From an uncultured Lactobacillus sp. (GTDB lineage: Bacteria > Bacillota > Bacilli > Lactobacillales > Lactobacillaceae), in NCBI RefSeq assembly GCF_910589175.1, contig NZ_CAJURR010000010.1, forward strand, positions 1-64,000: DNA of 64,000 nucleotides, read 5' to 3'. The translations under genes and the position numbers were made by a program. The notes beneath the pieces are model-generated. The model did no database searches, was not told where the DNA came from, and saw nothing but the letters and a program-made list of their open reading frames with translations. Positions 1-64,000 of this stretch are shown here, in pieces (position 1 is the first letter of the stretch; every line of letters begins with the position of its first letter).

Positions 1-360
1 CTGAGTTACTTAAGCTTTCGCTCATTGATACTGAGTTACTCATGCTTTCACTCATGCTTACTGAGTTACTTAAGCTTTCGCTCATTGATACTGAGTTGCT
101 TAGGCTTTCACTCATGCTTACTGAGTTACTTAAACTTTCGCTCATTGACACTGAGTTGCTTAGACTTTCACTCATTGACACTGAGTTGCTTAAGCTTTCG
201 CTCATTGATACTGAGTTACTTATGCTTTCACTCATGCTTACTGAGTTAGATAAGCTTTCGCTCATTGACACTGAGTTGCTTAAGCTCTCACTCATTGACA
301 CTGAGTTAGATAAGCTTTCGCTCATCGATACTGCGTTGCTTAGGCTGTTGCTCATGCTTT
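1..360 (-). repeat. Twelve tandem 30-bp units encoding the Ser-rich stalk
   Basis: Twelve head-to-tail 30-bp units each begin CTG(A/C)GTT on the plus strand. Read on the minus strand in the adhesin frame, each encodes ten residues with serine at nearly every second position (for example V-S-M-S-E-S-L-S-N-S). Units differ by a few substitutions, mostly in the non-Ser codons. The array continues beyond the left edge, so its full copy number is unknown. Such arrays vary in length between strains and are prone to assembly collapse. Confidence 0.9.
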
Positions 361-3300
361 CGCTATGAGATATTACTATACTCTCACTTTGTGAAGCACT
401 AATACTTGCCGTATCTATTTTACGTAAGTAAACAGTAAATTTATTAGGACCATCTCCTAATGATCCATATACATATTTACTTAAGTCACTTATAGATACA
501 CCATCTGGTGGAGTTAATACTTGACCAGTTTGGTTATCGACAACTTTCTCAAGAATATATCCTTCACTTTCTAACCCCTCTAATGTCGCAGTAGCATCTG
601 AAAAAATAATTGTTCCTTCAGCAGGTCCTTGGAAATTATTCGTAGCTTGCGTAAGTGTAATTGGATTTGAAGGATTAGTATCATTAATAAATTCAAGTGT
701 AGCAGTTCTTGTATTAGTAGAATCACTTGAGTTGGTAACATCTCCATTAACACCATAGGCAATACCAGCTTTCCAAGTATTCCAATCGATAGTATTTGGT
801 AAAGGAACTGTATCTCCTGTAACATTATTTGTAATAGTCATAACCGGGTGTGCTGTATTTTGCAATGCTGCTTGTAAGGCTGTATTACTTGTAGCTGCAC
901 CCATATTAGGAGTATTTTCATAGTTATTCTTATCTACAGTAGGTGATTTATCAAGATCTTCCTGATATGACTTGATATCATCTGGCATTGTAAAACCATT
1001 TGCACTTACTGTTAAAGGAATAATCAATCCCTTTAATCTAATTGAAGAGTCAGCAATTTTAACATGATAAACCATTTCAATTTCACCATTAGCTGTAGTG
1101 GTTTCTTCATGTGTTACTGTAACTGGCGAAGTCATTTGACTAACTTTATTTATTTCATTCTTCAAATAAACATTTGTAGGAGAACTTCCAGCAACTTCAT
1201 TGCTTAATTCATTATTTACATACCATGCATAGATGCTCTTAATCCGGTCTTCCATCTGGCTGTCCGTAAGCCAAGTATAAGTAAATTCTTTACTATTCCC
1301 TACAGTAATCGCAATATCAAAATTAGAGCCCGTATTAGCTTCAGAAGTAGCTGCTCCACTAGTAGCAATCTTAAAGCCTATAGCATTGGCCCAATTAGTA
1401 TTTATGGAGACACTATTATTTGGTCCCCATACCCTATTGTTATTATAAAAAATACCTGCTGTAGTAGTATTGTTACAATCAAGATATTGCTTGTCATAGA
1501 CATATTGCCCTTGAATGTGAAGGCCACTAGCGTAATGTTGTCCATTTATTGTCACATCATTGGTAGAAGTATAAGCAAATAAAGTTCCATTTTTAGATTC
1601 ATCATCAGTATATTGATAAACATAAACTTTTCCTAAATTAGTGGTATTATCACTACCTTGATTAATACTAATGGATGGTTGTTGGGACTGTGGATTTCCC
1701 CATCTTAATATCGGATTAAGAGTTAACTTATTATTACCACTGGTATAAGCTGCAGCTTCTGAATTAAAAACTATTCTATAGTACGTACCCATATTATATG
1801 CAGTAGCTATTTGAACTCCATTAGGAGTCATTAAGGGGAGATTAGCTGCTAATTTACTATCATAATTTTCAATATTCCCATTACTATCGGGTAGTCCCAA
1901 ATGGACGTCAATATATTGACCATCTTGCAAAGTTTGTTTTGGAGTAATTGAAAAGGCGAGCTGTTCATACCCAGCATCGCTACTGGTTTCTCCAGCAACT
2001 GGTGTCACTTTAATATTACTGATGGTATAGGCAGTAGTCGGTAATTGCTCTTTCCCTACCTGTATTGTATAAGTAACACTTCCACTACTATTAGCAGCTT
2101 GGTTACTTGGATCAGTCCAATTAACAGTTTGTGGGCTTTTTACAACAGTGACCGCTCCATCACTTGTATTAAAAGTATACGTTCCATAAGTTGTATTAGA
2201 ATAGTTAGAAACTTCTGCCACCAAAGGCGCAGTTGCATTTGAATAGGTATGACTACCACCGGTTTGACCATTAAAGTTTGGACTCAGTTTAACTGATCCC
2301 ATTACTGAATTTGTTGTAAAGTTAGGCGTCGTCCCAGTTAATGATACTTCAAAGAGTTGCTCTCCATTTGGTCCATAATTGCCTAACTCTTTAACTGATG
2401 CCGTACCAGAATATCCACTAGTGTTAAAGCTGAAGTCATCTGTAGTAGCTGTAAATCCATCGGGTATCATTACAATAAATTTAGGATTTTGAACTGTAGA
2501 TTCCCCAGTTGTTGATAAACGAAAACTATAAGTTGGAACTGAATCTCCACTATACGTTTTTCCATTTGCATCAAGAATTGCAGTACCAGTAAACGTAGGA
2601 ATCAAATTTGTATTAATCGCATAGTTAATATGTGAACTGAAGCCACTTTTTACCACAGCTATATTCTGTCCATTAGCTACAAAAGTATAAGTACCAGCAG
2701 TTGGTGTCGCATCACTTGCAAGTTCTGAAACTATTGGAACCCCATTGTTTCCATAGCTATAGGTTCCTGTCTGAGTTGGATCTAGTGTTAACTTAAATTG
2801 TCCACCAAAGTTCCGTGCCGCATTCCAGCCAGGATTAAAGTCTAACTGGATTTTAAACAACTGCTCTCCATTTGGTCCGACTTTTCCTAAATCTTCAATT
2901 GAATAGTTACTTGTCGAATATTGATTAGATCCATTAAATACTCCGCCAAAATAATTGCCAACATCTTTATTTATTAAGTTAAAATCAGTTACACTCGATG
3001 TAAACCCTTTAGGAATCATCACAACAAATTGTGGATTATTAACGGTAGAATCACCAACTGTAGAAAGACGAACAGAAAGGGCAGGTATTTGTGACTGTGG
3101 TGTATTACTAGTGTAGTTGATACTATTACCAGAAACAAAAATACCAGATGAATTTAAATTACCGAAAGAAGCAACTCCTGTAAATTGAGGTAATTCTACA
3201 GTTTTGTTAAGAATATAATTAATCGAGCCTTGTTGATTATTAATCCCAGTAGAGTTTTTAACAACCTCAATTGCTTGCCCATTTACATTAAAAGTATATG

Positions 3301-5074
3301 AGCCACCTCCATAGGCACTTGTCCCATTTGCTACTGCATAGTTGGATACTTCAGAAACAAACGGAACGCCGTATACATTATATGAAACTACACCCTTTGC
3401 ATTTGCATCTAAGGTTAATTTGACTTGACCACCAAAGTTATTTCCCCAAGTTGGTGTTGCACCAGTTAAGGTGATCATAAATAGTTGTTCACCATTTGGA
3501 CCGTAATTTCCTAGTGCCTTTATTGTCGATTTTCCATTATAAGGTCCTGCAAATCCTCCACCACTAAAGATATCAGTCCCTTGAGTATTAGTTAAAGTAG
3601 AAAAATCAGCAGTAGTAGCAGTAAAGCCTTTAGGAATCATGATTATAAATTGAGGATTCGTAACGTTCGAATCTCCATATGTTGATAAACGAAACGTATA
3701 GGTCGGTACAGCCCCATCTTTAAAATCTGTCCCATTAACATTACTGCCGTCAGCATTTTTAATCATTACCGTACCAGAAAAAGTAGGTTTAACAACTGTA
3801 TCATTCGTTGTAGCTAAAGTTACAAAATTAGCACCTAAAGCGATTGGTAATTGAGAATTTGCAGTCGAATTATTTCGTTCAATTGTATTATTCGTAGCTA
3901 GAGGCAAATTAACAAGAGAAGAGATATTTTTATTTAAATCTAAACTAGCCTGGGATGCAGTTGGAATATTGTTCGAAGATGAGCTATATGCAGAAGTAAT
4001 TGTAGATTTACTTACATGTGATGTATTAGCTGATCTATTAATACCTGTAGAATTCTCTTCAACGTTTTTATTACTTTGTAATACTGTATTATGTTCATTA
4101 GAAGATAGATGGGATCTATGTATCTTTTGAGTATTAGATCTTTTTTCTGTTGATTTATTTTTGGCCAAACTTAGAGAACTAAGGACACTTTCAGATTGAC
4201 TCAGTGAATGTGAGAAACTTTGAGATTGAGATACGATATCAGAAATACTTTCAGACTGACTTATAGAGTCAGAAACACTTTCTGAAATGCTGAGGCTCTT
4301 AGAAGTAGATGAACTTTGTGCTTCCGAATTACTAATGCTATTTTCTTTTTCAGTAGATTTACTATTTGTTTTACCAGAAGGATTGAGTTGAATACTATCA
4401 GATACAGAACCAACTACTTGTGAATTATTATCTGATGCTGACCCCTCATTATTTTTTGAAACTGAAGAAGCAGCCAAAACTGATTCACTTTCACTACTTG
4501 TTTTTGTATTTTCAGCAGTAGACTTACTTTCAGATTTTTGTGATGTAGATTCTTTAGTTGATGCTTTAGATGTAGATTTAGATTTCGAATCTGAGGTTGA
4601 CTTAGCTGCTGAAGTTGAAGCAGATGCTGATTCAGATAATGAGACAGCAGCAGATGCACTAGCGGATTGAGAAAAACTAGTAGAAGTTGAAAGTGACATA
4701 CTTGCTAGTAATGATCTACTCTTTGAATAAGTAACTGATTGTTCAGTACTTTGACTTTGGCTTAATTTAACAGAATTAGAATCTGTAGCCGAAGCAGTCT
4801 TTTGATTGTTGTTAGAAACTTCTTCATCAATAGAACCCGTAATTGAATTGGACCCAATGATTTCGGACCTTCTATCTACAGAACTTTCTGCTGCATAAAC
4901 ACGGTCATCTGCCATCATAGCGCCACCGGTAACTCCAGCTCCCAAAATAGTAGCTAGGCCGGCAATTTCTTTTAGATAAGATGTTTTATTATCTTTTTCC
5001 TTTAAGTCGTTAGGATCGATATAATGTCTCATTTCTTTTCGATGTTTTAGTTTTTTGAACTTTTTCTTTTTCAT
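1..5074 (-). CDS. Serine-rich repeat surface adhesin, N-terminal part (C-terminus outside window)
   Basis: Open for about 1,691 codons from an ATG at 5074, running off the window edge in frame. Residues 1-61 form a long, very basic signal peptide with a glycine-rich hydrophobic core (about 38-54) and a VYA-A cleavage site. Glycine-rich cores are typical of accessory-Sec substrates, but no KxYKxGKxW motif is visible. Residues about 65-400 are Ser/Thr-rich. Residues about 430-980 hold three related domains containing FRLST, NPQF/MIPKGF and GPNGEQLF signatures. Residues about 1000-1555 are a non-repetitive, probably ligand-binding region. From about 1558 an S-x-S-x-S-E-S region starts, the usual stalk of a serine-rich glycoprotein adhesin. 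Expected product: a secreted, glycosylated, LPXTG-anchored adhesin. Anchor, glycosyltransferases and SecA2/SecY2 would lie beyond the edge and cannot be checked. I am confident it is an adhesin, less so about the export route. Confidence 0.85.
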   Translation of the reverse strand, partial: MKKKKFKKLKHRKEMRHYIDPNDLKEKDNKTSYLKEIAGLATILGAGVTGGAMMADDRVYAAESSVDRRSEIIGSNSITGSIDEEVSNNNQKTASATDSNSVKLSQSQSTEQSVTYSKSRSLLASMSLSTSTSFSQSASASAAVSLSESASASTSAAKSTSDSKSKSTSKASTKESTSQKSESKSTAENTKTSSESESVLAASSVSKNNEGSASDNNSQVVGSVSDSIQLNPSGKTNSKSTEKENSISNSEAQSSSTSKSLSISESVSDSISQSESISDIVSQSQSFSHSLSQSESVLSSLSLAKNKSTEKRSNTQKIHRSHLSSNEHNTVLQSNKNVEENSTGINRSANTSHVSKSTITSAYSSSSNNIPTASQASLDLNKNISSLVNLPLATNNTIERNNSTANSQLPIALGANFVTLATTNDTVVKPTFSGTVMIKNADGSNVNGTDFKDGAVPTYTFRLSTYGDSNVTNPQFIIMIPKGFTATTADFSTLTNTQGTDIFSGGGFAGPYNGKSTIKALGNYGPNGEQLFMITLTGATPTWGNNFGGQVKLTLDANAKGVVSYNVYGVPFVSEVSNYAVANGTSAYGGGSYTFNVNGQAIEVVKNSTGINNQQGSINYILNKTVELPQFTGVASFGNLNSSGIFVSGNSINYTSNTPQSQIPALSVRLSTVGDSTVNNPQFVVMIPKGFTSSVTDFNLINKDVGNYFGGVFNGSNQYSTSNYSIEDLGKVGPNGEQLFKIQLDFNPGWNAARNFGGQFKLTLDPTQTGTYSYGNNGVPIVSELASDATPTAGTYTFVANGQNIAVVKSGFSSHINYAINTNLIPTFTGTAILDANGKTYSGDSVPTYSFRLSTTGESTVQNPKFIVMIPDGFTATTDDFSFNTSGYSGTASVKELGNYGPNGEQLFEVSLTGTTPNFTTNSVMGSVKLSPNFNGQTGGSHTYSNATAPLVAEVSNYSNTTYGTYTFNTSDGAVTVVKSPQTVNWTDPSNQAANSSGSVTYTIQVGKEQLPTTAYTISNIKVTPVAGETSSDAGYEQLAFSITPKQTLQDGQYIDVHLGLPDSNGNIENYDSKLAANLPLMTPNGVQIATAYNMGTYYRIVFNSEAAAYTSGNNKLTLNPILRWGNPQSQQPSISINQGSDNTTNLGKVYVYQYTDDESKNGTLFAYTSTNDVTINGQHYASGLHIQGQYVYDKQYLDCNNTTTAGIFYNNNRVWGPNNSVSINTNWANAIGFKIATSGAATSEANTGSNFDIAITVGNSKEFTYTWLTDSQMEDRIKSIYAWYVNNELSNEVAGSSPTNVYLKNEINKVSQMTSPVTVTHEETTTANGEIEMVYHVKIADSSIRLKGLIIPLTVSANGFTMPDDIKSYQEDLDKSPTVDKNNYENTPNMGAATSNTALQAALQNTAHPVMTITNNVTGDTVPLPNTIDWNTWKAGIAYGVNGDVTNSSDSTNTRTATLEFINDTNPSNPITLTQATNNFQGPAEGTIIFSDATATLEGLESEGYILEKVVDNQTGQVLTPPDGVSISDLSKYVYGSLGDGPNKFTVYLRKIDTASISASQSESIVISHSESMSNSLSNAVSMSESLSNSVSMSESLSNSVSMSESLSNSVSMSESISNSVSMSESLSNSVSMSESLSNSVSMSESLSNSVSMSESLSNSVSMSESLSNSVSMSESMSNSVSMSESLSNS
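2137..3787 (-). repeat. Three tandem adhesin domain repeats
   Basis: Three diverged copies of a domain of about 155-200 residues lie head to tail at about 3787-3191, 3190-2600 and 2599-2137. Each starts with P-x-F-(S/T)-G, then FRLST-x-G-(D/E)-S, MIP-(K/D)-GFT, LG-x-x-GPNGEQLF, and ends with an SEV/SEL segment, TYTF and VVK. The third copy lacks the last linker. Conservation is mainly at protein level, so this is an old duplication rather than a recent DNA expansion. Confidence 0.8.
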
Positions 5075-5561
5075 AATTAATCCCTTTGCTCAAATCTAAA
5101 ATATTGTCATTACAAATGGCTACCTGATTAGTACTAAAAATACTCGGTATTAAAGAAAAAATAAATTTATCTTTTAAACCGTCCACTCATTGGAGTAAAT
5201 CAAATCATAAATTTATCTTTATAAACAGTTATATTACAGAGCGCCATTATTAATATACTTCCGTTAGTAATCATTGTATAACATATAGTCATTTTTTCAA
5301 TAACATTTTTACATAAAATATTACAATATATTGCCTATAAAAGGGAGAGCTCCCTCCCCGCATAAAATCAATACTTTTGTAATTCTATACGCAACATAGA
5401 AAATTAAAAAATATAATATATTTGTAAAAAACAATAACATAACTCAGCAAACGATTATTAAATATAAAAAGTTATTATAAAAAATTCTCTTTATAGTTCT
5501 TAAAATAACTATTACTGTATAGCAATGAAAAATTATCCATAAATATAATTTGCAAAATAGC
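5075..5561. other. Non-coding gap upstream of the adhesin gene
   Basis: About 490 bases of very AT-rich DNA with no convincing ORF on either strand. It holds the presumed adhesin promoter region (minus strand) and one notable direct repeat at 5161-5220. An imperfect GGGAG/CTCCC hairpin near 5343-5357 has no T-run. I see nothing else I can name. Confidence 0.6.
5161..5220 (-). repeat. 14-bp direct repeat upstream of the adhesin gene
   Basis: The 14-mer AAAGATAAATTTAT (minus strand) occurs at 5220-5207 and again at 5174-5161, with start-to-start spacing of 46 bp and about 90-145 bp upstream of the adhesin ATG. It could be a regulator binding site. No known factor is recognised. Confidence 0.45.
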
Positions 5562-5603
5562 AAAAAATACACGATCCTATAAGTATTTATAGAATCGTGT
5601 ATT
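5562..5603 (-). terminator. Intrinsic terminator after the Cof phosphatase gene
   Basis: A 10-bp stem (AATACACGAT at 5566-5575 with ATCGTGTATT at 5594-5603), extended by CTATA/TATAG pairing, is followed on the minus strand by six T residues. It lies about 35 bp beyond the stop codon of the gene at 5639-6454. Confidence 0.85.
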
Positions 5604-5638
5604 CTTTTAATTATTAATTTTATAGAGATATCCCAGAT

Positions 5639-6454
5639 TTAAATCACAAATTTTTTAAGTGCTTTTGCAATCCCATTATGATTATTATCATCGGTTACAA
5701 AATCAGCTTTTTCCTTAATATCTTCAATTGCATTTCCCATAGCAATTTTCTTAAAACTAGGATTTTCAAACATAGAAACATCGTTTCCTTGATCACCAAA
5801 AACCATGACATCTTCAGGATTAATTTTTAACCGTTGAGCCAAATCCATCAAGGCATTTCCTTTTGAAGCTCCAATTCCATTTAGCTCAATACAGTTATCT
5901 AAACTACGAACTATATCGTAGGATTCAAAGGCCCAGTATGGAATAGAATTCCATAGTTTTTCAATTTGATCACTATCTTTTGCACAAGTAAATCCTACCT
6001 TGTTAAAGGTGAAATCTTGTGGGATTTCTTTACGTTCACGAACTCTAATTTCATTATCAGTTAAAGCGGCATTAATTTGCATTTGTACTGATAAGTCACG
6101 GTCTAAGGTCCAAAAACGTTCAGTCGTTTCGAAGTGTAAATTTACGTGAGCGAGTCTTTGCAGGCGAAGCATTACTTCAAAGTCGCGATAGTTCATCTCT
6201 TGACTCATCAGAACTTTTCCAGACAAGTCTTGTACAACTGCGCCATTAAAGACAACTGCATATTCTTCTGCTCCTTCAAGTCCTAATTGGGTTTCAAAAG
6301 GCATTACCCCAGAGAGAGGACGACCAGAAGCAAGAACCACCTTAATTCCCATCCCATGTGCTACCTGTAAAGTCCTCAGAGTTTCAGGTGAAATTGTATT
6401 TCCACTAGTTAATAAAGTTCCATCTAAATCTACCGCAATTAGTTTTACTGCCAT
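5639..6454 (-). CDS. Cof-type HAD-IIB family sugar-phosphate phosphatase
   Basis: A 271-residue cytoplasmic phosphatase of the Cof/YidA HAD group. HAD motif I is DLDGTLL from residue 9 (nucleophile D9, acid D11). Motif II lies in VLASGRP, and the C-terminal motif GDQGND holds the Mg2+-binding acidic residues. Length and the inserted cap domain match the HAD-IIB class, which dephosphorylates sugar phosphates and flavin or pyridoxal phosphates with loose specificity, so the physiological substrate cannot be read from sequence. It lies 9 bp behind a small membrane-protein gene and is probably co-transcribed with it. A terminator follows. Confidence 0.9.
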   Translation of the reverse strand: MAVKLIAVDLDGTLLTSGNTISPETLRTLQVAHGMGIKVVLASGRPLSGVMPFETQLGLEGAEEYAVVFNGAVVQDLSGKVLMSQEMNYRDFEVMLRLQRLAHVNLHFETTERFWTLDRDLSVQMQINAALTDNEIRVRERKEIPQDFTFNKVGFTCAKDSDQIEKLWNSIPYWAFESYDIVRSLDNCIELNGIGASKGNALMDLAQRLKINPEDVMVFGDQGNDVSMFENPSFKKIAMGNAIEDIKEKADFVTDDNNHNGIAKALKKFVI

Positions 6455-6463
6455 AAATTACCC

Positions 6464-6679
6464 CTATCTTCCAAAAATCATATAGAAAATTACATTTATT
6501 AATAATCCCATTAGTGCATAAAAGGAAACTGGATCAGCTTTCATTTTTTCTTTCCTTATTAAATACACCAGACTAGCAATAAAGCCCACTAAGGGAAAAA
6601 TAGTATAAAAGATAATTGCCCATTCAGCAACTCCATTAACATCTGTATTTAATTTATGAATGAATTTTTTCTCCAACAA
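6464..6679 (-). CDS. Small two-segment membrane protein, unknown function
   Basis: A 71-residue protein with two predicted transmembrane segments, around residues 18-41 and 50-68, separated by a short basic loop (RKEKMK). The protein is not recognised. The gene follows the terminator that ends the gatCAB-dgkB run and precedes the Cof phosphatase by 9 bp, so the two likely form a small transcription unit. Confidence 0.6.
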   Translation of the reverse strand: MLEKKFIHKLNTDVNGVAEWAIIFYTIFPLVGFIASLVYLIRKEKMKADPVSFYALMGLLINVIFYMIFGR

Positions 6680-6713
6680 AAATAGAGACTAATAAATTAT
6701 TAGTCTCTATTTT
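6679..6713. terminator. Long perfect hairpin terminator after dgkB
   Basis: A 17-bp perfect inverted repeat (6679-6695 with 6697-6713, core AGAGACTAATAA) with T-rich ends on both strands lies a few bases beyond the dgkB stop. It closes the pcrA-to-dgkB run and separates it from the downstream two-gene unit. Confidence 0.85.
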
Positions 6714-6716
6714 ATA

Positions 6717-7625
6717 TTAACCAATATAAAATTCAATATGCTGTTTTAGATTTTCAAAATCAATTGGTAAATGACCACCAATCTCACCATCTAAATTCAC
6801 AGGAATTGGATCCTTATCTTTACTCTCACCTAATAATTCTACTTTCAAATTTTTAGTCTTAGTATAGATAATCTGTGGATCATTAACATGATTACCATTT
6901 AAAGCCATGGCCATTAAACGTAAAACATCTACTGGATTTGCAGTTTTAACCACAATTAACTGAAATAGCCCATCTGATAATTGAGCATCTGGCATGATAC
7001 GTTCAAACCCTCCAATTGAATTGGTCATCCCTAAAAGAAACATTGATAAGTCTCCCTCATAGACTCCTTCATCATAGGTTAAACGCATCTTATTGCTACT
7101 GATTTTTGGTAGCATTTCTGCACCTTTAAGCAAATACGCACTATAGCCCAGGACAGACTTTACTTCTGAAGGTACTCCATAAGTAAGTTCAGTTAATGAA
7201 CCGCTAGCAGCAATATTCATAAAGTATTGCTTACCCGCACGCCCAATATCCATCTTTTGTGTTTTACCTGTCAAGATTACTTTAGCCGCCTCAACTAAAT
7301 CATCTCTAGGAATCTTTAATGCGCGAGCAAAATCATTGGTAGTTCCTGCTGGAATAACAGCAAGTTTTGGCCTTTTTTCTAATGGAGCTACTCCATTAAC
7401 TACTTCGTTAATAGTACCATCTCCACCAGCACCAACTAGTAAATCAAAACCTGCTAAGGCACATCTTTTTGCCTCATTTTGAGCAGACAAAGGTTCTGGC
7501 GTAGTTCTAAAAGCACTGGCTTCAAAACCAGCCTGTTCTAATACATTTAAAATATCTGCTACATTTTGAAGCATTTGCTCATGACCTGAAACAGGATTAT
7601 AAATCAATCTTGCTTTTTTCGTCAT
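6717..7625 (-). CDS. dgkB: Diacylglycerol kinase, DgkB/YegS family
   Basis: A 302-residue lipid kinase of the DAGK catalytic family. It has the N-terminal NPVSG motif (residues 10-14) and the GGDGT nucleotide-binding motif at 67-71. DgkB phosphorylates diacylglycerol released during lipoteichoic acid synthesis, returning it as phosphatidic acid. Its place directly after gatB matches the Bacillus order gatC-gatA-gatB-yerQ(dgkB), which supports DgkB over the sphingosine-kinase-like paralogues. It starts 23 bp after gatB and is the last gene before a strong terminator. Confidence 0.9.
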   Translation of the reverse strand: MTKKARLIYNPVSGHEQMLQNVADILNVLEQAGFEASAFRTTPEPLSAQNEAKRCALAGFDLLVGAGGDGTINEVVNGVAPLEKRPKLAVIPAGTTNDFARALKIPRDDLVEAAKVILTGKTQKMDIGRAGKQYFMNIAASGSLTELTYGVPSEVKSVLGYSAYLLKGAEMLPKISSNKMRLTYDEGVYEGDLSMFLLGMTNSIGGFERIMPDAQLSDGLFQLIVVKTANPVDVLRLMAMALNGNHVNDPQIIYTKTKNLKVELLGESKDKDPIPVNLDGEIGGHLPIDFENLKQHIEFYIG

Positions 7626-7648
7626 CGCCTCTCGCCTCCCTAAAATGA

Positions 7649-9079
7649 TTAACGACTTTGAAGTTCCTTGTTAAGCAATTGGTTAACAACTTTAGGGTTA
7701 GCTTTACCACGAGTTTGTTTCATGATTTGACCAACCAAGAATCCAATCGCACGATCTTTACCATTCTTAAAGTCTTCAACAGATTGTGGATTATCATCAA
7801 CAACCTTAGTTACCATTGGTCCAAGAACAGAAACGTCAGATAATTGAACCATACCCTTATCTTCAACGTATTTCTTAGGATCAGTACCATTTTCAATAGA
7901 TTCTTTAAAGACTTTCTTTGCAATCTTAGATGAAATAGTACCATCTTTAATCATCTTGATCATTTCAGCTAAGTGTTCTGGAGTCAACTTAATATCTGCA
8001 ATGCCAACTTGATTTTCATTCAAGTAACCATTAACTTGAGTGTTTAACCAGTTAGCAGCTAAAGTTGGATCTGCACCAGCAGTAACTGCTGCATCGTAGA
8101 AATCACTTGATTCCTTAGTTTGCAAAATAACGTCTGCATCGTATTCCTTAATACCATATTCTTCAATGTAACGCTTACGACGTTCAAATGGTGATTCAGG
8201 TAAACTCTTTTCAATTTCGTCAATCCAGCTTTGCTTAATATGGTAAGGCGCAATATCTGGTTCTGGGAAGTAACGGTAGTCTGCGTCACCTTCCTTAACA
8301 CGTTCTAGGACAGTCTTACCAGTAGCTTCATCAAAACGACGAGTAGAAAGTTGAACTCTACCACCAGAAAGTAATACTTGTTGTTGACGTTTTTCTTCAT
8401 AAGCAAGAGAACGACGTACGTGGTCAAATGAGTTCAAGTTCTTCATTTCAACCTTGGTACCAAGTTTTTCTTGACCTGCAGGACGGATAGAAATGTTGGT
8501 ATCAACACGCATTGAACCTTCTTCCATCTTAACGTCAGAAGCACCAGTAAATTGAACAATTTGACGTAATTTAGTCAAATATGCATAAGCTTCTTCTGGA
8601 TCTTCCATATCAGGTTCAGAAACAACTTCAAGAAGTGGAACTCCCTGACGGTTTAAGTCAACGTATGAATAACCGTTAGCACCGTGTGTATTCTTACCAG
8701 CATCTTCTTCAATGTGCATTTCATGAATACCAATGCGCTTCTTCTTACCACGAACTTCAATTTCGATATAACCATCACGAGCAAGTGGTTGGAAGAATTG
8801 AGTAATCTGGTAAGCTTTAGGGTTATCTGGGTAGAAATAGTTCTTACGATCAAAGTGAGTTACTGGCAAAACATGTGAATGAGTTGCTAAAGCAACCATA
8901 ATTCCAAGACGGTAAACATCTTTGTTTAAACGAGGTAAGACACCAGGCATAGCCCAGTCGATAACATTAGTTTCAGTGTTTGCTTCAGCACCATAACTAA
9001 CTGGTGATGGAGAAAAAATCTTACTCTTTGTTTTTAATTCGAAGTGGACTTCTAGACCAATAGTCGATTTAAAATTCAT
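7649..9079 (-). CDS. gatB: Aspartyl/glutamyl-tRNA amidotransferase subunit B
   Basis: A 476-residue GatB, the tRNA-binding and kinase subunit of GatCAB. The complex converts misacylated Glu-tRNA(Gln), and in some species Asp-tRNA(Asn), to the correct amide form using ammonia from GatA. The family opening IGLEVHFEL is at residues 7-15, followed by the catalytic cradle with [10 protein letters not shown] and DYRYFPEPD signatures. The C-terminal tail domain ends in a lysine-rich [12 protein letters not shown] segment. Full length. It starts 3 bp after gatA. The window also encodes two tRNA-Gln(UUG) genes, the substrate of this pathway. Confidence 0.97.
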
Positions 9080-9082
9080 TAA

Positions 9083-10522
9083 TTAATCCTCCATTCCTGT
9101 AGGTGTTTTTTCGTAGAATTTATTATTACGTTCAATGAAATCAGCCACTTTAAATACATTTCCTTCATCAAAACGCTTAGCCATAATTTGAAGACCAGCA
9201 GGCATACCATCAACTAAGCCTGCAGGTACACTAGCTGCTGGAATACCAGCCAAGTTAGCTGAAATAGTTAAAATATCATTATTGTACATCTTAATTGGAT
9301 CAGAGATTTCTTCACCAATACCAAATGCTGGCTCAGTAGTAGTTGGTCCAACAATAACATCATTTTCTTCAAAAATCTTTTCAAAGTCGCGGCAGATTAA
9401 TGTTCTAACTTGTGCAGCTTTCTTGAAGAATTCATCATATGCACCAGCTGATAAAGCAAAAGAACCAAGCATGATACGACGCTTAACTTCGTCACCAAAG
9501 CCTTCACTTCTTGATTTTACGTAAACATCTAATAAGTTCTTAGTGTCCTTTGCACGGTAGCCATAACGAATACCATCATATCTTTGAAGGTTTGAAGAAG
9601 CTTCACTAGAAGCAACAATGTAATAAGTAGGAACAACGTACTTAGTATGTGGCAATGAAACTTCGTTAATAATTGCACCGGCATCCTTCAAAACATCGAT
9701 TTGTTTTTGGATAACTTCGCGCATTTCACCGTCAACAGCATCCATATATTCCTTAGGAACAGCAACACGCAAACCTTTAACATCTTGGCCTAAGAAGCTA
9801 GTGTAATCAGGTACTTCTTTTTCAGAAACAGTTGCATCATGTTCATCAGGACCAGCAATTACATTTAATACTTCAGCTGAATCCTTAACACGCTTACTCA
9901 TTACACCAATTTGATCCAATGAAGAACCAAAAGCAATAAGTCCCCAACGTGATACTCTACCGTAGGTTGGTTTAATACCAAAAATACCATTGAAGGCAGC
10001 TGGTTGACGAATAGAACCACCAGTATCTGATCCAAGAGCTACAACAACTTCACCACTCGCAACTGCAGCTGCAGAACCACCGGATGAACCACCAGGAACT
10101 TTATCTAGGTTCCATGGGTTATGTGTTTCACCATAGTAAGAATGTTCAGTGGATGAACCCATTGCAAATTCATCCATGTTAGTCTTACCAACAAAAGTTG
10201 CTTGCGCTTTCTTTAATTTGCTAATTACAGTAGCATCATAAACGGGCATATAGTTGTAAAGAATGTGGCTAGCTGCTGTAGTCTTCATACCATTAGTAAT
10301 GATATTATCCTTGATAGCAATAGGAATACCAGCTAATTTATTTTTATTAAAATCTAAATTTTCTGCTGGCTTTGCTTCTTCATCAACAGTAATCCAGGCA
10401 TTAATCTTTTTGTCTGTTTCTTTAATGTTTTTAACTGTTTCCTTAGCTAGGTCTTCAGCTGTTATTTCGCCATCTTGTAATTTTTTATTTAATGAGTCAA
10501 TGTTTTCATTTAAGTAATTCAT
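9083..10522 (-). CDS. gatA: Aspartyl/glutamyl-tRNA amidotransferase subunit A
   Basis: A 479-residue amidase-signature protein, the glutaminase subunit of GatCAB. The Lys-cisSer-Ser triad is visible as K71 (AIKDN), S146 (PGGSSGGS) and S170 (SDTGGS), with the same spacing as characterised GatA proteins. Its ATG overlaps the gatC stop codon by one base (TAATG), indicating translational coupling, and gatB follows after 3 bp. Full length with no anomalies. Confidence 0.97.
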
Positions 10523-10824
10523 TATTCATTATCATCCTTATCAATAATTACTGGCACCTTAATGAAGCCATCAGCTTTTTCAGGAACATTCTTCATTAAT
10601 TCTGCGCGACTTTCCCAATGTTCAGGCTTGTCTTCTCTAAAATCAGTCTCTCGATCGACAACTTGAACAGTTTCAGGAACTCCTTCAGTATCAACTTCGG
10701 CTAATTGATGTGCCATATTGATAATGTCACCCATTTGTTCAGTAAACTTATCAATTTCGTCTTCACCAAACTCAAGTCGAGATAGTGCTGCAACGTGATT
10801 GATTTCATCTTTTGTAATTTTCAC
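10522..10824 (-). CDS. gatC: Aspartyl/glutamyl-tRNA amidotransferase subunit C
   Basis: A 100-residue GatC, the small subunit that wraps around GatA and stabilises the GatA-GatB interface. The product begins V(M)[16 protein letters not shown], the family's N-terminus. I chose the GTG at 10824 because a perfect AGGAGG lies 6 bp upstream, overlapping the camS stop. The reading frame is open further upstream, but that extension would sit inside camS and has no matching ribosome binding site. Confidence 0.95.
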
Positions 10825-10834
10825 CGTTTGCCTC

Positions 10835-11974
10835 CTATTCACCGCCAAAGACGTGGACATAATAACTATCGTCTGCGGAATTCTTAGCGATTAATGCCTG
10901 CGTATCATTAACAGAATTAATCTTAATTTCTATTGGTGCATCCTTAGGTAAGTACTTCTTAGCAGCTGACAATACAAGTCTTGAAAAACTCTCAATCTGT
11001 GCATAACCAAAGAATTGGGTAGTTACAGTAATGTTCATTTGTGTCAAAGTTTTATTTTGATAATGAACAGTCGCTGTTACCCCACTAATATTAGGAAAGT
11101 AACCTTGAATAGCTGCTTTAAAATCACTAAATGAAGCTGCATCAGTAGAATTGATTGCTTTTTCACTTCCAACAGTCGGTAGCACTTGACTACGATTATT
11201 GACTGTTTTCCAATCATTTATTTTACTACTATTTGCATTAGCAATTCCATATGCAAAGTAATTTCCACCTACAAGAGAATCTTTACTGGTTTTACTAAAA
11301 AGTCCAACCAAAATTGGGATATCTTTTAATCCCTTCTTTTTACGTAAATAAGAAACTAACTTATTAGCTGCTTCTTTACCAAAAGTCTCCTGTTCTGCAC
11401 GAGAAATATCTTTATGATATTGGGGCCCATCTTTAACTTTCTGGTAGTAATCAACCGAGTTAAGAGCTAGCCCAACACTCATACCATCCATTTTGTAACT
11501 AGAATTAGATTTAGTCAAAAAATCTTGTTCTAAAATTTGATCTAAAATAATTGGATTATACGAATTCTTTTTATTACTTTTTTCTGCATTTAGACCTTCT
11601 GGATTACTTTTAGACTTTCTTCCTAGCCAATCAGTAGCATCAGCAACAGAAATTTTTTGCCCTTCTTGAAAAACATACTTACTACTTGAAAAAGTATTGT
11701 GAGATAAATCAATTAACCCAGATTCTAAAGCACGACTATCTACATTATTATCACTAGTATTTTCAGTTGTTCCTTCAATTGGACTAGTTACATATTCTCC
11801 ATCTTTTAAAAGAACATTATACCCATTTTTACTAGTACTAGTAGTTTGATAGCTTTTTTTCTTTGTTGTAGAAGTAGTAGGGTTATTGGCAAGATCAGAA
11901 TTTTTCAAATTGCCACATGCACTTAAACTTAACCCAGTTGCTAATAGTAGTGCTATTTGCAAAAATCTTTTCAA
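10835..11974 (-). CDS. camS: CamS-family lipoprotein (sex pheromone precursor family)
   Basis: A 379-residue membrane-anchored lipoprotein. The signal peptide ends in the lipobox LSAC with the modified cysteine at residue 20, followed by a Ser/Thr/Lys-rich linker. In enterococci and staphylococci the lipoprotein signal peptide of this family is processed to peptide pheromones. The role of the mature domain is not known. The gene sits between ligA and gatC as in Bacillus (yerH) and other Firmicutes. It is 21 bp from ligA and its stop codon overlaps the gatC ribosome binding site. Confidence 0.9.
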
Positions 11975-11995
11975 TTTATTTTTCCTTCTTATTCT

Positions 11996-14017
<2,022 letters not shown>

Positions 14018-14040
14018 CTAAATCAAACTGTTCTATTTCA

Positions 14041-16284
14041 TTATATCTTTTTAATCGGTGCAAAGGCAGCTAAAAGGCGTTTCACTCCTTGGCTAGCAAA
14101 GGCAATATCTAATTCCATATCTTCGCCAGTACCGTTAACTTTGACTACAATGCCTTTCCCCCATGCTTTATGGGTAACTTGATCACCAACATTCCAGGAC
14201 TTTTTATCTGCTCCGACTGCCCCACTCGCCTTCTTTGCGGTTTCAATTTTAGCTTTTGGACGATAAACCTGAGAATTGGCACGTTCTCCATTATTAGCAA
14301 AGGGAATAGACATAGAAGCATTAGATGGAATTGGGTTAATAAATTCCAAATCTTTATCTTCAATTTCATCAATAAAGCGAGATGGCTCATTACGTTGTGG
14401 TCGCCCATACATCATTCTAGAAAAAGCATTGGTTATGTATAGTTTCTTTTCAGCTCGCGTAATTCCTACATAGGCCAGACGACGTTCTTCTTCAAGTTCA
14501 CTTGGATCTTCTGCTGCTCTTGAAAGTGGGAAGAGTCCCTCTTCCATTCCAACCAAGAAGACCACTGGAAACTCTAATCCCTTCGCAGCATGAAGTGTCA
14601 TTAATGCAACTTGGTTATCTTGATTTTCTAAATCATCTTGATCACTTAATAATGAAATCTCTGAAAGAAAATCACCCAAAGCTGTTGAATCCTCATCTTC
14701 GGGCTCATAATTATCGTCAAAACGCTTAGTAACAGTCAGAAATTCATTTAAGTTTTCTAATCTCGTATCTGCTTCAATTGTGTGTTCATTTTCTAAAGCT
14801 TCTTTGTAGCCAAAATCCGCTAATATTTTTTCCGTTAAACCTGTTACACCATGCGTCTTACTATATTCGATTGCATCTTTTAAGGCCGTTCCAAAAGTAG
14901 CTAGCGTTCTAGCTGGGCGACCCGTAATTGGTGCTAAACTCAAATTCTTAAAAGTCTCTTCTACTGTAAAGTCATTATCATTAGCAAAACCGTTAAACTT
15001 AGCCATCGTAGTTGGACCCAAACCACGTTTTGGTACATTAATAATTCGGTTGAAACTCATGGAATCAGCAGGATTTGCGACAACTTTTAAATAGGCTAAA
15101 ATATCTTTAATTTCTTTTCGGTCGTAGAACTTATGTCCACCAACAATACGATAAGGAATATTTGCCTTAACTAAGGCTTCTTCAACGTTACGTGATTGAG
15201 CATTGGTCCGATAAAGAACGGCAAAATCTTTATAGTCTCTTTGATGTTCTTTTATTTCCTCTTTAATCTTTGAAATGATAAACAGTGCTTCATCATTTCC
15301 ACTTTGAGCCCGGTAATAATTGATTTTATCGCCAGCGCCTTTATCCGTCCAAAGTTTCTTAGGTTTACGTTTTAGATTATTTTTAATTACTGAGTTAGCT
15401 GCATCAAGAATGTGACCGGTAGAGCGGTAGTTTTGCTCTAATTTAATAGTAGTAACTTCATCATCTTGATAGTCATGCTCAAAATTAAGAATATTTTCCA
15501 TGTTAGCTCCGCGCCAACCATAGATCGACTGATCTGCATCCCCAACAACGCAAATATTTTTATATTGAGCAGCTAAAGCAACACAAAGTTGATACTGTGC
15601 TTCATTCGTATCCTGATACTCGTCTACTAAAATATAGCGGAATTTATTTTGATAATAATGCAAAGTTTCTTTATCCTTTTTAAATAAGACGAGCGTTTGC
15701 ATAATTAAATCATCAAAATCCATAATTTGATCACGCTTTAAGCGATGTTGATATTCGCTATATACTTGCGCTGTTACCTTTTCAAACGGACTAGCTGCTT
15801 GCTCCTTAAAGTCTTTTGGAGTAAGTAAGTCATTTTTTCCATTCGAAATAGCGCCTAAAATTGCTTTTGGATCGTACATTTTAGGATTAATATTAAGATC
15901 CTTTTCAATTCGCTTAATTAGTGTCAATTGTTCTGCAGAATCAGCAATTGAAAAATTATTGGAGTAGCCAATTTTTTCTGCGTCTCGACGCAAAATACGG
16001 ACACATAACGCATGAAAAGTTGACATCCAAACACTGTCAGCTGCTGGTCCTAATAACTTTTGGACACGTTCTTTCATTTCGCTAGCTGCCTTATTAGTAA
16101 AAGTAATGGCTAAAACATTCCATGGCGCAACGCCCTTTTCTTCAATTAAATAGGCAATTCGACGTGTTAAAACTGATGTTTTTCCACTACCAGCTCCAGC
16201 AACTACTAAAAGTGGACCTTCAGTACACTGCACAGCTTTTTTCTGCTGAGGATTTAATCCTGCAAGAATTGTTTCTTCGCTCAT
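14041..16284 (-). CDS. pcrA: ATP-dependent DNA helicase PcrA
   Basis: A 747-residue UvrD/PcrA superfamily 1A 3'-5' helicase for repair and rolling-circle replication. The Q motif LNPQQ is near residue 10, Walker A AGAGSGKT at 29-36, Walker B VDEYQDTN, motif III GDADQSIYGWRGA, motif VI VGITRAEKKLY, and a C-terminal Tudor-like RNA-polymerase-interaction segment (VGDQVTHKAWGKG). The frame is open 24 codons further upstream, but I start at ATG 16284 because it has a GGAAG ribosome binding site and matches the family N-terminus (MSEETILxGLNPQQ). First gene of the run through dgkB. Confidence 0.97.
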   Translation of the reverse strand: MSEETILAGLNPQQKKAVQCTEGPLLVVAGAGSGKTSVLTRRIAYLIEEKGVAPWNVLAITFTNKAASEMKERVQKLLGPAADSVWMSTFHALCVRILRRDAEKIGYSNNFSIADSAEQLTLIKRIEKDLNINPKMYDPKAILGAISNGKNDLLTPKDFKEQAASPFEKVTAQVYSEYQHRLKRDQIMDFDDLIMQTLVLFKKDKETLHYYQNKFRYILVDEYQDTNEAQYQLCVALAAQYKNICVVGDADQSIYGWRGANMENILNFEHDYQDDEVTTIKLEQNYRSTGHILDAANSVIKNNLKRKPKKLWTDKGAGDKINYYRAQSGNDEALFIISKIKEEIKEHQRDYKDFAVLYRTNAQSRNVEEALVKANIPYRIVGGHKFYDRKEIKDILAYLKVVANPADSMSFNRIINVPKRGLGPTTMAKFNGFANDNDFTVEETFKNLSLAPITGRPARTLATFGTALKDAIEYSKTHGVTGLTEKILADFGYKEALENEHTIEADTRLENLNEFLTVTKRFDDNYEPEDEDSTALGDFLSEISLLSDQDDLENQDNQVALMTLHAAKGLEFPVVFLVGMEEGLFPLSRAAEDPSELEEERRLAYVGITRAEKKLYITNAFSRMMYGRPQRNEPSRFIDEIEDKDLEFINPIPSNASMSIPFANNGERANSQVYRPKAKIETAKKASGAVGADKKSWNVGDQVTHKAWGKGIVVKVNGTGEDMELDIAFASQGVKRLLAAFAPIKKI

Positions 16285-16330
16285 TGCTTCTTCCTTTTCT
16301 GTTAACTCAAACGCTAAAATAGACTTGTCT

Positions 16331-16336
16331 ATTATA
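16331..16336 (-). promoter_or_regulatory. pcrA: Probable -10 element for the pcrA operon
   Basis: A perfect TATAAT on the minus strand lies about 47 bp upstream of the pcrA ATG, directly after the terminator hairpin of the preceding gene. No good -35 is visible at 17 bp. The hairpin overlaps the place where a -35 would be. Confidence 0.5.
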
Positions 16337-16339
16337 ACA

Positions 16340-16378
16340 AAAAACGACAATAGCATTTACTTAACTATTGTCGTTTTT
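16340..16378. terminator. Terminator after the GH73 gene
   Basis: A 14-bp perfect stem, AAAAACGACAATAG (16340-16353) with CTATTGTCGTTTTT (16365-16378), T-rich on both strands. It ends transcription of the glucosaminidase gene a few bases beyond its stop and immediately precedes the pcrA promoter region. Confidence 0.85.
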
Positions 16379-16381
16379 AAT

Positions 16382-17008
16382 TTAATCATATTGTGTTAAA
16401 TTGAATTCTTTAATTATATCAAATAATTTTTTTGCATAACCTGGATCTGTCGCATATCCATCTGTTTCTAATGCTTGTGCTTGAGTGGCATAATCTTTGG
16501 CAGCTAAAACATGCTGATATTGGTTTCTATTCCAAGTAGTCCCATTCACAAATAAGCGTGTATGTGCCTCAATTGATTCTTCATAAGTATCGTAAACTCG
16601 AAAACGTCCCGTAACTGTTTCCCAATGATCATTAACAAATTCAGAGGTCGTTAACTCGCGACTTGTATTAGGATCCGTTCCCTTAACGCCAAATAAATTA
16701 TTGTATTTTCTAGAAAGCTCACTCTGACCAAAATTACTTTCTAGACAAGCTTGCGCAATCGTAACGCTTGGAAATAGACCATATGGCTTGTCGGATCGTT
16801 GTGCAATTGGGGCCACTACTTTAATAAACTTTTCTTTGCTTTGAAGAGATCGTTCTTTTTCTAATTGTGCCTGACGCAATCGTTCATTATTCACAGTTTG
16901 CTGACGCCAGTACAAAAAGCCTGATAAAATTATTACCAAAGTAAAACAAATCGCAAATGCTCTTGCAATTATATACTGGATATTTTTTTGACGGCGTCTA
17001 CGCGACAT
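16382..17008 (-). CDS. GH73 N-acetylglucosaminidase, membrane-anchored cell-wall hydrolase
   Basis: A 208-residue peptidoglycan hydrolase. A basic N-terminus (RRRRQK) and one hydrophobic segment (about 13-33) form an uncleaved anchor or signal, followed by a charged helical stalk (about 40-62) and a catalytic domain of the FlgJ/LytG glucosaminidase type. The motif ACLESNFGQS contains the presumed catalytic glutamate E90. No SH3b or LysM repeat follows, so this is the short single-domain form. It starts 1 bp after the ECF-transporter gene and a terminator follows. Confidence 0.85.
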   Translation of the reverse strand: MSRRRRQKNIQYIIARAFAICFTLVIILSGFLYWRQQTVNNERLRQAQLEKERSLQSKEKFIKVVAPIAQRSDKPYGLFPSVTIAQACLESNFGQSELSRKYNNLFGVKGTDPNTSRELTTSEFVNDHWETVTGRFRVYDTYEESIEAHTRLFVNGTTWNRNQYQHVLAAKDYATQAQALETDGYATDPGYAKKLFDIIKEFNLTQYD

Positions 17009-17009
17009 T

Positions 17010-17627
17010 TTAACTCATCTTCCTTTTCATTACTTGCTTCAAAGGCATCGCAATTGCGGGTGTAAGAACAGCAGTAAAGATGGCTTCTACAATACCATTA
17101 ATGCCTAAAACACTAATTAAAATAGCAATTAAAGGAGCTGAATTTTGAGTTTGACCTAATGAATGAAGTAAAACAGATGGATCCTTCATGTACCAAAGAC
17201 TAGTAATACCAACTACAAGGAGTGTATTAGTCAAAGAAGTACATAATCCCGTGATTGTATAAATAATAGTTTTTTGGAATTTTGAATCATTCTTTGCAGC
17301 TTGTCCAATCATTCCTGCAATAAAACCCGCAGCTGTACGAGGAACTAAAGCAATAAGAATGTTTCGGAATAAAAGCATGCTGACAATGTCACCTGGTTGC
17401 GTATATGCAACAAACATACTCAATAAGCCCCAAAATAAACCAATTGATGCTCCAAAACCTGGTCCCATTAAACATCCGGCCAATGCAACTGTTAAAGGAA
17501 TAGTTGTAATAGAGGGTAATCCTGGCAAAATACGGATGTAACCTATATAAGGGACAAAGGTCTGAACTAAAATAATTGCAACAAAAATAGCACTGATGGC
17601 AATTCTAAAAGTCTTCTTACTAATCAT
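17010..17627 (-). CDS. ECF transporter substrate-binding (S) component, substrate unknown
   Basis: A 205-residue integral membrane protein with about five to six hydrophobic segments and the S-component hallmark of an N-terminal helix (RIAISAIFVAIILVQTF) followed by small-residue-rich helices (PLTVALAGCLMGPGFGASIG). S components capture a vitamin or similar micronutrient and dock on a shared energising module (EcfT-EcfA-EcfA'), which is not in this window. Substrate-specific signatures for folate, riboflavin or biotin were not recognised. AGGAAAG precedes the start, and a TATAAA lies upstream as a possible -10. Confidence 0.75.
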   Translation of the reverse strand: MISKKTFRIAISAIFVAIILVQTFVPYIGYIRILPGLPSITTIPLTVALAGCLMGPGFGASIGLFWGLLSMFVAYTQPGDIVSMLLFRNILIALVPRTAAGFIAGMIGQAAKNDSKFQKTIIYTITGLCTSLTNTLLVVGITSLWYMKDPSVLLHSLGQTQNSAPLIAILISVLGINGIVEAIFTAVLTPAIAMPLKQVMKRKMS

Positions 17628-17661
17628 AGTCTTTCCTACTTTATTAATTTATAACTTTAAC

Positions 17662-17694
17662 AAAAAAGGAAGCCGCATTTGCGACTTCCTTTTC
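17662..17694 (-). terminator. Terminator after tRNA-Leu
   Basis: Hairpin with stem AAGGAAG (17666-17672) and CTTCCTT (17685-17691) plus an inner CGC/GCG, followed on the minus strand by six T residues. It lies just beyond the tRNA-Leu 3' end. Confidence 0.85.
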
Positions 17695-17698
17695 TTAG

Positions 17699-17787
17699 TG
17701 GTGCGGGCGAGAAGACTCGAACTTCCACGATCTAAAAGCGATCACAAGATCCTTAGTCTTGCGCGTCTGCCATTCCGCCACGCCCGC
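17699..17787 (-). tRNA. tRNA-Leu (UAG)
   Basis: A class II tRNA of 89 nt including an encoded 3' CCA. The acceptor stem GCGGGCG pairs with CGCCCGC. The anticodon loop CTTAGGA inside stem CAAGA/TCTTG gives anticodon UAG (reads CUN leucine codons). A long variable arm and a GTTCGAGTC T-loop region are present. Followed by an intrinsic terminator. Confidence 0.97.
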
Positions 17788-17855
17788 GGTACTTAAATAA
17801 TATACCAGATAATTTAGAAAAGATCAAACAAATATTTTAAATTTTTAAATTAATA

Positions 17856-17894
17856 AAATACTCTTACTATCTTTTGCTAATAGTAGGAGTATTT
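17856..17894 (-). terminator. Terminator of the msm (FOS) operon
   Basis: Imperfect stem AAATACTC-T-TACTAT (17856-17870) with ATAGTA-G-GAGTATTT (17880-17894), about 6 bp beyond the gtfA stop. The minus-strand continuation is A/T-rich rather than a pure T-run. Confidence 0.75.
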
Positions 17895-17899
17895 ACTAA

Positions 17900-19342
17900 C
17901 TAGAATTCAACTTTTTTATTATCAGCAGTTACATCATACGTTAATTTCTCTAAATTTGCATGTAATTTCACCTGATGAGAACCACTTTTATCTTCTCTAA
18001 TAATTTCAATTTCATTTTCACTGGGAGCACTTGCTATTTCACTGCCATTTAAATCAAAGGCTGGGTGAGTATTTCTAAATTTGAATAAATTAAGTAATGC
18101 TTGCACTATTGGCCGCTTTACTTCTTGCGACACTTCTTTGCGACTATAATAATGACGATTAATGTTCCGCCCCTCTTTAGTTTTCTCTAGTAGGTCAATA
18201 TCATTTTTACCTGCAAGCATCCCCACATAATAAACTTGCGGAATACCTGGCGCAAAGATTTGCAATAAACGAGCCATAAAGTACTTTTTATCATCATCCC
18301 CTAAAGCAGAATAAAATGTTGAGTTGATTTGATAAATATCTAAATTATGATATTCAGCGCTTGAATATTTCTTTTTAACGTTGGCACCAACCTTATATAA
18401 TTCTTCACTAGTATATTTAATTTCCGCAGGCGTCAAAATATCTCTTGCATCTACCACACCAATTCCATCATGGGTATCTAAAGTAGTGAACTGCTTCATT
18501 GGAGATTTATTTATCCAGTTCACTAACCGACTGCTTTTGCCAGAATAAAGTGAATATAAAATAACCATTGGTAAAGCAAAATCATAGACAAAGTAACCGT
18601 GTTTTGCAAGCTTGAACGGCATTGAGTAATGTTCATGAATTTCTGGCAAAATTATTGCACCTTTAGAAGAAATGTCATCTTTAATGTGCTGTAATAAATT
18701 CCAAATTTCTGGCTCAACAAAGAAATCATTTGTATCTAATTTTTTAACAGCATAAGCAAACGCATCTAGTCTAATAATATCTGCACCATGATCAATCAAT
18801 TTATTAAGTGTAATATTAATGAAATTTTGTGTTACTTTTTTTCTAATATCTAAATCAATCTGTTCAGGTCCAAATGTATTCCAAAGATTCTCTTTACTGC
18901 CATCTGTAAACGTTATTTCTTGATAAGGGGCCTTATCTTTTCGCTTATAGATTAGATCAATATCTTTTTGCGTCGGACGACCTTTAGGCCAGAATTCATC
19001 CCAACTTAAAAACAAATCTTTATAAGGACTTTTTTCCTTATTCTTTTTAAAATCTTCATAATACCTAGAGTGACGAGAAATATGATTGATCATAAAATCA
19101 AACATTAGATAATATTTTTTGCCCAATTTTTCTATATCTGCCCAATCACCAAATCTCGGGTCCACCATTGTATAATCAGTTGGAGCAAAACCTCTATCAC
19201 CGGTTGAAGGGAAAAACGGTAGTAAATGAATCCCTCCAACTGCACCATTTAAATCTGATTCCAATACATCTTGTAGATCTTTAATATTTTTACCAAGACT
19301 ATCCGGATATGTAATTAACATTACTTTATTTGCTATTGACAT
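17900..19342 (-). CDS. gtfA: Sucrose phosphorylase
   Basis: A 480-residue GH13 subfamily 18 enzyme: sucrose + phosphate gives alpha-glucose-1-phosphate + fructose, saving one ATP compared with hydrolysis. Visible active-site segments are the conserved [21 protein letters not shown]-terminal strand, nucleophile D193 in RLDAFAY, acid/base E234 in LPEIHEH, and the transition-state stabiliser Asp in LDTHDGIG. Length is typical. Last gene of the FOS operon, 15 bp after msmK, with a terminator behind it, as described for the L. acidophilus msm locus. Confidence 0.95.
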
Positions 19343-19357
19343 AACTTTACCTAATTT

Positions 19358-20470
19358 TTAGTTAACAAGTGCCTTTTCACTCTCTATATCAAAGAAATGT
19401 GCTTTATTCATATCAAAACCCATCTTTACTTTTGCACCTGGCTTAACAAAGTCGCGTGCATTAACTTTTGATACTAGTTCTGTTGGGCCAAGTGTACAGT
19501 AAAGCTGAGTCTCGTCTCCTAATAATTCAGAAACTGATACAATTGCTTCAACTACATTTTCGGGAAATGATTCTAAAAATACTTCTTCCGCATGAACATC
19601 TTCTGGGCGAATACCAAAAATTAACTCTTTTCCCTCGTAACCTTTTTCCTTCAAAGTTTTTAACTTTCCTCCCGGAACGGGAATAGTAAACTCTTCATTT
19701 TCTTTATCAATAATTTTGCCATCTTTTAAAATGACATGGAAAAAGTTCATTGCTGGTAATCCTATAAAACCTGCAACAAAAATATTTGCTGGCTTATTGT
19801 AAACTTCCATTGGTGTACCTACCTGCTGTTGAACTCCATCTTTAATTACAACAATCCTATCCGCCAAAGTCATAGCTTCAGTTTGATCGTGAGTAACGTA
19901 AATTGTAGTGGTTTTTAAATCCTGATGGATTTTTACGATTTCAGCACGCATAGTAACACGTAATTTTGCATCTAGATTGGACAAAGGCTCGTCCATTAAA
20001 AAGATTGGAGCATCACGCACAATTGCACGTCCTAAAGCAACCCGCTGACGCTGACCGCCTGATAAAGCTGCTGGCTTACGTTTCAGATATTGCGTTAACC
20101 CTAAAATTTTTGCAGCTTTTTGAACCTTTTCATCAATTTTATCTTTTGAATACTTCTTTAGCTTTAAGCCAAAGCTCATATTGTCATAAACACTCATATG
20201 GGGATATAAGGCATAGTTCTGAAAAACCATAGCAATATCACGGTCTTTTGGAGCCACATCATTCATTACTTTTCCACCGATTTTTAGTGTCCCGCTAGAG
20301 ATATCCTCTAATCCAGCTATCATTCGTAAAGTTGTAGATTTACCGCAACCAGACGGTCCAACAAAAACAATAAATTCGTGATCATCAATATGTAAGTTAA
20401 AATCTGATACAGAATCTTTATCATTACCCTCATATTTTTTATATACGTGATCAAGATCTACTTTAACCAT
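19358..20470 (-). CDS. msmK: Multiple-sugar ABC transporter ATP-binding protein
   Basis: A 370-residue CUT1-family ATPase that powers MsmEFG. Walker [10 protein letters not shown] lies at about 38-46, the ABC signature ALSGGQRQR near 135-143, Walker B IFLMDEP, H-loop YVTHDQ, and a C-terminal regulatory TOBE-like domain of about 120 residues. I start at the ATG at 20470 with GGGAGG upstream. The frame extends six codons to a TTG, but that TTG would overlap the ribosome binding site. It lies only 2 bp after bfrA. MsmK proteins can serve several sugar importers. Confidence 0.93.
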
Positions 20471-20472
20471 TT

Positions 20473-21759
20473 TTATTTTTCCTCCCAAGTCAAACGATAA
20501 ATTTCACTAATAAAAGTTACTATACTCAAGCTATCATGCTTGCTAAATAATTCTAAAGTTGAATTATCAATTACAAATATTAAACAGGATACTTTACTAT
20601 TCCAATTAACTTTCTTCTCAAAAACAGGTCCATCAATATTGATTAGATAATCTTCATCTGACTTCTCAATTGAGATGTTTCCATTAATTCCATGCAATAC
20701 TAATTTCTTATCTTTTGGAAAACAAAAGTTCAATTTATACGAACCATTTTCAATACTTTGATCTATTGGCGTGTTTATCTCGTCTATCTTACCAATTGGA
20801 ACTTGATGTAAGTAACCATCATTATCTAACAATTTTCTTGGAATTCCCATTATTCCATTCCAAGCATGACCGGTTCTATCCAAATAATTAACATGATCTA
20901 CACTTCTTAACCAAGGAATTAAAATATGTTCTCCATTTTTAATTAATGATTGTGGAGCATAAAAATCATCTCCACTATCTAAGCGATGAATTTTCTCTAC
21001 GTTAAATTGAAACTCTTTCCAATCTAATTTTCCTTGAGCACTATAAACAATACTATTTTTACCTTTACCTAAAATAGAACTAAAAATCAAATAGTCATTA
21101 TCTTTAAAAGCGATTAAATCAGGACATTCAGTCATAACACCTAATGCTGGATCATCTTTCAGTAAAACTGTTTTAAACTTCCAATTTAATAAATCACTAG
21201 ATTCAAATAATACAATTGTTCCTTTACCATCAATAGCCACTGCTACTACACAATAATACTTACCATTGTGTTCAAATACTTTGGGGTCCCGAAAGTTAGA
21301 TTCATCAACATTATATGGAATATCTCTAGCCGTCATAACTGGATTGTTTTTATACTTAGTAAAATCAACTCCATTGTCTGTATACGCAATGCATTGAGTT
21401 TCTACCACATGTCCCTTTTCTTCAACATGTCCTGTATAAATAACGTATAACCGATCACCCTTTTTAATTGCAGAACCCGAAAAAACTCCACTTTTGTCAT
21501 AATCATGGTCTGGTTGCATTGCAATTGGCATATCTTGCCAATTAAGTAAATCTTTACTTCGTGCATGCCCCCAATACATTTTGTTCCAAGAAGTTCCATA
21601 CGGATTATATTGATAGAATAATTGATAATAATTTTGGTAATAAACTAATCCATTTGGATCATTTAACCAGCCATAAGGAGCAGTGAAATGAAATTCAGGT
21701 CTGAGAATATCTTGATCCAAATTTCTTATTTTCTTGTATAAAGATTCATTTGCTTTCAT
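20473..21759 (-). CDS. bfrA: Intracellular beta-fructosidase (GH32)
   Basis: A 428-residue GH32 enzyme that hydrolyses terminal beta-D-fructofuranosyl bonds in sucrose and short fructo-oligosaccharides. Nucleophile D34 lies in WLNDPNG, transition-state stabiliser D158 in FRDP (157-159), and acid/base E211 in TECPDL. No signal peptide, so the substrate is cleaved inside after transport. The C-terminal beta-sandwich is present. The position between msmG and msmK matches bfrA of the L. acidophilus FOS operon. A sucrose-6-phosphate hydrolase is the alternative, but no PTS gene is adjacent. Its start overlaps the msmG stop. Confidence 0.92.
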
Positions 21760-22613
21760 TATTTATCTCCATTTCCTGCAGTACCCATTCCTTGAGTTAA
21801 ATACTTTTGGAAGAAAATATAGACTAAAATCAGTGGAATAGTTGAAATAGTCAAAATAGCCATAACCTGATTCATATATACCGGTTGAGTATTGTTAATA
21901 TTAGTAATAGCAACTTGCAGTGGGAATTGATCTGAGTTTACTAAAACCATTAATGGCCATACGTAATCATTCCAGCTTCCAATAAATGACAAAGTTCCGA
22001 CAGTAGCAACAGTTGGAAGAGTCATTGGTAATAAAATCTTCCAGAAAATTTTCAAATTGTTTGCACCATCCAGTTCGGCCGCTTCAGTAATACTATCTGG
22101 AATATCAGCAAAGGCATTTCTAAACATATAAATATAAAATGGACTAGACATGCCTGGCAAAATAACTGCTAAAGGTGAGTTCAAAATATGCAAAAACTTC
22201 GCTACTTGGAATTGCTGAATAAGTAAAGTTGTGCCCGGAATAACTAACAACGCAATCATTAAAGCAAACAACAACTTTCTGCCTGTAAACTTAAATTTAG
22301 CAAATCCATAACCTGCTAACGAATTGATAACAATTGAACCAATTGTTAAGCTAGTCGCATAAAATACACTGTTTAAAATATAACGAACAACATTAAATCT
22401 TCTAAATACTCCGGCATAAGCCTTTCCCCATTCGCTAAAACTCCCTGGTAAAAAAGCCTTAACATTATTAATATTTGAATAAATTTCCGACTCTGGTTTC
22501 ATCGAAGAGACGATCATCCACACAAGTGGAAACAAGAAAAATAGAGCCAAAATCGTAATTAAAACTGTAGTCCAAATAATATGAAATTTTTTTCGAGAAA
22601 TCATTTTATTCAT
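21759..22613 (-). CDS. msmG: Multiple-sugar ABC transporter permease
   Basis: A roughly 284-residue inner-membrane permease of the MalG/CUT1 type with six transmembrane segments and the EAA loop (EAAELDGANNLKIFWKILLPMTLP) that contacts MsmK. Several ATG codons cluster at the start. I favour the one at 22613 because GGAG lies 9 bp upstream; the frame is open from 22622. It overlaps the msmF end, and its own stop overlaps the bfrA start, so msmF-msmG-bfrA are translationally coupled. Confidence 0.93.
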   Translation of the reverse strand: MNKMISRKKFHIIWTTVLITILALFFLFPLVWMIVSSMKPESEIYSNINNVKAFLPGSFSEWGKAYAGVFRRFNVVRYILNSVFYATSLTIGSIVINSLAGYGFAKFKFTGRKLLFALMIALLVIPGTTLLIQQFQVAKFLHILNSPLAVILPGMSSPFYIYMFRNAFADIPDSITEAAELDGANNLKIFWKILLPMTLPTVATVGTLSFIGSWNDYVWPLMVLVNSDQFPLQVAITNINNTQPVYMNQVMAILTISTIPLILVYIFFQKYLTQGMGTAGNGDK

Positions 22614-23490
22614 TCTCATCATCTCCAGCCCCAGTTATCTTTCTTTGAACGATAGTAAAGATAATAATAATAATTCCGTAAACTACACTCATTGCACTAG
22701 CATAACCTAATTGACGATCAGTAAAACCGGTACGATAAATATAGTAAATTGGAGTCATAGTAGCGTTTTGCGGACCACCTTGGGTCATAATCATAGGCTG
22801 AATCATTAAATTAAAAGCACCAATAAATGTTGTGGTCAAAATCATAATGGAAGTTGGCTTTAGCATTGGCAAAGTAATATGAAGAAATCTTTGCCAGGGG
22901 TTGGCGCCATCTAATTCGGCCGCCTCATACAATGAGTTCGGGATATTTTGTAAACCAGCTAGAAAAATCAACATTTGATATCCTGCACCCTGCCACGCGG
23001 AAACTCCAATAATAGCAAACATTGCTTGCTTTGGAGAAGTTAAAAATGGTTGCGGTTTAATATGAAAAACACTTAAAATTCCATTTAGTAATCCTTGATC
23101 TGGATTTAAAATATATAGCCATAAAATAGACACAACAGTTAATGAAATAACTTGGGGAGCAAAAAATGAAATTTTAAAAAATGTATTTCCAGAACGTTTT
23201 TTATTAATAATTAAAGCTAATCCTAAAGCTGTCCCAACTTGAATAGGCATAATAAATACAACAAATTGAGCAATATTCTTTAAACTTTGTAAAAATACAG
23301 GATCTTTAAAAGTATTAATATAGTTTGTTAATCCGATGAAGTGCTTTGACCAAGGAGTTAAAATATTGTAATCCGTAAATGAATAGTCAAATGACATTAA
23401 AAATGGAATTATTAAAAATGCACACAAAATTAACAATGCTGGCATCACATACAGCCAACCAATTTGACGTTTTATTCCTTTAACTTGCAT
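22606..23490 (-). CDS. msmF: Multiple-sugar ABC transporter permease
   Basis: A 294-residue MalF-like permease with six predicted membrane segments and an EAA loop (EAAELDGANPWQRFLHITLPMLKP). With MsmG it forms the transmembrane channel for the sugar delivered by MsmE. It starts 16 bp after msmE. The C-terminus ends in an acidic GDDENE tail that overlaps the msmG start region. Confidence 0.93.
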   Translation of the reverse strand: MQVKGIKRQIGWLYVMPALLILCAFLIIPFLMSFDYSFTDYNILTPWSKHFIGLTNYINTFKDPVFLQSLKNIAQFVVFIMPIQVGTALGLALIINKKRSGNTFFKISFFAPQVISLTVVSILWLYILNPDQGLLNGILSVFHIKPQPFLTSPKQAMFAIIGVSAWQGAGYQMLIFLAGLQNIPNSLYEAAELDGANPWQRFLHITLPMLKPTSIMILTTTFIGAFNLMIQPMIMTQGGPQNATMTPIYYIYRTGFTDRQLGYASAMSVVYGIIIIIFTIVQRKITGAGDDENE

Positions 23491-23506
23491 AAATACTCAC
23501 CTACTT

Positions 23507-24793
23507 TTAATTTTCTAGGTACTTTTGCATAACTTTAGTTTGTGCATCCAATACTTTTTGTACATCTGGATTCTTTTGATATAAGGTTACATTTTGCACT
23601 GTTTCCGCAAAAGTTCTTGTGATTTGTGGATAATTTACTAAAACGGGACGAGCTTTACCTGTAGTTTGGTTTTGTTTAATGAAGAATCTCATAGCTGGAT
23701 CAACTTTGGAAACCATCATCTTAGAAACACTCTTACGTGCTGGCAAAACTGTGTTGGCCATATCACTTCTATACATACATTTTTTACTTACTAAGAAATT
23801 AATTAAGGCACCAGCTGCTTTTTTATTCTTAGCAACATTAGTCATCGCATATTGCCAAGAACCAGTCGGTGAAACAGCCTTATGAGTTTTGGGTGAAACT
23901 GGGTAAGGTAAAACTCCCCATTTCAAATTTTTATATTGATTATTTAAAGTTTGAACTTCCCAAGTTCCAGTCATCATCATGGCATATACTCCTGTTTCAA
24001 AGCCTTTATCCTTAGGAGAAATAGTAGTATAGCCGTTCTTTACCATATCTTGAATAAACTGAAATGCTGACACTGTCTTTTTAGAATTGAAATATCCATT
24101 CGCTGTTGTTCCAGCCGGATTACAGATATTTCCACCAGCAGACCACATGAATGGTGCCAGTGAATAAAGTGACATTTCTGAGTGATCGTTTAAATTCATA
24201 TTAATAACTGGTTCATGATAATAATCTTTTAGCTTCTTACAAATCACTTCAAATTGATTCCAATCCCATGGATTCTGAAGGGTAGGTAATTCTGAATCTT
24301 TAATACCCGCCTTTTTAAACATTGTCTTGTTATAATAAAAACCAATACTTGATTCTGAGTATCCAATAGCATATAACTTGCCATTATAAGTACCTTGATT
24401 TCTAATTGTTTCTAAGAAATCATTTTGATTAGTAATATATTTTCCAATTGGTTGAATAATTTTTGCTCTAGCATATGCTGCGGTATTCGGTCCATCTAAA
24501 GTTAAAACATCAGGTAAACTATTTGAATTAAGAGCAGCATTGATTTTATCTTCATAACCACCGCCTGAACCAGATCGTGGAATAAATTGAACGCTAGCTT
24601 TGTATCCATGCTTATTTTCTTTATTAAAGTCATGAATATTTTTTAATAAAGCTTTTCCTTCTGGATCCTCATTAGAAACATGAACCCACATTGTTACATG
24701 TTTAGTACTTTTATTAGTAGTGTTGCTACATCCAGTTAATCCAATTGCTAAAAAAATTGCTAGAATTCCCAATCCTACTTTCCATGTTTTCAT
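23507..24793 (-). CDS. msmE: Sugar-binding lipoprotein of the msm ABC transporter
   Basis: A 428-residue extracellular solute-binding protein (family 1). The signal peptide ends in a lipobox around LTGCS with lipidated cysteine C22. The mature domain has the usual two-lobe layout (GSWQYAMTNVAKNKKAAGALINFL toward the C-terminus). It captures sucrose or short fructo-oligosaccharides and passes them to MsmF/MsmG. First structural gene of the operon. CCTCC on the plus strand gives a good ribosome binding site, and one operator lies immediately upstream of it. Confidence 0.93.
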   Translation of the reverse strand: MKTWKVGLGILAIFLAIGLTGCSNTTNKSTKHVTMWVHVSNEDPEGKALLKNIHDFNKENKHGYKASVQFIPRSGSGGGYEDKINAALNSNSLPDVLTLDGPNTAAYARAKIIQPIGKYITNQNDFLETIRNQGTYNGKLYAIGYSESSIGFYYNKTMFKKAGIKDSELPTLQNPWDWNQFEVICKKLKDYYHEPVINMNLNDHSEMSLYSLAPFMWSAGGNICNPAGTTANGYFNSKKTVSAFQFIQDMVKNGYTTISPKDKGFETGVYAMMMTGTWEVQTLNNQYKNLKWGVLPYPVSPKTHKAVSPTGSWQYAMTNVAKNKKAAGALINFLVSKKCMYRSDMANTVLPARKSVSKMMVSKVDPAMRFFIKQNQTTGKARPVLVNYPQITRTFAETVQNVTLYQKNPDVQKVLDAQTKVMQKYLEN

Positions 24794-24809
24794 AATACCC
24801 CTCCTTTTT

Positions 24810-24821
24810 TGAAACGTTTCA
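24810..24821. promoter_or_regulatory. LacI-type operator O1 upstream of msmE
   Basis: The perfect 12-bp palindrome TGAAACGTTTCA lies just upstream of the msmE ribosome binding site, with a TATAAAT directly before it on the minus strand as a possible -10. A LacI-family repressor bound here would block initiation or elongation. The core also resembles a catabolite-response element, so CcpA binding is possible. Confidence 0.8.
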
Positions 24822-24858
24822 TTTATACTTCAAAAAAATAATTTACTTATTTATTTTT

Positions 24859-24870
24859 TGAAACGTTTCA
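24859..24870. promoter_or_regulatory. LacI-type operator O2 upstream of msmE
   Basis: A second perfect TGAAACGTTTCA palindrome, identical to O1 and 49 bp away centre to centre. Both lie between the msmR stop and the msmE start. Two identical sites separated by nearly five helical turns are suited to cooperative binding or looping by MsmR. Confidence 0.8.
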
Positions 24871-24887
24871 ATTAACATCTATATAAT

Positions 24888-24905
24888 AAACCGCTTTCAC
24901 GGTTT
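24888..24905 (-). terminator. Weak hairpin after msmR
   Basis: Short stem AAACCG (24888-24893) with CGGTTT (24900-24905), 9 bp beyond the msmR stop and followed by an A/T-rich run. It may partly separate msmR transcription from the msmE promoter. Only six base pairs, so low strength. Confidence 0.45.
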
Positions 24906-24913
24906 TGTCAATG

Positions 24914-25885
24914 TCACTTTGTTGTATTTCCTTCCCTAAATTTAACTGGATACATATATACCTCATTACCTCTTGTCGGATCTTTTATTTTTTTTATCAC
25001 TAATTCAACGGCTCCATATGCTAAATCCTTTACAGATTGAACAATTGTACTTACCCCTAGAGGCAAATCGGCTGCTAAATCCATCCCATCGAACCCAATT
25101 AATTGAATATCTTCTGGAATACGATATCCAAGTTTTTCTATTATTGGTTTTATTTTCAATAATAATGCATCATTATGCATAAATATTCCATTGATTTGAG
25201 AATGCTCTTTTAGTAGTTTTTCCACATATGGTGTAAAATCTTTTACCGGTTCTTGTAGAAAAACATCATTAAATTCAATATTATTTTCTTTTAAATAATC
25301 CAAAAATCCTTTTCGTCTACGCATAGTATCATTAGGATAACGACTATGACTTCCAATATAGGCTAAATGATTTGCGCCACGCTTCACCAGTTCCTGCGCC
25401 GCAATACGTCCACCTTGGTAATTATCTGACGCCACATACGATACCTTTTGTTTGAAATATCTATCCAAACTTACAAAGGGAATATTCGAATCAATATATT
25501 GGTCGATATCACTGTAAGTTATTGCAATAATAGCATCGATCTTATTTTGTTTTACCATCTTAATATATTTATTTTCCTCTTGGGGATTGCCATCTGAATT
25601 GCAAAGTAGTAGCTTATAGTCTCTTTTATCTAATGCCTTTTCTACGTAATACCCAAATTCTGAAAAAAATGGATACCAAATTGAAGGTAAAATTAGAGCA
25701 ACTGTTCTTGAAGATTGAGTCTTTAGGCCTCGTGCATATTCATCTGGTATATAATGTAATTCCTCAATTGCTTTTTCAACCTTTTCTAAAGTTATTGGTT
25801 TAATACCATGTGCGTGATTAATAACCCTTGAAACAGTTCCAAGACTAACTCCAGCTCTCTGAGCTACATCTTTCATTGTTGCCAT
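24914..25885 (-). CDS. msmR: LacI-family transcriptional regulator of the FOS operon
   Basis: A 323-residue LacI/GalR regulator. The N-terminal helix-turn-helix (MATMKDVAQRAGVSLGTVSRVIN, about 1-23) carries the residues typical of binders of GAAACGTTTC-type palindromes. The hinge and a periplasmic-binding-like effector domain (about 60-323) follow. Two matching palindromes lie just downstream in front of msmE, so it is the obvious local repressor. It starts only 8 bp after the SprT-family gene, with GGTGAAAAA as a weak ribosome binding site, so some msmR message could come from the upstream cluster. Confidence 0.92.
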   Translation of the reverse strand: MATMKDVAQRAGVSLGTVSRVINHAHGIKPITLEKVEKAIEELHYIPDEYARGLKTQSSRTVALILPSIWYPFFSEFGYYVEKALDKRDYKLLLCNSDGNPQEENKYIKMVKQNKIDAIIAITYSDIDQYIDSNIPFVSLDRYFKQKVSYVASDNYQGGRIAAQELVKRGANHLAYIGSHSRYPNDTMRRRKGFLDYLKENNIEFNDVFLQEPVKDFTPYVEKLLKEHSQINGIFMHNDALLLKIKPIIEKLGYRIPEDIQLIGFDGMDLAADLPLGVSTIVQSVKDLAYGAVELVIKKIKDPTRGNEVYMYPVKFREGNTTK

Positions 25886-25893
25886 TTTTTCAC

Positions 25894-26352
25894 CTATTTA
25901 TTTTTTCTGATTAATGTTAATCTTCCACCGCATTTGCCACACCTATATTTTTTTGTATTTACTTTACGAACGCGAGGATATTGAAAATGACAATTTATAC
26001 ATTCATAAATATAATGTCGATTTTGTCGACGTCGTAAACCGATATCGGGTGTGTAACGGCTGCCTCCAACAGCAGCAAGTAAATTCTTAAAATCACGATT
26101 GCGATGTTGATATCCGCGTCCTGCTAAATGCAAATGATAGTGTGTTAACTCATGCTTAATTATTCCAATTAAATCTGAACGGTATTTTTTCTCTAAAAAA
26201 TGACCATTAATATCAATATGATGGTCATTTAAAAAGTACCTTCCACCCGTCGTTGTCATTCGATTATTAATTTTAACTTCATGTTTAAACGGAACACGAA
26301 AATACTTTAAAGATATTTCTTCTACTAACTTTTGTAACTCTACTTGATTCAT
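25894..26352 (-). CDS. SprT-family zinc metalloprotease-like protein
   Basis: A 152-residue SprT-like protein. The metalloprotease signature HELTH is at residues 67-71, followed by a second histidine-rich stretch (HYHLHLAGRGYQHR). A C-terminal zinc ribbon has two CxxC pairs (CINC and CGKC). SprT-like domains are related to the DNA-protein crosslink protease Spartan; the bacterial role is not established. Its ATG overlaps the stop of the GT32 glycosyltransferase gene by one base, and msmR follows after 8 bp, an unexpected place between polysaccharide and sugar-uptake genes. Confidence 0.88.
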   Translation of the reverse strand: MNQVELQKLVEEISLKYFRVPFKHEVKINNRMTTTGGRYFLNDHHIDINGHFLEKKYRSDLIGIIKHELTHYHLHLAGRGYQHRNRDFKNLLAAVGGSRYTPDIGLRRRQNRHYIYECINCHFQYPRVRKVNTKKYRCGKCGGRLTLIRKNK

Positions 26353-27053
26353 TATTTTCGTATTAATTTTTGATATATTCCAGCTTGTTTTGGAGAAGAT
26401 ATTCTTCTTTTTAAATCAGTCACAATTCTTTGCTTCAAAGATTGCTTCCCATCTATCCATGTTCCAGTAAACAAGTGAATAGAATATGAATTTTTGCTTG
26501 GATTACACAAAAATCCATCTGAATAAACGTGGATTCCATCTTTTAAGATCTGCTCCTTATTACCTGCTTTTAGACCATAATTTTCTTTTAAAATATCAGT
26601 TACTGAAATACTATTCACACCTGCCAGTTGATCATTCTTATCAAAAGTAAAATCTCGATTATTGTAGTAATTAAGAATATCTTTCATAAAAGGATGATTC
26701 ATTTCAGCACCAAAAATAGCAGCTGACAGGTAATCATTGTTTTCAAAACCAATAAACGCCCGATTATTCAAAAGCGGATCTAATTTCTTAAGTACTCTAA
26801 CATCTGTATCTAAGTAAATACCGCCTTGCTCATAAATCACCCGCGCTCTAATATAGTCAGAAACAAATGCCCACTTTTTAGCTTGATAGGCTTGTTCAAT
26901 ATACTTATTTTCGTGTATATCGAAATTATTTTCATTCCATTCAATAATTTCATAATCTGGTAATTTTTCTTTCCAAGTTGCAATGCATTCTTCAATTAAA
27001 GAGGATTTTGGGTTATTTCCTACCCAAATATAATGGATTTTTTTAGGAATCAT
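26352..27053 (-). CDS. GT32-type capsular/exopolysaccharide glycosyltransferase
   Basis: A 233-residue cytoplasmic glycosyltransferase with the GT32 layout: N-terminal IPKKIHYIWVG, the segment KKWAFVSDYIRARVIYEQGGIYLDTDV with the DxD metal/nucleotide-sugar motif (DTD), and GFENN. Such enzymes add a hexose to a lipid-linked surface-polysaccharide unit. The sugar cannot be read from sequence. Its start overlaps the flippase stop by 4 bp (ATGA), so the two are coupled. Confidence 0.88.
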   Translation of the reverse strand: MIPKKIHYIWVGNNPKSSLIEECIATWKEKLPDYEIIEWNENNFDIHENKYIEQAYQAKKWAFVSDYIRARVIYEQGGIYLDTDVRVLKKLDPLLNNRAFIGFENNDYLSAAIFGAEMNHPFMKDILNYYNNRDFTFDKNDQLAGVNSISVTDILKENYGLKAGNKEQILKDGIHVYSDGFLCNPSKNSYSIHLFTGTWIDGKQSLKQRIVTDLKRRISSPKQAGIYQKLIRK

Positions 27054-28492
27054 TTTTGTCTTTTAATCTTTCTAAAAAAGCGAGTAACAAATTCAATCAT
27101 ATCTTGATTAAAGTCTAACTTCATCATAAACATAATTACTACATAAATTATTAGCATAAAAATTGACTTAATTGCCATATTTAAAAAACTTGAAGTAATT
27201 AAATTGGGCATTAACATGCCAGCAATCAAGGTAATTATTCCAATTAAGAAATATTTCGGTACATCACAAAAGGCATCTTTAAAATTATAGTCATCCCTAA
27301 CGATCCAAAGTCGTAAAATTAACACTACAAATTCTGTGATTAAAATTGCAACTGTAGCACCACCAGCTCCATATGGTCGATCTAGTATAGCTGCTAAAAC
27401 TAATTCAATTATGGCCCCAATTACAACTGGAATTGCATATTCTTTATCTCTTCGATTAGCAAGCGCAAATTGATTAGCAAATACTCCACCCATCGGAATC
27501 ATAATAATCGTTAGTGCAAAAAAGAACATCAACGGTGTCATCGGAATAAACTGTTTTCCAAAGAAGAAAGGTACAAACTGCTTAGTATTTGCCATGATAA
27601 TTACTGCAAATAAGGTTCCAAGCATTGTAGTTGCTTCAAGCGACTTCTTTAAAACTACCTTTTGAGTCTCCTTTTCTTCACTAGCCATCTTCGGCATAAT
27701 TACCAAAGAGATACTAGTAATTACTCCCAATACCATATTTGAAATTCGCTGTGAATTATCATAGAAAGCTACCTGAGTCGAATTGCTGAAGAATCCTAAA
27801 ATTGGCTTATCAAGAGATGTGTAAATCTGTGTGGCAATCTGAGGAATCATTAAGGTGATAATCGAAATAATGGTGGTCTTATATTTATAGAAATGTCCTA
27901 CTGGTCTTCCTACATAACGATGAATATCAAGCCAAAATACAAAAGATCCTAGCATGGTTGAAACTGACATAATCAGGAAGTATTTCCAAAGATCTGCAGG
28001 CGATTTAATTAAGAGCAAAATCAGAACTACACTGGCTAATTTAACAATCGTATTTTTTAATACAACTCTACCAAAATCAGCCAATCCTTGAAAAAACCAA
28101 GAAATATCAACTTGAGCTGAGATCAAATATGGAACCATTAAGATTAAATAGTTCCAATATTGAACATGAAAAATATTCGTAATTAATAAAGTGATTAAAA
28201 TAGTCACTAAACCTGCAATTGCTTGAAAATACCACAATCCCCAAAAAGCCTCAGTTAATTCTTGAGGGGTACCATATGTTCTAGTCCGAGATACGGTACG
28301 AATACCAATATAGGAAACTGATAAAGTACAAAATACCATCAAAAATTGCACAGTATTATTTACACTGCCATAAATACCATAAGTCTTAGGCCCTAACACT
28401 CTTGATAAATATGGAACAGTGATTAGCGGTACTAAAACTAGAAAAATTTGATAGACCGCATTATATAAAATATTAAGAAAAGTTCGCTTCAC
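27050..28492 (-). CDS. Polysaccharide flippase (Wzx-like, MATE/MVF superfamily)
   Basis: A 480-residue membrane protein with about 12-14 hydrophobic segments, of the polysaccharide-transport (RfbX/Wzx) family. The N-terminus (YNAVYQIFLVLVPLITVPYLSRVLGP) is typical of the family. It flips undecaprenyl-linked oligosaccharide units to the outer face. No Wzy polymerase is evident nearby, so the cluster may decorate the surface with short glycans or depend on genes elsewhere. Confidence 0.9.
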   Translation of the reverse strand: MKRTFLNILYNAVYQIFLVLVPLITVPYLSRVLGPKTYGIYGSVNNTVQFLMVFCTLSVSYIGIRTVSRTRTYGTPQELTEAFWGLWYFQAIAGLVTILITLLITNIFHVQYWNYLILMVPYLISAQVDISWFFQGLADFGRVVLKNTIVKLASVVLILLLIKSPADLWKYFLIMSVSTMLGSFVFWLDIHRYVGRPVGHFYKYKTTIISIITLMIPQIATQIYTSLDKPILGFFSNSTQVAFYDNSQRISNMVLGVITSISLVIMPKMASEEKETQKVVLKKSLEATTMLGTLFAVIIMANTKQFVPFFFGKQFIPMTPLMFFFALTIIMIPMGGVFANQFALANRRDKEYAIPVVIGAIIELVLAAILDRPYGAGGATVAILITEFVVLILRLWIVRDDYNFKDAFCDVPKYFLIGIITLIAGMLMPNLITSSFLNMAIKSIFMLIIYVVIMFMMKLDFNQDMIEFVTRFFRKIKRQK

Positions 28493-28503
28493 TACTTTTT
28501 CCT

Positions 28504-29652
28504 CTAAAAATTCTTCGTCATGTAATCAAAGATAGGCTCGCAAGAATCAATATCTTCAACTTCATCAATTAATTCACGCCAATAAAAACGCTGATTTTGG
28601 TATTGATTATCATCAGGATGTCTCAAAACTTGCAGAAGTTCTTCTTGTGAGTTAACACAAGGTCCTGGCGTAATATCTTCGTATGGACTCAATAATAGAC
28701 CACGTACTTTTTCATACTGCTTTAGATAATTAGTAATAAAAATAATTGGTTTATCCAAATACAAGTAATCAAAATAAATTGATGAAAAGTCAGTTATTAA
28801 GAAATCAGTATCCCCAAGCAATTCATACAAATCAATGTCATTTTCAAAAAGATAATCATTATTTAAAAAAGCAACATTTGAAAACTGACTATTAAAGTTA
28901 TCAAACATTCGCATTTCATAGGGATGAAGTTTCACAATTAAATATTGATGATTAGCCTTTAAAGCATCATTTAATTTATAAGGATCAAAGCCTAGAAAAG
29001 CAAAAAAATTACCTTGTTTTATCATTTCTATAATACCTGGATCCTCAAGCTCATAACGGAAAGTTGGCATATAAATCCCGATTTTGGCCTGCTCATCCTT
29101 AGTTTTAAATAAATCCTCTAATAATTTTTCTTTAGAAATTGCTGGTTGATTAATGTAATCAATTCTAGGGAAACCAAGCTTTTGATATTTTTTACCTTCA
29201 ATTGCCATACAAGCACTCATTAAACTTTCATAGAGATCGGAGCTTGAAGTTACCAGGTCCGCATTTTTATGCCAAAGCTTTTGATTTCGTTTATTAGCCC
29301 GATAGCGTGTATTATGCGCCATAAATCCCATCCGCTTTAGTGGAACACCATGCCAGAATTGAATATTAATTTGTGCCGGACGTGCTTTAAAAGGTTGGTG
29401 CGTAGTAATCACATACTTGGCTGCACCAATCTTTTTCCATGTTTTCCAAGACAAATGTGACGATGGCCACGGTTCAACTAAGGTTACGTCATAATCCGGG
29501 TGCTTAGCTTTAATGTATTTATAGAATAAATAACCGTTTGAACCAGATCTACCTGATCCGTTTAGAACAACAATATTTTTTTCTTTAATTGGACAAAGAC
29601 TCGCTAGCAAGCTCATCCCCCATAAGTATAAGCGAAAAAATAAACTCTTCAT
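28504..29652 (-). CDS. CDP-glycerol:poly(glycerophosphate) glycerophosphotransferase-like enzyme
   Basis: A 382-residue member of the TagF/TarF/CDP-glycerol glycerophosphotransferase family. It has an amphipathic membrane-associating N-terminus and the family C-terminal motif with LLGDTDFLITDFSSIYFDYLYLDKPIIF. It adds glycerol-phosphate (or ribitol-phosphate) to a teichoic acid or glycan acceptor, and the donor would come from TagD, encoded at 40937. I start at ATG 29652 with GGGGA upstream. The frame extends eight codons further without a ribosome binding site. First gene of a cluster with the flippase and GT32. Confidence 0.87.
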   Translation of the reverse strand: MKSLFFRLYLWGMSLLASLCPIKEKNIVVLNGSGRSGSNGYLFYKYIKAKHPDYDVTLVEPWPSSHLSWKTWKKIGAAKYVITTHQPFKARPAQINIQFWHGVPLKRMGFMAHNTRYRANKRNQKLWHKNADLVTSSSDLYESLMSACMAIEGKKYQKLGFPRIDYINQPAISKEKLLEDLFKTKDEQAKIGIYMPTFRYELEDPGIIEMIKQGNFFAFLGFDPYKLNDALKANHQYLIVKLHPYEMRMFDNFNSQFSNVAFLNNDYLFENDIDLYELLGDTDFLITDFSSIYFDYLYLDKPIIFITNYLKQYEKVRGLLLSPYEDITPGPCVNSQEELLQVLRHPDDNQYQNQRFYWRELIDEVEDIDSCEPIFDYMTKNF

Positions 29653-29672
29653 TAGATATTCCCCAGTAACGT

Positions 29673-29689
29673 ACACATATATTATGTGT
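29673..29689. promoter_or_regulatory. Inverted repeat upstream of the TagF-like gene
   Basis: The perfect 7-bp inverted repeat ACACATA-TAT-TATGTGT lies about 20 bp upstream of the chosen start codon, in the expected promoter/leader zone. It may be an operator. There is no match to a known regulator. Confidence 0.35.
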
Positions 29690-29722
29690 TGATTTTTGTA
29701 TTTTATTCTTTACTAAGGGTAT

Positions 29723-29754
29723 AAAAAAAGCCTGAGTAAACTCAAGCTTTTTTT
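29723..29754. terminator. Terminator after the P-type ATPase gene
   Basis: Stem AAAAAAGC-C-TGAG with CTCA-A-GCTTTTTTT, T-rich on both strands, about 18 bp beyond the ATPase stop. It separates the metal-transport gene from the polysaccharide cluster. Confidence 0.85.
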
Positions 29755-29771
29755 GATTATTTGATAAAACT

Positions 29772-32447
29772 TTATTTTCTAGCAGCTTTTCTTTCAAAGA
29801 ATTTGACAATTTCGACAATAATTATCATCAAGAATCCTGCAACAATGACTACAAGCCATTGCATCCCATCTAACTCAGTTACATCAAAAATCTTAGTTAA
29901 AAATGGAATTTCTACTGCCGCCATAACTAAGGCAGAAATAAGAATTGCTCCATTAAACCACTTATTCTCAAATGTTTGTGCTCTAAAGATTGATTTATGA
30001 ATAAATTTAGAGTTAAAGGCATGGAATAATTGGATTAATCCTAAGGTAAGGAAGGCCATCGTTAAGGCATCTGCGTGTTGCATAGCTGCACTTCCAACAT
30101 GTGGACCAACATGTAAACCAAGTTGATATGCACCTAAGACCAAAATACCCTCTAAGATACCTTGATAAATAATTGAACTTGCAACACCGCCACTGAAGAA
30201 GTTAGATTTTCTGCCGCGAGGCTTATTCTTCATAATACCTGGCTCAACAGGCTCAACACCTAAAGCGATAGCCGGCAAAGTATCAGTAACTAAGTTAATC
30301 CACAACAACTGCACTGGCATTAAGATATCCCAACCAAGCATTGTCATCATAAAGACGGTTAAAACTTCACCAACGTTACAACTCATCAGATAAAGAATTG
30401 CCTTTTGGATATTGGCAAATACCTTACGTCCTTGTTTAATAGCTTCAACAATTGTCGCAAAGTTATCATCTGCCAAAACCATATCAGCTGCGCCCTTTGA
30501 AACCTCAGTACCAGTAATTCCCATACCAATACCAATATCAGCTTGTTTTAGACTAGGTGCATCGTTAACACCATCCCCAGTCATAGCAACAATCTTATTA
30601 TTTGCTTGCCATGCTTTAACAATTCTAACCTTATTTTCTGGTGAAACACGAGCATAGACACTGTAGTCTTGAACATGCTCATTGAAGTACTCGTCAGACA
30701 GCTTATCAAGTTCCGCACCAGTAATTACAGCCTTATTTTTATCTGGACTTTCTTCTAAAATGCCTAAGCGAGATGCAATTGCAGCAGCTGTAATTTGATG
30801 GTCACCAGTAATCATTACTGTTCTAATACCAGCACTTTTTGCTTCGGCAACAGCAGCTTTTGCTTCTGGTCTTTCTGGATCAATCATTCCCACTAAACCA
30901 GCAAAAATTAGATCTTGTTCAACATTATTAGTCGTCGGATCATCATAGGCCTTATCTACAACCTCGTAAGCCAATCCTAAGACACGTAAAGCTTGTTCAG
31001 CCATCCCCTTATTTGATGCAAGAATTGCTTCTTTTTCACTATCTGAAATTGGCGCTACTTGACCATCTTTTTCAATTTTCGTTACTCGCTTTAATAATTC
31101 ATCTGGGGCTCCCTTTACAGCAACAAAAAATTTATTACCGTAATGGTTAACCGTAGACATTAATTTTCTTTCTGAATCAAATGGAACTTCTTGAACGCGG
31201 CTATCTTTCTTAAGAAGATCTTCAACTTTAATATTTTGATCAAAAGCATATTGAATCAAGGCTGTTTCAGTTGGGTCCCCTAAAAGCCGACCACCGTCTT
31301 CAATCTTTGTATCATTAGCTAAAATCATTGACATCATAGCCGGATTATCACTATTAATTGGTGCTTCATCATTATGAAGCTCGCCGTTATAGTAAATTTT
31401 TTCAACAGTCATTTGGTTCTGTGTCAAAGTGCCAGTCTTATCAGAACAAATAATATCGGTAGCTCCTAAGGTCTCAACAGCCGGCAATTTTCTAACAATT
31501 GCCTTATGTTTAGCCATTGTTTGTGTTCCTAAAGCCAAAATAATAGTTACAATAGCTGGTAATCCTTCAGGGATTGCAGCAACAGCTAATGAGACAGCCA
31601 CTAGAAACATATCGATAATTAATTTATTAGTTGGCTCGCTTCCCTGTTTGGTAAACATTCCTACGATAAAAACAATCACACAGATTGCCAAAATCATAAT
31701 CGTTAAAGTCTTACCAAGCTGATTCAAGTTTTCCTTTAATGGAGTAGCTGTTTCATCTGCATTATTAAGCATTGTAGCAATCTTACCAACTTCGGTATTC
31801 ATACCAGTGCCAACCACAATACCTTCTGCTCGTCCGTAAGTTACATTAGTATTTGCATAAGCCATGTTAACACGGTCACCTAGTGCTACATCATCAGCTT
31901 TTAACACATCACTATCTTTTTCAACAGGTACTGACTCACCTGTCAAAGCTGACTCTTCAACTTTTAAACTTGCAGTCTTAGCTAGTCGCATATCAGCTGG
32001 AACAACGTCCCCTGCTTCAAGCAAGACAATATCACCAGGCACAATCTCTGTACTTGGAATTTCTAAAATTGCACCTCCACGTCTTACATGGGCATTCGGT
32101 GTCGACATCTCCTTTAAAGCATCAATTGCAGCTTCTGACCTAGCTTCCTGAATTACTCCTAAAATTGCATTCAGCAAAACAACAATCATAATAATTGCTG
32201 CATCAGTCCATTCATTAGCCACTACACCGGATAAAATTGCAGCCACAATTAAGACAATAATCATAAAGTCCTTAAATTGATCGATAAAGCGCATAAACAT
32301 ACTACGCTTTTTCTTTGAAGCTAAAGAATTTGGCCCATCTGAAGCTAGTCTCTTTTTTGCTTCATTATCAGACAATCCATTGTCTAACGATGTGTTCAAT
32401 TCTTTCTCAATTTGAGGAATATCTTGAGCATAGTATTTCTCTTTCAC
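29772..32447 (-). CDS. P-type (P2A-like) cation ATPase, probable Mn2+ or Ca2+ exporter
   Basis: An 891-residue P-type ATPase. It has the actuator TGES motif, phosphorylation-site Asp (about D336) in DKTGTLT, membrane-helix-4 motif AAIPEGLPA, the hinge TGDGVNDAP, and helix-6 NLVTDTLPA, all as in SERCA/PMR1-like pumps. The GTG at 32447 is chosen because GGAGG lies 8 bp upstream; the frame reaches a TTG that would overlap this site. Sequence alone suggests Ca2+/Mn2+ export. The riboswitch in its leader (yybP-ykoY class, which senses Mn2+) points to manganese, as for YoaB-type ATPases of Lactococcus. Single-gene unit with its own promoter and terminator. Confidence 0.9.
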   Translation of the reverse strand: MKEKYYAQDIPQIEKELNTSLDNGLSDNEAKKRLASDGPNSLASKKKRSMFMRFIDQFKDFMIIVLIVAAILSGVVANEWTDAAIIMIVVLLNAILGVIQEARSEAAIDALKEMSTPNAHVRRGGAILEIPSTEIVPGDIVLLEAGDVVPADMRLAKTASLKVEESALTGESVPVEKDSDVLKADDVALGDRVNMAYANTNVTYGRAEGIVVGTGMNTEVGKIATMLNNADETATPLKENLNQLGKTLTIMILAICVIVFIVGMFTKQGSEPTNKLIIDMFLVAVSLAVAAIPEGLPAIVTIILALGTQTMAKHKAIVRKLPAVETLGATDIICSDKTGTLTQNQMTVEKIYYNGELHNDEAPINSDNPAMMSMILANDTKIEDGGRLLGDPTETALIQYAFDQNIKVEDLLKKDSRVQEVPFDSERKLMSTVNHYGNKFFVAVKGAPDELLKRVTKIEKDGQVAPISDSEKEAILASNKGMAEQALRVLGLAYEVVDKAYDDPTTNNVEQDLIFAGLVGMIDPERPEAKAAVAEAKSAGIRTVMITGDHQITAAAIASRLGILEESPDKNKAVITGAELDKLSDEYFNEHVQDYSVYARVSPENKVRIVKAWQANNKIVAMTGDGVNDAPSLKQADIGIGMGITGTEVSKGAADMVLADDNFATIVEAIKQGRKVFANIQKAILYLMSCNVGEVLTVFMMTMLGWDILMPVQLLWINLVTDTLPAIALGVEPVEPGIMKNKPRGRKSNFFSGGVASSIIYQGILEGILVLGAYQLGLHVGPHVGSAAMQHADALTMAFLTLGLIQLFHAFNSKFIHKSIFRAQTFENKWFNGAILISALVMAAVEIPFLTKIFDVTELDGMQWLVVIVAGFLMIIIVEIVKFFERKAARK

Positions 32448-32467
32448 CGTACAACCCTCCAATAAAC

Positions 32468-32581
32468 AAAAAAGACCTATGACCAGTTATCAGTCATAAG
32501 TCTCACTAATTAAGATAAGTCCAGAGATATTCATCTCGGTTGTTGAACTTATCGCAATAACTTGCCGTTACTCTCTTATGC
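32468..32581 (-). ncRNA. yybP-ykoY (Mn2+) riboswitch with terminator expression platform
   Basis: The 5' leader of the ATPase gene shows the class hallmarks. P1 strand CATAAG is followed by AGAGTAACGG (consensus GGAGUAG-like). The distal half is TGAGA followed by CTTATG, which closes P1 (consensus GAGACCUUU-like). Between them are the stem GATAAGTTC/GGACTTATC and an inner hairpin GAGAT-GAAT-ATCTC. The 3' P1 strand is also the 5' arm of a terminator hairpin (32474-32502) followed by six T (32473-32468). Metal binding stabilises P1, so the terminator cannot form and the exporter is expressed. Fold recognised by eye. Confidence 0.82.
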
Positions 32582-32587
32582 ATCTAT

Positions 32588-32616
32588 AGTATATTAAACT
32601 ATTCAGTCCGATACAA
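32588..32616 (-). promoter_or_regulatory. Promoter of the riboswitch-ATPase unit
   Basis: Minus strand: -35 TTGTAT (32616-32611), 17-bp spacer, -10 TATACT (32593-32588). Transcription would start near 32581, exactly at the 5' edge of the riboswitch aptamer. Confidence 0.75.
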
Positions 32617-32667
32617 GTTTAGTTCTTTTTATATAAATCAGCAAAAATAGTAGTTAAATTTTAAAAA

Positions 32668-34665
32668 TTAAAGTCTAACAGCATCTAAATCCGCATCAGT
32701 AATATTTATCAAGTCTTCTTCTGAATAACTGTCACTCAGGGCTACGCGTACTGCTTGTTTCTTTATGATCTTATCATTTAGATTTCTGACCCAACGCCCA
32801 TTACTGTTATCGTTATCCTTACTTAAATTATTCTTCAGTAAGTCTGCATAACTTGAAGGATTTACATGATATTGTTGTTTCTTTAGAGCAAACAAGCCAA
32901 TTTGAACCATTTCATCAACTGTATAATCTTCAAAATCAAATTTATTCGGAATACGACTACGTAATCCTGGGTTAGTTTCTAAAAACTTCTCCATATCGTT
33001 AGTATAACCAGCAAAGATGATCATAATATTAGAACGATGATCTTCCATAAACTTTAATATTTCATCAATTGCTTCTTTACCGAAATCATTCTGACCACCA
33101 CTAGCTAGGGTATATGCTTCATCAATAAACAAAATTCCCCCTAAAGCTGATTCAAGAACTTTTCTAGTTTTTTCAGCTGTTTGACCAATATAGCCTGCTA
33201 CTAAATCAGCTCGAGATGTCTCAATTAACTTATCTTCAGCTATTACGCCTTTTTCATATAGAACATGGCCAACAATGCGAACAACTGTTGTTTTTCCAGT
33301 TCCTGGATTTCCTAAAAACAATGAGTGCAAAGTTTGAGAACTAGTATTTAAACCTTTTTCTTCACGTTTTTTATTTAAAACAGTGACTGCAATAAATTCT
33401 TTGACTTGTTGCTTTACCGTTTCTAGACCAATCATTTCATCAAGCTGCTGCATACCTGATTTTTGAGTACCTTTCGGTAGATCCTTTTGGTCTTTTTCTA
33501 CTTTATGTGCCTGCTTAGAGTTAGATTCTTTTTTCTGGGTAGTAAAGTACTCAATATTGTTTTGTAAATTATCTTTTACTATTGTGTATTGATTATTTTC
33601 ATCCAAATCATACTCATCATTAGTAGAATCAAATTTCAACACATAAACGTCAGGAACATTAAAAGTTACATTATCTTCAATTTTAATATTAGGTGAACTT
33701 TCAAATGCTAGGCCAATCCAGTTTGCCTTTATAGTACTTTCATCTGTTGCAAAAATATTAATTTTGCCGTTATCTCTACCGTCAAGTAAAAGAGTTTCTG
33801 CAGTTAAAATACTATGATCTTCGATAGCAATTGACTCGATAATTCTACTACTATTTCCTATGTCTATCTTACTTTGGTCACAAATAGATATCGAATCAAT
33901 CATTGAATTATCTACTTTTGCCTGAGCAGCTTTTTGTAAATAAAGGGCCCCAGAATAATTAGGTTCTTTAATAATTGAAGAAGCAATATTGAGAGTAGAT
34001 TCGCTGCTAAAAACGCAAGGATAATCTTTTTCTTTTACTCCACCCGTTACAGTTACATTTTGTAATGTAGCAACAGTATTCGAAGATAAACTAAGTACAT
34101 TACTTTCACCATAGCTAAGTGTAGTATTCTGAAGCGTTAAATTCGCTTCAATAGAAGTAATTTTACAATTAAGAGTACTATTTTTTATTTCTAGATTTCC
34201 TTTTTCAACATAAATTCTATGTGCACCGTCACCAATTTTATCCTTTTCAACGTACAAATCATCAAATTGAGCAGTAGCACCATCATCTACATAAATAATT
34301 GGATAATTTTGACCAGTCGTAGCCTCATTAACGACCGAAACATGTGTCGCAATTAACTGACTGTTATTTGTTACTTGAAGACAATTATTCTTATCTTGAT
34401 AGTGTCTCAGAGTCAGATTATTTAATTTTACCTGGGCGCCATTTTTAATGATAAAGCCGCCTAAAATAAAAGTATTATCTTCGCCAGAAATATTTAGACT
34501 CTTGTTAATTACATAATTTTGATCCTCAAGTGGGAACTGATACTCTCTTTTGATTAAAATATCATCCCCATCTGAAGCTTGATTTAATGCATCTTCAAAT
34601 TCCCAGGTAGTACGTTGTTTTTTGAAAAAACCTCGGTCATCTGGTCCAACTACAAAAACCGTCAT
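32668..34665 (-). CDS. Beta-helix / CbxX-SpoVK-type AAA+ ATPase fusion
   Basis: A 665-residue two-part protein. Residues 1-about 345 are a string of short strands typical of a right-handed parallel beta-helix (pectate-lyase-like fold). A charged linker (about 375-405) leads to a single AAA+ domain of the CbbX/SpoVK type: Walker A GNPGTGKTT (452-460), Walker B ILFIDEA (511-517), sensor FAGYTND (551-557) and arginine-finger region NPGLRSRIP. No signal peptide or membrane segment, so cytoplasmic. The beta-helix half is related to the separate protein at 42131-43252. It follows nadE by 24 bp with GGAGGAAAT, so it is likely co-transcribed with pncB-nadE. Function unknown. Confidence 0.88.
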   Translation of the reverse strand: MTVFVVGPDDRGFFKKQRTTWEFEDALNQASDGDDILIKREYQFPLEDQNYVINKSLNISGEDNTFILGGFIIKNGAQVKLNNLTLRHYQDKNNCLQVTNNSQLIATHVSVVNEATTGQNYPIIYVDDGATAQFDDLYVEKDKIGDGAHRIYVEKGNLEIKNSTLNCKITSIEANLTLQNTTLSYGESNVLSLSSNTVATLQNVTVTGGVKEKDYPCVFSSESTLNIASSIIKEPNYSGALYLQKAAQAKVDNSMIDSISICDQSKIDIGNSSRIIESIAIEDHSILTAETLLLDGRDNGKINIFATDESTIKANWIGLAFESSPNIKIEDNVTFNVPDVYVLKFDSTNDEYDLDENNQYTIVKDNLQNNIEYFTTQKKESNSKQAHKVEKDQKDLPKGTQKSGMQQLDEMIGLETVKQQVKEFIAVTVLNKKREEKGLNTSSQTLHSLFLGNPGTGKTTVVRIVGHVLYEKGVIAEDKLIETSRADLVAGYIGQTAEKTRKVLESALGGILFIDEAYTLASGGQNDFGKEAIDEILKFMEDHRSNIMIIFAGYTNDMEKFLETNPGLRSRIPNKFDFEDYTVDEMVQIGLFALKKQQYHVNPSSYADLLKNNLSKDNDNSNGRWVRNLNDKIIKKQAVRVALSDSYSEEDLINITDADLDAVRL

Positions 34666-34689
34666 ATTTCCTCCAAGAAAAATACTTAA

Positions 34690-35523
34690 CTAATTCTGCT
34701 TATAAAAATCATCAAAAATAGTTACTGGCAAATGACGCTTATGTTCACTCTTTTTCCACAACTTTTCAATCTGTTCAGCTGCTTCTTCACTTACATCTTT
34801 ACCTTCCAAGTAATCATCAACATCTTTGTAAGTTACTCCTAATGCTACTTCATCAGGTAAGTCTGGACGATCTTCTTCTAAATCAGCAGTTGGTGCCTTT
34901 TCATATAAGTGCTTAGGACATCCAAGTTCCTTAAGCATTGCCTTCCCTTGACGTTTATCTAATCTAAACAACGGAGTGATATCAGCAGCACCATCACCAT
35001 ATTTCGTGTAAAAGCCAGAGAAGTTTTCCGCTGCATGATCAGTACCTACAACAGCTCCATTATTGGCACCAGCAATTGCATATTGAACTACCATTCTTTG
35101 ACGAGCTTTGATATTTCCTTTATTAAAGTCAGTAATTTTTTGACCAGTTGCTTCAACTACTTTTACCATTGCATCTACTGGTTCTTTAATATTAACAATC
35201 AAATCTTGATCAGGCTTTTGAAAAGCAATTGCATCGGCAGCATCACTTGCATCTGCTTGAACACCATAAGGTAGACGAACAGCAATAAACTGGTAAGACT
35301 TATCCCCAGTTTCTTCACGCATTTCTTCAATTGCCATTTGGCAAAGTTTACCAGTTAAAGTTGAATCTTGACCACCAGAAATTCCTAAAACATAGGTCTT
35401 CAAAAAAGAATTTTCTTTTAGGTAATCTTTTAAGAAATCAATTGACTTTCTAATTTCTTTCTTAGGGTCTATTTCTGGTAATACGTGTTCATATGCAACA
35501 ATTTTTTCTTGTAATGGACGCAT
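34690..35523 (-). CDS. nadE: Ammonia-dependent NAD+ synthetase
   Basis: A 277-residue NadE that converts nicotinic acid adenine dinucleotide to NAD+ with ATP and ammonia. The PP-loop SGGQDSTL lies at about 49-56, followed by segments binding ATP and the dinucleotide ([26 protein letters not shown]) and the conserved PTADLEED. No glutaminase domain, so it is the short ammonia-dependent form. It lies 1 bp after pncB: consecutive steps of NAD salvage in one transcript. Confidence 0.96.
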
Positions 35524-35524
35524 C

Positions 35525-36997
35525 TTAATATCCTCTTTTCACAATTCGACTACGAATATCATTAATTAAGCTCATCTTGTTATCATATAGCTTTTGGGAT
35601 AAATCCACTGGGTAATCTTGTGGATTCAAACTACGTTTATATTCGTCCCATAATCCGTCTAAGTTATTAGCTGCGAATTCTTTTGTTTCTTTAAGAGTAG
35701 GTTCTTCATAAACAAGTTTTCCTTCATGGAAAATTTCTTGTAGTAAAGGACGAGCAGTATAATCAGTAACAACCTTATTAATGTAAGTGTATTGCGGATG
35801 GAACATAAAGAGCGCATCAAATTTTCTTGGATCTTCATCATAGCGTGATACCCAATCACCCTCATTTTTCTTCTCAGAGTTTGCTTGAATCCGCCATACC
35901 TGTTTTTTACCTGGGGTAGATACTTTTTCAGCATTTGAAGAAATTTTCAAAGTATCGCGCATATTGCCTTCTTTATCTTCAATTGCTACTAACTTATATA
36001 CCCCACCTAGAGCAGGTTGATCAAAGGCTGTAATTAATTTAGTACCAATTCCCCAAACATCAATTTTTGCGCCTTGCATCTTAAGGTTTTGAATAGTCTT
36101 TTCATCTAGATCATTTGAAGCATAAATTTTTGCATCAGGGAAACCAGCATCATCTAATTGCTTACGCACTTTCTTAGAGATATAGGCCATATCGCCTGAA
36201 TCAATTCGAACTCCTTGGAAATTAATCTTGTCGCCCATTTCTTTAGCAACTTTAATAGCAGTTGGTACACCACTTCTTAAAGTATCATAGGTATCAACTA
36301 AGAATACACAGTCCTTATGAGTCTCAGCATATGCTTTAAAAGCATCATATTCATTATTAAATGCTTCAACCAAAGAGTGAGCATGAGTACCAGCGACAGG
36401 AATATCGAATAATTTTCCTGCTCTCACATTACTAGTAGCGTCAAAGCCACCAATGTATGCTGCCCGTGTTCCCCAAATAGCTGCATCGGTTTCTTGTGCA
36501 CGACGTGAACCAAATTCCATCAAGCCGTCGTTACCAACAGCAACCTTAATTCTAGCTGCCTTAGTAGCGATCAAAGTTTGGAAGTTAATAATGTTTAAAA
36601 TTGCAGTTTCAACTAATTGTGCTTGAGCTAATGGCCCTTCGATCTGCATGATTGGTTCGTTAGCAAAAACTAATTCACCTTCTCTAGCACTTCGAATAGT
36701 TAGCTTCAATTCTAAATTACGTAAATAATCGATAAAGTCATCATCATAGTCACAAGTTTCCTTGAGATATTCTAAATCACTTTCTTTAAAGCGAAGATTA
36801 TTTAAGTATTGAATGACATGACTTAAACCAGCATTAACTGCGTAGCCATTGCCAAAAGGTTCTTTTCTGAAGAACACTTCAAATACAGAATTTCTTTCAC
36901 TTATTCCCTTTTTAAAATAGGTATACATCATATTAATTTCATACAAATCAGTATGTAAAATTAATGAGTCATCTTGATCAACTTGTGGGTAAAACAT
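35525..36997 (-). CDS. pncB: Nicotinate phosphoribosyltransferase
   Basis: A 490-residue enzyme converting nicotinate and PRPP to nicotinate mononucleotide, the entry step of NAD salvage in lactobacilli. Family signatures include [12 protein letters not shown] near the N-terminus, [30 protein letters not shown] (phosphoribosyl/nicotinate site), and the [11 protein letters not shown] and ASNDLDE segments. Full-length Gram-positive form. It leads the pncB-nadE-AAA+ run. The next step (NadD) is not in this window. Confidence 0.96.
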
Positions 36998-37065
36998 TTT
37001 GTCCCCTCATCACTAAAATAAATAATTTTTTTCTTGTATTTTATTATAATCAAACAAGAGCAGAT

Positions 37066-37103
37066 ATCAAAAAGAGACATCAAATTTGATGCCTCTTTTT
37101 GAT
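37066..37103. terminator. Terminator between the GT2 gene and pncB
   Basis: Long stem ATCAAAAAGAG (37066-37076) with CTCTTTTTGAT (37093-37103), extended inward by CATCAAATTTGATG. It lies 4 bp beyond the stop of the glycan-cluster gene at 37107. T-rich arms suit either strand. Confidence 0.85.
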
Positions 37104-37106
37104 ATT

Positions 37107-38369
37107 TTAATTACTTATTATTTTTACATAATCCCTAATTGTAAAAAATTCTAGGACCTGTTCTAACTTTTTCTGATCATCTTTTTTAATTTCGTAAATA
37201 GTAGTTCCTTGACCAATTATTTTCATAAAATCGTAATAAAACTGATCTAACGTATTTTTTGACAACTTCTTACTAAACTCCTCAATTTCTGTTCCCCAAT
37301 ATATTTTTGTGCCTTTGGGAATAGAAATTTTTGCAGTTTTTTGAGGGTCAAAATTATTGCTAAAATCAACAATTGTGTTCAAATATATATTATTCAATTC
37401 AGAATTTTTAATATTTTTAGTAACTAGAGGAGTGATTTCCCTTAAAGAAGTTTGACCTTGTTTAAAAATTGAAGGGTATAAAGAAGCAATATGGAGCCTA
37501 TTAATTAGATTGTACAGAGCCGCTTGAGTAGAGTAAGCAGGTACCTTTATCCGACTTACAATATGATGCAAAGTTCTCAAATTTGTAGATAATTCAAATA
37601 AAGTTTTAGAATTAGTTTGTTTTAGAGGGTTATCGACTAAATTTACTTTTTTGGAAACCCGATATTTTAACCCAACGAAATTACCATTAGCTACTCTTAA
37701 GCCTAAATTATTTTGTGCATTATACCAAGCTGGCATCCCATTAATTAAATAATTTTCATATACGCTGGTTTCAAATACTTCTCTCCGCCAAAAAGCATAG
37801 TTAGTATAAATATTTTTTCCAAGTCCTAGGGCGGTTTTTATTAAACTAACTTCGTTTCGATAATAGGGTCTAACTAAATGAAATTTACCATCTTTTAAGC
37901 GCTGGTACATGGCTCTAATTCCGATAAACATTCCGTCACATTTTTCACCAAGAATAGTGCTAACAGCGCGATAAAAAACATTTTGATTGAATAGTATTTT
38001 ATCAGCATCTAAAACAAAAATTATTTCTCCATGAGCATACTTCAGCCCATGTCTAATAGCCTGAAAATAATTATGATGAGTTTGTTTAATATATTTAAGA
38101 GGTAGTTTTGTATTTCCTAAGTATCGTCTTAAAATTTCCTCTGTTTTATCCCTTGAGCTATCATTAATTAAAATAATCTCCCAATTTTGATAAGTTTGAT
38201 TTTTTATTGACTCTAGGGCTTCAACAATCGTGTTTGCACTATTATAGGCTGGAATCAAGACTGAAATTTTTACTTGTTTCTTCCCTAAACTTATATTTCC
38301 AAAGATGTTAACAATAGATAAGGACAAAATAAAGATTAAAACTAAGTAGCTTGTATTACAATATTCCAA
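37107..38369 (-). CDS. Family 2 glycosyltransferase with N-terminal membrane anchor
   Basis: A 420-residue GT-A glycosyltransferase. A hydrophobic N-terminal segment (about 7-26) anchors it. The GT2 core follows: SVLIPAYNSANTIVEALESIKNQTYQNWEIILINDSSRDKT, then the DxD motif in VLDADKILF. The C-terminal 150 residues have no recognised domain. The anchor is unusual, since most bacterial GT2 proteins are soluble at the N-terminus. It overlaps the upstream membrane-protein gene by 28 bp and ends the cluster. Confidence 0.85.
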   Translation of the reverse strand: MEYCNTSYLVLIFILSLSIVNIFGNISLGKKQVKISVLIPAYNSANTIVEALESIKNQTYQNWEIILINDSSRDKTEEILRRYLGNTKLPLKYIKQTHHNYFQAIRHGLKYAHGEIIFVLDADKILFNQNVFYRAVSTILGEKCDGMFIGIRAMYQRLKDGKFHLVRPYYRNEVSLIKTALGLGKNIYTNYAFWRREVFETSVYENYLINGMPAWYNAQNNLGLRVANGNFVGLKYRVSKKVNLVDNPLKQTNSKTLFELSTNLRTLHHIVSRIKVPAYSTQAALYNLINRLHIASLYPSIFKQGQTSLREITPLVTKNIKNSELNNIYLNTIVDFSNNFDPQKTAKISIPKGTKIYWGTEIEEFSKKLSKNTLDQFYYDFMKIIGQGTTIYEIKKDDQKKLEQVLEFFTIRDYVKIISN

Positions 38370-38959
38370 GAAAGATTCCCTAAAATTCCCTCAGGCAATT
38401 CGGGTACATACCAAACTAGAGAAATAAGTAGAACAATCAAATAAACACACAATAAAAAAGGACGCAACTGTTCACTAAAAGTAACCATAACTCTAATCAG
38501 ATAAAAGACAAAAGTTAAAACAGAAATAATTAAAATTAACAAAGTACCTGCTTTGATTGATAATTGGGCTAAAACATTTAAATTAAGTAATAATAATACT
38601 AAATTCTTTGTATTAAAGTGTCGATCCAAAAAATATAAAATCCCCATATAAGAGATAATTGTTAATTGATATAAAGCTCCAATTTCTGATAAAGGGAAGA
38701 TATCCAGATTATTTATAATTACTGTTAACGCTAAAAAAACTGAAAGAAGACTCAAAGTTTTTTCTAAAAACCATTGATCTAAATCTTCAAGAGGAATTGA
38801 TAAAGCCAATAAGAGTAATATTAAGCCATAAGCAGCACTAGCAATGAAAAAGCCATTATCACCCTTCCAAAGATTGCTACTTAATTCAAAAATTAAAGGT
38901 AGAATTCCAATTAAAATTGCTAAAATCTTGCTTTTATGATAATTTTCCACTATTTTCAC
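38342..38959 (-). CDS. Multi-pass membrane protein of the glycan cluster, unknown function
   Basis: A 205-residue protein with about six or seven hydrophobic segments and few charged residues. Not recognised. It overlaps both neighbours (26 bp with the GT4 gene, 28 bp with the GT2 gene), so it is translated with them and probably acts in the same glycan pathway. It is too short for a typical Wzx flippase or Wzy polymerase. Confidence 0.65.
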   Translation of the reverse strand: MKIVENYHKSKILAILIGILPLIFELSSNLWKGDNGFFIASAAYGLILLLLALSIPLEDLDQWFLEKTLSLLSVFLALTVIINNLDIFPLSEIGALYQLTIISYMGILYFLDRHFNTKNLVLLLLNLNVLAQLSIKAGTLLILIISVLTFVFYLIRVMVTFSEQLRPFLLCVYLIVLLISLVWYVPELPEGILGNLSWNIVIQAT

Positions 38960-40049
38960 CTAAAACAAGTTTGTAATAATTTTCAATTGCCACCAATTGG
39001 TTTTTCATTGAAAAAGCATGCATCAGATATGTCTTCTCTTTTTCAGCCATAGTTCTAAGAGCGGTCTTGCTGCTGGTCATAGCTTGTCTTATTTTTTCAC
39101 TAATGCTGTCTAAATCGCCAATTTTAGCAACAAAACCATCTTCTTCATTAGGAATCATCTTTTCAATATCACCAACATCTGTTGATAAAATTGGTACTAA
39201 ATTATCACTGGCTTCTAATAAGACAAGGGGAAAACTTTCTGAATACGATGTTAAAACTGCCAAATCCATCTTTTGATATAACTTTCTAGTCTCTTGGTAA
39301 GTCAAAAAGCCATGAAAAGTTACTTGCGAACTAATTCCTAAGTCTCGTGCTAATGCTCTTAAATTATTCAGTTCACTGCCATCGCCTACAATATGCAAGC
39401 GAATATTTTGATCATTAATATTTCTTATTGCCTTTAAAAGTAAGTCTTGTCCCTTAACTTTTTCAGTTCGACCAACATTAATAATATTGAAATAAGGATG
39501 GGCATATTTTTTAGGGATATCCTTATTTTCATGGAAAAAAATCCCATTATAAATTACACAAATTTTTGTTTTCGGAATACCTACTTTTTCAACTAGAAGA
39601 TTAGAGAAGTTTTGGGTAATTGCAAAGATACCATCTGCTTTTTTTAAAGCCATAATATTTAATTTAGTAAAAATATTTCCAACCATTCCTCGAGCCTCAA
39701 AATCTTTTAAAGGATCAGAATGAACAGTAATAATCCACTTCGCTGTAATTTGATTTTTAATCATTGAAACAAATAGATTAGCCCTTGCTCCATGAGTATG
39801 AACTATATCAAATGTTCCCTCATTAATAAATCTAGTAAGGCGCTTTAAAACACTTAGGTCATAACGGCTTTGTGCTCCTAAAATGGTTGTTTTAATTTTT
39901 GCTTTTTTAGCAGCTTTTGCTACAGGGCCATCTGCTAAAGTTAAGAGTTCGAAATCAGCATTTTGTCTTTTTGCTTCTGTCAACAAATTAACAATATGAG
40001 ACAGTCCCCCACCTTTTTCTAAACCAGCATTAATATGTAAAACTTTCAT
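38934..40049 (-). CDS. Family 4 (GT-B) glycosyltransferase
   Basis: A 371-residue retaining glycosyltransferase. The N-terminal acceptor domain opens HINAGLEKGGGLSHIVNLL, and the C-terminal nucleotide-sugar domain carries INVGRTEKVKGQDLLLKAI and the EX7E-type motif in SYSESFPLVLLEASD. It lies 4 bp after tagA and overlaps the membrane-protein gene downstream. Together with TagA this suggests assembly of a lipid-linked wall glycan. Sugar specificity unknown. Confidence 0.9.
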   Translation of the reverse strand: MKVLHINAGLEKGGGLSHIVNLLTEAKRQNADFELLTLADGPVAKAAKKAKIKTTILGAQSRYDLSVLKRLTRFINEGTFDIVHTHGARANLFVSMIKNQITAKWIITVHSDPLKDFEARGMVGNIFTKLNIMALKKADGIFAITQNFSNLLVEKVGIPKTKICVIYNGIFFHENKDIPKKYAHPYFNIINVGRTEKVKGQDLLLKAIRNINDQNIRLHIVGDGSELNNLRALARDLGISSQVTFHGFLTYQETRKLYQKMDLAVLTSYSESFPLVLLEASDNLVPILSTDVGDIEKMIPNEEDGFVAKIGDLDSISEKIRQAMTSSKTALRTMAEKEKTYLMHAFSMKNQLVAIENYYKLVLGENSGKLS

Positions 40050-40053
40050 TTAA

Positions 40054-40794
40054 TTAATTCTTTCCCTTATTTTCTTTCTTTGATTTTTCAACTTCAACTA
40101 CAAATTCTGGTAATGCGAGCATGCGCTTAAAGCGAGTTGGATTAGTAATTAAGCGATAGAACCATTCAAGATGCGTTTTTTGAAATGCTTCTGGAGCACG
40201 TTTTACTACGCCAGAAAAAACATCAAAACTTCCGCCAACTCCCATCATAATTGCAGGCACTTTTGCTTGACGTAGAATAGAAATCAACTCTTCTTGTCTT
40301 GGAAAACCAATTGCTGCAAAAACCAAATCAGGCCTTGATTCTTCAATTCTTTTAGCTACCGTCTTTAAATCATCCTTAAAATAGCCATCTTCTGCTCCGA
40401 CTAATTCAATTCCGGGATAGTCACGAGCAATCTTTTCTTTAGTAATTCGCATTACTTCAGGCTTTGCACCAATTAAATATACTCGCAATTTTCTTAAGTT
40501 TCCTACCTGGAGCAACCAAGTAAATAGATCATACCCTGTTACTCGTTCTTTAAGTGGTTTTTTTAACATTTTTCCGCCTAAGACAATCCCAATTCCATCA
40601 GGTGTAATCAAATCCGCATTCTTGGTAATAAGTTTCATAAATTTTGGATCTTTATTAGCTGCCATGACAATTTCAGGATTAGCTGTTACTACCATGGTTG
40701 ATAACTTATTATTTAACCTACTAATCAATCTATCTTTAAATTCTTCTAAAGAATAGTTATCAAATTCAATTCCTAAAATATTAACTTTACTCAT
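40054..40794 (-). CDS. tagA: WecG/TagA/CpsF-family N-acetylmannosaminyltransferase
   Basis: A 246-residue GT26 enzyme. The family core is visible: TANPEIVMAANKDPKFMKLITKNADLITPDGIGIV, then GYDLFTWLL and the GVGGSFDVFSGVVKRAPEAF segment. TagA adds ManNAc to GlcNAc-PP-undecaprenol, the second step of wall teichoic acid linkage-unit synthesis. The nearby tagD and the TagF-like gene at 28504 support a teichoic acid role, but a CpsF-like role in another surface glycan is possible. First gene of the 40794-37107 cluster, divergent from tagD. Confidence 0.9.
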   Translation of the reverse strand: MSKVNILGIEFDNYSLEEFKDRLISRLNNKLSTMVVTANPEIVMAANKDPKFMKLITKNADLITPDGIGIVLGGKMLKKPLKERVTGYDLFTWLLQVGNLRKLRVYLIGAKPEVMRITKEKIARDYPGIELVGAEDGYFKDDLKTVAKRIEESRPDLVFAAIGFPRQEELISILRQAKVPAIMMGVGGSFDVFSGVVKRAPEAFQKTHLEWFYRLITNPTRFKRMLALPEFVVEVEKSKKENKGKN

Positions 40795-40936
40795 TTTCTA
40801 TTTTTAACCATTTCTATGTGAAGTAATATCTCTATTTATTATTTTAACAAAAAAGCATTAGAAACTTTTTCAATATAAAAGTTTCACTTTTTTTAACTTC
40901 TGCTAGAATAGTAACTATTATAAGGGAGTATTTATT

Positions 40937-41323
40937 ATGAAAAAAATTATTACCTACGGAACCTTTGATCTATTGCATTATGGTCACATTCGCCTTCTGA
41001 AAAGAGCTCGAGCCTTAGGAGATTATTTAATCGTAGGGCTGTCAACAGACGAATTCAATGAATTTAGCAAACACAAGCAAGCCTATAATAGCTATGCTGA
41101 AAGAAAATATATCTTAGAGGCAATTAGATACGTAGACGAAGTTATTCCTGAAAAAAATTGGGATCAAAAAATTAGTGATGTACAAAAATATGATATCGAT
41201 ACTTTCGTAATGGGTAATGACTGGGAAGGAAAATTCGATTTTCTAAAACCTTATTGTAAAGTTGAATACCTTGAAAGAACTCCTGGAATTTCTACGACAC
41301 AAATCAAAAACGACTTAAAATAA
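40937..41323 (+). CDS. tagD: Glycerol-3-phosphate cytidylyltransferase
   Basis: A 128-residue enzyme making CDP-glycerol from CTP and glycerol-3-phosphate, the donor for glycerol-type teichoic acids. The nucleotidyltransferase signature HYGH is at 14-17 and the C-terminal RTPGISTT motif binds CTP. Length is typical of TagD. The start has AAGGGAG upstream. It is read divergently from tagA and ends in a terminator shared with the convergent GntR gene. It is the logical supplier for the TagF-like transferase at 28504-29652. Confidence 0.96.
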   Translation: MKKIITYGTFDLLHYGHIRLLKRARALGDYLIVGLSTDEFNEFSKHKQAYNSYAERKYILEAIRYVDEVIPEKNWDQKISDVQKYDIDTFVMGNDWEGKFDFLKPYCKVEYLERTPGISTTQIKNDLK

Positions 41324-41376
41324 AAAATGCATAATGTAGTCCATATCAAATGTTAAACTGCATTATGCATTTTTTT
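41322..41376. terminator. Bidirectional terminator between tagD and the GntR gene
   Basis: Fifteen-bp arms AAAAAATGCATAATG (41322-41336) and CATTATGCATTTTTT (41361-41375). The T-run serves tagD on the plus strand. The A-run gives a T-run for the minus-strand gene, whose stop codon touches the hairpin. Confidence 0.85.
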
Positions 41377-42076
41377 ATTTTTCAAATGTAAATTCGAATC
41401 TTTCGGCTACATACGATGCCCGAACATATTCAAAAGGATAATGATTACTGAGTTCAGTAACTTGTCGTCTAGTTACCAATGGCTCACCCTTTTTAACTGA
41501 CAATAAACGAGCCTCATTTTCATTAGCAACAGCTGCACCTATGTTTTCTACAACGCTCCCAATCTTATAGCCACCCTTTTCTTCAAGCGTTTGATATAAA
41601 CTACTTGAAATTTCATCTTTAGAAAAACGGGAAACTAATTCATAAGGAATTGTAGCTACTTCATAACAAATTGGCACATTATCTGCAAAACGAACACGTT
41701 CCATTCTTAATACGTTATCTGTATCCTGAATTTTTAGCTTTTCTTTTTCAGATAGCGATGGCTTTGTTATACGATAAGACAGTAATTTGCTAGAAGGAAC
41801 CTGGCCATTAGAACGAGTTATATCGGTAAAACTCATGATCCCAGACATTTTTTCTTGGACCTTTTGGCTAGAAACATAGGTTCCACTACCTAAACGTCTC
41901 TCTAAAATCCCTTCATCTTCTAATGTTTTAATTGCTTGGCGCAACGTCATTCTAGAAACATTGAATTTTGAAGCTAATTGCCGCTCAGCAGGGATCCGCT
42001 CTCCAACTTTATATTTTTTATTTTCAATATCACGCTTTATTTGATTGTGAATTTTAATATACATCGGTTCTTGCAT
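41375..42076 (-). CDS. GntR/HutC-family (UTRA domain) transcriptional regulator
   Basis: A 233-residue repressor. The N-terminal winged helix (about 5-70) carries VGERIPAERQLASKFNVSRMTLRQAIKTLEDEGILERRLGSGTYV, the GntR signature. Residues about 85-230 form a UTRA effector domain like that of NagR/YvoA, which senses sugar phosphates. No obvious target gene is adjacent. It lies after the beta-helix gene on the same strand with a 54-bp gap. Effector and regulon unknown. Confidence 0.88.
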   Translation of the reverse strand: MQEPMYIKIHNQIKRDIENKKYKVGERIPAERQLASKFNVSRMTLRQAIKTLEDEGILERRLGSGTYVSSQKVQEKMSGIMSFTDITRSNGQVPSSKLLSYRITKPSLSEKEKLKIQDTDNVLRMERVRFADNVPICYEVATIPYELVSRFSKDEISSSLYQTLEEKGGYKIGSVVENIGAAVANENEARLLSVKKGEPLVTRRQVTELSNHYPFEYVRASYVAERFEFTFEK

Positions 42077-42130
42077 GATAACCCCTCACTTCATTCTGCT
42101 ACCAAACTTATTTTAGCTTAAACCAGCTAA

Positions 42131-43252
42131 TTAGTCATTGTTCTTCTTTGCTTCCCAACGCATTCCCAAAATATTAATATTAGGTCTACTATTGCATTCA
42201 ACCTCTAAATCTTGAGCACTACTTGAAACAATATTTAGTTTAATCTTAGCATCATCCTGGACTGCAAGCCTACTCCCATTGGGATTAATGATTAAATCTC
42301 GGCCGCCTAAAGTTGCTTGCCCATTTAAGGCTAAAAAATACTCAAAATCATCTCTTCCAGAAAAGGCGACTCTAGTTGCATCTGCCGTGGCCCTATCTTG
42401 AAAATCTGCGTGACTAATAATAGTTGAATTGTTTAATGTTACTTTCGCCTTATCACATGCAATTAAACGATCTATTTTACTATTTTGAATCAAAGTTCTC
42501 GTATTCTTATCAAGAAAAATGCCGCCTTTAAATTCAGACTGTAAAATATTCACCCATGAATCATCTGAAATATAGAAACTAGAGTCATCGTTCTTTTCAA
42601 CCGTTGAATTGAGCATATTTACCCAAGTTTGGCCATGAATTAAACCATATGAAATCGTCGTATTGTTCAAATCAACTTCTGCATTTGAATTAGGGTATGT
42701 ACTTAGATTACCGTGAATCATACTATTAGAAATAATTGCAGTCCCTTTTCCCTGAATACCTAAAGCTGCATAATTTTCAGAATCATAATCAATTAATGAA
42801 TCGGTCATTGTAAGTCTAAAGTCAGCTTGTGCAAATAAGGAAACACTAGAATTCAAAATTTTACTTGAAAATAATTCTAATGTACATTTTCCATTCACAG
42901 CAATTGCGGCCATATCATCTTCATCCCCATAAAGGGTAGTATTACGTAAAGTAAGATAAGTATCGGCAGCATCATCAACATAAATAGTATTATGACCAGA
43001 TTTTGTTTGAAGAGCAATATTTTCTAATGTGAAAAAATTGCAATTACTATCTAATACAAAAAAGCCATTAATTACAGTCTCTTCTGGTGTACTCCCTGTT
43101 CCCTTGATCGTAATATTATTTACTTCTAAGCCTCGATCTAACTCATAAAATCCAGGAGCAAGCAGTAATACATCATCAGGCTGTAAGTCTTTAAGAGCAC
43201 TTTTCCAAGTAGTACCGTCTCCTCGACCACTGACTTTAATAAGACGCGCCAT
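42131..43252 (-). CDS. Stand-alone right-handed beta-helix protein, paralogue of the AAA+ fusion N-terminus
   Basis: A 373-residue protein of many short beta strands with Asn ladders and the recurrent pattern of a right-handed parallel beta-helix. No signal peptide, membrane segment or catalytic motif of a polysaccharide lyase was seen. Its layout parallels residues 1-about 345 of the AAA+ fusion at 32668-34665. Both share an opening strand and acidic turn, an IYVDD segment, late SGRDD/DGRDN and RLIACDK/SISICDQ segments, and a C-terminal PNINI/PNIKI segment. It ends where the partner's AAA+ linker begins. Function unknown; it may be a partner or subunit of the fusion protein. Confidence 0.8.
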   Translation of the reverse strand: MARLIKVSGRGDGTTWKSALKDLQPDDVLLLAPGFYELDRGLEVNNITIKGTGSTPEETVINGFFVLDSNCNFFTLENIALQTKSGHNTIYVDDAADTYLTLRNTTLYGDEDDMAAIAVNGKCTLELFSSKILNSSVSLFAQADFRLTMTDSLIDYDSENYAALGIQGKGTAIISNSMIHGNLSTYPNSNAEVDLNNTTISYGLIHGQTWVNMLNSTVEKNDDSSFYISDDSWVNILQSEFKGGIFLDKNTRTLIQNSKIDRLIACDKAKVTLNNSTIISHADFQDRATADATRVAFSGRDDFEYFLALNGQATLGGRDLIINPNGSRLAVQDDAKIKLNIVSSSAQDLEVECNSRPNINILGMRWEAKKNND

Positions 43253-43344
43253 ACAAATCGATCCTTTCTACATAAAAATTTCACACATTATTCCCTTTAT
43301 TTTCAATGTTTTCTGCTTAAATATAATCATCAATGGAGGTAACT

Positions 43345-43647
43345 ATGATTAACATTACTACAAATCAATTAGCAGAAATTTTAGCACAAGATTCTAATAT
43401 CAATTTATATGATTTACGAACACCAATTGAATTTGCATCAGGCCATATTCCTGATAGTCATAATCTTCCTTTTGAAGAATTAAAATACTTCAATGATCCT
43501 AAAAATGAAACCTACTATTTTATTTGTCGGTCTGGCGATCTCTCACACCATGTATGCCAATCTTTAAAATCTAAAGGTTATAAAAATTTAATTAGCGTTA
43601 CTGGTGGTATCCTTAACTGGAAAGGTAAAATGCAAAGTTTAAATTAA
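43345..43647 (+). CDS. Single-domain rhodanese-like protein
   Basis: A 100-residue rhodanese domain. The catalytic cysteine C61 lies in the loop CRSGDLSH, and the CH2A-like DLRTPIEFASGHIPDSHNLP motif is at about 23-42. Such proteins move sulfane sulfur or act in thiol stress; the partner is not known. The ATG at 43345 is chosen because TGGAGGTAACT sits directly before it. An ATG four codons upstream lies inside that ribosome binding site. Confidence 0.92.
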   Translation: MINITTNQLAEILAQDSNINLYDLRTPIEFASGHIPDSHNLPFEELKYFNDPKNETYYFICRSGDLSHHVCQSLKSKGYKNLISVTGGILNWKGKMQSLN

Positions 43648-43661
43648 AAATGCAATATAAC

Positions 43662-43692
43662 AAAAAAGGTCATCAAATGATGACCTTTTTTC
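43662..43692. terminator. Bidirectional terminator after the rhodanese gene
   Basis: Perfect stem AAAAAAGGTCATC (13 bp) with GATGACCTTTTTT around an AAAT loop. It serves the rhodanese gene on plus and the tRNA-Tyr/tRNA-Gln transcript on minus. Confidence 0.9.
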
Positions 43693-43715
43693 GGGTTGGG
43701 TGTTCTTTCGAACTA

Positions 43716-43787
43716 TTGGGTTAGCTGGATTCGAACCAGCGCATGATGGTACCAAAAACCATTGCCTTACCACTTGGCTATAACCCA
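43716..43787 (-). tRNA. tRNA-Gln (UUG), copy 1
   Basis: A 72-nt tRNA. The acceptor stem TGGGTTA pairs with TAACCCA, with discriminator A and no encoded CCA. The anticodon loop TTTTGGT inside stem ATGGT/ACCAT gives UUG. A GTTCGAATC T-loop is present. Identical to the copy at 48089-48160. Transcribed after tRNA-Tyr. Confidence 0.96.
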
Positions 43788-43842
43788 TTTGATTGAACTT
43801 TTACTTGTTGTTCAATGCAACCAGCTGAATAAAATTCAGCGA

Positions 43843-43924
43843 TGGAGGCCAGTGGATTCGAACCACCGAACTCAGAGAGAGCGGTTTTACAGACCGCCGC
43901 GTTTAGCCACTTCGCTAGGCCTCC
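43843..43924 (-). tRNA. tRNA-Tyr (GUA)
   Basis: An 82-nt class II tRNA. The acceptor GGAGGCC pairs with GGCCTCC, discriminator A. The anticodon loop CTGTAAA inside stem GCGGT/ACCGC gives GUA. A long variable arm and GGTTCGAATCC T-arm are present. CCA is not encoded. It precedes tRNA-Gln copy 1 by 55 bp on the same strand. Confidence 0.96.
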
Positions 43925-43971
43925 GAAACGTTACTTAATTATAATAACGAACTGCCTAGCAAAAAGCAAGT

Positions 43972-43998
43972 AAAAATTAGAAAAAATCTAACTTTTTT
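43972..43998 (-). terminator. Terminator after the hydroxyacid dehydrogenase gene
   Basis: Short hairpin TTAGA (43977-43981) with TCTAA (43987-43991) with A/T-rich extensions, about 15-40 bp beyond the stop of the gene at 44014. Confidence 0.55.
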
Positions 43999-44013
43999 TA
44001 TTTTTTGTCTTAC

Positions 44014-44922
44014 CTACTTTAATTGGGCTATATGCTTCTTAATGATATCAGCTGATTCTCTTAGCTTTTCATCTTCTTCAGCAGTTAACTCTAGTGGAAT
44101 AACTTTTTCTACTCCATCTTTTCCAATAAGAGCTGGATATCCAATATATGTTTGTACTTCATCTAAATATACAGAAGTTGGTGCAAATAATCTGGCATCA
44201 CTAAATACAGCTTGAATTAAGCGAACAGCACAGGTTGCAATCGCATATGAGGTGTATCCTTTCCCAAATGCTACTTTCATCGAATTTTTATTAGGTTGTG
44301 CACTTAATTTTTCTTCTTGTTCTTTTGTGAAGAGCTCTTTAGCCAACTTACCATTGACTGAGACAGTTGACCAAGCAGTAAATTGAGATGCTCCATGTTC
44401 ACCTAAAACAAATCCAGCTACATTTCTTGGATCTTCATTAAGTTCTTCTCCGACAATTCTTTGCATTCTAGCAGTATCTAAGAAAGTTCCAGTTCCAAAG
44501 ACTTGTTTTCTTGATAAACCAGTAGTTTCTTGCAAAATAGTCGAAATTGCATCACATGGGTTTGAAATATTAATTAAGATGCCATTGAAGCCAGATTCTT
44601 TAATTTTAGCTCCTACTTCCTTAGCATTCTTAGCATTAATTTCAAATTCACCAAATCTATCACCCGTTTTAACTGTTGCAGCAATATTACCAAAGGAAGT
44701 TACAATAATATCAACATCCTTTAAATCGCTATAGTCGCCTAAAAAAACATTAACATGATAATCATTTCTAGCTAAAGTATCGCGTAAATCATTATATTCC
44801 GCCTCTGCTTTAGCTTGATTCTTATCTAATAAGTATAAATTATAAACAATTCCATGAGTAAATAAAGTAAAAGCGACCGTCGCACCAACATGTCCCATAC
44901 CAATTACGGCTACATTTCTCAT
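44014..44922 (-). CDS. L-2-hydroxyisocaproate / L-lactate-type dehydrogenase
   Basis: A 302-residue NAD-dependent LDH/MDH-superfamily enzyme. The Rossmann motif GMGHVGA is at 8-14, NISNPCD is the catalytic-loop region, DTARMQ holds the substrate-binding Arg, and GEHG holds the catalytic His. The sequence resembles L-2-hydroxyisocaproate dehydrogenases of lactobacilli, which reduce branched 2-keto acids from amino-acid transamination, more than the glycolytic L-LDH. It stands alone between tRNA genes and the RpiR locus. Confidence 0.85.
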   Translation of the reverse strand: MRNVAVIGMGHVGATVAFTLFTHGIVYNLYLLDKNQAKAEAEYNDLRDTLARNDYHVNVFLGDYSDLKDVDIIVTSFGNIAATVKTGDRFGEFEINAKNAKEVGAKIKESGFNGILINISNPCDAISTILQETTGLSRKQVFGTGTFLDTARMQRIVGEELNEDPRNVAGFVLGEHGASQFTAWSTVSVNGKLAKELFTKEQEEKLSAQPNKNSMKVAFGKGYTSYAIATCAVRLIQAVFSDARLFAPTSVYLDEVQTYIGYPALIGKDGVEKVIPLELTAEEDEKLRESADIIKKHIAQLK

Positions 44923-44993
44923 TGTAATTCCTACTTTCTATAAAAGTCTTACACCTTAAGGATAATCCATTTGAGGTAACTTTTAAATTTATT

Positions 44994-45833
44994 TTATATT
45001 TTTTGACTAGAAACTATTTTTTCATGTTGCTTAATTTTTTCAATTCGTTTCTCATTTCTTTTAATAAGCAATAAAAACAAGGCTTCAATAATTGTAAAAG
45101 CTGCTACACGAGAGAAAAAATACTGATTTTGTAAAACTGTTTGTCTTACCCCAGTCCTTAAATGATAATCACTATTTAACGCAATCGGAGAAGCTGGATT
45201 ATTGGTAATACTGATAATTTTAATTTTATTCTTTTTAGCCAACTCAATTTCTTTTATTAGAGCTGCTGATTCTCCAGAATTTGAAATTACAATTAAGCAA
45301 TCTTTATTGTTCAAATTCATTGTTTGGGCATCAGCTGTTTCAACATTTCCACCAGAAGCAAACGACAAAATACCAATTTGATTAAATTTATAAACTGCAT
45401 CGGCAGCTACGGGATATGTATCTCCTTCAGCACTAATTTGGACAATTCTACTTTTTTCAATCAGAGAAAGAATTTGCTCTAATTGATCAGTTGGAATATG
45501 ACCTAAGGTAGATTGAATTTCATTAATTTTATTTTTTTCAATTTGGGCTAAAGCAGCTTGTATATCATCCTTAGGTAGTTCTTTTAGTGACTTACTTTCC
45601 TTTTGCCCCATGCTTTGTGCAAGTAAAATTTTTAATTCATGAAAGCCTGATAAAGATAAGTTTCGACAAAATCTAGTTATAGATGCATCACTTACTTTTG
45701 CTTTTTTAGCTAATTGAGAAATTGTAATATTTATAACTTCAGCCGGATCTTCAAGAATCGTTCTTCCAATTTTTTGATCGGAAGCTGACATTTTATTCAT
45801 TTGCGCATAAATTTTATCAATAATATTTTCCAA
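44994..45833 (-). CDS. RpiR/MurR-family transcriptional regulator with SIS domain
   Basis: A 279-residue regulator. The N-terminal RpiR-type helix-turn-helix (ITISQLAKKAKVSDASITRFCRNLSLSGFHELK, about 35-68) precedes a C-terminal sugar-isomerase (SIS) domain (about 120-265) that senses a phosphosugar. It is divergent from an RpiA-like isomerase and an oxidoreductase, its most likely targets, and the shared intergenic region carries repeated TGAAAAT-type motifs. Confidence 0.88.
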   Translation of the reverse strand: MENIIDKIYAQMNKMSASDQKIGRTILEDPAEVINITISQLAKKAKVSDASITRFCRNLSLSGFHELKILLAQSMGQKESKSLKELPKDDIQAALAQIEKNKINEIQSTLGHIPTDQLEQILSLIEKSRIVQISAEGDTYPVAADAVYKFNQIGILSFASGGNVETADAQTMNLNNKDCLIVISNSGESAALIKEIELAKKNKIKIISITNNPASPIALNSDYHLRTGVRQTVLQNQYFFSRVAAFTIIEALFLLLIKRNEKRIEKIKQHEKIVSSQKI

Positions 45834-45873
45834 AGATTTTCCCTCATTTCATAAAAATTATATCATGTCTATA

Positions 45874-45947
45874 AAATGATTTTCACACTTTTACATTTGA
45901 CGAAAATAATTTTTGAAAGTATCATTGATTATGTAAATAATTTTCAT
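45874..45947. promoter_or_regulatory. Candidate RpiR operator cluster
   Basis: Three related A/T motifs occur in the divergent intergenic region: AAATGATTTTCAC (45874-45886), CGAAAATAATTTTT (45901-45914) and AAATAATTTTCAT (45935-45947). The first and last are the same motif on one strand, and the middle one is a partial match in the opposite orientation. Binding by the RpiR protein is inference. Confidence 0.4.
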
Positions 45948-45986
45948 AAAAACTATATCTATAAAAATAATTTACGGAGAACTAAA

Positions 45987-46652
45987 ATGTCATTAATTAG
46001 TCAAAAAGCACTTAACAAGATAAAACCAAATATGAGTATTAGTTTGGGCGGCGGAAGTAATGTGCTTAATCTCGCAAAAGATATATCTCAAGCACATATT
46101 TCTAATCTAAGGCTCTATTCTCCCTCTGAAATAACTCAAGCTGAATGTAAACAATTGGGATTAAAGGTACTACCTTTTAGTGAAAATTCACCTCACTTAG
46201 ACCTAACCTTTGATGGATGTGATAGCATTGATAAAAGTTTCAATGCTCTAAAGAGCGGTGGTGGCATCCATATTTTTGAAAAGATAGCAGCTGAAAATAC
46301 AGAAGAATATATTTTATTGCTTCCAGCAGAACGCTTTAGAGATGAACTATCCCCTATTATTCCGCTCTGTCTTGAGGTAGTCCCAGCTTGTCTTGAAAAT
46401 GTAATAAAAACTATTCCTGAAAAATACGACTATAAAGTTCGTCTAGGTAAAGCAGTAGCATCCTTTGCGCGATCACCATTGGGTAATATCTTAATTGATA
46501 TTTATCCTCAAAATTCTTGGCATAATATAAAAAAACTAAATAGTTTTCTACTAAAACAAAATGGTGTCGTAAGTAGTTCATATTTTGAAGGAATTGTTAC
46601 CAGCATTATAACTGAAACTAAAAGTAAAGCAGTTGAAATAAAGAAAGGATAA
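45987..46652 (+). CDS. Ribose-5-phosphate isomerase A-like sugar-phosphate isomerase
   Basis: A 221-residue RpiA-family protein. It has the phosphate loop SLGGGSNVLNLA, a DGCDSID segment (DGADE in canonical RpiA), the KSGGGIHIFEKI segment with the catalytic lysine region, and VVPACLENV. Substitutions in the active-site DGADE motif make true ribose-5-phosphate isomerase activity uncertain. I start at ATG 45987 with GGAGA upstream. The frame is open 37 codons earlier through the promoter region without a ribosome binding site. It is followed 5 bp later by an oxidoreductase gene, together a small sugar pathway under the divergent RpiR. Confidence 0.82.
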   Translation: MSLISQKALNKIKPNMSISLGGGSNVLNLAKDISQAHISNLRLYSPSEITQAECKQLGLKVLPFSENSPHLDLTFDGCDSIDKSFNALKSGGGIHIFEKIAAENTEEYILLLPAERFRDELSPIIPLCLEVVPACLENVIKTIPEKYDYKVRLGKAVASFARSPLGNILIDIYPQNSWHNIKKLNSFLLKQNGVVSSSYFEGIVTSIITETKSKAVEIKKG

Positions 46653-46657
46653 TAATT

Positions 46658-47644
46658 ATGAAAAAATATAATTGGGGCATTATTGGTACGGGATGGATTG
46701 CACATGAAATGGCAGATGCATTGCAAACTAGTAAAGGTGAAGTATACGCAGCAGCTAATCCAAATGAAGATGAATTAAAAAAATTTGCTGCTGAAAAAAA
46801 GGTAAAACATATTTTTACTAATCCTGACGAAATGATTAAGGATCCAAATATCCAAATTATTTATATTGCTACTCCACATACATTTCACTATGATTACATC
46901 AAAAAAGCTTTAAATGCTGGCAAACACGTACTATGTGAAAAAGCCATTACAGTGAATGCAGATCAATTTGATGAAGTAGAAAAACTTGCTAAGGAAAAGA
47001 ATTTGATTCTGTCTGAGGGATTTACACTTTACCACATGCCTATTTACCAAAAAGTTAAAAATTTAATTGATAATGGTAAATTAGGCAAAATTAAATTAGT
47101 CCAAGTAAACTTTGGGAGTCTTAAGGACTACGATCCAAGCAATCGATTTTTTAATAAATCTTTAGCTGGCGGTGCACTTCTAGATATTGGTGGCTACGCT
47201 ACTGCTTTTGCAAGAATGTTTTTATCAAAACAAGCAGACAGCATTCTAACAACAGTAAAATTTTTTGAAACAGGTGTTGATGAGCAATCGGGAATTATCC
47301 TAAAGAATACTCATGACGAAATGGCCGTTATGGCTCTTTCAATGCGAGCAAAACAGCCTAAACGAGGCGTGATTTCTGGAACTAAAGGCTATATAGAAAT
47401 ATCTAATTATCCTCGAGCAACTGAAGCTCAGATTACTTATACTGCAAGCGCTCATGAAGAAAGTCATGAGACAATAAAAGCCGGTAAAACTTCTGAAGCA
47501 CTTGAATATGAAATACACGACATGGAACGTTATATCGAACAAGGACATGATGACGGCGAACTAAGTGTTTCAAGAGATGTAGCGCATATCTTAACGAGTG
47601 TTCGTAACTCCTGGGGAATGAAATATCCATTTGATGAAAAATAA
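46658..47644 (+). CDS. Gfo/Idh/MocA-family NAD(P)-dependent oxidoreductase
   Basis: A 328-residue sugar or inositol dehydrogenase-type protein. The N-terminal Rossmann fold has GIIGTGWIAHEMADAL, the EKAITVNADQFDEV segment carries the family's catalytic Lys (CEKA, normally CEKP), and the C-terminal alpha/beta domain contains GGALLDIGGYA. It likely oxidises or reduces a cyclic sugar or derivative. Substrate unknown. It lies 5 bp after the RpiA-like gene and is terminated by a strong hairpin. Confidence 0.87.
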   Translation: MKKYNWGIIGTGWIAHEMADALQTSKGEVYAAANPNEDELKKFAAEKKVKHIFTNPDEMIKDPNIQIIYIATPHTFHYDYIKKALNAGKHVLCEKAITVNADQFDEVEKLAKEKNLILSEGFTLYHMPIYQKVKNLIDNGKLGKIKLVQVNFGSLKDYDPSNRFFNKSLAGGALLDIGGYATAFARMFLSKQADSILTTVKFFETGVDEQSGIILKNTHDEMAVMALSMRAKQPKRGVISGTKGYIEISNYPRATEAQITYTASAHEESHETIKAGKTSEALEYEIHDMERYIEQGHDDGELSVSRDVAHILTSVRNSWGMKYPFDEK

Positions 47645-47657
47645 TTTTCTGTAAACT

Positions 47658-47702
47658 AAAAGACTAGAGATGATACAAAAAATGCCCCATCTCTAGTCTT
47701 TT
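47658..47702. terminator. Bidirectional terminator after the oxidoreductase gene
   Basis: Arms AAAAGACTAGAGATG (47658-47672) and CATCTCTAGTCTTTT (47688-47702), 15 bp perfect, T-rich on both strands, between convergent genes. Confidence 0.9.
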
Positions 47703-47705
47703 TTA

Positions 47706-48026
47706 TTAGCTAATAAAAATTGTATTTTTTGCCTTCCAATCACGAATTTTTATTCCTACCCAGAAGCCATAAATGCCGACTATAATAATAGTTAAAAGTA
47801 GCCACTTGATCCAGTTACCAAATAGTCCAAAGGCACTTCCCGTAAATTTCATTCTATGCCCTTCAATTACAGTATGATTAATTTCCCAACCATAGATCAT
47901 ACACACAGCCCAAGGATAGCAAATTCCTAATGTACAAACAGTTATAAGTGTTCCTAGTATATGCCAGCCAATAAAAGAGATTAACCCTCCATCAAAAAAA
48001 GAATTACGTCCATGTCTAGTTTCCAT
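47706..48026 (-). CDS. DUF898-like small membrane protein
   Basis: A 106-residue protein with two or three hydrophobic segments and the pattern R-x-SFFDGGLISFIGWHILGTLIT...G-Y-PWA...HTVIEG-x-x-x-FTG-x-x-x-LFG-x-WIKW, which resembles the DUF898/YjgN membrane family. Function unknown. ATG 48026 is preferred (GGAAGAG upstream) over an in-frame TTG five codons earlier. Confidence 0.75.
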   Translation of the reverse strand: METRHGRNSFFDGGLISFIGWHILGTLITVCTLGICYPWAVCMIYGWEINHTVIEGHRMKFTGSAFGLFGNWIKWLLLTIIIVGIYGFWVGIKIRDWKAKNTIFIS

Positions 48027-48057
48027 TGTGATCTCTTCCAATCCAATTTTATGTACA

Positions 48058-48083
48058 AAAAAAGCCAGGTAAAAACCTGGCTA
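48058..48083 (-). terminator. Terminator after tRNA-Gln copy 2
   Basis: Stem AGCCAGG/CCTGGCT around a TAAAA loop, followed on the minus strand by a run of T. It lies 6 bp beyond the tRNA. Confidence 0.9.
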
Positions 48084-48088
48084 ATCTA

Positions 48089-48160
48089 TTGGGTTAGCTG
48101 GATTCGAACCAGCGCATGATGGTACCAAAAACCATTGCCTTACCACTTGGCTATAACCCA
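48089..48160 (-). tRNA. tRNA-Gln (UUG), copy 2
   Basis: A 72-nt tRNA identical to copy 1, anticodon UUG, no encoded CCA. The upstream flanks of both copies share a short CTTTTACTTGTTG block (plus strand), and the downstream flanks share a TATTGGG context, suggesting duplication of the gene with its immediate surroundings. Confidence 0.96.
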
Positions 48161-48296
48161 TCCTTCAAGCCTTTTACTTGTTGGCTCTATTTGAATGAAC
48201 TTAATCACTCAACGATTAATATCATATTATAAATACGAAAGTCTGTCAACAAAATAATCCAAAAAATGTTTATTATTTTTGAAATTAATTAAAAAC

Positions 48297-48326
48297 AAAA
48301 AAGATCGCCAAAAGACGATCTTTTTA
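48297..48326 (-). terminator. Terminator after apf1
   Basis: Stem AAAAAGATCG with CGATCTTTTT around CCAAAAGA, about 20 bp beyond the apf1 stop, with T residues on the minus strand. Confidence 0.88.
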
Positions 48327-48346
48327 ATCATAATTCAGTTGATATT

Positions 48347-49294
48347 TTAGTACCAGCCGTTAGTTTGCCAGAACTTTTGAGCACCAGTCCATGAACCGTA
48401 ACGTGATTTTACGTAGTTATCTGCTACACGTTCTTGGTTTTCTGCTGAGTAGTCTCCACCAAGGTATGATGCTGATAATTGGTACTTACCAATGTATTGA
48501 CCATTTCTTGCTGAGTATGAACCACCTGATTCACGGCCTGCAATCCAAGCCTTAGCTGCTTCTTCAGAACCAGATGCGTTTGAAGTGTAGCTAGTAGTTG
48601 CTTGAGTTTGAGCAGGTTGTGCTACTTGAGTAGTTTGCTTTTGTGCTGGAGCATAGCTGTAAGTTCTTTGTTGTTGTACAGGTGCTGAGTAAGTACGTTG
48701 TACATTGTAGTTAGTCTTAGGAGCTTGTGCTTGTACAGCAGTTTGTTGGTTGTTTTGTGCGGAAGCTACTGGTGCTTGCTTAGTTTGGGCTTGTGCAGGT
48801 TGTGCTGAAGCTTGTTGTGAAGCTGCAGGAGTAGCTGGTTTTGCTTGTTGTACTTGAGCAGTTTCTTGCTTTTGTACTGGAGCTTGTACAGTAGTTTGTG
48901 GTTGTACTTGTTGTACAGGAGCTTGTGCTTGAGGAGCTACTGGAGTAGCAACTTGAGCAGTAGCAGCATTTCCACCTTCTACAGTGTACTTAGCCATGAT
49001 CCATTGGTTTGCACCAAGATCGTACCACTTGTTACCCATAGCATCGTAAGCAGTTCTTATAACTTTCCAAGTAGTACCATGTACTAATTCTTTACCAGTA
49101 AAGTTGGCATTTTCAACGCCATCCCAAACGGCAACAGTAGAGTTTGCATTGTTAATAGTTACAACATTAGTATCATTTTGAACAATAGTAGCAGCTTGTG
49201 CGTCATTAGTATTTTGTGAATTTAAAGCTACCAAACCAGTTGCGGTAAGAGCAGCTGCTGCAAGTGACTTAGTTAAGATAGATTGAAATTTCAA
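48347..49294 (-). CDS. apf1: Aggregation-promoting factor, surface protein
   Basis: A 315-residue secreted protein. The signal peptide (about 1-35, ending AQAA) is followed by an SH3b-like region (about 40-110), a long Gln/Ala/Pro-rich low-complexity stretch (about 112-230), and the conserved Apf C-terminal domain (about 245-315: AWIAGRESGGSYSARNGQYIGKYQLSASYLGGDYS...NGWY), which has a lysozyme/transglycosylase-like sequence with a Glu in GRESGG. Apf proteins of L. johnsonii/gasseri affect cell shape, aggregation and adhesion. The start codon is TTG at 49294, supported by GGAAG 8 bp upstream. Paralogue of apf2. Its low-complexity region is longer than in apf2. Confidence 0.92.
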   Translation of the reverse strand: MKFQSILTKSLAAAALTATGLVALNSQNTNDAQAATIVQNDTNVVTINNANSTVAVWDGVENANFTGKELVHGTTWKVIRTAYDAMGNKWYDLGANQWIMAKYTVEGGNAATAQVATPVAPQAQAPVQQVQPQTTVQAPVQKQETAQVQQAKPATPAASQQASAQPAQAQTKQAPVASAQNNQQTAVQAQAPKTNYNVQRTYSAPVQQQRTYSYAPAQKQTTQVAQPAQTQATTSYTSNASGSEEAAKAWIAGRESGGSYSARNGQYIGKYQLSASYLGGDYSAENQERVADNYVKSRYGSWTGAQKFWQTNGWY

Positions 49295-49329
49295 GAGAAA
49301 TTCTTCCTTTCATATTTATCAGTCATTTA

Positions 49330-49458
49330 ATTTACAAGTTACATAATACAGCCTCAAAATGTCAAAACCATGACATGAATGCTACCACATTATTAAATAA
49401 AAGTGCCTTATGTTACAGTTCATGTAATATTTGTAACTTAAACGCGCTTTCTTGTAAC
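49330..49458 (-). promoter_or_regulatory. apf1: apf1 upstream region with conserved block and TGTAAC-type motifs
   Basis: Minus strand: TTGAGGCTGTATTAT (a possible -10, TATTAT at 49348-49343) is conserved in front of apf2 as TTGAGCATGTATTAT. Further upstream, plus-strand TGTTAC (49411), TGTAAT (49423), TGTAAC (49432) and TGTAAC (49453) form a cluster. These resemble halves of the WalR box, but spacing here is 6 and 3 bases rather than 5. The rest of the 410-bp apf2-apf1 gap holds nothing else I recognise. Confidence 0.5.
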
Positions 49459-49652
49459 ATTTCTATATAAAACTACTATTCCTTATGAATCAGCTACATT
49501 ATGCCTTTCTTTCCCTTTAATGATTAGGAGGTGCTTAGACGGTTAAAAAAACAAAGTCCTTAATTATGAATTCAAAATTAATTAAAGTTTTGACCTATTA
49601 GAAATAAGATAAAAACAAATCCATACATCACGTGACTTATGCCTATAAACGC

Positions 49653-49688
49653 AAAAAAAGAGATGTCAATTACGACATCTCTTTTTAT
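49653..49688 (-). terminator. Terminator after apf2
   Basis: Hairpin AAAGAGATGTC with GACATCTCTTT, T-run on minus, about 17 bp beyond the apf2 stop. Confidence 0.88.
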
Positions 49689-49704
49689 ATTATATTCACT
49701 AATT

Positions 49705-50487
49705 TTAGTACCAGCCGTTTGCTTGCCAGAAACTTTGAGCGTTAGTCCATGAACCATAGCGTGATTTTACATAGTTATCTGCTACACGTTCTTGGTTTGC
49801 TGCTGAGTAATCTCCACCAAGGTATGATGCTGATAATTGGTATTTACCAATGTATTGACCATTTCTTGCTGAGTATGAACCGCCTGATTCACGGCCTGCA
49901 ATCCAAGCTTTAGCTGCTGCTTCAGAACCAGATACATTTGAAGTGTAACTTGATTGAGATTGTGCAGGTTGTGCTTGTTGAGTACTTTGAGCAGGTTGAG
50001 TACTTTGTACTGAAGAGTAAGTACCTACAGAAGTCTTAGGTGCTGAGTATGAACCTTGAGTAGTTTGAGTTTGAGCAGCAGTATTGTATGAACTTGCTTG
50101 TGAAGTAAACAATTCTGAAGGAATGTTAGGATCAACAGTATCTTTTCCTAAGCGAGTGTACTTAGCCATTACCCATTGGTTTGCACCAAGATCATACCAC
50201 TTGTTACCAGCATCATCATATGCAGCTCTGATAACTTTCCAAGCAGTTGCATGTGGTAAGTATTGACCAGTCATTTGCTTGTTAGGACCGTATGAATTCC
50301 AAACAGCAATGCTCTTGTGTGGAAGATAGTTAATTGTAACAACTTTTTCTTGTTGGCCAACAGTAACTTCTGCAGCCTTTACAGTATTTTGAGTGTTATT
50401 TACAATTGCAGCACCTGCTAAAGTAAGGGCAGCAGCTGCGGCAGTTTTAGTTAAAGTAGATTTCAAATTTTTATTAAGCATATCCAA
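49705..50487 (-). CDS. apf2: Aggregation-promoting factor, surface protein (paralogue)
   Basis: A 260-residue secreted protein with the same layout as apf1: signal peptide (about 1-39, ending VKA), SH3b-like region, a shorter Ser/Gln/Thr-rich linker (about 125-185) and an almost identical C-terminal domain (about 190-260). The divergent middle and near-identical ends show a tandem duplication with rapid linker change. The likely start is TTG at 50487 (AAGGAG 11 bp upstream). An ATG two codons later is the alternative but is further from the ribosome binding site. Confidence 0.92.
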   Translation of the reverse strand: MDMLNKNLKSTLTKTAAAAALTLAGAAIVNNTQNTVKAAEVTVGQQEKVVTINYLPHKSIAVWNSYGPNKQMTGQYLPHATAWKVIRAAYDDAGNKWYDLGANQWVMAKYTRLGKDTVDPNIPSELFTSQASSYNTAAQTQTTQGSYSAPKTSVGTYSSVQSTQPAQSTQQAQPAQSQSSYTSNVSGSEAAAKAWIAGRESGGSYSARNGQYIGKYQLSASYLGGDYSAANQERVADNYVKSRYGSWTNAQSFWQANGWY

Positions 50488-50539
50488 AATTAAATTCTCT
50501 CCTTGATAAATTCGATTTGAATCATTATTTCGTCATTTC

Positions 50540-50670
50540 TTTTTACAGGTTATATAATACATGCTCAATATTGCAGAATAGTTCCTAGAAAATTAAGGAT
50601 ATATTTCATCTTGTTACATTCCTGTAATATTTCTGCCTTAAGTTACAATAATGTAACGATGTAATCTTTC
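50540..50670 (-). promoter_or_regulatory. apf2: apf2 upstream region with WalR-like direct repeat
   Basis: It holds the conserved TTGAGCATGTATTAT block (TATTAT at 50559-50554). Plus-strand TGTTAC-N5-TGTAAT at 50612-50628 fits the WalR consensus TGTWAH-N5-TGTWAH exactly. More TGTAAC/TGTAAT elements lie near 50652-50665. The orientation is opposite to the gene, so regulation by WalR is a hypothesis. Confidence 0.5.
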
Positions 50671-50682
50671 TGTAGCAAAACA

Positions 50683-50719
50683 AAGAAGAGAGAGTCAGTT
50701 TCCTTAACTCTCTCTTCTT
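50683..50719 (-). terminator. Terminator overlapping the stop of the CmpB-like gene
   Basis: Thirteen-bp stem AAGAAGAGAGAGT (50683-50695) with ACTCTCTCTTCTT (50707-50719). The 5' arm on the minus strand encodes the last residues (RRES) of the membrane protein, and the T-rich tail follows. Confidence 0.85.
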
Positions 50720-51423
50720 TTCTTTATCCCTCTATTCTTAAATTGGTTAAATTTCTTTGTATCAGTAAACTTTAACTGCGGAAAGCTTGTAAGGAATCGT
50801 TTCTGATTCCAAGATAATGTTCCCATTAATTTATCAAAAGCCTGATTTAATTTGGTCTCATCTAATTTTATACGAGTATTTAAACGCTCATTCCAACTTT
50901 TAGTACTCATATGTAGTTTCTCTACACTAAAGATAGTAAGGATAAAGTCAGTTCCCATCACAATTACTATTATTAAAGCAAGATAGCCATGCGTTTTTAC
51001 TTCTTCCCAAGTAATTAACTTTTGAATAAATGGCTGAATAACTTTTACAAGAAAGACTACCCCTATCCCCCAAAATAAAGAAATAATTGGTGCAACCCGG
51101 CCTTGAATATTTCCCCAGAGATGAGAATAGTCCCATAACTTCATATGGAAAACATATTGTAAAAATACACTAGCGAAATACTCAAAAATTGTCGCTACTA
51201 TTACACCGACTACATACAATAGGAAAAGATTATTTTGAATGCGATACGTACAGATTAAAATCGTTGTTACTGCAAAACCATATACGGGGCAATAAGGACC
51301 AAACAAAAATCCCCGATAATCATAATGATGATCCTTAATCGAACAATAGATTGTTTCCCAAATCCAGCCAATTACAGAATATGTAAAAAATAGAACAATA
51401 ATTTCAGAAAAAGTAAATGGCAT
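50704..51423 (-). CDS. Putative ABC transporter permease-like membrane protein (CmpB/DUF1113-like)
   Basis: A 239-residue membrane protein with about five hydrophobic segments. It carries the family pattern FTYSVIGWIWETIYCSIKDHHYDYRGFLFGPYCPVYGFA, an EYFASVFLQ...LWDYS segment, and a charged C-terminal tail. Proteins of this kind are annotated as putative ABC permeases, but no ATPase partner is nearby and transport has not been shown as far as I know. ATG 51423 has GAGGT upstream and is preferred over an ATG six codons earlier. Confidence 0.75.
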   Translation of the reverse strand: MPFTFSEIIVLFFTYSVIGWIWETIYCSIKDHHYDYRGFLFGPYCPVYGFAVTTILICTYRIQNNLFLLYVVGVIVATIFEYFASVFLQYVFHMKLWDYSHLWGNIQGRVAPIISLFWGIGVVFLVKVIQPFIQKLITWEEVKTHGYLALIIVIVMGTDFILTIFSVEKLHMSTKSWNERLNTRIKLDETKLNQAFDKLMGTLSWNQKRFLTSFPQLKFTDTKKFNQFKNRGIKKRRES

Positions 51424-51567
51424 TTTTAGTACCTCATACATAATTTTTAGACTCTTCTATATTAAAGATATCATTATTTAATCAAAATAAGACTTATAGA
51501 CACTTCTGGAAAAATTAAGCAAAAAGCGTAAAAATATTCTTATCTGTAATTGAAAGGTACATATATA

Positions 51568-51972
51568 ATGAAGAAACTTAATAAAACAGCTAGTAAATAT
51601 GCTAATATTCTACGTTTTTTTACCATAATTGCTTTAGGAATTTTAGGGACTTTAATGCTTATCCTGATGTTTAGTCAATTATTTGCGATAGGTCGTATTA
51701 TGATTAGCAATAATTTAATTAACATACCGATGAAAGTTTTAGATGAAATCGTCACTTTCTTCTTATTTTTTGAATTTTCGGCTATGATTGTGGCAGCCTT
51801 AAAGCATATGGGTCATACAAGCCTGAACTTTTTAATGAGTCTAGGAATTACAGCACTTTTAAGAAATTTAATTACTGCGCATGGTGAACCAATGCAAATT
51901 TTAATTCATGCAGTAGCAATCCTATTACTAATTATTGGAGTAGTAATTTTGAACAAACATATCAAATTATAG
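51568..51972 (+). CDS. PsiE-like membrane protein
   Basis: A 134-residue protein with four predicted membrane segments and the pattern of the phosphate-starvation-inducible PsiE family (FFEFSAMIVAALKHMGHTSLNFLMSLGITALLRNLI). Function unknown. ATG 51568 with AAAGG upstream is chosen; an in-frame TTG six codons earlier overlaps that site. Its last bases overlap the end of the convergent GNAT gene. Confidence 0.8.
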   Translation: MKKLNKTASKYANILRFFTIIALGILGTLMLILMFSQLFAIGRIMISNNLINIPMKVLDEIVTFFLFFEFSAMIVAALKHMGHTSLNFLMSLGITALLRNLITAHGEPMQILIHAVAILLLIIGVVILNKHIKL

Positions 51973-52500
51973 ATTTAATTCATAAGCTAAACGGCTCGGA
52001 TCCTCTGGATCTTCATCAACCATAATAATCCCACGTTCAATAAAATTATGTTTTAAAGCTAAATGTTGCATAATTTTGTTTTTACGTGATGTATCAATTC
52101 TAAAATTTTTAATTCCTTGGTTTACCATAATCGAAATCAAATCTGAAAACATAAAATTAGCTAAATGCATCCCGCGATACTTACTGCTAATAGCTAAACG
52201 ATGAAAAGTAGCATAATCATCGTTAGTATTTTTCCACTCACCATTTATTTTCTGATAAGTTGGCTCTATCCCAACAACACTTGCCGCATAACCAGCTACC
52301 TGATCATCTACCATTAAAACTAAGGCACTTTTATTTTTGATATCAGTTAAAATTGTATCTTCGTCCGGATAGGTTCCTTGCCATTGACTACTTCCGCTTT
52401 GCCTTAGAAAATCTTTTGCTTCATTAATAATAACCATGATATTCGATAAGTCATCATTAGTAGCATAGCGTGTGTAAATTAAAGTCATACTCTCACTCAT
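51967..52500 (-). CDS. GNAT-family N-acetyltransferase
   Basis: A 177-residue acetyl-CoA-dependent acetyltransferase. The acetyl-CoA-binding motif A region is HRLAISSKYRGMHLANFMFSDLI (about 115-137), followed by the NFRIDTSRKNKIMQHLALKHNFIERG motif B. Substrate unknown. It converges on the PsiE-like gene with a 6-bp overlap of stop regions. An ATG four codons later is an alternative start. Confidence 0.85.
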   Translation of the reverse strand: MSESMTLIYTRYATNDDLSNIMVIINEAKDFLRQSGSSQWQGTYPDEDTILTDIKNKSALVLMVDDQVAGYAASVVGIEPTYQKINGEWKNTNDDYATFHRLAISSKYRGMHLANFMFSDLISIMVNQGIKNFRIDTSRKNKIMQHLALKHNFIERGIIMVDEDPEDPSRLAYELNL

Positions 52501-52523
52501 TTCATTTTTCTACTAGTATACCT

Positions 52524-52575
52524 AAAAAGAGCCTGCCAAATAAAGTTTTTTAAAACTTTGTTTGAAAGACTCTTA
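52524..52575 (-). terminator. Terminator after tRNA-Thr
   Basis: Nested hairpin: outer AAGAG/CTCTT, then CAAA/TTTG, and inner AAAGTTTT/AAAACTTT, ending on the minus strand in TTTTT. It is long, interrupted and A/T-rich. Confidence 0.65.
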
Positions 52576-52589
52576 GTTAATACCCTGAG

Positions 52590-52662
52590 TGCTAACTGCC
52601 AGAATCGAACTGGCGACCTTCTCTTTACGAGGGAGATGCTCTACCGACTGAGCTAAGTTAGC
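52590..52662 (-). tRNA. tRNA-Thr (CGU)
   Basis: A 73-nt tRNA. The acceptor GCTAACT pairs with AGTTAGC, discriminator A, CCA not encoded. The D arm is GCTC...GAGC. The anticodon loop CTCGTAA gives CGU. The last pair of the anticodon stem (31-39) is a C-A mismatch. The T arm is normal (GGTCG...GTTCGATTC). Confidence 0.93.
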
Positions 52663-52728
52663 AATTAACACTAGAATTATAACAAAGATTTTCTTTCCCT
52701 GTAAAGCATCAGTAAGATTTTACAAATA

Positions 52729-52759
52729 AAAAAGTCGAAGCACCATTACTTCGACTTTT
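52729..52759 (-). terminator. Terminator after the aldo/keto reductase gene
   Basis: Perfect stem AAAAGTCGAAG with CTTCGACTTTT around CACCATTA. T-run on the minus strand, 3 bp beyond the stop. Confidence 0.88.
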
Positions 52760-52761
52760 AA

Positions 52762-53619
52762 TTAAAAGTTAGCTGTATCTGGATCAGTAGCTAAGCCGCT
52801 AACTCCATGTAAACTATCTAATTTAGTCATCTGCTCATCATCTAATTCAAAATCAAATACATCAATATTAGCTGCAATGTATTTATCGTGAACTGATTTA
52901 GGTAAAGGTAAAAATCCGTGTTCTAGCGACCAACGAATTAAAACTTGAGCCGGTGACTTTCCAACTTCATTAGCTATTTCGTTAACAACTTCATTTCCTA
53001 ATAAACCACCAGTGCCTAATGGACTGTATGCTTCACTTAATAATCCTAACTCTTTATTTACTTTCACCACATCTGATTGTAAATCACTTGGATTAAGCAT
53101 AATTTGGTTAACGGCTGGTTTTATTTCTGCAGTTTTAAGCAATTCCTCTAAGTGATGCTTTCTAAAATTAGAAACTCCAATAGCTCTAATCTTACCTGCT
53201 TTAACTGCTTCTTCCATGGCTCTCCAGCTTTCTGCATTTGCTTCAGCCCAATGATCTCGAAGAGCCAATGGATTAGGCCAGTGAATTAAATATAAATCTA
53301 AATAATCTGTCCCTAAATTTTGCAAACTTTTATCAATTGCAGTTTTTGCTTCTTTATAACCATGATCCGCATTCCAAAGTTTAGTAGTGATAAATAAGTC
53401 ATGGCGGTTAATGCCACTATTCTTAATTCCTTCTCCTACACTTTTTTCATTTCCATAAGCTGCGGCAGTATCAATATGTCTGTAGCCACTATTCAACGCT
53501 ACTTCAACTGCGTGTTTTGCTACATCACCGTCTGGAGTTTGCCAAGTACCAAAACCAATAATTGGAATTTCGACACCATTATTCAATGTGTATGTATCTT
53601 CAACTGAATTAAATTTCAT
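52762..53619 (-). CDS. Aldo/keto reductase
   Basis: A 285-residue NADPH-dependent (beta/alpha)8-barrel reductase. The tetrad is visible: Asp in HIDTAAAYGNE, Tyr in the same motif, Lys in TTKLWN, and His in LIHWPNP. The cofactor-binding LPKSVHDKYI is near the C-terminus. It reduces aldehydes or ketones such as 2,5-diketogluconate or methylglyoxal-type substrates; the exact substrate is unknown. Start at ATG 53619 with GAGGAAAAAT upstream, rather than the ATG inside that region. Confidence 0.92.
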   Translation of the reverse strand: MKFNSVEDTYTLNNGVEIPIIGFGTWQTPDGDVAKHAVEVALNSGYRHIDTAAAYGNEKSVGEGIKNSGINRHDLFITTKLWNADHGYKEAKTAIDKSLQNLGTDYLDLYLIHWPNPLALRDHWAEANAESWRAMEEAVKAGKIRAIGVSNFRKHHLEELLKTAEIKPAVNQIMLNPSDLQSDVVKVNKELGLLSEAYSPLGTGGLLGNEVVNEIANEVGKSPAQVLIRWSLEHGFLPLPKSVHDKYIAANIDVFDFELDDEQMTKLDSLHGVSGLATDPDTANF

Positions 53620-53700
53620 ATTTTTCCTCATTTCTTTAATTACTTACATTATAAAAGTAATTTTTGCTTTTTTCATGAAATTTGGCTTTTTACAATTAAT

Positions 53701-55032
53701 TTATTTAAATAAGTCATTAAAAGCTTCAGACATTGTCGGATGAGTATAAATCTGATCTCTTAAAACTGTATAGGATAAATGGGCCTTCATTGCTAAAGAA
53801 ATCATGTTAATCAATTCATATGACTCAATTCCATAAAGTGTAGCCCCTAGAATTTTTTCAGTTTCTGGGTCAACGAGTGCCTTAAATAAACCTCTATTAT
53901 CTTTTGCAACTTTTGCTTTAGGAATTGCTGTAACTGGCAACTTAAATAACTTGTATTCTTTTCCTAATTTATTTGCTTGCTTCTCATTTAAACCAACTTG
54001 AGACAAGGCAGGTGAAATAAATACACTATAAGGAACTACCTTTCGGTCACTGACCATGCGAGCACCCGTGCCAAACAATTGATCTTTAATAATTCTAAAA
54101 TCATCTAAAGAAATATAGGTAAATTGAAGACCTCCTTTAACATCCCCAATTGCCCATACATTGTCCACAGTAGTTCTTAGAAAATCATCTACTTTTATAG
54201 CGCCACGATCAGTTGTTTCAATCGCAGTATTTTCTAAACCTAAGTTTTCAGTATTTGGTTTACGACCAGTTGCTACCAAAATTCGGTCTGCATTAATCGT
54301 TTTTCTTTTTCCATTTACTTGATAAGTAACTGTTGCATCACTTGTTTCATCAATAATTTTTTCAATATCAGCACCAAGTTCAAACTTAATACCAGCGTCT
54401 TCCATATCTTTTCTTACTGCATTACTAATATCCTCATCTTCACGCGCTAAAAATTCCTTATTATGATCAAGAACTGTAACTTTACTACCATATTTTGCAA
54501 ACATGTTAGCAAATTCCAAACCAATATATCCCGCTCCAATAATTGTTAAATTCTTTGGCATCTTCTTTTCATCCATTGCTTGAGTTGAATCAAGGATATA
54601 CTTGCTTTCTTTTAAGCCAGGGATTGGTAACATCACTGGAACTGCACCAGTATTAATGAAAATACGGTCTCCTTTATACCGAGCTTTTTTACCATTCGGA
54701 AGTTCTACTTCAATTTCATGATCAGCAATAAAATGAGCTTTTCCGTCTAATACAGTTACAGTCTTTTCATCTGCAAGCATATGATAGTTTTTCTCTCGCA
54801 ATTGTGCAGTCATTTCATTTTTACCATTTACTGCATCCACATAAGAAACACCATTTGCTGCTTCAATAATTAATCTTTTTGAAGGTAGGCAGGCAATATT
54901 AATGCAAGTACCTCCATACATCTTATTAGATTTTTCAATTACTAATACTTCTTCTCCCTTTTGTGCTAAAAACTTAGCTAAGGTTTTCCCACCTTTTCCA
55001 AAGCCGATAATTATATTTTTAATTGTTTCCAT
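53701..55032 (-). CDS. RclA/Har-like pyridine nucleotide-disulfide oxidoreductase
   Basis: A 443-residue class I flavoprotein disulfide reductase. The FAD-binding GFGKGGKTLAKFLAQKGEEVLVIEK motif lies at 10-34, and the redox pair C43-x4-C48 in GGTCINIACLPSK. The NAD(P)H-binding GAGYIGLEFA and FAD motif VWAIGDVKGG are present, with a C-terminal dimerisation domain (YTHPTMSEAFNDLF) lacking the usual H-P-E pattern. This is the layout of RclA and hypothiocyanous-acid reductases, which protect host-associated bacteria against oxidised halogen/thiocyanate species. A generic disulfide reductase remains possible. Divergent from the broken PARG-like gene. Confidence 0.85.
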   Translation of the reverse strand: METIKNIIIGFGKGGKTLAKFLAQKGEEVLVIEKSNKMYGGTCINIACLPSKRLIIEAANGVSYVDAVNGKNEMTAQLREKNYHMLADEKTVTVLDGKAHFIADHEIEVELPNGKKARYKGDRIFINTGAVPVMLPIPGLKESKYILDSTQAMDEKKMPKNLTIIGAGYIGLEFANMFAKYGSKVTVLDHNKEFLAREDEDISNAVRKDMEDAGIKFELGADIEKIIDETSDATVTYQVNGKRKTINADRILVATGRKPNTENLGLENTAIETTDRGAIKVDDFLRTTVDNVWAIGDVKGGLQFTYISLDDFRIIKDQLFGTGARMVSDRKVVPYSVFISPALSQVGLNEKQANKLGKEYKLFKLPVTAIPKAKVAKDNRGLFKALVDPETEKILGATLYGIESYELINMISLAMKAHLSYTVLRDQIYTHPTMSEAFNDLFK

Positions 55033-55113
55033 ATTATTTTCCTCTTACTTTTTATAAGCTTATTCTTTTAACTATTATTTTATACATATAATATTAATTT
55101 GCATCTTTTATGC

Positions 55114-55119
55114 TTATAA
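55114..55119 (+). promoter_or_regulatory. -10 element of the PARG-like gene
   Basis: A perfect TATAAT lies 8 bp before the first possible ATG (55127). This closeness argues that translation starts at the later ATG 55157, which has AATAGG upstream. Confidence 0.5.
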
Positions 55120-55156
55120 TTTTTATATGAAATCATTTTATTTAATAGGTAAAAAA

Positions 55157-55924
55157 ATGGGTATTGTAGAACAACATATAAAAATGGCAAAAAAGCATAA
55201 TGAAATAATAGGGAAAAAATACAAGACTGAAATAAAGCATAGTGCTATACAAAGTAAAATATTTACCAATGCCTCAGAAGTGAAATATACAGGAAATAAT
55301 TACCCTATTTTAAGTTTTAAAAATATGGATTCAGCACATGCGGGAATATCTCTAAAAGAAAAAGATCCTAACTCAAAAGTAGCTATACTTAATTTTGCAA
55401 ATTACACCATACCAGGAGGAGGCTACTTACACGGAGCACTAGCTCAAGAAGAAGTTTTATGTCATCAATCAGATCTTTATCAAGTTTTAACCAAATTTTC
55501 TCAATACTATAGATGGAATCACACGCATCTCAATCAAAACTTATATGAACATCGTGCTCTTTATACTCCTAATATTGTATTTACAAATTTAGACGGAAGT
55601 TTTGTTAATACACTAGACATTATCACTTGTGCTGCTCCTTGTTATACTATCGCCAAACATAATAATATTTCTTATGAAAAAGCTTGTGTAGTACTAAAGA
55701 AAAGAATGGAATTTGTAAAAAACATTGCTGAATATGAAAGAGTAGATAAATTAATTTTAGGGGCTTGGGGAACTGGCGCATTTGGTTTTCGTGAAATTGA
55801 AGTTGCTAAAATGTGACATGATGTATGGCGCACTACTTCACCGATTAAAGAAATACAATTTGCAGTAATAGATCATTTAGGATTTCAAAATGCACAAATT
55901 TTTAAATCAGAATTTTCAAACTAA
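55157..55924 (+). pseudogene. TIGR02452-type (microbial PARG-like) gene interrupted by an in-frame TGA
   Basis: The ORF reads to a TGA at 55814-55816 after ...GAWGTGAFGFREIEVAKM. In the same frame it continues for 35 codons (HDVWRTTSPIKEIQFAVIDHLGFQNAQIF...) to a TAA at 55922-55924. The extension looks like the normal C-terminal helix and strand of the family, in which a Trp commonly stands at the TGA position, so one TGG to TGA change explains it. The core has the NFANYTIPGGGYLHGALAQEE loop of ADP-ribose glycohydrolases and macro-like domains. If shortened (219 residues), the protein lacks its last strand and is probably inactive. A sequencing error or readthrough cannot be excluded. Confidence 0.75.
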
Positions 55925-55985
55925 TCTAGTATGATAAAATTAACTTGATTCGGTTATTATTTATTTAAAAAGGAGTAACACGTTA

Positions 55986-56978
55986 ATGCGAGTATTAGTT
56001 ATCGGCGGAGCTGGTTACATTGGCTCTCACGCTGTTAGAAAATTAATTGAAGAAGGAAACGATGTTGTTGTCCTTGATTCTCTCTACACTGGTCACAGAA
56101 AGGCCGTGGACAAGAGAGCTAAATTCTATCAAGGTGACATTGAAGATACTAATTTAGTAAGCAAAATCTTGCGTGATGAAAATATTGACGCAGTAATGCA
56201 CTTTGCTGCTTACTCATTAGTTGGTGAATCAGTTAAGAAACCTTTGAAATACTACGATAATAATGTTTCTGGGATGATTTCACTACTTCAAGCTATGGAA
56301 GATGCTAAAGTTAAATATTTAGTCTTCTCTTCTAGTGCTGCTACTTACGGTATTCCTGAAAAATTACCAATTACTGAAGACACTCCATTAAATCCAATTA
56401 ACCCATATGGTGAAACTAAGATGATGATGGAAAAGATTATGCACTGGGCTGACAAGGCTAATGGCATTAAGTCAATCGCCCTTCGTTACTTCAATGTAGC
56501 TGGTGCTTCAAGTGATGGCTCAATCGGTGAAGATCACGGACCTGAAACTCACTTGATTCCTAACATTTTAAAGAGTGCTATTGCAGGCGACGGTAACTTC
56601 ACTATTTTTGGGGATGACTATAACACTAAAGATGGTACTAACGTCCGTGACTATGTTCAAGTTGAAGACCTAATTGATGCTCATATCTTAGCTCTTAAGC
56701 ATGTGATGGACACTAATAAATCTGATGTCTTTAACTTAGGTACTGCTCAAGGATACTCTAACTTAGAAATTCTTGAAGCTGCTAAAAAAGTTACTGGTAT
56801 CGACATTCCTTACACCATTGGTGCAAGAAGAGGCGGAGACCCTGATTCCTTAGTTGCTGATTCAAGCAAAGCTCGTAAAGTTTTAGGCTGGAAGCCAAAA
56901 CACGAAGATGTTGATGACGTAATTGCTACTGCCTGGAACTGGCACAAGAGTCACCCAAAAGGTTACGAAGATAAATAA
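55986..56978 (+). CDS. galE: UDP-glucose 4-epimerase
   Basis: A 330-residue short-chain dehydrogenase-type epimerase interconverting UDP-glucose and UDP-galactose. The NAD-binding GGAGYIGSH lies at about 7-15, catalytic Ser in SSSAATYG, and the YxxxK pair in YGETK. Substrate-side RYFNVAGA and the C-terminal GWKPKH segment are present. AAGGAG precedes the start. It stands alone with its own terminator and supplies UDP-Gal for surface glycans and galactose metabolism. Codon choice looks biased toward highly expressed genes. Confidence 0.96.
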   Translation: MRVLVIGGAGYIGSHAVRKLIEEGNDVVVLDSLYTGHRKAVDKRAKFYQGDIEDTNLVSKILRDENIDAVMHFAAYSLVGESVKKPLKYYDNNVSGMISLLQAMEDAKVKYLVFSSSAATYGIPEKLPITEDTPLNPINPYGETKMMMEKIMHWADKANGIKSIALRYFNVAGASSDGSIGEDHGPETHLIPNILKSAIAGDGNFTIFGDDYNTKDGTNVRDYVQVEDLIDAHILALKHVMDTNKSDVFNLGTAQGYSNLEILEAAKKVTGIDIPYTIGARRGGDPDSLVADSSKARKVLGWKPKHEDVDDVIATAWNWHKSHPKGYEDK

Positions 56979-56981
56979 ATC

Positions 56982-57022
56982 AAAAAATCCATTCAATCAT
57001 CACGACTGAATGGATTTTTTTT
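56982..57022. terminator. Bidirectional terminator between galE and the helicase gene
   Basis: Stem AAAAAATCCATTCA (56982-56995) with TGAATGGATTTTTT (57007-57020), T-rich on both strands. It reaches the stop codon of the convergent helicase gene. Confidence 0.9.
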
Positions 57023-59243
57023 ATTGCAATTGATTAACGCATTTTCTCATTTCTTCAATATCTAAAATACTATGAGCAAATTCTTTTCTCACTAATTCAT
57101 CGGGCAGATATTCATCATATTTATCAAATACCGGTACTTCATTTGGATACACTAGCTCTAATGGGTCAAAATCCTTATTAGCTTCTTCTACTAAAATTTT
57201 CAAAAATTCTTCTTTACTTACATCCATTGCAAATTGCATAAAATACGGACGACTAGAATTAAAGCCACGCAAGCCAATTCGCTTAGCACACTTAATTTTA
57301 ATTAATCTTTCTAAAGCCAAAAATGCATATGTACCTGTCCAAGGAAAGAGACACCACATTTTTCCGCCTAAGTTAATCAAATTACTTTCTAGCATCCCCG
57401 AAGTTTTAGCCGTATCACGCACTTCTTTAAGACGTGCAATAGCATGTTTCATTAAATATGGGTACTGCTTTTTCTCGGTTAAAATTTTATTCATTCTTTG
57501 TAAAATCTCAGGTTGAATATCGCCTGCAACATCCCCAAAATATGCCGGAATACGTCCCTTAACAGGATGGCAATAGACTTGATGTCGTTTACGATCTACA
57601 TCCTCTACTACCCAAACACGACCGGCAATTGCTATTTTATCTCCAACCGGCGGTGGTTTAACAATAGTTCCCAGCTCTTCTGATTCTGACTTAACAGAAT
57701 ATTCTTCATTTTCTTGAAAAACAGCATAAAACTTAAAATTATTAACTATGCGTTCACCGCTTAGACCTACAATTAAACCACCATTTTCAGTTTGCTGAAT
57801 ATGATCTTCTTTAATTAGATGCCTAAGTAATACTCGATAATCATCTTGACTAACATTTCGAAAATAATGCAGTGTCAATACTCGCGAAGCTAACTCTGCA
57901 GGCGTCATTTCACCATTTGAAGCTAAAGTAGACATTGTCTGATGATAGAGCAAACTATACGGTAAGCGATTGGGTTCAGGAGGTTCTACCCATCTTTCTT
58001 CTAAATATAGTTGAACTAAAGCAATTCCTTGTAATAAAGACCATGGAATAATCTCAGGAAGCATCGCACGGGACTCAGGATGTGATTCGCGCATTACAAA
58101 CCACATTTCCGAAGGATTGCCTCTACGCCCCGTCCTCCCCATCCTTTGTAAAAAGCCAGATACAGTAAATGGTGCATCAATCTGAAAGGCACGCTCTAAT
58201 TTTCCAATATCGATACCTAATTCAAGTGTGGCAGTGGCACAAGTAGTCATCAAAGAGTCTTCATCTTTCATTTCTGCCTCAGCTGTTTGCCGATAAGCAG
58301 CCGACAGATTACCATGATGAATTAAAAAACGATCTGGCTCATGTTTTACTTCACAGTACTGCCTCAATACCTGACAAACTGCTTCACATTCTTCCCGGCT
58401 ATTAGTAAAGACTAAGCATTTTTTGCCGCGTGTATGTTCAAAAATATAAGCCATTGATGGATCAGCTGTGTTTGGAGCTTGGTCACTTTTTTCATCTAAA
58501 ACTGGTTGCGCGGGATCAAAATCATTACTATCAGCCTGTGGACCATTATCGTAAAAGTGTTCCATCGATAGCCGCCAAACTTGCCCACTTCCTTCTCCTT
58601 TAGGAGCCCTAGTTTTACGTTTAGAACCAGCATCTAAAAATGCAGCAGCAGATTTTGTATCACCAATTGTTGCAGAAAGTCCAATACGACGAGGATCAAC
58701 ACCGGCTATTTTAGATAATCTCTCGATCAAACAAAAAGTTTGTCCTCCACGGTCAGATCTTAAAAAGGAATGTAATTCATCAATCACAATATATCTCAGA
58801 TTATGAAATAAGTTGGGAATATCCATGTGTTTATTAATCATCAATGACTCTAAAGATTCTGGTGTGATTTGTAAAATACCAGAGGGATGTTTAAGTAATT
58901 TTCTTTTTTGTGTCTGAGTCACTTCCCCATGCCAACGCCATATAGGAATATCAACATCCTGACAAAGTTCGTTTAAACGTTCATATTGATCATTAATTAA
59001 TGCTTTTAGTGGGGAAATGTACAGTACACCCACTGATTGAGGAGGATTTTCATAGAGATTAGTTAAAATTGGAAAAAAAGCAGCTTCCGTCTTACCAGAA
59101 GCAGTCGAAGCAGCTAACAAGACATTATCTTGACTATTAAAAATAGTTTCTGCTGCTCCAACTTGAATGGAACGGAGATTTTTCCAACCATGTTCATAAA
59201 TATAATCTTGAATAAAGGGAGCAAAACGTGTAAAAATATCCAT
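57021..59243 (-). CDS. Lhr-type DEAD/DEAH superfamily 2 helicase (BrxHI-like)
   Basis: A 740-residue SF2 helicase. It has Q-motif-like LRSIQVGA, motif I ASTASGKTE (45-53), motif Ia YISPLKALIND, motif II DELH (156-159), motif III SAT, and motif VI MGRTGRRG, followed by a winged-helix/beta-rich C-terminal part of about 350 residues as in Lhr-like proteins. The nearest known context for this type beside a BrxC/BrxD-like ATPase is type 2 BREX (BrxHI with BrxD). It starts 7 bp after the ATPase gene and ends the three-gene cassette. No nuclease domain was recognised. Confidence 0.88.
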   Translation of the reverse strand: MDIFTRFAPFIQDYIYEHGWKNLRSIQVGAAETIFNSQDNVLLAASTASGKTEAAFFPILTNLYENPPQSVGVLYISPLKALINDQYERLNELCQDVDIPIWRWHGEVTQTQKRKLLKHPSGILQITPESLESLMINKHMDIPNLFHNLRYIVIDELHSFLRSDRGGQTFCLIERLSKIAGVDPRRIGLSATIGDTKSAAAFLDAGSKRKTRAPKGEGSGQVWRLSMEHFYDNGPQADSNDFDPAQPVLDEKSDQAPNTADPSMAYIFEHTRGKKCLVFTNSREECEAVCQVLRQYCEVKHEPDRFLIHHGNLSAAYRQTAEAEMKDEDSLMTTCATATLELGIDIGKLERAFQIDAPFTVSGFLQRMGRTGRRGNPSEMWFVMRESHPESRAMLPEIIPWSLLQGIALVQLYLEERWVEPPEPNRLPYSLLYHQTMSTLASNGEMTPAELASRVLTLHYFRNVSQDDYRVLLRHLIKEDHIQQTENGGLIVGLSGERIVNNFKFYAVFQENEEYSVKSESEELGTIVKPPPVGDKIAIAGRVWVVEDVDRKRHQVYCHPVKGRIPAYFGDVAGDIQPEILQRMNKILTEKKQYPYLMKHAIARLKEVRDTAKTSGMLESNLINLGGKMWCLFPWTGTYAFLALERLIKIKCAKRIGLRGFNSSRPYFMQFAMDVSKEEFLKILVEEANKDFDPLELVYPNEVPVFDKYDEYLPDELVRKEFAHSILDIEEMRKCVNQLQ

Positions 59244-59250
59244 TTTTCAC

Positions 59251-60585
59251 TTAAATTCTAAACTCAGCAAAATCATCTAACTTCTCATTAGAAACTGCCT
59301 CTGATTCGGCATAAGAAAACTTATCTGAATTAAGTAGTTTTTCAACGTCAGTCTCTGGATTTTGCCAAACAATGTCTAATAATTCAATAAAATCACGAAT
59401 AATCTCACGTGGCGTAATATTTGTTGATGCTCCCACACGTGAATATTCAATTTTTATGAACTTTTGTAAATCATCTTCTGTAATTGCCTTTTCATATCCA
59501 TACAGATTAGCATGCATCTCTGCAAGTTTTTCAGTTAAGACAAGCATTTCTTCTGGGGTAAGAGGATCAAGCTTAATAACAGGTGCATACATATCTCTAT
59601 TCCCAGCTTCAGAAAATTTTCCACTAGCAAGACGTGAGCGTAATGCTTCATATGAATATACTCCGCGTCTCTTATCTTCAATTGCCTGCGGGGTTCCACC
59701 CATAATAATTCCAAGATACTTCGACTTTCCTTGTAAGGCATCATTGTACATTGTTAATATCTTTTCATAGTTATATTGGCGGCTAATACTATTTGGAATC
59801 TTATAAATATTGACCAATTCATCAATCATAATCATCAAGCCCGCATATCCAGCTTGTCTAAAGAATGATGCGAACAACTTTAAGTACTCATACCAATCAT
59901 CATCAGATATTACGATATCGACTCCTAATTCTTTTTTAGCCTGTGTTTTATTGGCATATTCACCTCTAAACCACTTAACAACTTTGGCTTTTGTTTCCTC
60001 ATCGTCATTGATATAGGCTTGATAATACATTTCAAGTAACTTTGCAAAATCAAACCCGTGCACTAATTCAGAAAGATTAGAAATTACTGCATAAATTTTC
60101 TTATTGACTGCATCTTCAAAGGCGGGAGTATCATCATTTAATCCCGTATCTGTTCTAACCTGCATTTGAACTGAATTAATCCAGCGATCCAAAATTAAGG
60201 TTAGTGCTCCACCTTCCGGTCTAGTTTTGGTGGAAAGATTTTGAATTAGTTCTCGATAAGTTGCTAATCCTTGGCCTTTTCCACCCTGCAGCCGTCTTTC
60301 TGGCGACAAATCACCATCAACCACAACAAAATTTTTATCCATTACATAATTTCTAATGGTTTGAAGTAAGAAACTCTTTCCCGAGCCATACCGACCCACT
60401 ATAAATCTAAAAGAAGCTCCTCCGTCTTTGATTAGCTCTACATCATGTAATAAAGCTTCAACTTCGGCTTTTCTTCCGACAGTAATGTATGGTAATCCGA
60501 TTCTAGGTACTACCCCACCTTTTAAAGAATTCAAAATAGTTTGAGCTATTCTTTTAGGCACTTTTCTATTTTTATCAATAGCCAT
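59251..60585 (-). CDS. BrxC/BrxD-like P-loop ATPase (DUF2791 family)
   Basis: A 444-residue AAA/STAND-like P-loop protein. Walker A GRYGSGKS lies at 64-71, Walker B LMIMIDEL at 250-257. The N-terminal FRFIVGRYGSGKSF and C-terminal TPREIIRDFIELLD patterns match the BREX BrxC/BrxD (DUF2791) family. In type 2 BREX, BrxD sits beside an Lhr-like helicase, as here. No methylase, PglZ or Lon-like gene accompanies it, so this is not a standard BREX locus. It lies 3 bp after the TerB-family gene and 7 bp before the helicase gene, so all three are one operon. Confidence 0.88.
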   Translation of the reverse strand: MAIDKNRKVPKRIAQTILNSLKGGVVPRIGLPYITVGRKAEVEALLHDVELIKDGGASFRFIVGRYGSGKSFLLQTIRNYVMDKNFVVVDGDLSPERRLQGGKGQGLATYRELIQNLSTKTRPEGGALTLILDRWINSVQMQVRTDTGLNDDTPAFEDAVNKKIYAVISNLSELVHGFDFAKLLEMYYQAYINDDEETKAKVVKWFRGEYANKTQAKKELGVDIVISDDDWYEYLKLFASFFRQAGYAGLMIMIDELVNIYKIPNSISRQYNYEKILTMYNDALQGKSKYLGIIMGGTPQAIEDKRRGVYSYEALRSRLASGKFSEAGNRDMYAPVIKLDPLTPEEMLVLTEKLAEMHANLYGYEKAITEDDLQKFIKIEYSRVGASTNITPREIIRDFIELLDIVWQNPETDVEKLLNSDKFSYAESEAVSNEKLDDFAEFRI

Positions 60586-60588
60586 ACT

Positions 60589-62469
60589 TTAGTTTGTTCC
60601 TTTCAAAAACATATCTTCTAGATCTTCTTGGTAATCTTCAATTACTGTAGGTATATCATTTATAAACTCAATGACATTATCACCAAATTCATCAAAAAGT
60701 TTTTCATTTATATTATCAATTATAACGGCAGCCATTAAATGATGCTCTTTAAGATATTTGTTTAGGTCTTTTCCCTTTAAAAGCAAAATTATGGTGGCCA
60801 TCTCTTCTGAGCTCAACCCATAGTCTTCCTGCTCATCATTTACAACAGTTTCTTCAATTTGCTCCCTTTCTTCTTGTTCAGCTTGAAGTTCTTCTTCAGT
60901 TAATAAACTGTCTCGAGTTCCCGCTGCATCCTCTCGAATTGTAGATAACTGTGACAGGTTAAATTCAATTTTAGGCTGGTTTAATTTTTGTTCCTCTATT
61001 TGATATTCCTTAATTCCATCCCTAATAGCCTCAAGATAATGCTTTTCTATTTTTCTAGGTTTTAAATTTCGTCCCAAATTAAAACGTAATCTTATTTCGC
61101 GATCTACTTCATGCAAAAAATTACCCATAATACTTTTTTGACCAGTCAGTCCCCAGTAAGACTCACAGTACCAGGTATCTTTTTCTTTATCATAAAAATA
61201 TTTTCTAATTTGATCAATTTCATAGCTAGTTGTCTGTGGCTCTAGCTCATGATTAAATACAGCAGCTGAAAATAGTTGAATTGTCATCTGATTCTTATAA
61301 GCAATATAACTAGTAAAAAAATCAAATCCATCATTACGTAAATCTAAAATTTTGTGCCAAATTAGAACTAAAAGATATTCAAATTTTTCTATACTCTTTT
61401 TATACAAGGGGCAATTGCGAATCTTATAATTAGATAACTTGATTACGCTCTCTGCAACTTCGTGGTTAGAAAATTGATCTGGATACAGCAATTGTTCATA
61501 CTTTTTATCATTATCTTGCTCTTTAACAAAAAACGTATCATTTGCTTTATCTATATTATAAAAAATAATATAATCGCGAATCCATCTTTCAAGATACGCA
61601 CCCATCTCCGGTGAAAATTTTTGAGCATAATTTTTATTAAAAGTAATTAACTTATCTAATCCTTCTTCTGGATTCTTAATTCCAACTCCGTTTAATAATT
61701 CATACAAATAAATGTAAGCATAGGAATCTGAAATTTTTTCATAGATATTTTGTCTAATTTTTGTACGCCAAGTAAAATACGTCCGTGCCTGCCCCACTGT
61801 TAAGTCGTGGTAAGTTGGATAATATCGTAAGAAAGATTGTTTTCCGTCATAGTGATCTTCGTAGGAAGCCATTAATTTACCCTGTAAATAAAAATTTTGT
61901 TCTCTACGAACAGATCCTGGTAAAGAATATTGATAGGAGTCAATCATATTTTTTATTTCTTTAGGAACAAGCTGAGTATCTTCAAAATTTAAATTGATTT
62001 TCTCTTCCGTAGATTTAGTTTCTTTTCTAAGTATATTAGATGACCTTTTCCAGTTTTTAAAGTTTAATTTCTGCTCATGATAGACACTTTCTTCATCATT
62101 TTGAATAGTATCAGGAATATAAATTAATTTTTCAGGATTAGGTCGTTTATTGGACATGAGAGCGATTTTAAAAGCATATTCCAATGCTTTTTTTATTTTT
62201 TGATTACTTAACCCTAAGCTAACTTCAACCCACTTAGCTTCTTTTATTAAGAATGAAGCTGAAAAGCCGGGTAAGTCTTTAATTGTTCCTGCAAAATCTC
62301 CACAATTAATATTTAAACTTTTATTTCTAGGATCTAAATTTAAAAGAGCAAACCAATTTTTAGTAATCGGTGAACTAAAAGCTATCAAATTAGGATTGTC
62401 ATTAACTTCACTAATACTATTTTTTCCAAAATGTCTTATAGCATAACTTAATAATTCATCGGTATTCAT
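60589..62469 (-). CDS. MmcQ/YjbR-like + TerB_N/TerB_C fusion protein
   Basis: A 626-residue cytoplasmic protein. Residues 1-about 110 (YAIRHFGK...WFALLNLDPRNKSLNINCGDF...PGFSASFLIKEAKWVEVSL) follow the MmcQ/YjbR fold pattern, a CyaY-like DNA-binding domain. After a linker, residues about 178-390 (SLPGSVRREQNFYLQGKLM...YHDLTVGQARTYFTWRTKIR) match the TerB_N type. About 410-600 resembles TerB_C, with a Glu-rich insert near 535-560. TerB-family domains are linked to tellurite/stress systems and defence loci. First gene of the cassette, with AAGGAGCTGGAG upstream and A/T-rich promoter sequence (TATAGT) between it and the preceding terminator. Confidence 0.78.
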   Translation of the reverse strand: MNTDELLSYAIRHFGKNSISEVNDNPNLIAFSSPITKNWFALLNLDPRNKSLNINCGDFAGTIKDLPGFSASFLIKEAKWVEVSLGLSNQKIKKALEYAFKIALMSNKRPNPEKLIYIPDTIQNDEESVYHEQKLNFKNWKRSSNILRKETKSTEEKINLNFEDTQLVPKEIKNMIDSYQYSLPGSVRREQNFYLQGKLMASYEDHYDGKQSFLRYYPTYHDLTVGQARTYFTWRTKIRQNIYEKISDSYAYIYLYELLNGVGIKNPEEGLDKLITFNKNYAQKFSPEMGAYLERWIRDYIIFYNIDKANDTFFVKEQDNDKKYEQLLYPDQFSNHEVAESVIKLSNYKIRNCPLYKKSIEKFEYLLVLIWHKILDLRNDGFDFFTSYIAYKNQMTIQLFSAAVFNHELEPQTTSYEIDQIRKYFYDKEKDTWYCESYWGLTGQKSIMGNFLHEVDREIRLRFNLGRNLKPRKIEKHYLEAIRDGIKEYQIEEQKLNQPKIEFNLSQLSTIREDAAGTRDSLLTEEELQAEQEEREQIEETVVNDEQEDYGLSSEEMATIILLLKGKDLNKYLKEHHLMAAVIIDNINEKLFDEFGDNVIEFINDIPTVIEDYQEDLEDMFLKGTN

Positions 62470-62533
62470 GGCTCCAGCTCCTTTCGAACATATATTCTAC
62501 TATATTTTTATTTATCTAGCCATGAAGGTACAA

Positions 62534-62566
62534 CAAAAAAACGCTGAAACCATAATGATTTCAGCG
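62534..62566 (-). terminator. Terminator after the CMD-family gene
   Basis: Stem CGCTGAAA (62542-62549) with TTTCAGCG (62559-62566), and a run of A before it (T-run on the minus strand). It separates the CMD gene from the TerB cassette, so the cassette has its own promoter. Confidence 0.88.
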
Positions 62567-62580
62567 CCATTAAATACTCA

Positions 62581-63288
62581 CTATTTTACTTGATTAATAA
62601 TATTAATTGCATTTAAGCTACGAGGATAGCCAATAAATGGAACATTAGCTAAAACAACCTTAGTTAAAAATTGTTGATCATTTCCTAGACCTACATTAGC
62701 CTTGGCATGGGCCAACAATTGTGGCTCACAGCCTCCTTGAGCAGCTAAATAACAGAAAGTTATCATTTCTCTCTCTTTATCATCTAGTCCTTTTCTTGTG
62801 TAATAATCCCCAAAACAATTATCTACTAACCACTTATTGATAATGCCCTTTTTAGCAAAATCTTTCATTTGTGGTCCAAATAATCTAATTTGAGTTTCTT
62901 CACCTTTTTCAAGACGATTTTTCATAGTAGTGGTAGCTTGACTAGGTAATGGCAATTTTACACCACGATCAAGCAAGACTTGATTTGTTGCTTCAAAAAA
63001 TGGCATTACACGTCCTAATCCTAAATAATCAACTGCCTGATAAACTACTTCTTTTGCTTCAACTGGACTTACTCCATTATCGAGAGCAACTGGAAGCATC
63101 AAGCGATATTCTTCTAAACCTTGCATCCCTAACAAATAAGCCAAATTAGATAATAATTTTGTTTTATTTGGTAAGTCTACATCATCTTGGACTTCCTCAA
63201 AAGCAAAATGACTAATTCTTTCCCAAGCTTCAGGATCATTTGCTTTTAAAACTTTTTCATGAATATTTTTTGCATCTTCTCTAAGCAT
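62581..63288 (-). CDS. Carboxymuconolactone decarboxylase-family protein
   Basis: A 235-residue protein with two CMD/AhpD-like halves: residues about 20-100 (LSNLAYLLGMQGLEEYRLMLPVALDNGVSPVEAKEVVYQAVDYLG) and about 150-230 (LDDKEREMITFCYLAAQGGCEPQLLAHAKANVGLG). The C-terminal half keeps a C-x6-H arrangement (CEPQLLAH), but no CxxC is visible, so AhpD-type peroxidase activity is not certain. Likely a decarboxylase-like or thiol-stress protein of unknown substrate. Single gene with its own terminator. Confidence 0.85.
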   Translation of the reverse strand: MLREDAKNIHEKVLKANDPEAWERISHFAFEEVQDDVDLPNKTKLLSNLAYLLGMQGLEEYRLMLPVALDNGVSPVEAKEVVYQAVDYLGLGRVMPFFEATNQVLLDRGVKLPLPSQATTTMKNRLEKGEETQIRLFGPQMKDFAKKGIINKWLVDNCFGDYYTRKGLDDKEREMITFCYLAAQGGCEPQLLAHAKANVGLGNDQQFLTKVVLANVPFIGYPRSLNAINIINQVK

Positions 63289-63503
63289 GATTTCACTCTT
63301 CTTTCTTATAACTTATTATAAAAGCTAAAATTTCTATTTAAAACTACTTTATATGCATGCAAAAATATACTATTAAAGCATAGATTTATAAATAACATTA
63401 TAGTAACTGATGTTATTGTTTTGTCTAATATATCTACATATATTTATTAAATTATTAGTTATTTCAAACCTATACGGTTATTTTATAAAATAACACCTTT
63501 TTC

Positions 63504-63532
63504 TTGAAACTATAACTATTAGATTCTATAGT
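63504..63532 (+). promoter_or_regulatory. Promoter of the coiled-coil protein gene
   Basis: -35 TTGAAA (63504-63509), 17-bp spacer, -10 TATAGT (63527-63532), about 45 bp before the start codon. The rest of the 288-bp gap 63289-63576 is A/T-rich with no other signal recognised. Confidence 0.75.
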
Positions 63533-63576
63533 AAAGATGATTAAGTTAATAGAATGATTTTAGGAGGTATATTGTT

Positions 63577-64000
63577 ATGACAGATTATGCAAAAAGAGAA
63601 ATAAAAGCATTAGACAGAATTGCTAAGAAGATTTCAGATGCAGAAGGTCACTTAACAAAGATTGAAGATAGTATTGATGATAAGAAACATCGCACCGCTC
63701 AACATGAAACAATTAAGGATATTAAATCAATTCTTAAGCACGCAAGAAAAGTCGACAAAGACGAAGACAAGATCGAAGAATTCAAAGGCGAAGGTCCTAA
63801 GGATTCAACAGAAAACCACTACGTCTATGAAGAAGAAGAAGAACCTGTTATCAACGATCTAAAGAAGGACTTCGCAGAATTAGATGACAAACTTGCTAAG
63901 TTAAATGACTTTAACGGTGGAGATATTGATGCTTTCAGAACTGAACACCACTATCTTGAAAAGGCCCAAGACATCTTAAAGAAAGCCGGCAAATTAAATT
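63577..64000 (+). CDS. Highly charged coiled-coil protein, partial at the window end
   Basis: An open frame of 141 codons from ATG 63577 with a perfect AGGAGG 9 bp upstream, running off the edge. The protein is rich in Lys, Asp and Glu with heptad-like spacing (AKREIKALDRIAKKISDAE...), no signal peptide or membrane segment, and an acidic EEEEE stretch near residue 90. Not recognised. Codon use is strongly biased (GAA, AAG, CTT, TTA), suggesting good expression. Confidence 0.8.
   Translation, partial: MTDYAKREIKALDRIAKKISDAEGHLTKIEDSIDDKKHRTAQHETIKDIKSILKHARKVDKDEDKIEEFKGEGPKDSTENHYVYEEEEEPVINDLKKDFAELDDKLAKLNDFNGGDIDAFRTEHHYLEKAQDILKKAGKLN

Follow-up and report, generated by a model that had tools for sequence, protein, structure and literature searches.

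The locus studied here, part of a 64,000-nt window from an uncultured Lactobacillus sp. (contig NZ_CAJURR010000010.1), raises the question of whether three adjacent genes for a Ter-type protein, an ATPase and a helicase constitute a defence system in its own right or the remainder of a BREX locus. A sequence-only reading had described the trio as three same-strand genes forming one operon between terminators. The ORF coordinates, which leave gaps of 3 bp (sngA–sngB) and 7 bp (sngB–sngC), and the hairpins at 57020–56982 and 62568–62540 agree with this description. The elements of the locus are as follows:

56982..57020, minus strand: terminator-like hairpin with a T-run, directly 3' of sngC and convergent with a galE-like gene
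57021..59243, minus strand: sngC (740 aa), SF2 helicase of the BrxHI/Lhr-like group (PADLOC SngC model; motifs)
59251..60585, minus strand: sngB (444 aa), BrxD-like AAA+ ATPase, PF10923 (PADLOC SngB model)
60589..62469, minus strand: sngA (626 aa) (ORF; PADLOC SngA model; Pfam TerB_N and TerB_C; AlphaFold2)
62540..62568, minus strand: terminator-like hairpin of the upstream CMD gene, just past its stop codon, separating that gene from sngA

A hairpin scan of 9 kb found three terminator-like sites compared to a mean of 4.1 in shuffled sequences. Since this count is not above chance, the evidence lies in the positions of the hairpins right after stop codons and not in their number. In the sngA leader, GAAAGGAG represents the ribosome-binding site ahead of the first ATG, and no promoter-like site was among those listed for positions 62485–62580. 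The family calls of the earlier reading were confirmed as well: the ATPase matches PF10923 (BrxC_BrxD, 9–420, 568 bits), and the helicase contains DEAD and Helicase_C domains.

Identity of the trio and its relation to BREX

PADLOC analysis revealed matches to the Shango models along nearly the whole profiles of SngC (946.9 bits; E-value, 2.4e-285; profile positions 5–719 of 720), SngB (644.9 bits; 1.8e-194; residues 6–443 on profile positions 3–438 of 439) and SngA (243.7 bits; 1.8e-72; profile positions 32–526 of 528), while the rival models BrxHI and BrxD reached 437 and 175 bits, respectively. In the window, the three genes are adjacent and in the order A-B-C, as in Shango. Judged from these matches, the trio is almost certainly a chromosomal Shango anti-phage operon, sngA-sngB-sngC. 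Thus, the compact defence system distinct from BREX that had been proposed from the sequence is one with a known name, Shango (SngABC). As this system is already described, the novelty of the finding falls, while the inference of defence stands.

In PA14, the Shango operon encodes an ATPase and a DEAD/DEAH helicase besides its TerB-like protein. Tests of this operon in P. aeruginosa PAO1 showed modest effects on plating (10–100-fold) that concerned many, not all, phages, and a protection in liquid culture that was stronger than the effect on plating (PMC10250203); the same paper cites an earlier report on Shango in E. coli. A defence role of the trio in its present host is probable. None of the literature matches listed for Shango and Lactobacillus seemed related, as judged by title and abstract. 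The operon of the window resembles Shango in its three proteins, gene order, operon layout and catalytic motifs. Over 58 aligned sequences, the Walker A Lys and Walker B Asp-Glu of SngB, as well as the motif I Lys-Thr, motif II Asp-Glu and His, motif III SAT and one motif VI Arg of SngC, are identical in all 58, and the last motif VI Arg of SngC is identical in 57. The operon of the window differs from Shango in SngA, which has an extra N-terminal YjbR-like domain and is devoid of a detectable TerB core.

According to the literature, BrxD and BrxHI form a linked dyad in BREX type 2 (PMC12839542), and SngC, BrxHI, DruE and DpdJ have been grouped as a potentially distinct SF2 clade (PMC12278908). 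With its homologous ATPase and SF2 helicase genes side by side, the trio is similar to this dyad, and a reduced BREX type 2 system that lost its methylase, PglZ and PglW and works in the same way could explain the homology. Such an origin is nevertheless highly improbable, because both SngB and SngC match their Shango models far better than those of BREX, SngB, at 175 bits, falls short of the NCBIfam BrxD equivalog cut-off of 350, SngA stands in place of the BREX core, and the trio stands on its own in organisms as far apart as an archaeon and Bacillota. The distribution of PglZ argues in the same direction. PglZ (PF08665; E ≤ 0.001) was sought in the 79 genomes or records behind 80 loci (L023 left out) and matched in 11, in 8 of these over the cut-off. 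In agreement with the earlier expectation that no pglZ would lie beside the trio in relatives, no match fell within the fetched loci of the 79 genomes, many of which have less than 10 kb of flank owing to contig ends. In L. johnsonii ATCC 33200, the match is located on the same contig as the trio at a distance of ~555 kb; a sub-threshold match in the L080 genome lies ~126 kb from the trio on its contig, and the remaining matches are on other contigs. Several of the matches, in frames of ~520 aa, are presumably PorX-like. No PglX or PglW family was among the PADLOC matches listed for the other ORFs of the window. A BREX remnant was rejected on the model scores and on the absence of PglZ from the fetched loci.

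Distribution and genomic surroundings

The search of genome contigs with SngB yielded 111 relatives, the best 80 of which were kept as loci. The A-B-C order on one strand with short gaps (A-B, −150 to 200 bp; B-C, −450 to 300 bp; genes that are broken or cut by contig ends included) is kept in 71 of these best 80, so that the trio behaves as a conserved unit, as had been supposed, and its members are not scattered. Among the exceptions, little contig is left past SngB in L028 and L038, SngA lies ~600 bp from SngB in L035 and L036, SngC is 1.1–1.4 kb away in L053 and L058, L080 has a short SngA and no SngC, and L026 and L032 have no SngA beside SngB. The latter two loci, both from Bacteroidales MAGs, contain SngB-SngC without a recognisable SngA; a CHAT-plus-TPR gene is located 144 bp upstream in one (L026:7036–12615), and a glycosyltransferase gene upstream in the other (L032:3496–8404).

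In a set of 150 relatives, SngB was found in 34, 31 of which belong to the same genus, and SngA and SngC were present beside SngB in all 20 loci kept from this search; these counts overlap with those of the 80 loci (e.g., G013 = L003) and are not independent. SngB relatives, all below 60% identity and possibly including other family ATPases, occur in 680 plasmid records, and the trio was present in all seven records opened, which range from Paenibacillus to a haloarchaeon. The phage collection gave no SngB match at 1e-20.

Among the named SngA clusters, those of L. johnsonii are the closest, and 11.5 kb around the operon are 96.5% identical to strain ATCC 33200. Shango occupies the stretch from the galE-like to the CMD gene in L. 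johnsonii and L. taiwanensis; L. hominis and two Lactobacillus MAGs, L012 and L024, retain the galE side and vary on the other. In G009, a genome without SngB, the galE-like and CMD genes enclose different ORFs (552 and 137 aa). Thus, one clade has retained the locus, which is absent from other species. The galE-like gene itself (window 55986–56978) has a second copy, 87–88% identical to the query, elsewhere in, e.g., G001, G012, G013 and G017. A PARG-type gene (microbial) is located beside the operon at 55127–55816; its match is split and 52–62% identical in L001 and L002, and none was among the matches listed for L004 and L005.

The placement of the trio within a defence island, which the sequence-only reading had named as a point to check, is not supported for the window. 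In the PADLOC scan, the remaining 46 ORFs produced 58 family matches (E ≤ 1e-5), all traced to four ORFs of general ATPase, helicase or ligase families. As many as 52 came from a UvrD-like ORF (771 aa, 14041–16356), which we take to be housekeeping PcrA, three from an ABC ATPase (376 aa, 19358–20488; mad3 at 4.9e-31, AriA and mad8), two, weak and to IetA, from a 665-aa ORF (32668–34665), and one, weak and to PDC-S48, from a 668-aa ORF (11996–14002). With no second complete defence system among these 46 ORFs, a wider defence island in the window was rejected. In the 665-aa ORF, the later part accounts for the weak likeness to the defence ATPase IetA (1.1e-10, residues 363–522), and the first half resembles, by eye, the repeats of a 373-aa ORF (42131–43252).

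Domain architecture and divergence of SngA

SngA consists of a YjbR-like domain, a linker, TerB_N, a small beta region and TerB_C with a winged-helix-like end (AlphaFold2 model, mean pLDDT 86). The following domains were delimited:

62116..62469, minus strand: YjbR/MmcQ-like "double-wing" domain, ~residues 1–118 (folded part ~1–110)
61390..61965, minus strand: TerB_N, residues 169–360 (PF13208, 5.2e-32)
60616..61014, minus strand: TerB_C, residues 486–618 (Pfam)

The protein had been called a TerB-domain protein, which is correct for the flanking TerB_N and TerB_C domains and not for the TerB core, the presumed metal-binding part. The core (PF05099) gave no Pfam match in the SngA of the window up to E 10 and none in 43 aligned SngAs up to E 0.1, and comparison of the SngA profile with five true TerB cores gave a probability of 0.3%. 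The TerB core is the domain listed for Shango in the literature (PMC10952713). Its absence is not disqualifying, since the PADLOC SngA model matches without it, and the model also matches the TerB-less SngAs of L157 and L067. Thus, "TerB domain" is an unreliable definition of Shango. Among the seven plasmid SngAs, a TerB core was detected in five (Pseudomonadota, archaeal and fusobacterial) and a YjbR domain in none; the YjbR domain was likewise undetected in most SngAs outside Lactobacillaceae.

Both sequence profile and fold assign the N-terminus to YjbR/MmcQ: the best four fold matches are YjbR-family structures, and frataxin/YdhG-like folds match too. A single-sequence search of PDB returned no credible relatives of SngA. 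YjbR is viewed as DNA-binding in the literature, and fusions of MmcQ/YjbR with EVE and with TerB have been described, the latter in one sentence (PMC7641849). These fusions are similar to SngA in that a YjbR domain is joined to a defence-linked protein; they differ in that the passages on them in that paper, the sole relevant one among the matches listed for YjbR with TerB or Shango, make no link to Shango, SngB or SngC, and the words Shango and SngA are absent from the paper.

Sequence divergence was assessed using the 57 complete trios (23 of the 80 loci were dropped as cut off, broken or of odd length). For 22 Lactobacillaceae sequences including that of the window (221 of 231 pairs, those with a sufficient number of aligned columns), the median identities (%) within SngA are 30 for YjbR, 25 for the linker, 46 for TerB_N, 33 for the middle and 48 for TerB_C, as compared to 83 for SngB and 81 and 78 for the two parts of SngC. 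Identity between SngB and the 32 other members of alignment A4 ranges from 68 to 91%, and many columns are invariant. Simple pairwise dN/dS estimates, based on few independent pairs, are 0.28 for SngA (0.63 for its YjbR part) and 0.04 for both SngB and SngC between the window and ATCC 33200, where the neighbours give 0 (galE), 0.06 (GOR), 0.12 (AKR), 0.05 (CMD) and 0.28 (PARG, partial); against L004, they are 0.13 for SngA and 0.04 for SngB and SngC. Positive selection on SngA is unsupported, as dN/dS of the whole protein (0.13–0.28) is below 1 wherever computed. In the closest 120 of 722 SngA proteins, the linker is the most variable and the YjbR part the least, which speaks against a simple view of YjbR as the hot spot within the species group.

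Proposed mechanism and alternatives

The mechanism of Shango is listed as unknown in a 2026 review (PMC12926258). BrxD belongs to the ORC-Cdc6 AAA+ class and has been proposed as a loader of BrxHI; TerB, Shango and YjbR do not appear in the main text of that paper (PMC12839542). The SngB model (mean pLDDT 77) shows weak AAA+ likeness in Foldseek, with RdrA first and several ORC subunits among the matches, which fits this class, and the single-sequence search of PDB gave no credible relatives of SngB. The nearest solved sequences of SngC are the ATP-dependent DNA helicases 5v9x and 7lhl and YprA (6znp). It is possible, though tentative, that SngA acts as contactor, SngB as loader and SngC as helicase. 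SngA may touch invading or replicating DNA via the YjbR double-wing and perhaps also the winged-helix-like C-terminus, with TerB_N and TerB_C holding the complex together; SngB, as an ORC/Cdc6-like AAA+ ATPase, would load SngC, and the latter would move along DNA and disrupt intermediates of phage replication or transcription. As the domains listed for SngA, SngB and SngC include no nuclease, the action would be completed by host nucleases or by plain obstruction. Taken as a whole, a Shango operon with this mechanism is the somewhat favoured explanation.

A mainly housekeeping module for DNA repair or replication stress would agree with the pairing of an Lhr-like helicase and an ORC-like ATPase, with a chromosomal region where no other complete defence system was detected, and with the galE-like adjacency kept in L. 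johnsonii, L. taiwanensis, L. hominis and the two MAGs. It is unlikely in view of the patchy distribution (SngB in 34 of 150 relatives), the galE–CMD interval without it in G009, the SngB relatives in plasmid records (other family ATPases possibly included) and the protection against phages conferred by homologues (PMC10250203). Somewhat less doubtful, yet still improbable, is that SngA serves as a signalling or metal-linked Ter-type scaffold with the YjbR domain as a decoration that makes no DNA contact. The lack of a detectable YjbR domain in the plasmid SngAs and most others outside Lactobacillaceae, the frataxin/YdhG-like fold matches, and the CyaY-like fold of YjbR, a fold with a suggested role related to iron (PMC7641849), are in its favour, whereas the lack of precisely the TerB core, the presumed metal-binding part, in the Lactobacillus clade and the YjbR-family identity of the best four fold matches speak against it.

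Under the preferred Shango reading, the system could be modular, with a fast-evolving, exchangeable SngA adaptor steering a conserved SngB-SngC loader-helicase. The adaptor of Lactobacillaceae and of some further Bacillota would have a YjbR double-wing DNA reader and no TerB core, making TerB dispensable and placing target choice in SngA; this remains a tentative proposal. What is mildly new is a SngA that is devoid of the core naming its family and likely has a DNA-gripping domain instead. This variant and its rate contrast with SngB and SngC are the parts worth keeping, as a natural TerB-less SngA with a DNA-binding-type domain and an evolutionary rate far from that of its partners suggests which subunit senses, and lends itself to a direct domain-deletion and DNA-binding test.

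Several SngAs deviate in length. In L. taiwanensis DSM 21401 (L005:7478–9349), the frame stops at 432 aa and similarity continues, so sngA looks broken there, with SngB and SngC intact. A 318-aa YjbR-TerB_C protein without TerB_N match lies directly ahead of SngB at L080:9044–11338, in the locus that has no SngC. Oversized SngAs were found at L038:487–3768 (1093 aa, three TerB_C stretches), L158:1505–4663 (1052 aa, the long N-terminal part of which has no Pfam match) and L069:835–3387 (850 aa).
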